Origin: a virus | Strand: one strand, 5' to 3' | DNA length: 25,562 nucleotides | Virus record (IMG/VR): IMGVR_UViG_3300009515_000023 | Location: 1-25,562 of that record | Shown: in pieces, positions 1-25,562 of the stretch | How the letters are laid out: the number at the start of each line of letters is the position of its first letter | Numbering within the stretch: the stretch's first letter is position 1 | Notes under the pieces: model-generated | Databases searched by the model: none | Told to the model about the DNA's origin: nothing | Seen by the model: only the letters and a program-made list of their open reading frames with translations | Program-made: the position numbers and the translations under genes

Positions 1-1418
1 GCTAGGAAGATATGGTCATTTCCTATGTCCTTTACTGTGCGACCCGCCGGACACCCAATGGCTACGGATAGCGGGCGTAACGTCCAGTCAGATAGAGGGG
101 TAGCGTCATCCGTATCCAAAACAAATATGGAGTCGTTCTTATAGATAATCAGCTCAAGACTCTTAAACATCTTAAGCCAGGTAATCTTGCCAGCGTCGCC
201 GGAGCGAACTTGAAATCTATTGGTATTGCGGTTCCAAGTGTGCGGAGCAATGGAGTCGGAGAACCATACGATGTCACGTTCGGAGACTGTAAGAGATCCC
301 CCCGCAAACATGCGATTGATACTCGACCACTCCGCTACTGTGCATCTAGGAAATGAAGTGTTCACATTCCCCTCGTCCGTAACAGTCAATGCGCTATTGA
401 TGCTAAAGACGTTATCTGTTCCATTTAGGATGAAAAGCTCACTTGTGGCTTGGACGAAGTTGGTGGTAAGCCCTGCGGTGAGTCCTGTAAGCCCCGTGAT
501 ATTATCCCAAGTCTTGAAGTTGGAGTTTAGCTCCTGAATGTCGGTGTTCTTGGCTCGGATGGGTTTATTGTAGGTGGAGCCGACGGCAAAGATGTGCATA
601 CCAAGAATTGGCTTCAGCTCCACATCATCTATGGTGAAGCTCCCATCATAGATACGAAGATCATCAATCTCTCCGTCAAAACATCGATCGCCTGCCGCCC
701 TATTTCCTATGATGAGGGCGTTTGCGCTGTCGTCGGAGGCCGCGGTTCCCCCAGTAGTATCCGTGGAATAGGTTGCCAGAACCCCATCGATATAGATGTC
801 GCCAGAGCGATCAGAGTTATAGAGGGCGTCAACCTTATGCCATGCGCCGGTAGTCATGGTGGTAGAGGTGATGACACGAGTGTTAGTCCCAGTGTCCCCA
901 ACCTCGAAGTCTAGCTTGACCGTCCCGCCAGATTCCCCAAACACAAATAGACGATAGCCAGCATCTGTTGCGGCCATCTTATCGACAATACGCCCGCCAT
1001 CGTTTTCGCCGTCCGAATCCACATATACCCAAGCAGATACCCTAAAAGCCCCCATGCTATTGACATTGATGGAGGTATGAGCGGCAACGGATATGCTTGA
1101 GGTTGTGCCATTGAAACTTGCGGCCTTGCCGAACTTTCCGGCAACATAAGTGATTGCGGTGGCCGTCCCATCGTTGGATGCCTTATCATCTTCGACGGTT
1201 GCCTGGTCGAATGTCCAGCGGGAGATTAGGGTATCTGGGTTATCCCCCACACGATCGATGCCTTTGCGCTGTTTCACACTCCCCTTAGTTGAGATTGTGC
1301 AGTTTTCAAGAAGCTCTGCCTGCGTCTCTCCGATATTATGGGAGTCGTCGCCGGAGTTCTGCCCGCCTGAGAAGTCGGATTGCCTGACCTTAGCTCGTTG
1401 GGATGTGAGTGTCGGCAA
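1..1418 (-). CDS. Tail/DNA-stabilisation-like protein with inserted LamG domain (partial, C-terminus off window)
   Basis: An open frame of 472 codons runs from a TTG at 1418 off the left edge. The frame is closed by a TAG a few codons upstream, so TTG is the only usual start; it lies just beyond the adaptor stop (1420-1422) with AGGGG about 12 nt ahead. Residues 15-53 (DFSGGQN, then LLENC, then GSVKQRKG) match the N-terminal pattern of podoviral tail-tube/stabilisation proteins (T7 gp12, P22 gp10 type), which fits its place after the adaptor. Residues about 64-270 form a LamG/concanavalin-A-like lectin domain: typical 'GKFGKAASFNG' near 94-104, 'VSAWVY' near 127-132 and 'FDGEIDDLRIYD' near 247-258. 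The tail-type sequence resumes near 273. So a sugar-binding fold appears to be inserted near the N-terminus. The tail role is inferred from motif and position; the LamG call is firm. Confidence 0.8.
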   Translation of the reverse strand, partial: MPTLTSQRAKVRQSDFSGGQNSGDDSHNIGETQAELLENCTISTKGSVKQRKGIDRVGDNPDTLISRWTFDQATVEDDKASNDGTATAITYVAGKFGKAASFNGTTSSISVAAHTSINVNSMGAFRVSAWVYVDSDGENDGGRIVDKMAATDAGYRLFVFGESGGTVKLDFEVGDTGTNTRVITSTTMTTGAWHKVDALYNSDRSGDIYIDGVLATYSTDTTGGTAASDDSANALIIGNRAAGDRCFDGEIDDLRIYDGSFTIDDVELKPILGMHIFAVGSTYNKPIRAKNTDIQELNSNFKTWDNITGLTGLTAGLTTNFVQATSELFILNGTDNVFSINSALTVTDEGNVNTSFPRCTVAEWSSINRMFAGGSLTVSERDIVWFSDSIAPHTWNRNTNRFQVRSGDAGKITWLKMFKSLELIIYKNDSIFVLDTDDATPLSDWTLRPLSVAIGCPAGRTVKDIGNDHIFL

Positions 1419-1419
1419 G

Positions 1420-2436
1420 TTAGTAACTATCCCCTAGGTTGTAGAGATTGCGCTGGCGTGAAGATTGGGGATCGCCGAAGTCTGGGACAATTTGGGTGAT
1501 GAGGTTTCGAGGACGTCTGCTATACCATAGCTCCGTCACACTATTGCTAAACTTGGACTCTTGGGCTTGGGCCGCAACTTCCTGCCCATCTTCCCAAAGG
1601 GCGTCGGCCACCACGCCCTCCACTATCTCGTTGGCACAAGGAATGATTGGGGAATCATTGTCGTTGGTGAGGGGAAGCCAACGTTTCTTGTACCACACCT
1701 GGGCGGTGATAGCGGAGGCGGGTGTGACCGAAAGGCGAATCCATTTGTAATATGGGGAACGTTCGTTGGGGGATAGTTTGGCGATGATATTAGCGGGGGT
1801 TGTTTTCTCACGGACAGTTACAACTCCAGCAAGGTCTTGGAGGGAGCCGTCGGATGTGCCCGCGCTAATAGTTAGCTCCGCCCCAGAATCAAAGGTGTTG
1901 GTGGAGTCCACTGCCGTAATGCCTGTAAGCGTGATGGATTCCGACACCGGCATACCGCTGACTTCCCCAGTGATGCGGATAACCATGGGTGTTACATCTG
2001 AAGCGGAGGTGGATAACACTTGCACCTTATCGGCAGTGGATAGGAGAGCAGAGCAGGACTTAGACCCGATGTCGATGTATTGATCGGGATTTCCTGTCTG
2101 AACATTTCCAGAGACTTCGAGATTTATGGCGTTAAATCTCACATGGTCTCTAATGTCTAAGGCCGTTATCTCCTTCCCATGCGTCGTGTCCCAAATCTTG
2201 ATGATTTGTTCAAGATCGTACCGAAGGGAATAATCACGAGTGTTAGCAGTAATAGAGAGGTTATAGCTGCGATTAAGCTCATCCCAGGGGAAGCTCCTTA
2301 AGATTCTGTCATAGCGTGTGCGACACCAATCCTTGACTTTTGGAAGGAGGTCGTTGGCATTGGAGGTTGAGGTGCTGGTGTTTTGCACCAAGGCCATCGC
2401 CCTGACTTGTATACGCTTGAAAGTATCGTTTATCAT
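1420..2436 (-). CDS. Head-tail adaptor (gp4/gp11-like connector)
   Basis: A 338-aa protein with the usual features of podoviral adaptor proteins: an alpha-helical N-terminus (residues about 15-55, including 'RILRSFPW'), then a beta-rich section, and a C-terminal 'QVWYKKRWLPLT' strand region followed by a long helix rich in Ala/Glu. Residues about 130-205 look like a small Ig-like insert ('ITGEVSG', 'ESITLTGITAV'), common in this family. It would sit under the portal and join head to tail. ATG 2436 has no clear Shine-Dalgarno and lies 5 nt after the stop of the preceding 58-aa gene, so coupled translation is likely; an in-frame ATG at codon 14 has AGG 4 nt ahead and is an alternative. The gene is followed within 2 nt by the LamG tail protein. 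Confidence 0.75.
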   Translation of the reverse strand: MINDTFKRIQVRAMALVQNTSTSTSNANDLLPKVKDWCRTRYDRILRSFPWDELNRSYNLSITANTRDYSLRYDLEQIIKIWDTTHGKEITALDIRDHVRFNAINLEVSGNVQTGNPDQYIDIGSKSCSALLSTADKVQVLSTSASDVTPMVIRITGEVSGMPVSESITLTGITAVDSTNTFDSGAELTISAGTSDGSLQDLAGVVTVREKTTPANIIAKLSPNERSPYYKWIRLSVTPASAITAQVWYKKRWLPLTNDNDSPIIPCANEIVEGVVADALWEDGQEVAAQAQESKFSNSVTELWYSRRPRNLITQIVPDFGDPQSSRQRNLYNLGDSY

Positions 2437-2441
2437 TTATT

Positions 2442-2618
2442 TTAGGTATCTTGTAACAAAATACCAAAAAACTTTCCAGACTTAGGATTAAATCCCACTG
2501 TAATAGAACGGATTGTTTTTACTGTATCCACCGCCTCTAAAGCAGCCTCTAGTGCGGCGGCAACAACTGATGGATCATAGTCCTCTGATACTGTTCTTGT
2601 TATAGAGTAATTTGCCAT
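2442..2618 (-). CDS. Small 58-aa protein of unknown function
   Basis: ATG 2618 has GGAGA a few bases upstream and the frame runs 58 codons to TAA 2442-2444, 5 nt before the adaptor start. The protein begins MANYSITRTV, has an Ala/Glu-rich helical stretch (residues 19-33) and a C-terminal 'SITVGFNPKSGKFFGILLQ' strand pair. I do not recognise a family. It fills the gap between two virion genes in the same direction, so it is probably a small virion or assembly factor. Confidence 0.6.
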   Translation of the reverse strand: MANYSITRTVSEDYDPSVVAAALEAALEAVDTVKTIRSITVGFNPKSGKFFGILLQDT

Positions 2619-2627
2619 GTGTTCTCC

Positions 2628-3113
2628 TTACGCCGCCTGTCCGACAGTGGTTCCAGATGCAATCGTCATGCGGTTGCCAAATTGATCCTCGAAGGTCGCT
2701 CCGATAGTCCCAGCAGAACCGTAGTCAGCGTCTGATGGATTAATAGTCGCTGGAACCCAATGTTGGACGACGCCCGTTGTCGGGCATTCGATGGAAAACT
2801 CCCCGCGAAGGCTATAGAAGTTAGAACCTTGTCCGGCGTCTGTAAATTGCCCAACCATCCTATAGGCATTGCCCCCGCCAGTACCTATGGCCTGTCCCTG
2901 TTGTGTGCGCGGGCGAAAGGTGAGCTTGTAGCCGTCGGTGGTGGTAATAGGCGTTTGATTAACGGCCAGATAATACCTAACATCCGTCGTGCTATTATCA
3001 TCAATGCGAAGTTGGAATGTTTGGGCGTTTGTAACCTGATGGCCGATACCCGTTGAATCGATGTAGTTCCATTCGCCGGTATCGATTGTAACCGTGCTAT
3101 TGACTGTCGCCAA
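2628..3113 (-). CDS. Beta-rich putative virion protein (161 aa)
   Basis: Starts at TTG 3113 with a strong AGGAGG 5 nt ahead, and ends 9 nt before the next gene. The sequence is rich in Thr, Gly, Asn and beta-strand pattern, has no Cys pair or enzyme motif, and reads like a small head-fibre, decoration or tail protein ('TIDTGEWNYIDSTGIG' at the N-terminus; 'GTIGATFEDQFGNRMTI' near the C-terminus). It is the first gene after the carbohydrate cassette and before the adaptor, so structural use is likely. Family not recognised. Confidence 0.6.
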   Translation of the reverse strand: MATVNSTVTIDTGEWNYIDSTGIGHQVTNAQTFQLRIDDNSTTDVRYYLAVNQTPITTTDGYKLTFRPRTQQGQAIGTGGGNAYRMVGQFTDAGQGSNFYSLRGEFSIECPTTGVVQHWVPATINPSDADYGSAGTIGATFEDQFGNRMTIASGTTVGQAA

Positions 3114-3122
3114 GATAACCTC

Positions 3123-3905
3123 CTAGAAAAAACGTTTTTGCGCTATCAAATGTAAATCGTCCCATATCGGGAATCGATGCTCGTAGTTTTGACGAGCCAT
3201 AATCACATTGAAGCCTAGTTTTTCTAGGTGGGAGGATAGGCTCCTCCTATTCCACATGAGGTAATTCTGCTCCGGCTTCCAGTGGATGAAGCAGGCCGAG
3301 GAACGGGTGTTAATGAAATCAGTATCAGGTGTTCCTATAAACATCATACCATCTTCAACAAGTAGTTTATGGCAAAGGGCGAGAGAGCCGATTGGATCAG
3401 AGAAGGCTTCAAGAGTGTGGTATATCCAGATGAGGTTATATTTGATGTCGGCTGGGAATTGATGGGTCTCAAAGTCATCGGCTATGAGGTTTCCCCCTGT
3501 CTTGAATGAGGTATTCTTATCGATAATGGTGGGAACCCATCCCCTATGGGCGAGGGCGTCTTCTTGATAGGTATTGGAGCGTCCTATGATTAAGACTCTC
3601 CTGCCATATATCATCTCCTCAATAATAGGCGCATAGATACGCACTGGATAGCTATAGGATGCCTCCAACTTCTTATCATACCTACTTCGTTCATCCCAGT
3701 ATTTGGCGTCGTATAGGCCGAGGGGCTTGGTGGCTTGGAAGACTATGCCACAGGAGCAGGTAAACCACCTTGAACGCTTCTTGGTATTGGCGTCTTGCAT
3801 GTAGTAGGTATGGGAGACGTAGGAGGAGCAAACAGGGCAGTTGGCTACCTTCAAGTCCCCTATTTCAATGGGATCTGCGTTCTTTTTAAGATTTAGCATA
3901 GACAT
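3123..3905 (-). CDS. Zn-ribbon class I SAM methyltransferase, copy B
   Basis: A 260-aa protein with an N-terminal zinc site (C23-x2-C26 ... C50-x-C52) and a Rossmann methyltransferase core. The SAM-binding region near residues 103-108 reads 'VLIIGRS' and lacks the usual GxGxG. The post-motif region 'YNLIWIYHTLEAFSDP' and 'MMFIGTPD' fits class I carbohydrate or small-molecule methyltransferases. It is paralogous to the 6402-7190 product: same zinc layout, same 'W..xQ.Y.MW' block and a similar C-terminus. It overlaps the end of the GT9 gene upstream by about 20 nt. The first ATG (3905) and a second at 3899 are both possible; AAGG lies 6 nt before the second. Substrate unknown; a sugar added by the adjacent GT9 is the natural guess. 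Confidence 0.75.
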   Translation of the reverse strand: MSMLNLKKNADPIEIGDLKVANCPVCSSYVSHTYYMQDANTKKRSRWFTCSCGIVFQATKPLGLYDAKYWDERSRYDKKLEASYSYPVRIYAPIIEEMIYGRRVLIIGRSNTYQEDALAHRGWVPTIIDKNTSFKTGGNLIADDFETHQFPADIKYNLIWIYHTLEAFSDPIGSLALCHKLLVEDGMMFIGTPDTDFINTRSSACFIHWKPEQNYLMWNRRSLSSHLEKLGFNVIMARQNYEHRFPIWDDLHLIAQKRFF

Positions 3906-4857
3906 CCTTAAAGTGAGAATAGACTGTTTCTAGTGGGAGACCTGCTCCCATACAAAGGGCGGCCCCCGTTTCATGCGTAGGGCACTGGAGCTTCATATCG
4001 TAGATTAGGAATAGGCATGGGGCGCAAGGGGCTAGGGACGGCATGGCCTCGATGGAGTAGTCATTAGAGAAATACTTGGTGATACACTCTCTGGTGTTAT
4101 GGCCGAGTAAGCAGATTTTGGGGGTGTCATAACATCCACTGGCATGGATGATCCCAGTGTCCGGGGCGATGACTAGGTTGACTAGTCCAGTGAGGGCCAT
4201 GCTGATACGCATTGGAATATTGCCTGAGAGGTTAGTAATACGCCCCTCGATAACCGGCTCAATAATCTGGCATTTGAGATCGCCAACGGTGATAATGTGG
4301 ACATCCGGGTAATCCTTACATATTTGCTCGCAGAGAGATTCGGTGTAGGGCCATGCTTTGTTGTTTCCACTACCGGACATGCCGATTAGAATGTTGTAGC
4401 CGGGCTTTAGATACTTCTTAGCCTCCTGGATTTCACCATCCTCGAAGAATAGCTCTGGCCTAAGATTAACCCCCTTCCAATCCTCCTTGCAATGCTCAAA
4501 GGAGTATTCGTAGAAATTGCGATTAAAACGGGAGAGGCGTTCAAACTTTGGGAGCTTGTAGTCCGGCCCTCTTGGATGTTGGGAGAGAGCCACCTCTATG
4601 GATTCGCTGAAGTCTATAACTCTCTCACAATGATTTTTGCGTTGTAGCCACTCAATATGATCAGATAACGCCTCAATCTTAACATTCTCATCGTGTTGGA
4701 TAAGTTTATGAATATGGGGATTACCCTTAAGAACCTCCATCCCGCGCTTAGAAGTCACATAGGTAATCTCATGGCCTTGGGAGTGGAGGTGGCGGATGAT
4801 GGGGGTGGTAATCAAGACATCCCCATAGGCCCCGGATCGGAAGATTAAGATTCTCAC
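3886..4857 (-). CDS. GT9 (heptosyltransferase-like) glycosyltransferase, copy B
   Basis: A 323-aa protein of glycosyltransferase family 9, the group of ADP-heptose:LPS heptosyltransferases. Seen: N-terminal 'RSGAYGDVLITTP' (residues 7-19), the phosphate-region loop 'GMSGSGNNKAWP' (159-170) and the donor-binding 'APDTGIIHASGCYDTPKICLLG' region (231-252), which is the most diagnostic GT9 block. GTG start at 4857 shares the GTGA overlap with the GT2 stop, showing operon coupling. GT9 enzymes act on the cytoplasmic side of the inner membrane. The true donor (heptose or another sugar) cannot be read from the sequence. Paralogue of the 7165-8154 product. Confidence 0.85.
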   Translation of the reverse strand: MRILIFRSGAYGDVLITTPIIRHLHSQGHEITYVTSKRGMEVLKGNPHIHKLIQHDENVKIEALSDHIEWLQRKNHCERVIDFSESIEVALSQHPRGPDYKLPKFERLSRFNRNFYEYSFEHCKEDWKGVNLRPELFFEDGEIQEAKKYLKPGYNILIGMSGSGNNKAWPYTESLCEQICKDYPDVHIITVGDLKCQIIEPVIEGRITNLSGNIPMRISMALTGLVNLVIAPDTGIIHASGCYDTPKICLLGHNTRECITKYFSNDYSIEAMPSLAPCAPCLFLIYDMKLQCPTHETGAALCMGAGLPLETVYSHFKDVYAKS

Positions 4858-5645
4858 TTCTTATATACCTCGAACAATAGCTTCCCCCATGTTTTCGCCT
4901 CACCATCAAGAGGCATGTGGGCCATAATTTGAGCGTAGTCGAGACCGGCCAACTTCTCTAAAAACTTCTTTTGATCTTGATCTACACTCACCCCGTTCGA
5001 ATGAGTTGTCACGCTCAAATGGTGGATTACTTTCGACTTAATTGAAAGTATGACTTTCCAATGGTTAATCTTGGCCCAGAGGCAATAAGAGGAATCAGAA
5101 CAATGATTCCTAAAGCGTTTGTCCAGAAGCCCGATTTCCCTTATCATGGACATCCGAAGAAGGCCGGAACATAAAGGAACCCAGTTTACCTCCATAGATT
5201 CAGGGGCTTTGGCCAAGTCTTTTTCATCAACAAAGTATTGATACCCACGAATTAAATCCGACCCGCATAGCTCGTACTTCTGCTCCCTCGACGGATGTAT
5301 TCTTGTGGAAGCCACAATGCCTATATTCTCATCTGTCTGCATGATTTTTAGAAGCTCTGCCAGGAAATCAGGCTCAGGTTCGGTGTCGTTATTAAGAAGG
5401 AGGATGTATTCATATCGATCCCCGCACCAAAGGATTCCTTGGTTTGTCGCGGCAGTAAAACCGGAGTTCTTATCAAGACGAAGAACATCGATGGTATCAT
5501 CTACGAATGGGGTTTCAGAGCCGTCATCAACGACGAGGATGGTCAGATGGCAGTCAGTAAGGCCATGATTGGCCTTCACAAGCTCCACACATTTTCTTGT
5601 GTAGCTTTCCTTGCCATACATCGGAATAATACAAGCTATCGACAT
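4854..5645 (-). CDS. GT2 family glycosyltransferase
   Basis: A 263-aa GT-A fold glycosyltransferase. Residues 1-45 give the nucleotide-binding strand and 'VVDDGS' (38-43); 'NSGFTAATNQGI' (60-71) and 'LLLNNDTEPEPDFL' (82-95) are the classical GT2 rhamnosyl/glycosyl transferase blocks with the metal-binding acidic pair. I place the start at ATG 5645 because it gives the usual 'MSIACIIPMYG' N-terminus and a 10-nt overlap with the preceding gene; a longer frame to 5708 lies inside that gene and lacks a family match. It likely transfers one hexose or deoxyhexose from a nucleotide-sugar. Acceptor unknown. Confidence 0.85.
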   Translation of the reverse strand: MSIACIIPMYGKESYTRKCVELVKANHGLTDCHLTILVVDDGSETPFVDDTIDVLRLDKNSGFTAATNQGILWCGDRYEYILLLNNDTEPEPDFLAELLKIMQTDENIGIVASTRIHPSREQKYELCGSDLIRGYQYFVDEKDLAKAPESMEVNWVPLCSGLLRMSMIREIGLLDKRFRNHCSDSSYCLWAKINHWKVILSIKSKVIHHLSVTTHSNGVSVDQDQKKFLEKLAGLDYAQIMAHMPLDGEAKTWGKLLFEVYKK

Positions 5646-6421
5646 TTGTATAATGCCTCGAAGAAAGCCGCCCTCATATGATGTTGTCCTACATAAAGCG
5701 GACTCCATGATTCCCTAACAGGGTAATCATCCATAGCCCAATCAATCCCATCTTCATTGATGTGGGTCTCCTTCCAACAGGAATAGTAGAAATAGGAGGC
5801 ATGCTTATCGGCGTAATCAAAGTATGACTCTACCTGATCTTTTGTCATTTCATGGAGGCAATCCATGGCTAGGAGAATATCGCACTGGCCTTTTAATTCA
5901 TTCGGGGGGTGGAAGGTAACAGGATGCCCTGGAATAACATTTCCAAGATACCGCTTGGCAAGGCTTAAAGAAGGCTCTACATCAAACATCCTATAAGTCA
6001 AATTCGGATACAATTTAGTCAAAATAAAAGGTATCCTTCCATACCCGCCTCCTATTTCGTGGATAATATTCACATCATTAAAATCGATATATTGGGAAAG
6101 TCTTGTGTATTCTGAAATCGTTGCGACTAAATCCAAACTTACAAGACGGCCCCTATACTCAATAGCAAGCGGATTTCCCTCAAGAGGCTCATAAAACTGA
6201 TCTAAAAACTTATCAGGATAGATGGAGTATAGCTTGTCCCATATGGCCCTAACCTTATCATTGTAATCTTGAGACAAGCTCTGCTTGTCATAATCATAGA
6301 AATAATCATTGTAGAGAAACAGCCCTATTGTTCTCTTGAAATTCTCATAGCCGTATTTATCAAGAAATTCATTCGCGCGCGAATTAAGAAGAGTCCAGTA
6401 TTTAGAAGGGGTATAGGTCAT
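5636..6421 (-). CDS. Putative sugar O-methyltransferase (NanM-like)
   Basis: A 261-aa protein with a helical N-terminal domain and a SAM-binding core: 'IIHEIGGGYGRIPFIL' (119-134, intact Gly-rich motif I), 'MFDVEPSLSLAKRYL' (145-159) and 'LLAMDCLHEM' further on. This arrangement, with the long helical lead and 'YIDF' before motif I, resembles the bacterial 'putative sugar O-methyltransferase' family found in polysaccharide clusters. ATG 6421 is chosen: it overlaps the upstream stop by 20 nt, while the longer frame needs a GTG at 6451 and a 50-nt overlap. It would methylate a hydroxyl on a sugar of the glycan built by its neighbours. The methyltransferase call is firm; the sugar substrate is inferred. 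Confidence 0.75.
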   Translation of the reverse strand: MTYTPSKYWTLLNSRANEFLDKYGYENFKRTIGLFLYNDYFYDYDKQSLSQDYNDKVRAIWDKLYSIYPDKFLDQFYEPLEGNPLAIEYRGRLVSLDLVATISEYTRLSQYIDFNDVNIIHEIGGGYGRIPFILTKLYPNLTYRMFDVEPSLSLAKRYLGNVIPGHPVTFHPPNELKGQCDILLAMDCLHEMTKDQVESYFDYADKHASYFYYSCWKETHINEDGIDWAMDDYPVRESWSPLYVGQHHMRAAFFEALYKCR

Positions 6422-7190
6422 AGGGTTTCTTGAATAAAAGGTGCATATCACGAAGGGGGCGAACGTCGAAGTTCCTCCTCTTGATTTTAGTCTTAAAACC
6501 GATGGCTTCTGCCTCGTCGCAAAAGCTATCCATATCCCACATGATGTAATGTTGCCTTAGAATCCAATGCGCCCACAAGTTGGGGCTGGCCCAATCTATC
6601 TGAAATGGATCTGGCATGGAGATGAAGAGGATACCGCCTTGGTTGAGCATGTTAAAACACTTCTTTAAGGCTTCCAAAGGATAATGAATATGCTCAAAGA
6701 AATGGTTGGCTACTATAATGTCGAATTTCTCATCGATGACATCCTTGTCGAAATCCGCTTGAATGAGACGATGAGTTGATGTATGCGGGGCAATATCAAG
6801 GCCCACCGTCTCATAGTTATACTCTCTTGCCTCATCGAGGAAATAATCCACGACATATCCGAGGTCTAGGATCTTCTTTCCGCAATTTCCGTTTAGGAAG
6901 AAGTCACGCATATAATGGCGAAAAAGAATTTGGAGATGGTCTCTATAGCCGTCCTGCTTATGATCCTCTGTATACTGCGGGTTAAAATAGCTCCCCTGAT
7001 CTATATTCTCCCAGTTGGTATACCAGATATTTTTGCAGTTGCAGAAGGAGTAGCCCCTATCATGGGTAGGATGTGCTTCTCTATTTACAATGACCGTTCC
7101 ATGAACGACAATCGGCTTCTTTCCTCCGCAAAATGGGCAGGCTTGTAAGCACCAAGGCTCAACATCAGGCATTTGCAACGCTATGCTCAT
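6402..7190 (-). CDS. Zn-ribbon class I SAM methyltransferase, copy A
   Basis: 262 aa. Zinc-type cysteines C18-x2-C21 and C50-x-C52 precede a methyltransferase core: 'KILDLGYVVDYFLDEA' (106-121), 'VGLDIAP' (129-135), 'FDIIVANHFFEHIHYPLEAL' and 'GGILFISMPDP'. The motif-I glycine loop is degenerate (only one Gly where family members have two or three), as in copy B. ATG 7190 lies behind GGAGG (short 3-nt spacing) and overlaps the GT9 gene by 26 nt. Copy A and copy B each directly follow a GT9 gene, so methylation probably follows that transfer step. Confidence 0.78.
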   Translation of the reverse strand: MSIALQMPDVEPWCLQACPFCGGKKPIVVHGTVIVNREAHPTHDRGYSFCNCKNIWYTNWENIDQGSYFNPQYTEDHKQDGYRDHLQILFRHYMRDFFLNGNCGKKILDLGYVVDYFLDEAREYNYETVGLDIAPHTSTHRLIQADFDKDVIDEKFDIIVANHFFEHIHYPLEALKKCFNMLNQGGILFISMPDPFQIDWASPNLWAHWILRQHYIMWDMDSFCDEAEAIGFKTKIKRRNFDVRPLRDMHLLFKKPYDLYPF

Positions 7191-8154
7191 AAGCCTCCTC
7201 TACTTTTGCCATAATTTTATCCTCATCGAAAAATACGCATAGAGGAAGTCTCTCTTTGGTTGGACAGCCATAGTATCGTTGCGGGGATTTATGGCACGGT
7301 GAGCAATAAGCCTCCGACTGAACCCAATAGGCGTTATTGGCGTACTTGATGTGGTTATCCCATGAGGCCGCCGTTAGAAGTTGAATAGTTGGGGTGTCCC
7401 AGGAGTGGGAGACGCAGACTAGCCCTGTCTCTGGGCTTATCACCAAATCGAAGTATTTAGACATAAGGGCAACCGTCCTAAAATTCCACACAGCAACCTT
7501 TGAGGATACTCTTTCATGCTCAAATACATCCTCTAAGCAATCTTTGTCCCCAGTCAATACAATAGAGGCGTCCTTGTACTTTTCGAGAATCTTGTAAGCG
7601 ACACTTTTGGCCTGCTGGAATCTCTTGTGGAGGGAAGAACCGGATAGGCAGATTAGGATTAGATAGGTTGAGTTAGTCTTCTTCTTATGATTAGCTATCC
7701 ATGCTTCCGCGTCTTTATGACACCCATCCCCATAATATAGTTGTCCTCTTGTCCCAAAATAAGACTCTGGAAGTCCGCATGCCTCGGTCATCACATCGTA
7801 ATAATTTATATTGCCAAAATTCTCACGTCGATATTTGTCGTTTCGATAATAAGCCATGTCCGTTTCAAGAAGACAATAACCACTCTCTATTGTGTGCATG
7901 AGGTTAAAGAACATGTCATAGGAATCTTTGTGATAATTCCATCGAGAGATAAGCTCCCCATTTGTCACTTTGTTTGTATCAATGTGATAGAGCTTATCGA
8001 TGAATGGATTTCCAAGAAGAATATCTATGCCACGATCAGATGTCTCAAAGGTTACATGGTCTACCTTGAAATGTTCCTTGATGAGCTTGGGAAGATGGGA
8101 GCAATGCATCATGTCGCCGTATGCTCCGTATCTTGCGATTAGGCAGGTTTTCAA
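7165..8154 (-). CDS. GT9 (heptosyltransferase-like) glycosyltransferase, copy A
   Basis: A 329-aa family-9 glycosyltransferase. Seen: 'ARYGAYGDMMHCSHLPKLI' near residues 7-25, 'GNPFIDKLYHID', 'CLSGSSLHKRF', and the donor-site block 'SPETGLVCVSHSWDTPTIQLL', followed by a Cys-rich tail with 'CSPCHKSPQRYYGCP' that may bind metal. Copy B has an equivalent Cys-rich tail ('CAPCLF'). The start is TTG 8154, overlapping the TGA of the C-methyltransferase as TTGA, with AAAGG about 10 nt upstream. The donor sugar is not readable from sequence. Confidence 0.82.
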   Translation of the reverse strand: MKTCLIARYGAYGDMMHCSHLPKLIKEHFKVDHVTFETSDRGIDILLGNPFIDKLYHIDTNKVTNGELISRWNYHKDSYDMFFNLMHTIESGYCLLETDMAYYRNDKYRRENFGNINYYDVMTEACGLPESYFGTRGQLYYGDGCHKDAEAWIANHKKKTNSTYLILICLSGSSLHKRFQQAKSVAYKILEKYKDASIVLTGDKDCLEDVFEHERVSSKVAVWNFRTVALMSKYFDLVISPETGLVCVSHSWDTPTIQLLTAASWDNHIKYANNAYWVQSEAYCSPCHKSPQRYYGCPTKERLPLCVFFDEDKIMAKVEEAYEHSVANA

Positions 8155-9335
8155 ACGATTTCGGCCTTTGGAATAGGGATAATGTAATAGGCGTTTAGGT
8201 GCTTGGTTTTAGCCATAAGCTCACTTGCGAAATTCCAAGCAAGGAGAATGATGTAGTCGGGCTTCTCCTTCTCAAAGTGGCTAAAATCCACAATGGGGAT
8301 GGCTTCCCCAGGGGTCATTTTGCCTTGCTTATCCGGCGTATCATCCACGATGCTTTTAATATAGCGTCCGAGGCCGAAGTAATTGATGAGACTAATCCCC
8401 TTGGCGGATGCCCCATATCCCATAATCTTGGATGATTTTAGGTTCTCCAATACCTGGATAAGACGGCTTCCCATCTCAAAAACTCTTGTGGCAAAATCAA
8501 CATAGGTGGATAGATGATAGAATCCCTCAGACTCCTCATCGGAAAGCATCTCCATGATTGAGTCCTCTCTTTCATAGTAATTCTTGGAAGCGTAGATTCG
8601 AATAGAGCCTCCATGGATGGGGGTTCGTTCTACTTTGAAGATGGGCAGGCCGACAGAGGCGAAGAGATTATTGAGAGGGTTTAGGAGAAAGTAGGATAGA
8701 TGTTCGTGGTAGATGGTGTCAAATTGATTGCCTTTAACCAAGTCCATCATGTAGGGGAATTCCGCAACAAATACCCCATCATCTTCCAAGAAATATTTGA
8801 CCCCGTTTAGGAAGTCGTGAAGATCATCGACATGGGCTAGGACATTTTGGGCAACGATGAAGGATGCTCCTTGGGCTGACTTGTCTCTATAGAACCTAGC
8901 CGTATCCTCTGACCAAAACTTATTCGCGCATGGGAAGCCTTTGCGTATACATTCAGACGCTAGGTTTTCTGAAGGCTCAATTCCAAGGAATCTATTAAAG
9001 CCGATCGATCGGGCTTGCTCCATGAAACAGCCGTCATTTGAGGCAATATCGACGATGAGGGGGTTGGGGGCCATCTTTAAACCTTGGAGCTTCATAGCAA
9101 GTTCTCTGCAATGCAGCTTGAAGGTATTGGAGATGGAGGAGTGATAGGGATAGTTGGAATAGAGGTATTTGGGTTCGACGACAACGCTTAGTTGCGATAG
9201 GTAGCAATCCTCACAAACCAATACCTGTATGGGAAACTTCTTCTTGGATTCGAGGTTATTGGCGGGGGGGACTTCGCCGAGATAGAGATAGGGGAAAAGA
9301 TTAGGGGACTTACAAGCCCTGCACATTGTAACCAT
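8151..9335 (-). CDS. TylC3/TcaB9-type sugar C-methyltransferase
   Basis: A 394-aa three-domain enzyme. Residues 5-45 are the zinc-binding domain (C5-x2-C8 and a second C-x2-C near 41-44, with 'LGEVPPANNL' between). Residues about 85-240 are the SAM domain ('LIVDIASNDGCFMEQA', 'GIEPSENLA', 'QNVLAHVDDLHDFL'), followed by 'YHEHLSYF', which carries the Tyr/His residues used in catalysis in this family. The C-terminal Rossmann-like domain has 'GYGASAKG' and 'IVDDTPDKQGK'. Family members C-methylate dTDP-4-keto-deoxysugars. ATG 9335 has AAGGAG 6 nt ahead. It is the first gene of the carbohydrate cassette, about 60 nt after the preceding virion gene. No keto-sugar synthesis genes are in this window, so the substrate must come from the host or from elsewhere in the genome. 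Confidence 0.85.
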   Translation of the reverse strand: MVTMCRACKSPNLFPYLYLGEVPPANNLESKKKFPIQVLVCEDCYLSQLSVVVEPKYLYSNYPYHSSISNTFKLHCRELAMKLQGLKMAPNPLIVDIASNDGCFMEQARSIGFNRFLGIEPSENLASECIRKGFPCANKFWSEDTARFYRDKSAQGASFIVAQNVLAHVDDLHDFLNGVKYFLEDDGVFVAEFPYMMDLVKGNQFDTIYHEHLSYFLLNPLNNLFASVGLPIFKVERTPIHGGSIRIYASKNYYEREDSIMEMLSDEESEGFYHLSTYVDFATRVFEMGSRLIQVLENLKSSKIMGYGASAKGISLINYFGLGRYIKSIVDDTPDKQGKMTPGEAIPIVDFSHFEKEKPDYIILLAWNFASELMAKTKHLNAYYIIPIPKAEIV

Positions 9336-9362
9336 CCACTCTCCTTTTTGGAGTTAGATGAT

Positions 9363-9388
9363 GGGGGTGAGGTTTTATCCCCACCCCC
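9363..9388 (-). other. Hairpin between capsid block and carbohydrate cassette
   Basis: Left arm 9363-9372 and right arm 9379-9388 pair over 10 bp around a 6-nt loop; the single plus-strand mismatch becomes a G-U pair in minus-strand RNA. There is no U-run after it on the minus strand, so it is a poor intrinsic terminator; an mRNA-stabilising or processing hairpin that lowers expression of the cassette is equally possible. Confidence 0.5.
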
Positions 9389-9398
9389 ACCAATTTAC

Positions 9399-9797
9399 TT
9401 AGTTATCGTTGACCTCAAAGGTCTCACGATACTCAACATTTGCCTGAATCGTCTGGTTCGGATCAGCCGTGCTTAGAACTGATCTAAGCGTAAGCGTATC
9501 GCCAGCCGTGAGGCTCGTTTCCGTCACAGAGCCTTCAACAGTCGTACCTGCCGTGGCATTGGTAGCGAATGTTAAAGTGCCGAGTGCCGTGGTTCCTTTA
9601 GCAAGCACCCATTGGGACGTTGCGCCAGAACCGGCAACATTAGCGACGATATTCCAGTCGGTAATGGTAACAGGGTACATGACCGTAATAGTCTGCACCA
9701 AGGCCGTGGCACGAGTCCCGCAGGTAGCCTGCGTGAACTTAAACACCTTCTTACTTCCATAAGAAGGATCGGAGTAACTTCTGCCGCCTTTAGACAT
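9399..9797 (-). CDS. Small beta-rich virion protein, possible capsid decoration
   Basis: 132 aa, starting at ATG 9797 with AGGAGG 9 nt ahead, 18 nt after the coat gene stop. Very Thr/Ala/Gly/Val-rich with alternating strand pattern ('TITVMYPVTITDWNIVANVAG', and a C-terminal 'IQANVEYRETFEVND'). No enzyme motifs. A gene of this size directly after the coat protein is usually a decoration or minor capsid protein in phages. Family not recognised; its Ser/Thr richness would also suit a glycosylated surface protein, but that is speculation. Confidence 0.6.
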   Translation of the reverse strand: MSKGGRSYSDPSYGSKKVFKFTQATCGTRATALVQTITVMYPVTITDWNIVANVAGSGATSQWVLAKGTTALGTLTFATNATAGTTVEGSVTETSLTAGDTLTLRSVLSTADPNQTIQANVEYRETFEVNDN

Positions 9798-9815
9798 ATA
9801 ATTATTCCTCCTTTC

Positions 9816-10763
9816 TTATAGAGAGTTAACTGTGATAATGCGAGTCTGGCCGTCTGCCTGGCCATTTAGGATACCCGATTGGCTCCAAACCTGTTGGAAC
9901 CCAAGAAGGGCGTACCAAGCAATCGCCTGATCGCGTCCGAAGTCCGTGGGGATACCCACTCGGATTTCTTCAGGAATTGCTACGCCTTCACGAACAGCGT
10001 CAGCACCGAAGAAGCAGGCTTCTCCGTACAAGCCATTGCTTCCATCAGTGTTCGAGAGGAAGTTTGTTTCCTCAACGAAGCGACAGCCGTAGTAGCGACC
10101 GACTTCCCCGATGTAGAGGGGGTCGAGGGACGTCTGTTGGGCCTTAGCTTCGAAGAAGTCATAAAGACCTCTGATGCTATTGGTGGAGGCGACGCAAACG
10201 TACTGGTCATCATCGCGACGAGGGACAAGTCCCTTTTTGAGCTGATCGATGATGTCACGCACGTTCTTGTCCGACATGTTGGCTCCGGCGGTGGCGTTGG
10301 CCGTACCGCTGGTTCCAAAAGTCGTGGTGGCCGTATTGGTGATGGTAGCGATATAGTCGTTGGTCATAAACTGCGTTGCCGCAGCCGAGTCCAACACAAC
10401 TTTCATATCGTTGGTCAGAACGGTTCTAACCGTCTCAGGAACTTGAACTTCAGAAAGTGTTTTAACCTTCTGAGTATACGGAATTGAATTACCATATTCC
10501 GTCATCGTCAAGGTTCCCTGAAGGATAGTATAGTTCCTTTTAGGAATCGTGTCTGTTTCAATCAACGTGCCACCGGCGGTGGAGATGTTCGAGATTTTAT
10601 TAAAGAACACCTTGTTACCGCGGTTTGCGCCAGCCGCCGCTTCAATATCGACAAATTGCCGAAATTTCTGCATCGTCTGGGCCTTATAGCGCAGTTGTTG
10701 AGACAGAGAATCATTTTTGAAAAACCCGCCGAGCGAGTTTATCGAAAATAGCTGTTGTCCCAT
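9816..10763 (-). CDS. Major capsid protein (N4-gp56/P22-like coat family)
   Basis: 315 aa. The N-terminal arm with 'LRYKAQTMQKFRQFVD' (24-39), 'GNKVFFNKISNI' (48-59), the helix-strand pattern through 'TVRTVLTNDMKVVLDSAAATQF', and the diagnostic C-terminal block 'YIGEVGRYYGCRFVEETNFL' fit the N4-gp56 family of HK97-fold coat proteins. It starts at ATG 10763 behind GGAG (6 nt) and follows the scaffold gene by 12 nt, the normal scaffold-coat order. It forms the icosahedral shell. High confidence in the role, moderate in the exact family. Confidence 0.88.
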   Translation of the reverse strand: MGQQLFSINSLGGFFKNDSLSQQLRYKAQTMQKFRQFVDIEAAAGANRGNKVFFNKISNISTAGGTLIETDTIPKRNYTILQGTLTMTEYGNSIPYTQKVKTLSEVQVPETVRTVLTNDMKVVLDSAAATQFMTNDYIATITNTATTTFGTSGTANATAGANMSDKNVRDIIDQLKKGLVPRRDDDQYVCVASTNSIRGLYDFFEAKAQQTSLDPLYIGEVGRYYGCRFVEETNFLSNTDGSNGLYGEACFFGADAVREGVAIPEEIRVGIPTDFGRDQAIAWYALLGFQQVWSQSGILNGQADGQTRIITVNSL

Positions 10764-10775
10764 TTAATTCTCCAA

Positions 10776-11723
10776 TTATTGTGGCCTGCGGGAATTCCGC
10801 ATACGGTTTCTGGCTTTGATTTCTTCTCTCACCTTCTCGGCGTCGGAGAGGAGATTGGATTGAGGGGTCGGAATATCCTCGGCTTCTGTGGCGTCAGGAT
10901 CAGCCAGTACTTGCCGATTAACTCTCTTAGCCTCTATTCCATCTACCTTGGGAGTCTTCAATAAACCTTGTTGATGAATTTCACGATAAGCATCGCTTAC
11001 AGCACGTCTCAAACCGTTCGCACGGTCTGGGTCGTTATAGTAGAGTTTGTGAAGGTCTGGGTCATTATAAAGACCCATAGCCACCTCAAAGAGTTTGCCT
11101 TTTTGGTTGGCGAGGGTCAGGTCGTGCTTCATATCAGCCTGGCCCTTCTCATCCAAAACAACATAGTCTCTGGCTAATTCCAAGAGTGCCTGATTCTCAC
11201 GTTGAGCGCGAGTCTCGACTTCCTGCCTGGCCTTCGCTTCCTCATCCCTGACTGCCTTAATCGCCAAATCCTTTTCTAGCTTGATGAGATAACGGGTAGC
11301 CGCGATTTCTTCCTTTGCGTTACCCTCTTCCCTCATCTTTAGGATATATGCTTCCACCTGCTCTAATGTCGGCTCGGCGTTATCCTTTGGGGTTGGTGTC
11401 TCAGCGGTATTGGGATTAGCGCGAAGACGGGCTATTTCTGCCTGAGCTTCTGCCAACTGTTCTTCAGCACTCTTCTGCTTGGCTACCACCTTATCGATAC
11501 GCTTTTGGACGGCCTGCTTGATGCGGTCAACCTCGGAGAGTTGCGGAGCTTCCTCCACCTTCTCCTCGACCTTTGCAGGAGGAACATCCTCCACATCTTC
11601 ACGCACATCCGGCGTTTCGTTTTCGGCAATAACCGCTTTCTCTACTGCTGCGCGAGGATTATCAATGAGCGTTTCATCTCCAGATGCTTTAGGTGCATCA
11701 GTTACCTTTACTTCATCTGACAT
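10776..11723 (-). CDS. Scaffolding protein
   Basis: 315 aa, highly charged and helical: an acidic N-terminus (about 1-60, Glu/Asp/Val/Pro), a coiled-coil stretch near 65-100 ('IDKVVAKQKSAEEQLAEAQ'), more Glu/Lys/Ala-rich helix to about 185, and a basic C-terminus ending 'RNRMRNSRRPQ' that would contact the coat. Its position just upstream of the coat gene and its composition are typical of podoviral scaffolds, which leave or are degraded on DNA packaging. GAGG lies about 9 nt before ATG 11723. Confidence 0.8.
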   Translation of the reverse strand: MSDEVKVTDAPKASGDETLIDNPRAAVEKAVIAENETPDVREDVEDVPPAKVEEKVEEAPQLSEVDRIKQAVQKRIDKVVAKQKSAEEQLAEAQAEIARLRANPNTAETPTPKDNAEPTLEQVEAYILKMREEGNAKEEIAATRYLIKLEKDLAIKAVRDEEAKARQEVETRAQRENQALLELARDYVVLDEKGQADMKHDLTLANQKGKLFEVAMGLYNDPDLHKLYYNDPDRANGLRRAVSDAYREIHQQGLLKTPKVDGIEAKRVNRQVLADPDATEAEDIPTPQSNLLSDAEKVREEIKARNRMRNSRRPQ

Positions 11724-11806
11724 CGGCGTTAGCCTCTCCCAAGGCGTTTAGAGTCTGCCAAGAGGACTATTACTCAAGTTTATAGACTTTGGGGTCTTGT
11801 GATTTA

Positions 11807-11829
11807 ATTATACAACCTACTCCAAACTT
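11807..11829 (-). promoter_or_regulatory. Candidate promoter for scaffold/coat transcript
   Basis: A perfect TATAAT lies on the minus strand at 11812-11807, in the 93-nt gap before the scaffold gene, directly preceded by TG. The -35 region is weak. If used, transcription would begin near 11800 and give extra copies of scaffold and coat mRNA, which is a common need. Judged by eye only. Confidence 0.4.
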
Positions 11830-12005
11830 GAAGATCGAGTGACGGTTACTTGTGTCATTTGGGCTATGCCGATAGCGTCAACCTTCAAGGATTGCGTCAT
11901 ATTGACGTTTACTATCTTTCCATCTTGAAAGTTGATTTGAAGGGATCCATAGCGACGTTCACTCTGCCACCTTTCAATTTCCTCGGACAGCCTCTTTGGA
12001 ATCAC
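11817..12005 (-). CDS. DUF2292/YezD-like small protein
   Basis: 62 aa. The GTG at 12005 overlaps the previous gene's TGA as GTGA; a TTG three codons earlier is only 2 nt from AAGGAG, so GTG is preferred. The core 'RRYGSLQINFQDGKIVNVN' (about residues 18-36) resembles the short DUF2292 (YezD) fold: a helix, then two strands with an 'xDGKIV' turn. Function of that family is not established. It lies between the portal/small-gene cluster and the scaffold gene. Confidence 0.65.
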   Translation of the reverse strand: MIPKRLSEEIERWQSERRYGSLQINFQDGKIVNVNMTQSLKVDAIGIAQMTQVTVTRSSSLE

Positions 12006-12172
12006 TTGCGCCAAAACTCCTTGGCTAACTCTTTTGCGGCCTTATCCCCCCCTAGCTTATAGGCCCGATCAAGCATGGCCCGTTGTCTATTTGGTGTATA
12101 GCCGGATTGATTCTTAGATTCCTTCTTCAAGACCTTGCGACAGAACTCGTATTCCTCAGTCTCTTTGCTCAC
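12002..12172 (-). CDS. Small basic protein, 56 aa
   Basis: GTG 12172 lies 7 nt after a strong AAAGGAG, inside the end of the previous small gene, and the frame runs 56 codons to TGA 12002-12004. The product is Lys/Arg/Glu-rich with predicted helices ('EYEFCRKVLKKESK', 'KAAKELAKEFWRK'). Both ends are translationally coupled (overlaps on each side). Family not recognised. Confidence 0.6.
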   Translation of the reverse strand: MSKETEEYEFCRKVLKKESKNQSGYTPNRQRAMLDRAYKLGGDKAAKELAKEFWRK

Positions 12173-12335
12173 CGAAAAACTCCTTTGCTTGATGCGCCCC
12201 CATGTCCATTGCCTCTTGTCTCATATCCCTCTCACGATGAGTCGGCTTCATCACTGGGTTAAATAGAGACTTTGGCTTTTCATTAGCCACCTTCTTCATC
12301 GCCTCAATAATCTTCTTCGTGTCAATTTTCTTCAT
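12156..12335 (-). CDS. Small basic helical protein, 59 aa
   Basis: ATG 12335 lies within the last 14 nt of the preceding 153-aa gene, and the frame closes at TGA 12156-12158, overlapping the next gene by 17 nt. The product is Lys-rich and helical ('KKIIEAMKKVANEK', then 'RERDMRQEAMDMG'). Too short to match a family by eye. The chain of overlaps supports real coding. Confidence 0.58.
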   Translation of the reverse strand: MKKIDTKKIIEAMKKVANEKPKSLFNPVMKPTHRERDMRQEAMDMGAHQAKEFFGEQRD

Positions 12336-12783
12336 GGAGTTCCTCCAGGAACGGGTTATAGATGGGGGCTGTCTTCTCAGCCTCCTTCTCCTTTTTCTCC
12401 TTAGCCAAATTATTCTTAGCCAATATGAAATCGTGAAGATGGTTATAGAAATCCATCAGTCCCTTTTGGTAGCCAGCGACAAAGAGGGGGTTATCATCTT
12501 TCCAGTTAGTAGTAAGCGTCCCATGCCAGTAGCGGTTATTAGTGAATCTCCCCGATACTCCGGCTATGGATTCTTGAAGGAGGGGAAAGACTATCTCACT
12601 CCAAGGAGTCGAGGCGAATAGTTCCTCCACCAACTCCCCATTAAGACGAATAAGATTCTCTGGCGAAGGAGTAGCCTGCTCAGCTTTATGTTTACCTTGT
12701 TTATCTAGAAGATGCGACTTTGGCAGAGCGTGGGTCGCCGAGCGAACCTTGCTTACCCTGCGCATTTTGCGCTTGGATTCCAT
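12322..12783 (-). CDS. Conserved-looking portal-adjacent phage protein, 153 aa
   Basis: It overlaps the portal 3' end by 83 nt; ATG 12783 has GGAG about 10 nt upstream. The N-terminus is basic; residues about 50-130 form a globular helical part with aromatic clusters ('STPWSEIVFPLLQESIAGVSG', 'GYQKGLMDFYNHLHDF'), followed by a Lys/Glu-rich tail. Proteins of this shape are often seen right after the portal gene in podovirus-like genomes, without a known function. I infer a packaging or assembly accessory role. Confidence 0.65.
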   Translation of the reverse strand: MESKRKMRRVSKVRSATHALPKSHLLDKQGKHKAEQATPSPENLIRLNGELVEELFASTPWSEIVFPLLQESIAGVSGRFTNNRYWHGTLTTNWKDDNPLFVAGYQKGLMDFYNHLHDFILAKNNLAKEKKEKEAEKTAPIYNPFLEELHEEN

Positions 12784-14875
12784 TTTTTAGTTGCTCCGAT
12801 TGTATGTGGATGGATGTATGCTTGTTGATAAGATTGGCAATGCCCTCATTCTGCATAGCCTGCGCTCCCTGTGGTGTGCTAGCCCACTCCTCGATGACTT
12901 GGAGGTGAATATTGTCATCGTCGTCTGGCGATACTGGCACATCAAAGCCGTTTAGCATGCGGACGATTTCCTCTTGTTGCTGAGAAAGTTGCTCCATACT
13001 TGCTCCCTGCGGAGCGGTAATAAACTTGCTCGCCACATCCACATCAGGGTCTTTATCGATGAAGTCTTGGAGCATGTTGTAGATATTCGTTGGGGATACC
13101 ACCCCCACCGGCTGTCCATACTTCATCACAATCTCCATGCGCTGTATGGCCTTGGCCATCTGCATTTGGGAGTCTGTGGCATCGAGAGAACCGCTCCATG
13201 AGACGACAACCTTCACTAGAAAGTCCTCTGGGCGAAGAAGCACCCCCCCTATCTTCATGGGGCGAGTGACGGCTTGCTTGCAGATCAAATACATGTGGTT
13301 TGCCACTTCCCCAAGAGTATCGAGGAAGAGGGCAATATCCATGTTTACCTGCCGAGTCGAGCTTTGATTGATCGCTTGAATTTCTGTAGCCGTCCTTGCG
13401 CTTCCTTGGTTAATCGCGCTACGCTGGCTAAAATCCGTGATGGAAAGGTATTCTTCGGCATAAGCCTTCGCTTGCTGTTCAAGTCTTTCGGATGAGACAT
13501 CTGTTGTAATCCCCTTATTTAACATCTCAATCTCGCCCGCCTCACCTTGGATGACTTGGCCGGGCCTCATGCGTATTTCATCACCGGCCATTCCAAGTTG
13601 CTTGGATACCCGCCACATAGGCGCATTATTCATGGCATCGCGATTAAGCCTGGCGTTATACATCTGCTCGATAGTCTGATGGAGGCCCCTAATCTTCTCA
13701 GGTACGCCACGCGAGCTATACCATCTAGTATTCTTCACCTCATAATCATGCTTCACATATGTCCACATTCCGTGGTCATAGGGCAGGGGCATTTCTTGGA
13801 GGATACGAATATCGTGGGTGGGGTTTCCATCCTTATCGCTTGCCTCCCCAACCTCCTCCACCCAAGTAAACACCCACTTCTCGCCCTCATACCAAGTCTG
13901 GCACTCACGAACGTTGAATAGGCCGGATTTAACATCAAGCGTTGATACTCCCTCGGAGATCGCCCAGGAGGTGTTGGTGAGGGTATCATCCGTTGTGCCA
14001 CCCTCTGGGTTTAGGGAATCCACCGCCTCCTTATCATAAATCTTATTGCGGGCAAGTTTCCTAAGCTCCTCATACCCCATCCACATGTCGTGGCAGATAC
14101 GGGGGAGTCGCTGGGTTTCTGTTCCGGATGATGGCACAATGATTCGAAGCCCGCGCTCAGGGATAACGGTGGGCTCAGAGAATATCTCCTTTTTGGTGAA
14201 CTTAATCACTTTTTTGCCCGCCTTAAACTGGGCAATAGCCTTATCAATCTCCCTTACATCATCCTCATCATCCAAGTCCATTTCTTCACGCTGGGCGAGG
14301 ACTAGCCTCAACTCATCCCTCTTCATGGATTTTAGAATCTTAATATCCTCAATCGAGAAGTTATCCTCAATATTGATTGTGCGATTGATGGTCTTGGAGA
14401 AGAACTTTTCGATGACTTTGAAGACAGCATGGCCGTTCTCAAGGAAGTAATCTACAAAGAGGGTGACTTTTTTGGCCCAGCCGAAGTCGCGTTTCTTGAC
14501 GAGATTGTTGAGGGCGCGTTCTATCCGCTCGGCTGAAGCCTTGGTTTCCGGTGTCGCAACCTCCCCATCATCAAGTGTCACCACAACCTGCTTCTTCATA
14601 AGTGTCGCTACACTTACAAACATAGATTTGAGCTTGGTGATAAACTTATCCGTGATGGGGATGGGAACTTCGCTTGCGCCTGGATAGGGGCGGTTGGTGC
14701 GACGCTTGAGTCCTAAGCGCGCGTTATGCGCAACAACCTGCTTATCCTTCCAAACCTGTCTATCATCATCATCCTGCCTAACCTTCTGGGCAAGCTGTTT
14801 AATAAACTGATGGCGTTTGGAATCCGGGGGGGAGAGCTTAAGAGTTTTTTCCTGCGGTTGAATCTCAGTGGGCAT
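12701..14875 (-). CDS. Portal protein (P22-like)
   Basis: About 724 aa, the usual length of large podoviral portals. Seen: 'RPYPGASEVPIPITDKFI' near residues 60-80, a long helical stem/wing region, 'YVKHDYEVKNTRWYSSRGVPE' near 370-395, 'QMYNARLNRDAMNNAPMWRV' (crown/clip approach) and a Gln/Met-rich C-terminal helical region (about 600-720). ATG 14875 is chosen over an upstream TTG at 14902: it leaves an 11-nt overlap with the previous gene. It forms the dodecameric DNA channel and the docking site for TerL and the adaptor. Confidence 0.88.
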   Translation of the reverse strand: MPTEIQPQEKTLKLSPPDSKRHQFIKQLAQKVRQDDDDRQVWKDKQVVAHNARLGLKRRTNRPYPGASEVPIPITDKFITKLKSMFVSVATLMKKQVVVTLDDGEVATPETKASAERIERALNNLVKKRDFGWAKKVTLFVDYFLENGHAVFKVIEKFFSKTINRTINIEDNFSIEDIKILKSMKRDELRLVLAQREEMDLDDEDDVREIDKAIAQFKAGKKVIKFTKKEIFSEPTVIPERGLRIIVPSSGTETQRLPRICHDMWMGYEELRKLARNKIYDKEAVDSLNPEGGTTDDTLTNTSWAISEGVSTLDVKSGLFNVRECQTWYEGEKWVFTWVEEVGEASDKDGNPTHDIRILQEMPLPYDHGMWTYVKHDYEVKNTRWYSSRGVPEKIRGLHQTIEQMYNARLNRDAMNNAPMWRVSKQLGMAGDEIRMRPGQVIQGEAGEIEMLNKGITTDVSSERLEQQAKAYAEEYLSITDFSQRSAINQGSARTATEIQAINQSSTRQVNMDIALFLDTLGEVANHMYLICKQAVTRPMKIGGVLLRPEDFLVKVVVSWSGSLDATDSQMQMAKAIQRMEIVMKYGQPVGVVSPTNIYNMLQDFIDKDPDVDVASKFITAPQGASMEQLSQQQEEIVRMLNGFDVPVSPDDDDNIHLQVIEEWASTPQGAQAMQNEGIANLINKHTSIHIQSEQLKNGIQAQNAQGKQGSLGDPRSAKVASSR

Positions 14876-15071
14876 AATTTCGGCCTGTGATATCCTTTTC
14901 AATTTCCTTAATATGGCGAATGTAGCGATTCACAAGTTTCTTTAGGAACACCTTGTCAAAGGTAATAGTAACGTGGCTTGCGCCATAGAAACCGACACTA
15001 TCCATCAATTCCAGAATATCACAGCATGTATCGGCTTCCTGCTGATAGGAGTCAAAAAACGGATCTCCCAT
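14865..15071 (-). CDS. Small protein between terL and portal, 68 aa
   Basis: ATG 15071 lies 5 nt after AGGGG and 28 nt downstream of the terL stop, so I prefer it to a longer frame beginning inside terL at 15182. The product starts 'MGDPFFDSYQQEADTCCDIL' and has a C-terminal basic helix ('KLVNRYIRHIKEIEKDI'). No family recognised. It ends within the start of the portal gene, so it belongs to the packaging operon. Confidence 0.6.
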   Translation of the reverse strand: MGDPFFDSYQQEADTCCDILELMDSVGFYGASHVTITFDKVFLKKLVNRYIRHIKEIEKDITGRNYAH

Positions 15072-15099
15072 GTTATCCCCTATAATATCGAGCCTTCTT

Positions 15100-16692
15100 C
15101 TATTCTTGGAAGTCGCCCCAGCTTCCGTATTCTTCACCAATATGGACTTCATCGAAACGGACAACCTTCCTATAGTTTTCACTTTGGCGCACCTCCGCTA
15201 GTGAATGGGTGAATTTGAGACCTTCGACGGCTAAGACCCAAGAGTCGGCCCGATCGGGGGATGAGCCGATAACGGGCCTTATTTCTTCCTTCGATAGAAT
15301 ATAGAGACGCCCGTTATCCTTCTTATAACGCGTGGCGTTAAGCTGACGCATGAGAGTGTAATCATCATCTACTTGGACATTCCCGCTTTTCATCTGAAGC
15401 GACGCATTGTGATAGACCTCATCTCGCCTATTGAAGTACGAAGGATTCTTCGACTTCTCTGATGACTTAAACTTCACCACCTTGACACCCTTGGGGTTTG
15501 TGCCAAGGAGTTGGGAGACTAGATCGGCTACTGAGTTTCCAATCGAATCGGCTATGAATACCTGGGCCTTGTGCTTTGTGATAAGCATGATGGATTCTGC
15601 TGCAAGCTGTGTATCCGTACTCTTTGCTATAAACTTGCGCTCAACAACCTGTCCATTGTTCATTACATAGAAGACGGCCTCATCCTCTCCTTCCCCCGCG
15701 GGGTCGAGACTCACCACAATCCTATCCGGCGACAACATCGGCTCATTCTTCGTCGCGCTCTTAAGCTCATTAAACTCAAAGAGGATTCCTTCCTCGCTGC
15801 CCTCATAGTTAATATCAAGCTCCTGGGCAATTTCCACAGCGTCGTGATTTCGTCTTGCGCACTCATTGGCGTACCATGCCTCATCCTTTTCTGGGTGCAA
15901 TCTCCAATGGAGGGTTCTTACGGGGATAGAACCGCTATGACGAAGTTTAGCGAACTGATTATTAAGGCCGAAAGGAGTGCTAACGACAATACGACAATTA
16001 GTAGAGTCAGCAGAAGCCCTCCAAGCCTGGGCATCAGTTTCCCAGAAGGCGAATTCATCAAAAAAAATGGCCCGTCGTCGTCCTGATCGTGAAAAGTTGG
16101 CATTGGTCGCCTCCCCTGTGATTGTGGCTTTGGAATCCGGATTTACTATCTTCATGTAGTTTGAATCACGCTCCCACTTAAAGCCTTTGGGAATCATCCA
16201 GCGGGGCTGGTTACGGATGAGAAATCGAATCTTCTCCATGAGGGTATCCATGTTGCCTATCCCATCGATGTATTGCTCCTTACGGCTTCCGACGAGAAAG
16301 TCATAGCCTTCGCCGTGAAACTGCCAGAACCATGTGAAGACTAGAAGCACGCACCATGTGACCCCCATGTCACGTGATTTATCGATTAGGATGTCCTTCT
16401 GATTCTGTATCGAATCCACCAAGTCTAGGATGAGCTTGTCTTCGTACTCGTAGGTAATAAACGGAATGGTTGAAGGATTCTTTCGGGGATTGTATGTGGC
16501 TAGGAATACGTTGACCCAGTAGAGAATATCATCTTTGCAGATCGAACACATGAGGGCCTGCAATTCCTTATTCGACTGGGCCTTCATCAAAACACGCAGA
16601 CGATAATCCGTGTTTGCCTCAAAAGTTTTCGGGTAGGATTTGGTCTCGAAGATGCTGGGCGCGGGGCTTGGGGCCTCCATAGTCTCACTCAT
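15100..16692 (-). CDS. terL: Terminase large subunit (TerL)
   Basis: 530 aa with both TerL domains. ATPase: Walker A-like 'KSRDMGVTW' (105-113), Walker B 'AIFFDEFAFW' (208-217, with the catalytic Glu) and coupling 'VSTPFG' (237-242). Nuclease (RNase H-like): 'IVVSLDPAGEGED' (325-337; Asp330), 'QVFIADSIGNSVADL' (377-391; Asp382) and 'PDRADSW' (479-485), giving the acidic triad. It translocates DNA into the prohead through the portal and cuts the concatemer. The ATG at 16692 lacks an obvious Shine-Dalgarno. It follows the repeat-rich gap after terS. Confidence 0.95.
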   Translation of the reverse strand: MSETMEAPSPAPSIFETKSYPKTFEANTDYRLRVLMKAQSNKELQALMCSICKDDILYWVNVFLATYNPRKNPSTIPFITYEYEDKLILDLVDSIQNQKDILIDKSRDMGVTWCVLLVFTWFWQFHGEGYDFLVGSRKEQYIDGIGNMDTLMEKIRFLIRNQPRWMIPKGFKWERDSNYMKIVNPDSKATITGEATNANFSRSGRRRAIFFDEFAFWETDAQAWRASADSTNCRIVVSTPFGLNNQFAKLRHSGSIPVRTLHWRLHPEKDEAWYANECARRNHDAVEIAQELDINYEGSEEGILFEFNELKSATKNEPMLSPDRIVVSLDPAGEGEDEAVFYVMNNGQVVERKFIAKSTDTQLAAESIMLITKHKAQVFIADSIGNSVADLVSQLLGTNPKGVKVVKFKSSEKSKNPSYFNRRDEVYHNASLQMKSGNVQVDDDYTLMRQLNATRYKKDNGRLYILSKEEIRPVIGSSPDRADSWVLAVEGLKFTHSLAEVRQSENYRKVVRFDEVHIGEEYGSWGDFQE

Positions 16693-16938
16693 TGTTAATA
16701 AATACTCAGTTCATGGGAAATTTTGTAAAAGTTGGGAGGGTGTGAATATCCATACACCCACCGCCCCAAATTCCGGCCCCCCTGCCCCCCTTGGCCCCGC
16801 CTCACAGCGCGCCGACACTCACAAAGCGCAAGGACACGGGGCTCATGGGATCATGGGTCATGGGGCCAATGTGTTTACAATGCGTGGACACGGGGCCGAG
16901 TGTGTGCGTTGTACTTACAATTGTATTTACGATTGTAT
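16693..16938. other. Non-coding terS-terL gap with repeats
   Basis: 246 nt with no supportable gene on either strand. It holds three tandem 12-mers next to the terS stop, an 11-bp direct repeat (16832-16842 and 16886-16896), a short tandem of TCATGGG units (16843-16865) and a C-rich tract (about 16755-16800). Such a concentration between terminase genes would suit a terminase recognition site (pac/cos) or an RNA structure, but neither is shown. Confidence 0.6.
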
Positions 16939-16942
16939 TTAC
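16907..16942. repeat. Three tandem 12-bp repeats at the terS stop
   Basis: Units 16907-16918, 16919-16930 and 16931-16942 share the core TTGTAYTTAC with exact 12-bp spacing. The last unit contains the terS stop codon (16939-16941). A 12-bp period puts sites close to one helix turn apart, as expected for a protein-binding array. Confidence 0.65.
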
Positions 16943-17382
16943 TCAAGAAGCTTGCGCGCCGCGGCCCACTTATCCGCCGGCGAGAGAGAGTCGAGATTGA
17001 TGTTGATTTGAGTGTTGTTGTTTATTGTTGCTACCTGGCCGGAGTCTCCGCCGAGGTGTCCGAGAGCGCGACCGACAATTTCAAGCGATCGAATGCGGAC
17101 GGCTGGCGGATTTTCTTCTGAATCGTACTCTTTCAGGGCCGTTGAGACGAAATCCGTCCGAGACAATTCCGCTTTTTTAGCTACGCGCCAAGCGTCAATT
17201 TCCGCCTTTACTTTAGCATGTCTTAGCAAACGCGCGCCTTCAACGTGGGCAGAATTGATCGAGTATCCAGCAAGGCGGGCGGCTTCAGAAGCATTTCCAG
17301 ATTGTTTGTAAGCGTCAATGAAGCGAGTTTGACGTTCTGTAAGCATGTAAACATGATTATCAAATTCAAGTATATTTGTCAA
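16939..17382 (-). CDS. terS: Terminase small subunit (Terminase_2 type)
   Basis: Up to 147 aa. Residues 13-50 show the N-terminal helix-turn-helix-like DNA-binding pattern of this family: 'LTERQTRFIDAYKQSGNASEAARLAGYS', followed by the 'SAHVEGARLLRHAKVKAEI' helix. The middle is helical; the C-terminal part is an oligomerisation region ('INNNTQININLDSLSP'). The first codon is TTG 17382; ATG 17346 (residue 13) fits the family start better. TerS recognises the packaging site and loads TerL. It heads the leftward virion operon. Confidence 0.85.
   Translation of the reverse strand: MTNILEFDNHVYMLTERQTRFIDAYKQSGNASEAARLAGYSINSAHVEGARLLRHAKVKAEIDAWRVAKKAELSRTDFVSTALKEYDSEENPPAVRIRSLEIVGRALGHLGGDSGQVATINNNTQININLDSLSPADKWAAARKLLE
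17356..17382 (-). promoter_or_regulatory. Weak candidate leftward promoter at terS
   Basis: On the minus strand TTGACA (17382-17377) is followed after 15 nt by GATAAT (17361-17356). The spacer is shorter than optimal and the site overlaps the longer terS reading frame, so it would only work with the ATG 17346 start and a nearly leaderless message. Listed as a possibility. Confidence 0.25.
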
Positions 17383-17561
17383 GCTAATAGTGGGGCCAGC
17401 AGGAATAACACTATATGTTGTGTCCTTGTTAGGAGTAAAAAATTTAGTTAATTTTGGTGATATGGTGTTGACAGGTACAGTATATCATGCTACTATTTAA
17501 CCAGGTTCAGAGATCAATCGCCTCGGCAAGTGGAAGCGGGGAAAAAAGGGAGGGTATGAAA
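17383..17561. promoter_or_regulatory. Divergent control region
   Basis: About 180 nt between the leftward virion operon and the rightward small-gene operon. It contains the rightward promoter (17468-17496), AT-rich sequence around 17435-17460 and an imperfect AACA/TGTT inverted repeat near 17406-17418 that could be an operator. No gene is supportable; a longer in-frame extension of the next gene to 17487 lacks a ribosome site and covers the promoter. Confidence 0.6.
17468..17496 (+). promoter_or_regulatory. Strong sigma70-type rightward promoter
   Basis: TTGACA (17468-17473), exactly 17 nt, then TACTAT (17491-17496). The -35 is perfect and the -10 matches at five of six positions. It points at the first plus-strand gene (17562) and is the best promoter seen in the window, likely serving an early operon read by host RNA polymerase. 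Confidence 0.75.
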
Positions 17562-17780
17562 ATGAAATATACATTACTAAAAAATAAAGTTACCGGCGAA
17601 CGTTCAATCAGAATCAGTGGAACGGATGAAAGAGTGCTGGAATCTGTTAACCCTGTCGAATATGCCCGCTTACGTAAACTGGCTGTTGGTAATATTCGAA
17701 GAGCGCAAAAAGATGAAGTTATGCGGTCTCTTGGACTGGTAAAGGTTAAAGGCGGGCTCGGTGGGGTTTATTGGGAGTAA
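17562..17780 (+). CDS. Small early protein, 72 aa
   Basis: ATG 17562 lies 8 nt after GGAGG; another ATG at 17556 is too close to it. The product is basic at the C-terminus, beginning 'MKYTLLKNKVTGERSIRI' and ending 'VKVKGGLGGVYWE', a tail pattern I associate with small phage proteins of unknown role. First gene after the strong promoter, so probably expressed early. Confidence 0.65.
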   Translation: MKYTLLKNKVTGERSIRISGTDERVLESVNPVEYARLRKLAVGNIRRAQKDEVMRSLGLVKVKGGLGGVYWE

Positions 17781-17805
17781 TTAAAACTAACAGGAGGGTA
17801 TTCCA

Positions 17806-18378
17806 ATGAATATTATCAAACAAGTTATCAAGGCAGAAGTATTGAAAGCGCTCAAAGCCTGCCTTTCGAAGGATATAACTAGTGCCGTATTAAATTATAT
17901 CCACGTTGGGCCAGATTATATTGAATCTACCGATGGAAAGATCCTTATGCGCTGGAATTGTACACGGGAAGAGTTACCAGCCGAGGGAGTATATAAAATA
18001 ATCGCGGAAAGTAAGTTGGGAAAGTATGCAGGAGTAGAAGTAACACTAGAAAAAATGGAATTTGAGTTTCCTAAAACGGACCAAGTTATTCCTAAAAAAA
18101 AGTATGAATCAATAGGAGTAAAACTTGACGATGCTCTCTCTTTTACTTCTGCCATTATTGGAGTATACGAGCATACCGGAAACGCTGTTAGCTATGAACT
18201 GATCGAAAAACTAGCCAGGGGGGCGGATTATTGGAATGTATATGCCAATGGCAAAGAGAAGCCGGTTACATTCAAAGCCGGTGATTTTATGGCAATTGTA
18301 ATGCCATATACGTATAAAAAGGCATTATTGATTGTCGAAGAAAAGCTGGAGCAAGAATCGGAAGCTGCAGCAGTCTAA
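17806..18378 (+). CDS. Possible sliding-clamp-like (DnaN N-domain-like) protein
   Basis: 190 aa, starting 8 nt after AGGAGG. The segment 'ITSAVLNYIHVGPDYIESTDGKILMRW' (split near residues 24-49) resembles the first repeat of DNA polymerase III beta subunits, where a 'l..i.v..d.i..tDg..l' pattern is typical, and is followed by alternating strands and helices. It is half the length of a host clamp. No polymerase is in the window, so the role is inferred only: a phage clamp, or a decoy of the host clamp. A different beta-rich phage protein remains possible. Confidence 0.5.
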   Translation: MNIIKQVIKAEVLKALKACLSKDITSAVLNYIHVGPDYIESTDGKILMRWNCTREELPAEGVYKIIAESKLGKYAGVEVTLEKMEFEFPKTDQVIPKKKYESIGVKLDDALSFTSAIIGVYEHTGNAVSYELIEKLARGADYWNVYANGKEKPVTFKAGDFMAIVMPYTYKKALLIVEEKLEQESEAAAV

Positions 18379-18424
18379 CAGGCCACAAGGCTAAGAATGA
18401 GAATATAAACGGGGGGGTATGACG

Positions 18425-18847
18425 ATGGAAACGATCAGAATGACGCATGCAGGGTTGAAAGCTAAGCATCGGGAAGAAATGAACGCATTTGAAGGAATAT
18501 TCTTCGCTTTCAGTACTGAGCAATTTATTGAGGGCATGGAAAAGATCGGATTGCAGAAGGATCAAACGCATGAAATTTATCAACTAATGGCCGGTGGTTT
18601 CATTCTTAAAAGCCGGAGCAAGGCATTTAGGGAAATGTTAGACAGGCATGAAGCCGAAATGAAAGCGTTCAGGAAAGACCAAAAGAACCTGCTAGATGCG
18701 CTTATTTATGAGCTAAGAAACCACGAATACTGCATAACCTATGATCCGGCAGATGCGCTTAGGGATTTAGGGCTTGAGCGGTCAGAAATTGACGAGGCTA
18801 TGCTTAAGAAGGCATGCAAGGCGGCATTACAAGACGTTAATTCTTAA
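18425..18847 (+). CDS. Conserved-type phage protein with 'FAFSTEQF' motif
   Basis: 140 aa from ATG 18425, 7 nt after a run of seven G; ATG 18419 (two codons more) is only 1 nt from it. The N-terminal half has 'EEMNAFEGIFFAFSTEQFIEG', then 'IYQLMAGGFIL', a pattern found in uncharacterised proteins of phages and plasmids; the C-terminal half is helical and charged with 'NHEYCITYDPADALRDLGL'. Function unknown. Confidence 0.65.
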   Translation: METIRMTHAGLKAKHREEMNAFEGIFFAFSTEQFIEGMEKIGLQKDQTHEIYQLMAGGFILKSRSKAFREMLDRHEAEMKAFRKDQKNLLDALIYELRNHEYCITYDPADALRDLGLERSEIDEAMLKKACKAALQDVNS

Positions 18848-18877
18848 TTAATCTCTATAACTTGAAAAGGAGGATGT

Positions 18878-19153
18878 ATGACAAGTGAGCTAGAGTTTCC
18901 CACGGCGAAATACTGGAATGGTAACAATCATGTTGAAGTCTTTGTGATTGGAGAATCGGAGCCAAGCATTGACGCTAAAGGCGATATCATCAAGCGTTAT
19001 CGTGTCCGAAAGCTAACATCTAATCCACAATCCACGTTTACCGTTGATAGGCAAATGATTACCCCATGTTTTAGCGGGCATTTATCTGTATGCGATTGTG
19101 CGGCGTGTAGAATTAACAAATCGAGGGGGCATTATGAGCGGGAAGCGTCCTAA
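18878..19153 (+). CDS. Small protein with C-terminal Cys motif, 91 aa
   Basis: Starts at ATG 18878 just after AAAAGGAGG. Beta-rich N-terminus ('NHVEVFVIGESEPS'), then a C-terminal 'CDCAACR' that may bind metal. It overlaps the hydrolase gene by 20 nt. Not recognised. Confidence 0.55.
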   Translation: MTSELEFPTAKYWNGNNHVEVFVIGESEPSIDAKGDIIKRYRVRKLTSNPQSTFTVDRQMITPCFSGHLSVCDCAACRINKSRGHYEREAS

Positions 19154-19577
19154 CTGGTGGATAGTGGCATGCTTGGCTGTCCTTTGCCTGATACTAGCAC
19201 AGGAGGCCAGGGCGAGTGATATACCCTGGAAAACCTTGCTACTAGAGGCCGAGGGCGAGGGATACGTCGGCATGGTGGCTGTTGGTGAGGTAATAAGAAA
19301 TAGGGCCAAAAGAGGCGATTTAAGCCACGATGCGGTCTGCCTAGCCCCTTGGCAGTTCTCGGCCTGGAATGACCGCCTATGGGCCTCTAATAGGTTAAAA
19401 AGGGCAAGTAAGGGGGCTATTGAGACCGCAAAGCGGGCCTGGCGGGACTCAGCAGGGACTAATAGCACGCTAGGCAGTCGGCACTATCATACAAAGGCGG
19501 TGAAGCCGTACTGGTCAAAAGGGAAGGCTCCAATAGTTACCATAGGGGCGCATAGGTTCTATAACAATGTTAGTTAA
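19134..19577 (+). CDS. Secreted SleB-type cell-wall hydrolase (endolysin)
   Basis: 147 aa. Residues 8-22 are a hydrophobic membrane segment followed by 'AQEARAS', a likely signal-peptidase site (ARA-S). The mature part is the Hydrolase_2/SleB fold: 'LLLEAEGEGYVGMVAVGEVIRNR' region (35-57) with the catalytic Glu (38), 'WQFSAWND' (73-80) and 'SRHYHTKAVKPYW' with 'TIGAHRFYNN' (115-145). The family cuts peptidoglycan glycan strands. ATG 19134 has GAGGGGG just upstream. With its own export signal it may need no holin for release; none is seen beside it. Near-minimal length for the family. Confidence 0.85.
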   Translation: MSGKRPNWWIVACLAVLCLILAQEARASDIPWKTLLLEAEGEGYVGMVAVGEVIRNRAKRGDLSHDAVCLAPWQFSAWNDRLWASNRLKRASKGAIETAKRAWRDSAGTNSTLGSRHYHTKAVKPYWSKGKAPIVTIGAHRFYNNVS

Positions 19578-19728
19578 GTATACGAGGTTGTATAGGTGCC
19601 ATTGCGGGGAGCGGTGGCAGGTGTCATCAGATGATAATGGGGCGGTTTATCAGTTTGAGTGCCACCTGGCGGAGGTTGGCTTGATCGTTCACGGAATAAA
19701 CGGAGGGTGCTATGAGCAGATGGGATGA
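19567..19728 (+). CDS. Mini Cys/His protein, 53 aa
   Basis: ATG 19567 overlaps the end of the hydrolase gene by 11 nt; stop TGA 19726-19728 overlaps the next start. It has 'YRCHCGERW' near the N-terminus and 'FECHL' in the middle, a possible zinc site. Unknown role. Confidence 0.5.
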   Translation: MLVKYTRLYRCHCGERWQVSSDDNGAVYQFECHLAEVGLIVHGINGGCYEQMG

Positions 19729-19849
19729 GGATTTGATCGAGGATGAGGAGGAGAAGTGTCCAGAGACGGGGGGCGAGCATGAATTCATCGAGCATATCGG
19801 AGGGGGGGTCTATGCCTGCAGATGCGGAAAAACGTCAGACGGCTGGTGA
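19712..19849 (+). CDS. Mini zinc-ribbon-like protein, 45 aa
   Basis: ATG 19712 has GGAGG 5 nt upstream and overlaps the previous gene by 17 nt. Very acidic N-terminus ('DEDLIEDEEEKCPETGGEH'), then 'YACRCGK', giving Cys and His that could hold one zinc. Unknown role. Confidence 0.55.
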   Translation: MSRWDEDLIEDEEEKCPETGGEHEFIEHIGGGVYACRCGKTSDGW

Positions 19850-19949
19850 TTACGATTCGATCGTATGGGATTACTGCACAGGGCGGTTATCCTTTGAGCA
19901 GATGGTCGAGGAGTTAAATAAATTGAAAAACCCATCGGATAGGATATAA
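19812..19949 (+). CDS. Small acidic helical protein, 45 aa
   Basis: ATG 19812 follows a G-rich ribosome site (GGAGGGGGGG) and overlaps the previous gene by 38 nt in another frame. The product has 'YDSIVWDYCTGRLSFEQMV' and ends 'KNPSDRI'. Short, so coding status rests on the ribosome site and context. Confidence 0.5.
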   Translation: MPADAEKRQTAGDYDSIVWDYCTGRLSFEQMVEELNKLKNPSDRI

Positions 19950-19955
19950 TAAGCC

Positions 19956-20072
19956 ATGAATAAAAAACTTGTAAGCAAACTCATGGCGCAGTTGGGCCGT
20001 ATTAAATCGGAGAAGAAAGCAAATGCATCTCGTAAGAATGGAAAGCGCGGAGGTCGTCCAAAAAATAAATAA
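19956..20072 (+). CDS. Small basic protein ending 'GKRGGRPKNK', 38 aa
   Basis: ATG 19956 to TAA 20070-20072. The Lys/Arg-rich C-terminus 'SRKNGKRGGRPKNK' is a pattern common to many tiny phage and bacterial proteins that may touch nucleic acid. Its 3' end lies under the start of the HNH gene. Confidence 0.5.
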   Translation: MNKKLVSKLMAQLGRIKSEKKANASRKNGKRGGRPKNK

Positions 20073-20481
20073 ATGTTGGGGGTGGACTGGTTATGTAAAT
20101 GCTAGGGGTTATGGAAGTTTTAATTATTCAAGATTTGATACACCAAAAAGAATTCATAAATTAGTTTATGAATCTTTCAGCGGATTAAAAGTTCCAATTG
20201 GGATGTGTATAGATCATTTATGTAGAAATAGAAAATGCATAAACCCATTCCACTTTGAAATAGTTACTCCGGAAATAAACTGTTCTAGAGGGATAGGAAT
20301 ACCAGCTATTAACGCAAGAAAAAATTATTGTAAAAGAAATCACCCACTAATTGGTTCAAATCTAAAATTAAGAGTAAGAGAAAAGGATGGTAATAAGAGG
20401 ATAGAGAGAAGTTGTAGAGAGTGCAACAAAATGCACTTAAAGAAATGGCGAATTAATATACACAAAAGGGGGTTGGCGTGA
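20023..20481 (+). CDS. HNH endonuclease (HNH_3 type)
   Basis: 152 aa. The start of the domain is 'CWGWTGYVNARGYGSF' (18-33); H45 in 'RIHKLVYE', 'IDHLCRNRKCINP' (63-76) and F/H77 give the His-Asn-His core, and C67/C72 with C103-x3-H107 and C131-x2-C134 are zinc ligands. Such genes are usually free-standing homing endonucleases. The sequence is AT-rich (18 G+C of 60 at 20281-20340) compared with later genes (43 of 60 at 20881-20940), marking it as a recent arrival. ATG 20023 has GGAG about 10 nt ahead; ATG 20038 is also possible. Confidence 0.85.
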   Translation: MHLVRMESAEVVQKINKCWGWTGYVNARGYGSFNYSRFDTPKRIHKLVYESFSGLKVPIGMCIDHLCRNRKCINPFHFEIVTPEINCSRGIGIPAINARKNYCKRNHPLIGSNLKLRVREKDGNKRIERSCRECNKMHLKKWRINIHKRGLA

Positions 20482-20654
20482 GCTTTGATAAAACGGCTAT
20501 GGTGAACAAGGCCCAAGTCTTGGCCGATAAGCTGGTGGAGGTATACCCTAACCTGCAAAGCGTACAGGTTCGGGTGCTGGATCAGATACTGGAGTCGGCT
20601 TTCAATGTGATAGAGGCGGGTGATAGGCGCAAGGGCGAGAGGAGGGCGTCATGA
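20478..20654 (+). CDS. Small helical protein, 58 aa
   Basis: GTG 20478 overlaps the HNH stop as GTGA, with GGGGG 5 nt ahead. Amphipathic helices ('NKAQVLADKLVEVYPNLQSV', 'VLDQILESAFNVIEAG') and a basic tail. Unknown role. High G/C at third positions, unlike the HNH gene before it. Confidence 0.58.
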   Translation: MSFDKTAMVNKAQVLADKLVEVYPNLQSVQVRVLDQILESAFNVIEAGDRRKGERRAS

Positions 20655-20806
20655 TAAAGCCGGGCGACGTGGTGGATGTTAGCTTTGCCGGGACGGTGGA
20701 GTCTATTAGTGAGTGGGGAGTTACCCTCTCAATTCGAGAGGGTTTGGGGCCGATCATAAGGGTTCCGGTTGAGTCGGTTAGTTTGGCATTTAAAGGGGGT
20801 AACTAG
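20651..20806 (+). CDS. Small beta-rich protein, 51 aa
   Basis: ATG 20651 overlaps the previous TGA as ATGA. 'MIKPGDVVDVSFAGTVESIS' and later strands suggest a tiny SH3-like or OB-like barrel, but it is too short to name. The TAG (20804-20806) shares its last base with the next GTG. Confidence 0.55.
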   Translation: MIKPGDVVDVSFAGTVESISEWGVTLSIREGLGPIIRVPVESVSLAFKGGN

Positions 20807-20991
20807 TGGGCTTGCCAGAGATAGACGATGACTTGAAGGGGAAGTTTGACGCCCACAAGCGTTACCGCATAAGGCGAAAGAGGGCGGGCGGGTGTTCTAG
20901 GTGCGGAGCAGACGCCACGCCAGGGCGCTCGGCTTGTGAGTGGCATTTACGGTTAATGAGGGAGTATAGAAAGAGAAAGAGGGCGGGATGA
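20806..20991 (+). CDS. Mini zinc-ribbon protein, 61 aa
   Basis: GTG 20806 follows AAAGGGGG. Residues 30-47 hold 'CSRCGADATPGRSACEWH', a CxxC...CxxH zinc knuckle, flanked by very basic helices ('RYRIRRKRAGG', 'REYRKRKRAG'), so nucleic-acid binding is likely. Similar tiny zinc proteins are frequent in phage genomes. Confidence 0.65.
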   Translation: MGLPEIDDDLKGKFDAHKRYRIRRKRAGGCSRCGADATPGRSACEWHLRLMREYRKRKRAG

Positions 20992-21206
20992 GTAAGTTCA
21001 GAGAGGATTTTGAAGAGTCTTTCGATAAGGCATTAGGATTTGATATTGAGCATTTATGCGGAATTGGCAAATCCTTTAGGAGTCTTCAGATGAAGTCCGC
21101 TCTCTTTTCAATCAAATGGATTCTTGATCGATTGTCAAAAGATGGGGAGTTTTCAACAGAACAGCGTGGGTATCTTAGTCGCTTGTTAAGGGAGATGGAT
21201 TCATAA
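20988..21206 (+). CDS. Small helical protein, 72 aa
   Basis: ATG 20988 overlaps the previous TGA as ATGA. Fully helical, charged ('FREDFEESFDKALGFDIEHL', 'FSIKWILDRLSKDG'). Family not recognised. Confidence 0.58.
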   Translation: MSKFREDFEESFDKALGFDIEHLCGIGKSFRSLQMKSALFSIKWILDRLSKDGEFSTEQRGYLSRLLREMDS

Positions 21207-21361
21207 TGAGCTATCCGGGCAGTGATGAGCCGTGTGAGTGTTTGGAGATTGACTGGGATGAGGGCGGGCTATGCTTGGTCTGTAACCAGCGTTGGATACG
21301 CCATGCGGATCCTGATCATCTTGGGGGGTATAGTTGGACGATGGAGAGGGTGGAAGGATGA
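21206..21361 (+). CDS. Mini Cys-rich protein, 51 aa
   Basis: ATG 21206 shares its first base with the previous stop. 'CECLEIDWDEGGLCLVCNQRW' contains C-x-C and C-x2-C, a probable zinc ribbon. Ends in ATGA overlap with the next gene. Confidence 0.55.
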   Translation: MSYPGSDEPCECLEIDWDEGGLCLVCNQRWIRHADPDHLGGYSWTMERVEG

Positions 21362-21498
21362 GAGGCCGTCTATTCATGGGACACAGCCGAAGGGAGCTAC
21401 TGAGACAGTTAAGGGCTCGGTTCCCGCATGGTAGTTTTTGTGGCATGAAAAAACCACAAATTCTAGCCATTTGGGTCAAAACCGCTCCAAAAAGTTAG
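21358..21498 (+). CDS. Small basic protein, 46 aa
   Basis: ATGA overlap at 21358; stop TAG 21496-21498. 'RRELLRQLRARFPHG' then 'GMKKPQILAIWVK' matches a helix-turn pattern seen in many tiny phage proteins. Last gene of the plus-strand small-gene operon; after it the sequence becomes AT-rich and non-coding. Confidence 0.5.
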   Translation: MRGRLFMGHSRRELLRQLRARFPHGSFCGMKKPQILAIWVKTAPKS

Positions 21499-21511
21499 CT
21501 CAAAAAACGCT

Positions 21512-21764
21512 GTGGACGGAAATGAGCCCCGTTTGAAAACTATTTTATTTTACGTGTCCGATTTCGGTTTTCCCTATATACATATTTTTCAAGAAAAAAA
21601 AGAGAAGTACGATCGTCTTTCCGTCCAATTTTCCGTAACTGTATGGGTTTAAATGGGTAATCAAGGGACGTTGAAAGTCCCTTCACCGCCACAACCGACC
21701 CTAATATCTGAGTATTTGTACGGAAAAAACTTTACCAACGTCCCTCAGGAAGTTTTCCGTCCAC
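21512..21764. repeat. Outer 11-bp inverted repeat pair, GTGGACGGAAA / TTTCCGTCCAC
   Basis: The arm 21512-21522 is the exact reverse complement of 21754-21764, bracketing about 230 nt. Internal partial copies share the TTTCCGT core, pointing to several binding sites for one protein. Confidence 0.7.
21663..21683. repeat. Hairpin AAGGGAC / GTCCCTT
   Basis: A 7-bp perfect stem (21663-21669 with 21677-21683) around a 7-nt loop. The left arm and loop also pair with 21736-21745 over 10 bp, so two alternative structures are possible. Confidence 0.6.
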
Positions 21765-21795
21765 GACTAAACCCAAAATACTATTAACAAATTAA

Positions 21796-21827
21796 TTGAC
21801 AAAAAATAAGCCCCATGTTACCGTAAC
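21796..21827 (+). promoter_or_regulatory. Candidate exonuclease promoter overlapped by a palindrome
   Basis: TTGACA (21796-21801), 17 nt, then TACCGT (21819-21824), which keeps only the three most conserved -10 bases. The -10 is covered by the 11-nt palindrome GTTAC-C-GTAAC (21817-21827), a plausible operator. The leader would be very short, so this is uncertain. Confidence 0.35.
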
Positions 21828-21842
21828 AACAGGGCCACAAAA

Positions 21843-22475
21843 ATCAAACTTCTATACCTCGATACCGAAACAACCGGACTAAACGAGAAAAAAAACGCCA
21901 TAATCCAGCTATCCGGCCTCATCGAAATCGACGGCTCCATCGTAAAAGAATTCGACTACCGCCTTCGTCCACATCCTTCAGCTGAAATAGACCAAAAAGC
22001 CCTCGAAATCAACGGCCTATCCGCCGAATCCCTCCTAGATCCCGAACGTCTCGACCCTGTTGACGCCTATAAGAAGCTAAAATCCATATTCCTAACCTAC
22101 ATCGACCGCTACGACAAGGCCGATAAGTTCTACCTAATGGGCCAGAACGTTCATTTTGACTATGGATTTCTTTTGGAGTTGTGGAAAAGACAATCGGACG
22201 ACTATTTGGGTTCCTTTATCGCCTATCACAAAATCGATCTGATAGCCCTTACAGCGTCCCTTCGGATAGCCGGTGTGAAGCCGTTTGACAGGGCTGAGAA
22301 TTTGAAACTTAGCACATTATGCGGGCTATTCGGATTGGAAGCCCAAAAACACGACTCCCTTTCGGACATTCGCCAAACAAGATATATCTACGGGAAGATA
22401 CTAGAAGGGTTGCGAGGGCTCTCTATTAAGACCGAAGATAAGGTTGATATTCCGAAGCCCCCGCTCCCCGTTTGA
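21843..22475 (+). CDS. DEDDh 3'-5' exonuclease (DnaQ/RNase T-like), apparent ATC start
   Basis: 210 aa with all DEDDh motifs: Exo I 'YLDTETTGL' (5-13; D7, E9), Exo II 'QNVHFDYGFL' (101-110; D106) and Exo III 'KHDSLSDIRQT' (169-179; H170, D175). The family usually begins 'MKxLxLDTETTG'; here the codon at the Met position (21843-21845) is ATC, and no ATG, GTG, TTG or CTG lies between it and the in-frame TAA upstream. AGGG sits 8 nt before ATC, so initiation at ATC is possible; otherwise it is a mutated start or a sequence error. The first internal ATG (22137, residue 99) would drop D7 and E9. It overlaps the helicase 3' end by 75 bp on the opposite strand. Likely a replication proofreading or nucleotide-recycling nuclease. 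Confidence 0.8.
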   Translation: MKLLYLDTETTGLNEKKNAIIQLSGLIEIDGSIVKEFDYRLRPHPSAEIDQKALEINGLSAESLLDPERLDPVDAYKKLKSIFLTYIDRYDKADKFYLMGQNVHFDYGFLLELWKRQSDDYLGSFIAYHKIDLIALTASLRIAGVKPFDRAENLKLSTLCGLFGLEAQKHDSLSDIRQTRYIYGKILEGLRGLSIKTEDKVDIPKPPLPV

Positions 22476-23720
22476 CTTATCCCTGGTCACATCGAAGTTC
22501 TCAATGATCTCTTTGACGAAAGATTTCTTTTTCATTGGCATAAGCCCGGATTCCTTGCACCATTTCTGATAACGTTCATAAAGCTCAAAATTAGAGCAAA
22601 ACATCCCGACGGCTATCTCGCAGTTTTCGTCAAAAAATTCCAAACATGAGTTGTTGTCCCTTCTGTATTCGTGCAGGAGATCGGCTATCTGCGGGCTTTG
22701 TGTGAAGTTCCATTTTGACAAGCGAAGCCTGTTGTATCCTTCGATCATCCAGTTGAGGATACCGGAGGCTTCCTCTTGGGCTATCAAAGCCCCAAGTCTC
22801 AGAACCCTCTTATCGGATTGGACTTTGAAGTTAAACGGGATCGGTATCACACGCCGAAAGAAAGCGTCTGTCTTGTCGGAAATTCGGGGCATATTGTTGA
22901 GGCAGTAGATGTGTTTGCAGTTTGAGCGGAAGGTGAAGGGGTGTTTGTATTTGCGGTCTACCTTGATCTCCTCACCGCTTGCCAGGCGTTTCAGATTCGA
23001 TTCATAGACCTCGGCTTTCGACTGGCTCTCAGTGGAGATGTTGACGAGTTTGCCTAGAAGCTCGGCGATGTAGTTTCGGTTTTTCAAATCATCCAGTGAT
23101 ATTGTGTCATAGTTACCGGAACCGATGACGTTTTTGATAGCGTCGCAGGAAACGCTCTTGCCGTTTGCCCCCCGTCCCAAAAGAAATAGAATCACCTCTA
23201 GGTTCAGGTTTGGGTTTAGGCAGTAACCTACATACTCCTGAAAGACGGAGATCTTAGTCTTGTCATCCCATAGAATCTCATCTAAGAAGCCCCGCCACCT
23301 GTCGCACCGGGCCGATGGATCGTATCTGGCCTGCAACTGTGTGGTAAATAGGTCATCCGGGTTATGCTCGGAAAGCTCCCCCGTCTCAAGATCGTAAGTG
23401 CCGTTTAGACAGTTGACTGCGCTGCGGATATTGACGTTCTCAACCAGGCACTGAGCGATCATGCAGTCGGAGATTTCTTTGAATTTCGACTGACGATAAT
23501 CGTCTCTTATCGTATGGTGGATTAGTTCTTTCATTTGGTTGTCGGACTGCATAATGTAGCGTCCGTTTTGGTATCGAAAGAAAGAGTCCCCGTAGAAGAT
23601 CATATGGTAGCTGCCGATGATCTGACGGGCTATCTCGTTGGGGTTTTGGGATTGTTTTTTCTTAGAAGCCCCTGCCAGGCTTTGTTGATGGAGGATTTCT
23701 TCTAAGGTTGGTTCTGGCAT
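22401..23720 (-). CDS. SF3 helicase (D5/P4-type primase-helicase C-terminal part)
   Basis: 439 aa. N-terminal D5_N-like region (about 30-160), then the superfamily-3 helicase core: Walker A 'GRGANGKS' (182-189), Walker B region 'KLVNISTES' (224-232), sensor-1 'IYCLNNMPRI' (271-280) and arginine finger 'AFFRRVIPIPF' (286-296). The C-terminal part has a winged-helix-like domain ('ELYERYQKWCKESG'). It forms a hexamer that unwinds DNA at the fork. ATG 23720 lies 7 nt after GGAG; an upstream TTG at 23756 is less likely. No primase polymerase domain is fused to it, unlike P4 alpha or many D5 proteins. Confidence 0.9.
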   Translation of the reverse strand: MPEPTLEEILHQQSLAGASKKKQSQNPNEIARQIIGSYHMIFYGDSFFRYQNGRYIMQSDNQMKELIHHTIRDDYRQSKFKEISDCMIAQCLVENVNIRSAVNCLNGTYDLETGELSEHNPDDLFTTQLQARYDPSARCDRWRGFLDEILWDDKTKISVFQEYVGYCLNPNLNLEVILFLLGRGANGKSVSCDAIKNVIGSGNYDTISLDDLKNRNYIAELLGKLVNISTESQSKAEVYESNLKRLASGEEIKVDRKYKHPFTFRSNCKHIYCLNNMPRISDKTDAFFRRVIPIPFNFKVQSDKRVLRLGALIAQEEASGILNWMIEGYNRLRLSKWNFTQSPQIADLLHEYRRDNNSCLEFFDENCEIAVGMFCSNFELYERYQKWCKESGLMPMKKKSFVKEIIENFDVTRDKSNGERGLRNINLIFGLNREPSQPF

Positions 23721-24201
23721 TTTCAAGCTCCGTGATTTGTCTTTCGATTTCGTCAAGTCTCTCGTGGTAGGTTTCCAAAAAATTGTAGTCCTTGGCTGTG
23801 TAAATGAAGTACTGTAACGCCCAAAAAGAGTCTAATTCGTAGAATTTCAGGCAATTTCTGGAAAATTCATCGATTAGAGACGATTTAAGGCGGTTGTAAT
23901 TTTCGTTTAGGGACTCCAGGTAGTAGTTTCTCTGAGGTTTGCGATCTGTAAGATTAAGCCCAAAGGCCTCGTTTACCCAAGCAATAGATTCTTTGAATGA
24001 AATGCCTTTGACTTCCATTACCAGGTTAAACAAATCCCCGCCCTTGGCGCATACAAAGCAGTACCATAAATCTTTGTTTATCGTCATGGAGGGGTTTTTG
24101 TCCGGGTGTAGCGGACAAAGGGCTTTGCGCCCATTGACCGCCACACCTAGAGCTTCACAGACCTCGGATAGATTTATTCTACCTTTGATCTCTTCAACCA
24201 T
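23662..24201 (-). CDS. CHC2 zinc-finger primase fragment (no TOPRIM domain)
   Basis: 179 aa. Residues 1-60 are the DnaG-type CHC2 zinc domain: C29-x2-H32, then C48-x2-C51 inside 'CPLHPDKNPSMTINK' and 'LWYCFVCAKGGDLFNLV', which recognises template DNA in DnaG. Residues 60-179 are helical and charged, with no TOPRIM acidic motifs. So it has the DNA-binding half of a primase only. Overlaps the helicase start by about 59 nt and the upstream gene by 1 nt, so the two are co-expressed and probably act together. Whether it is complete or a split piece is unclear. Confidence 0.85.
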   Translation of the reverse strand: MVEEIKGRINLSEVCEALGVAVNGRKALCPLHPDKNPSMTINKDLWYCFVCAKGGDLFNLVMEVKGISFKESIAWVNEAFGLNLTDRKPQRNYYLESLNENYNRLKSSLIDEFSRNCLKFYELDSFWALQYFIYTAKDYNFLETYHERLDEIERQITELENARTNLRRNPPSTKPGRGF

Positions 24202-24908
24202 CAGCCGTCTGAACCGGGTTCTTCGTCGTGGATCTTTGCCTCGGCTGGTTTAAACGCTTCCCACATCTTCTCGGCTTGCTGGAATTCCTTGCCTTCAGCC
24301 GGGCCGGAGTATAAAACGTCAAAGGTAAACCAGCTACCCATGTCGTTTTGTTTTTTCTTGGTAGTGAGGCGGTACTTATTTGAGAATAAGTCTCCACCCT
24401 TGAACGTCGCAAGCGAAAGGAGGGTTTTCCCCGCTTTGAAGTTCGTCCCGCCGAAGGAGATCACAACCGGGCAGTCCTGTCCATCGAAAATAGACAGGAA
24501 ACAAAGGAAAGTTGTCGCCAGTGGCGGCAAATCCCCTTCCCAAACGGTGTCGGAGGCCAATCGGATGTCGTTTTTGTCCATGGTGTTGTAGATCACATCC
24601 CTTGGGCCGTATCCGTCCGTCCATCCCCGATCTCCTTCCTTGTTGGCGTTGAAGCGTATCCACTGTTTGAAGTACGAAACAGGGATAAACTTCTCCGGGA
24701 GAATTTCCTTGGTCACGGAGTTTATGATTACCCCAGGATGGATTCCAGCCTTTAGAAGCGCAGGGTCTTGCATCTCAGGAGACATGGCTTCGATCTTCTT
24801 CGCTCGTGGGATGATTAAATCACTTCTGTCTGTGGAGTTCTCTAAGCCCCTCGGCTTAGATGCTTGTGCTTGCAGGTGACTCTGGGCTTGCTTTACTAGG
24901 TCTGACAT
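24201..24908 (-). CDS. Putative ssDNA-binding protein
   Basis: 235 aa. The N-terminus 'MSDLVKQAQSHLQAQ' with 'GLENSTDRSDLIIPRAKKI' (20-38), then a beta-rich core ('GGTNFKAGKTLLSLATFKGGDLFS', with Gly and aromatic residues) and an acidic C-terminal tail ('KIHDEEPGSDG') are typical of phage single-strand-binding proteins with an OB-like fold, where the acidic tail recruits partners. I recognise the general family pattern but not a named member. It lies between the primase fragment and the coiled-coil protein in the replication block. Confidence 0.6.
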   Translation of the reverse strand: MSDLVKQAQSHLQAQASKPRGLENSTDRSDLIIPRAKKIEAMSPEMQDPALLKAGIHPGVIINSVTKEILPEKFIPVSYFKQWIRFNANKEGDRGWTDGYGPRDVIYNTMDKNDIRLASDTVWEGDLPPLATTFLCFLSIFDGQDCPVVISFGGTNFKAGKTLLSLATFKGGDLFSNKYRLTTKKKQNDMGSWFTFDVLYSGPAEGKEFQQAEKMWEAFKPAEAKIHDEEPGSDG

Positions 24909-24915
24909 GATTACC

Positions 24916-25302
24916 TCACTTGGTTGGTCTAGTGGACGGTTTAAACCAATACTCGATAAAATCAGGGATTTCTTTTCCTGTTTCGAGCATTTCCTTCACG
25001 AAACTACTAAGCGTCCTGTGGTGGACTGTCTGTTTTATGAGGTCATCACGCCCTATTTGTTTAAGGTAATCAAATAAGACATCTTCATCTTTTGACCTTG
25101 CTCCCACAAGAGGCTTCATTATGGTGATTCGCCCTATGCCATCATATTTGGCTGTTTGGCTTGCACCTTTTGTTTGTAGTTCCTCTACGAGTTTGTCTTG
25201 CGCTTTTTCGAATCGGTCTTTGGCCTTTTTGGATTCTTCCTCAAGACGCTCGACTTCATCTTTTGCAAGTTTGTACTCAAGAACAAGTTCCTTTTCGGTC
25301 AA
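24916..25302 (-). CDS. Coiled-coil replication-block protein, 128 aa
   Basis: TTG 25302 overlaps the VRR-NUC stop as TTGA, with GGGGG about 9 nt upstream. The first 45 residues are a Glu/Lys-rich coiled coil ('DEVERLEEESKKAKDRFEKA'), followed by a small globular part ('YDGIGRITIMKPLVGAR' and 'YLKQIGRDDLIKQTVHHRTL', with 'IPDFIEYWF' at the end). This shape recurs next to phage SSB-like genes. Function unknown. Confidence 0.65.
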   Translation of the reverse strand: MTEKELVLEYKLAKDEVERLEEESKKAKDRFEKAQDKLVEELQTKGASQTAKYDGIGRITIMKPLVGARSKDEDVLFDYLKQIGRDDLIKQTVHHRTLSSFVKEMLETGKEIPDFIEYWFKPSTRPTK

Positions 25303-25553
25303 TCTAAATCACCCCCTCTGACTACTTCAACAAAAGCCCCGGCATCCCGAAGCTGGTTGTGTATTTGGGCCTGGATCTTGGATACCAAGCCATTATTCGA
25401 CTTCACTTCATAGAACAAACATCTTCCGTCTAAGATCATCAAAAGATCCGGCAAGCCAGAGAACCATTTGTCTGAAATCTTAACTATAAATGCTTTTGGG
25501 TATTTGTGTCTTAAATGCTTTATCAGCTTTGTCTGGATTTGTGATTCGCTCAA
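25299..25553 (-). CDS. VRR-NUC nuclease
   Basis: 84 aa from TTG 25553; the frame is open to the window edge, so a longer start may lie outside. The PD-(D/E)xK-type VRR-NUC core is clear: E3, 'SGLPDLLMIL' (32-41, D36), 'LFYEVKS' (46-52, E49 and K51), then Q61 and the C-terminal 'FVEVVRGGD'. The family includes stand-alone phage resolvase-like or repair nucleases. It may resolve branched DNA made during replication or recombination. Confidence 0.85.
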   Translation of the reverse strand: MSESQIQTKLIKHLRHKYPKAFIVKISDKWFSGLPDLLMILDGRCLFYEVKSNNGLVSKIQAQIHNQLRDAGAFVEVVRGGDLD

Positions 25554-25562
25554 CGAGTGCTT

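Follow-up and report, generated by a model that had tools for sequence, protein, structure and literature searches.

A glycosyltransferase and methyltransferase cassette among the capsid genes of an uncultured phage lineage: a probable virion glycosylation locus

The stretch of viral DNA analysed here, called the window, comprises positions 1 to 25,562 of IMG/VR record IMGVR_UViG_3300009515_000023. Based on the list of open reading frames, positions 3123-9335 are filled on the minus strand by seven tandem genes, which run 5' to 3' in the order CMT14, GT9a, MT3, OMT4, GT2, GT9b and MT7 and abut or overlap one another (Table 1). A preliminary description of this DNA had given six genes in its title and seven in its text, and seven is the number found. 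It had read them as a cassette, set among the virion genes, for assembling and methylating a glycan, and this reading is supported. It had also taken them to be coupled to the virion genes on a common strand; the strand is indeed shared, but at the upstream border two hairpins lie in a gap of 63 bases, and coupling to the coat and hd132 genes is therefore not seamless.

Table 1. Genes and junction features of the cassette and its flanks in the window, with the evidence for each assignment.
Feature	Assignment	Position	Strand	Evidence
Coat	Major coat protein, upstream anchor	9816..10763	-	phrog_1357 major head protein, E 3e-14
hd132	Jelly-roll protein, probable cement/decoration protein, candidate glycan acceptor	9399..9797	-	AF2 model and structure matches
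Junction hairpin	Attenuator-like hairpin between hd132 and cassette	9359..9392	-	14-bp stem (G-U pairs counted), loop ATAAAA, no T run
Small hairpin	CTCC-AAAAA-GGAG	9341..9353	-	3' arm forms the CMT14 ribosome-binding site
CMT14	NDP-sugar 3-C-methyltransferase (TylC3/TcaB9 type)	8151..9335	-	PF08421, PF13489 and PF08484; phmmer
GT9a	GT9-like glycosyltransferase, type varies with hd type	7165..8154	-	PF01075 below cut-off
MT3	Zinc-ribbon Methyltransf_23 protein, atypical SAM motif I	6402..7190	-	PF13489, E 5.6e-20
OMT4	Sugar O-methyltransferase	5636..6451	-	NCBIfam TIGR04371
GT2	GT2 glycosyltransferase, rhamnosyltransferase-like (below cut-off)	4854..5708	-	PF00535, E 4.5e-18
GT9b	GT9-like glycosyltransferase, conserved 3' part of cassette	3886..4857	-	PF01075 at cut-off
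MT7	Zinc-ribbon Methyltransf_23 protein, usual GT9b neighbour	3123..3905	-	PF13489, E 1.9e-7
p161	Candidate virion protein, rich in beta structure; downstream border	2628..3113	-	AF2 pLDDT 76.9; syntenic in relatives
Adaptor	SU10-type head-tail adaptor	1420..2436	-	PF24175, E 7.9e-9

The arrangement is not an artefact of assembly. A second record, L001 (13,929 bases), is 99.993% identical to the window across 13,897 bases and covers it from 17031 to 3135; it thus spans the border at 9335 and ends 12 bases before the one at 3123. Both borders are crossed by the relatives L008, L009, L013 and L023. Together with the conserved layout described below, these records rule out an assembly chimera or host contamination.

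The two GT9-like proteins match the GT9 family at or below its cut-off. GT9a matches PF01075 with an E value of 0.0011 and 18.8 bits, against a cut-off of 22, and has no NCBIfam match, while GT9b scores exactly 22.0 bits and weakly matches the GT9 structure 3tov. The GD, Lys and DTGxxH positions, which we take from WaaC to be N-terminal GT9-type residues, are all present in GT9b (15/15 sequences). In GT9a, GD and K are found in 42/42 sequences, Asp is replaced by Glu in 39 of the 42, and His occurs in one. The start of GT2 is probably an ATG at 5645, which gives a smaller overlap with OMT4. GT2 matches 3 of 50,697 phage records and CMT14 matches 8, none of them a mycobacteriophage by name; GT9a, GT9b and MT7 have no match among the same records. 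The closest bacterial relative of GT9b (42% identity) lies on L067, a 3.75-kb contig of an Omnitrophota metagenome-assembled genome with one GT9-like, one GT9b-like and one MT7-like frame; the others reach at most 27% where most of the length aligns, or 24-40% where a part does (both statements among the best 80 of 81 matches). A search of genome contigs with the coat protein found no relative. Since the coat search gave none and the bacterial matches of GT9b are remote except for L067, we claim no host.

CMT14 has the PF08421, methyltransferase and PF08484 layout of sugar 3-C-methyltransferases (PF08484 E 1.9e-41) and aligns over nearly its full length with two proteins of the same three-domain layout, the D-mycarose 3-C-methyltransferase of structure 4rv9, which we take to be TylC3 (phmmer E 3e-66), and TcaB9 (2e-59). 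The sequence FDTIYHEHLSY is exact in both CMT14 and 4rv9, and contains the YHEH-type motif that we assume to be the conserved functional motif of these enzymes. CMT14 differs from 4rv9 and TcaB9 in being phage-borne, in a window without DegT, Epimerase or NTP_transferase families. Judged by these three families, the window has no nucleotide-sugar synthesis genes, as had been stated earlier; the statement does not extend to relatives, as a DegT aminotransferase occurs in 3 of 29 records searched, together with RmlD-like and epimerase genes beside their own C-methyltransferase. OMT4 scores 76.5 bits against TIGR04371 (putative sugar O-methyltransferase), above the curated cut-off of 44.

MT3 and MT7 had been described as two zinc-ribbon methyltransferases. 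The zinc ribbon (CPFC...CNC in MT3) and the PF13489 matches stand, although neither protein has the glycine-rich motif I (GxG) of class I SAM methyltransferases. MT7, which has no NCBIfam match, keeps the first Gly and lacks the second in 17/17 sequences, and GxG is absent from 8 of 9 long forms of MT3, the form in L058 having it (L184, whose range contains stops, is excluded from both counts). The SAM half is missing in 16 short MT3 frames, and in the window's clade 14 of 20 contigs have an MT3 without the SAM-binding half. The atypical motif and these shortened forms make the label "methyltransferase" uncertain. A PDB sequence search with a protein of relative L047, MptE-like with a methyltransferase part, gave nothing at E≤0.01.

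Upstream of the cassette, hd132 is rich in threonine (25/132 residues). Its AF2 model (pLDDT 81.3, pTM 0.74) matches phage capsid chains (VIA), namely those of KHP30 (Z 8.7), KHP40 (trimeric cement, Z 8.2), Pam1 (Z 7.8) and GP4 (Z 7.6), as well as a tail fibre of phage 7-7-1 (VIA; Z 10.2). Based on this model, hd132 is probably a cement or decoration protein. Neither hd132 nor p161 belongs to a Pfam family, and a PDB search with p161 gave no match at E≤0.001. A comparison of hd132 with the small protein that follows the coat in cultured Vibrio and E. coli relatives gave no support for homology (hhalign probability 0.1%).

The cassette occupies the same place across the lineage. The coat protein alone found 59 contigs. 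Of those that continue for 3 kb or more beyond it, 42 of 43 carried both glycosyltransferase and methyltransferase genes there, a count that treats near-identical contigs separately and excludes L001 and 15 contigs with less than 3 kb past the coat. With near copies collapsed the figure is 39/40, with 15 contigs found through GT9b added it is 55/58, and among contigs that also span the downstream p161/adaptor border it is 32/32. The exceptions are L050, a cut contig without a methyltransferase, L196 and L198; in L059 the GT9b-MT7 pair is located 7-9 kb upstream of the coat. The comparison of insertion points that had been proposed as a check therefore supports the locus, and the cassette, once seen as interrupting a standard gene order, is rather the usual layout of an uncultured lineage. 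We know of no isolate of this lineage. The nearest phage records share at most 41% identity in the coat, and six distant cultured relatives have no such enzymes annotated at this place. Across relatives, the coat and GT9b-MT7 are kept and the middle enzymes are exchanged, with GT4, GT2, rhamnosyl O-methyltransferase and radical SAM proteins among them.

This exchange involves the hd gene. The first glycosyltransferase is GT9a in 41 contigs with hd132 and a GT4 enzyme in 13 contigs with hd_c13/c20, and no contig is mixed; eight contigs with hd132 have neither enzyme, two of them long (L052 and L196). Placed on the coat tree, the hd/enzyme label needs 10 changes, at least five of which are forced, and clusters no more than shuffled labels. 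In L019 and L024 the coats are 96% identical and portal, GT9b and p161 80%, 78% and 80%, with hd at 16%. Partial Mantel correlations with hd, given the coat, were 0.74 for GT9a (n=36), 0.10 for GT9b (n=39) and 0.16 for MT7 (n=34); in this set and in the coat tree near copies were collapsed and L001 was retained beside the window, and coat distances and tree exclude any coat gene that was recognised as several pieces. With the duplicates L001 and L172 removed, the values were 0.73 for GT9a (n=34), 0.76 for CMT14 (n=17) and 0.57 for MT3 (n=30), compared with -0.01 for GT2 (n=18), 0.07 for GT9b (n=37), 0.13 for MT7 (n=32), 0.21 for the scaffold (n=44) and 0.17 for the portal (n=35). Among rows without CMT14, MT3 follows hd no less closely than GT9a does (0.63 vs 0.47). 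In rows that have CMT14 between hd and GT9a (n=15), GT9a gives 0.69 and CMT14 0.01; without the window, L003 and L006 (n=12), the values are -0.16 and 0.00. As the contrast depends on these three, we do not claim to separate function from linkage.

The junction between hd132 and the cassette has a structure of its own. At the place of the attenuator-like hairpin, 35 of 46 loci are structured (L015, L033 and L057 excluded), and the hairpin over the ribosome-binding site occurs in the window's clade. A scan for consensus terminators gave 19 sites against 16.4 expected and did not list the junction hairpin. With a strong hairpin between them, the cassette need not match the expression level of the coat and hd132.

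We consider it probable that the phage uses the cassette to glycosylate its own virions, with enzyme modules that can be exchanged; the first glycosyltransferase would then start the chain on a virion protein, for which the cement-like hd132 is the likeliest candidate. It is quite possible, if somewhat less expected, that virions are glycosylated without hd132 being a special partner. In that case homologous recombination would replace everything between coat and GT9b at once, and the glycan would sit on the coat, on p161 or on a tail protein. The L019/L024 pair, in which hd differs between alike coat and GT9b genes, agrees with this, as does the finding that CMT14 and MT3 follow hd too, and in mycobacteriophages the published acceptors are subunits of the capsid and of the tail tube (PMC11600133, PMC12619734). 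Against it stand the 41 and 13 contigs without a mixed pair over at least five switches; this is weak evidence, since an exchange of whole blocks, with homologous flanks in coat and GT9b, predicts unmixed pairs as well and may also account for the joint switching.

The preliminary description had further suggested capping of host surface sugars, which the present evidence makes the weaker option. That the enzymes alter or cap lipopolysaccharide or exopolysaccharide late in infection, freeing progeny or excluding superinfecting phages, seems unlikely to us. In its favour, the GT9 family is best known for building the LPS core, GT9b has relatives in bacteria, and GT9b and GT2 weakly match LPS heptosyltransferase models and rhamnosyltransferases, respectively, all far below cut-off. 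The GtrABC modules of temperate phages, which convert the O-antigen with a membrane flippase, GtrA, and membrane-bound transferases, also use sugar-transfer genes, and GT2 is weakly GtrB-like (phrog_841, E 1.8e-5). Unlike these modules, the window's cassette lies among capsid genes and the most hydrophobic 19-residue segment of its seven proteins reaches 1.45 on the Kyte-Doolittle scale, short of the 1.6 taken as membrane strength; in relatives 18 of 239 cassette frames have a segment above 1.6, GT9b accounting for 13. GtrA (PF04138) and Acyl_transf_3 are absent from 29 records, possibly fragments. The constant position of the cassette, with coat/hd on one side and connector genes on the other, and an hd gene that changes type together with the enzymes, likewise argue against a role at the host surface. 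Decoration of phage DNA bases is highly improbable; phage glycosyltransferases with that role are described in PMC12619734, but the same 29 records, possibly fragments, hold no thymidylate-synthase-type family, and the cassette lies among capsid and neck genes, away from replication genes.

If the locus does glycosylate virions, coat and hd132 would be made in bulk and the cassette, on the same strand past the attenuator-like hairpin, at a lower, catalytic level and presumably late. A cytosolic GT9a, or the GT4 enzyme in relatives, would initiate the glycan on the virion protein, and GT2 and GT9b would extend it. CMT14 may convert a host-made NDP-4-keto-sugar into a C-methyl sugar nucleotide, and OMT4, perhaps also MT3 and MT7, would methylate the chain. 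Swapping of the middle enzymes between phages would give particles with differing glycan coats. More tentatively, the slot from hd132 to GT9b could be a capsid serotype locus, in which a cement protein and its methylated-glycan enzymes move as one module between coat and GT9b-MT7. Near-identical capsids could then switch their surface glycan wholesale, like bacterial O-antigen and capsule loci, and the junction hairpin and the hairpin covering the ribosome-binding site might set the enzyme level against that of the cement protein.

To our knowledge, virion glycosylation has been shown in few phage systems, chiefly mycobacteriophages. The nearest precedent, which favours virion glycosylation as the best reading, is Corndog and cluster O, where published accounts place an O-methyltransferase (gp35) and glycosyltransferases (gp36-gp38) in the structural gene run (PMC11600133, PMC4351075) and have such enzymes modify capsid and tail tube (PMC11600133, PMC4351075, PMC12619734). 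The window likewise has glycosyltransferase and methyltransferase genes, an O-methyltransferase among them, inside its virion gene run, a comparison of gene content and place. According to the same accounts, the Corndog enzymes lie between portal and protease genes, whereas those of the window lie between coat/hd and connector genes and, unlike Corndog, include GT9 and GT2 families, a 3-C-methyltransferase and zinc-ribbon proteins, with hd-linked module swaps and junction hairpins. In chlorovirus PBCV-1, a eukaryotic large DNA virus with N-glycans, virus glycosyltransferases and methyltransferases (A064R, A061L) build a methyl-capped capsid glycan (PMC5408694, PMC9614988); the parallel with the window is one of proposed function (viral enzymes, a methylated glycan on a capsid protein). 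Searched by title and opening of the abstract, the literature yielded nothing on this lineage and nothing on phage glycan modules linked to a cement protein. What is new here is the turnover of the middle enzymes, the co-switching of hd and first enzyme, the junction hairpins and the loss of the SAM half of MT3.

If the locus glycosylates virions, a whole environmental phage lineage coats its particles with methylated sugars and swaps that coat by module exchange, using three enzymes (GT9a, GT9b and MT7) that have no counterpart in the phage records searched. The locus would then supply soluble-looking GT9, GT2, C- and O-methyltransferases together with a candidate protein acceptor. With natural pairs such as L019 and L024, one could then ask by experiment what phage capsid glycans are for, be it shielding, adhesion or escape from host or grazer factors.

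On its minus strand, read from right to left, the 25,562-base virus record runs from replication genes through the small and large terminase subunits, portal, scaffold-like and coat genes to hd132, the small gene after the coat, and then through seven sugar genes, p161, the adaptor and a LamG-domain protein; a plus-strand block sits between the replication and terminase genes (further genes in the Table). The seven are, 5' to 3', CMT14 (by its sequence clearly a sugar 3-C-methyltransferase), GT9a (GT9-like glycosyltransferase), MT3 (zinc-ribbon Methyltransf_23 protein), OMT4 (sugar O-methyltransferase), GT2 (glycosyltransferase), GT9b and MT7. Where they align, GT9a and GT9b are ~30% identical and MT3 and MT7 ~28%, so a pair made up of a glycosyltransferase and a zinc-ribbon protein may have been duplicated long ago within the cassette. 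Family searches of the window found no Epimerase, DegT or NTP_transferase member. A Gram-negative host would be consistent with the cell-wall hydrolase gene (PF07486), whose product has a hydrophobic N-terminus.

A sugar cassette past the coat is the usual layout of the lineage. Coat searches yielded 59 related IMG/VR contigs; once L001, which nearly duplicates the window, and 15 that were too short are set aside, glycosyltransferase and methyltransferase genes lay past the coat in 42 of 43 (39/40 when near copies are collapsed). Adding 15 contigs that a GT9b search had supplied brought the count to 55 of 58 (exceptions L050, L196 and L198), and among contigs also including the p161/adaptor border it was 32/32. 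Of 53 contigs in which GT9b lies past the coat, 45 have MT7 within the next two recognised genes; no recognised gene followed in seven, and another gene did in L196. In L059 the GT9b-MT7 pair is located 7-9 kb upstream of the coat. Among 50,697 phage records, GT9a, GT9b and MT7 had no matches, CMT14 matched eight, GT2 three and the coat 40, at 22 to 41% identity. In the six of these 40 records whose annotation was examined (Vibrio 219E41.1 and 1.232.O, E. coli PTXU04 and Bas95, Bacteroides BS162P1 and Streptomyces BRock), the stretch past the coat has no annotated sugar gene, and many genes there are called 'hypothetical'.

Turnover affects the middle of the cassette. Across 16 rows of the window's clade (L001 included), coat, portal and adaptor had median pairwise identities of 80%, 77% and 75%, whereas those of the counted cassette proteins ranged from 40 to 64% and those of hd132, scaffold and p161 were 55%, 51% and 40%. 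The same slot in relatives holds GT4- and GT1-type transferases, other GT2s, a hexapeptide acyltransferase-like protein, radical SAM proteins, a GDSL acylhydrolase, Methyltransf_24 and, in four loci, a rhamnosyl O-methyltransferase family protein (PF04989, E 5e-48 to 2e-55). In L002, L160 and L194, genes for a DegT aminotransferase (a match in L160 contains one stop), an RmlD-like protein and an epimerase adjoin the contig's own C-methyltransferase; these are the expected partners in a pathway to an amino C-methyl deoxysugar. In L067 (Table), a long frame whose start is signal-like comes after the sugar-gene-like frames.

The first glycine of the MT7 SAM motif is kept and the second missing in 17/17 sequences, and among nine long MT3 only L058 has GxG. 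In 16 ORFs (14 without near copies) MT3 is shortened to 145-176 residues, the SAM half being lost and the zinc ribbon and C-terminal part retained; within the window's clade, 20 contigs, counting the window, have MT3, and 14 of them carry this form. At six loci (L004, L008, L009, L012, L023 and L028) the short form is followed by a separate Methyltransf_24 or PF04989 gene, and at others a GT2 is next. From this loss, the varied partner genes and the fusion in L034, the zinc-ribbon part looks like an adaptor partnering interchangeable methyltransferases.

The AlphaFold2 model of hd132 is a jelly roll (pLDDT 81.3, pTM 0.74). The structure aligner matched it to phage capsid chains of KHP30 (Z 8.7, rmsd 4.1, 116 aligned), Pam1 (Z 7.8, rmsd 4.5, 124 aligned) and GP4 (Z 7.6, rmsd 2.9, 114 aligned), presumably all cement proteins, and to the KHP40 trimeric cement protein (Z 8.2, rmsd 4.1, 110 aligned), although a Z near 8 can reflect a common fold. 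Above KHP30 stood the phage 7-7-1 tail fibre (Z 10.2, rmsd 5.9, 119 aligned), and TNF-like, spore-coat and other viral jelly rolls were also listed. Because of these matches and its place directly after the coat, hd132 is likely a cement or fibre protein. The coat gene itself contains a group I intron in two relatives (Table). In L020, L047, L049, L053, L054, L055, L057 and L058 the coat match is likewise broken, near residue 30 or 92, by ~0.6-0.8 kb of unmatched sequence; an Rfam scan of seven of these (L020, L047, L049, L053, L054, L055 and L058) gave zero matches.

Features located in the window and in related contigs
Sequence	Positions	Strand	Feature
Window	20023-20481	+	HNH endonuclease gene, plus-strand middle region
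Window	24201-25302	-	two genes, gp34- and gp33-like (family names taken from phage Pam3), adjoining primase genes
L008	13766-14248		shortened MT3
L034	7599-8579		short MT3 form fused to Methyltransf_24 domain
L051	6455-6711		group I intron (RF00028) within coat gene
L060	6443-6700		group I intron (RF00028) within coat gene
L012	4433-4508		tRNA-Thr (TGT) gene in hd/cassette junction
L013	8492-8564		tRNA-Thr (TGT) gene in hd/cassette junction
L047	11335-12759		MptE-like (PF01973) domain fused to methyltransferase, within cassette slot
L067	1-3752		3.75-kb Omnitrophota-binned contig with GT9-like, GT9b-like (42%) and zinc-ribbon MT7-like frames

Two divergent hd types occur, hd132 and hd_c13/c20 (hhalign probability 95.9%). 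Counted by contig (69 after collapsing), hd132 accompanies GT9a in 41 and hd_c13/c20 accompanies GT4 in 13, with no mixed pairs; hd132 stands without either enzyme in eight (L005, L011, L016, L030, L038 and L049, which are short, and L052 and L196, which are not), GT9a without a recognised hd in one, and all of these genes are missing from six. On the coat tree (48 rows) the GT9a/GT4 label requires 10 changes, at least five of these forced by well-supported branches, and shuffled labels require a mean of 10.2. L019 and L024 share 96% identity in coat, 80% in portal, 78% in GT9b and 80% in p161, yet only 16% in hd; L045 and L169 share 62% in coat and 38% in portal, yet 89% in hd and 91% in both GT9a and MT3. 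By the pairing, the switches on the tree and these contrasts, hd thus forms one exchangeable module with the front part of the cassette. Distance tests given coat agree, with hd against GT9a at 0.73 (n=34), CMT14 0.76 (n=17) and MT3 0.57 (n=30), and against GT2 at -0.01, GT9b 0.07 and MT7 0.13. As to acceptor matching versus block recombination, GT9a no longer stands out against the intervening CMT14 once the window, L003 and L006 are removed, and in rows without CMT14, MT3 tracks hd no worse than GT9a.

The preliminary description had the cassette sharing the coupling of the virion operon, which is true within the cassette and at its 3' border and fails at the 5' border, because we read the hairpins at that junction as attenuation that would keep enzyme level below that of coat and hd. 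In the 70 bases after the stop, a strong hairpin (z < -2) separates hd from the first cassette gene in 35/46 loci, compared with 1/32 after GT9b, 0/22 after MT7, 1/32 after GT9a and 13/53 after coat. When 19 loci selected from the window's clade were aligned, 18 showed its stem as an uninterrupted run of 11 to 16 pairs (G-U counted), the sequences differing. A T run like that of an intrinsic terminator follows in some loci (e.g. L014, L041, L050, L056 and L059) and is missing in others and in the window, whose hairpin is absent from the terminators listed by the consensus scan. A second hairpin lies just 5' of the start codon, its 3' arm being the ribosome-binding site (arms such as CTCC/GGAG, CCTC/GAGG and CCTT/AAGG). 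In the alignment 79.7% of its 74 cells are paired and 16 are changed on both sides, each reached by 0/500 shuffles; pairs with both-side changes (3) and pair types (4) show no excess over shuffles (301/500 and 500/500), and one of the four pairs is without compensation. Two junctions contain tRNA genes (Table), and hd132 of the window is Thr-rich.

As PF01973 is associated with flagellin-modifying Maf proteins, the MptE-like domain of L047 would suit protein glycosylation. The nearest case to the cassette is that of Corndog and its kin, in which an O-methyltransferase, two glycosyltransferases and a putative N-acetylglucosaminyltransferase lie between portal and protease genes (PMC4351075), whereas those of the window lie between coat/hd and connector; capsid and tail tube are described as being modified by the Corndog-type enzymes (PMC11600133). 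Modification of the host surface by the window's cassette is possible, and glycosylation of DNA unlikely. Virion glycosylation fits best, because the transferases and sugar methyltransferases come without membrane parts and because the cassette keeps its place between the coat/hd and connector genes and is swapped together with hd.

Follow-up and report, generated by a model that had tools for sequence, protein, structure and literature searches.

The window, that is, the whole stretch of DNA analysed here, is an entire virus record of 25,562 bases consisting of one metagenomic contig and is probably a tailed-phage fragment. The terminase (15100-16692), connector, and major head proteins were recognised in the window. 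Toward its right side, the plus strand carries an open reading frame (ORF) for a DnaQ-like (DEDDh) exonuclease, which spans 21843-22475, stop included, when it is read from an ATC codon at 21843-21845. A leftward operon including a primase runs opposite the exonuclease on the minus strand, from 25553 to 22401. Rfam families and tRNAs were searched for, and none were found. Adjoining the structural genes, a series of minus-strand ORFs at 3123-9335 appeared by eye to be methyltransferase-like and glycosyl/heptosyltransferase-like, an uncommon cargo for a phage.

A long intergenic gap lies to the left of the exonuclease. Five of the six TTTCCGTM sites found on both strands of the window fall within 247 bases of this gap (21515-21761), possibly marking an origin or operator region, and two of the clustered sites form an 11-base inverted pair, GTGGACGGAAA / TTTCCGTCCAC. 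The same gap contains a perfect 7-bp hairpin, AAGGGAC-GTTGAAA-GTCCCTT, at 21663-21683, which is not followed by a T-run. Further left, a 51-aa ORF (21206-21361) with CxC and CxxC pairs overlaps the stop of the preceding gene. It has a good ribosome site (-8.4 kcal/mol), and a search against NCBIfam gave no match.

The identity of the exonuclease is supported by profiles, alignments, and a structural model. The PF00929 (RNase_T) profile scored 45.8 bits against a curated cut-off of 24, and the protein matched phrog_192 with an E-value of 2.5e-29. The ORF comprises 210 codons with no internal stop or frameshift. As the original prediction had stated, all five catalytic residues are present: motifs I-III are complete, and D7, E9, D106, H170, and D175 are invariant in the alignments with relatives. 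The AlphaFold2 model, built from six sequences, had a mean pLDDT of 83, placed the first strand at residues 2-10, and resembled RNase T with a TM-score of 0.73, while DnaQ domains were also matched. RNase T and the DNA polymerase III epsilon subunit/DnaQ (PDB 3v9u, 8h18, 2ido) are the nearest solved folds, although the identity of only 18-25% is too low to assign a substrate. The protein shares its fold, five catalytic residues, and length with the DnaQ-like DEDDh exonucleases of phrog_192/PF00929, for example the product of gene P2559Y_0049 of Croceibacter phage P2559Y, and the distance from the N-terminal strand to motif I is equal. Judged by sequence and model, the ORF ending at 22475 thus encodes a full-length DEDDh exonuclease with predicted 3'-5' activity, and the protein as read from the ATC is complete.

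The retained catalytic residues had been taken to argue against a dead gene. The same residues would, however, be expected in a gene that was silenced recently. As no stop interrupts the ORF and its fold and catalytic residues are retained, any silencing would have to be recent; the intact ORF suggests selection until recently and does not imply present production. The frequency of G at third codon positions is 6% in the first 98 codons (21843-22136) versus 27% in the rest (Fisher p 8e-5), which would place a boundary, either mosaic or of codon choice, near 22137.

Following the in-frame TAA at 21807-21809, the codons read GCC CCA TGT TAC CGT AAC AAC AGG GCC ACA AAA ATC(21843) and continue from the ATC with AAA CTT CTA TAC CTC GAT ACC GAA ACA ACC GGA. 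No ATG, GTG, or TTG occurs in frame between this TAA and LLYLDTETTG, the first conserved strand, and the ATC is the sole start of translation table 11 in that stretch that yields the whole domain; both points agree with the original prediction. The first standard in-frame start is the ATG at 22137-22139 on the plus strand, 98 codons beyond the ATC, and its product lacks motif I. From the local base composition, the chance of an ATC at one given codon is about 2% and that of a near-cognate codon (ATH/CTG) is 8%, rising to 33% for a near-cognate at any one of five codons surrounding the expected methionine. The absence of a standard start is therefore real and unusual, whereas the presence of the ATC is only mildly surprising.

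To place the start, eight relatives from phage and virus contigs were inspected, all 30-40% identical to the window exonuclease and none of them close; since two (L041 and L042) are near-identical, they amount to about seven independent sequences. All eight start with ATG, unlike the window gene, and the ATC start is conserved in none of them, nor is any other non-standard start used. Six (L001, L002, L005, L006, L041, and L042) have their methionine exactly at the position of the ATC, as does a homologue on a Parabacteroides plasmid, whereas in L004 it lies one codon and in L043 two codons earlier. L043, among the closest relatives with 39% identity, begins MSIKALYFD, and its ATG TCA ATC AAG aligns with ACA AAA ATC AAA of the window, so that the matching ATC is an internal isoleucine codon. 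By this alignment, the window ATC may likewise be merely an internal isoleucine codon of a gene that once started upstream. The earlier claim that ATC replaces the conserved methionine accordingly holds for the alignment with six of the eight relatives, but it is one reading of the alignment only. N-termini are longer in more distant homologues from Bacillota and Shewanella.

The relatives would fit an ordinary gene that truly has ATG at 21843, misread during sequencing or consensus building or displaced in the assembly by a minority variant. A single base change from G to C at 21845 is enough for this, the rest of the ORF is intact, and the record is a lone metagenomic contig. We regard such an error as possible but doubtful. 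The same phage is present in another assembly (L007), which covers only window positions 5103-17031 and differs from the window at one of 11,929 shared bases, giving an expected difference of about 2.5e-4 in one given start codon; a difference between assemblies at the start codon is thus unlikely, as is a genuine ATC start. The sole difference is at 16138, inside the terminase gene, with C in the window and A in L007. Searches for a second assembly of the start site itself, with an exact pattern carrying N at the disputed base and with a degenerate pattern across the N-terminus, returned no matches. An error in one base would also leave the weak ribosome site upstream of the ATC unexplained.

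This proposed ribosome-binding site, AGGG at 21831-21834 on the plus strand, ends eight bases 5' of the ATC, as had been claimed. The spacing is suitable, but the strength is at background: pairing with the anti-Shine-Dalgarno sequence amounts to -3.1 kcal/mol, the median of random positions, and 48% of random window positions are equal or better. Sites of -6 to -12 kcal/mol precede most of the window's other genes, from which we conclude that the host probably uses strong ribosome sites. A few others, namely the gene at 1420-2436 and the terminase gene, also have weak sites.

The GGG of the AGGG falls within the stem of a hairpin at 21807-21838. The plus strand, GCCCCATGTTACCGTAACAACAGGGCC, folds weakly (-9.5 kcal/mol, z -1.9), whereas its complement folds well (-14.9 kcal/mol, z -2.8) and is followed by TTATTTTTT. 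The hairpin lies about 560 bases past the primase stop, and on these features of the minus strand it could possibly be the intrinsic terminator of the leftward operon. Because it is bulged, it was found only with a looser scan, in which it was the sole match in the whole window with 1.3 expected by chance; the stricter terminator scan found none in the region. The AGGG may be part of the hairpin rather than a ribosome site. If the terminator is real, the full length of the exonuclease gene would be covered by an antisense leftward transcript, and the ORF of the exonuclease would start a few bases past a terminator and not behind a ribosome site.

The original prediction held that use of the ATC would keep the nuclease at low levels. 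A functional start of low efficiency that limits the nuclease, perhaps under the control of initiation factor IF3 as for infC, has precedent: infC starts with ATT in Escherichia coli and with ATC in Streptomyces (PMC5472188). The exonuclease would likewise be ATC-initiated if the ATC is used, and the completeness of the domain and catalytic set as read from this codon and the spacing of the AGGG agree with such use. However, starts of the infC type are exceedingly rare, and whereas the infC start has been studied experimentally and is controlled by IF3 (PMC5472188), the window exonuclease has neither conservation of its start nor a strong ribosome site, and what site it has is at background and held in a hairpin. 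With no non-standard start among the relatives and a terminator-like hairpin next to the ATC, limitation of the nuclease by its start codon is unsupported, and we consider a functional ATC start unlikely. Leaky use of ATC is nevertheless possible, given that a Bacillus subtilis rny-lacZ fusion with the start mutated to AUC showed much lower yet measurable expression (PMC10303841). In an extended form of the proposal, the exonuclease would be translated from the ATC next to a hairpin that doubles as the terminator of the opposing transcript, and antisense transcription and mRNA structure would act together with the start codon to keep its amount low; this combination appears quite improbable to us.

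The start might instead lie upstream in another frame, at TTG 21796 or ATG 21815, and be connected to the exonuclease by a frameshift or by an indel error of the contig near 21824-21843. The TTG opens a plus-strand ORF (21796-21882) that would need a -1 frameshift or the gain of one base close to the A-run at 21839-21843 to become part of the exonuclease; a sixth A in that run would suffice. Yet the TTG has no ribosome site (+2.0 kcal/mol), a slippery heptamer is absent (CCA CAA AAA TCA), the ATG ends after three codons, and no comparable N-terminal extension occurs in the closer relatives from phages and viruses. Both the frameshift from the TTG and the mini-ORF at the ATG were judged unlikely, and the whole idea of a start further upstream in a different frame is very improbable.

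We tentatively favor the explanation that this is a real full-length DnaQ-like exonuclease gene whose normal start and ribosome site are gone through a real change, although we put it at slightly less than an even chance; the weights given to the four explanations are our judgement and were not computed. Either a point mutation in the start codon or recombination, with its joint next to the putative leftward terminator, would account for the change. The ATC would then be no more than a leaky start with a low protein yield, and might not be used at all. Counted in favor of the loss are the ATG starts of the relatives at, or no more than two codons from, the site, the random-level pairing upstream, the location of the GGG in a terminator-like minus-strand stem, and the absence of the gene from every terminase relative searched. 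Counted against it are the 210 codons unbroken by frameshift or stop, the few other window genes with weak ribosome sites, and terminator-like matches not above chance. The ORF and its family, the missing standard start, the weak ribosome site, the hairpin, and the ATG of the relatives are observed, whereas a genuine change and low or absent expression are inferred.

The distribution of the gene was searched in records found through the terminase. A match to the exonuclease protein was present in none of 23 such records, and the PF00929 profile in none of the 15 searched, some of which are about 44 kb (up to 45 kb) and several of which are fragments. Given its absence from these terminase relatives, the exonuclease appears to be accessory in this phage lineage, and the absence is consistent with a recent gain. 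The neighbouring replication genes had no relatives in viral contigs, the primase had no match in 15 related records, and no relative was confirmed in genome contigs.

The exonuclease ORF without a standard start is confirmed, whereas the case for a purposeful low-level ATC start is weak and lacks support from relatives or context. Gene finders truncate or overlook genes that lack ATG, GTG, or TTG, and for this exonuclease a standard caller would choose 22137 and lose the first catalytic motif. As it stands, the locus is chiefly a caution on interpreting single metagenomic contigs; should the ATC prove functional, this phage enzyme would join a very short list of genes with such starts.
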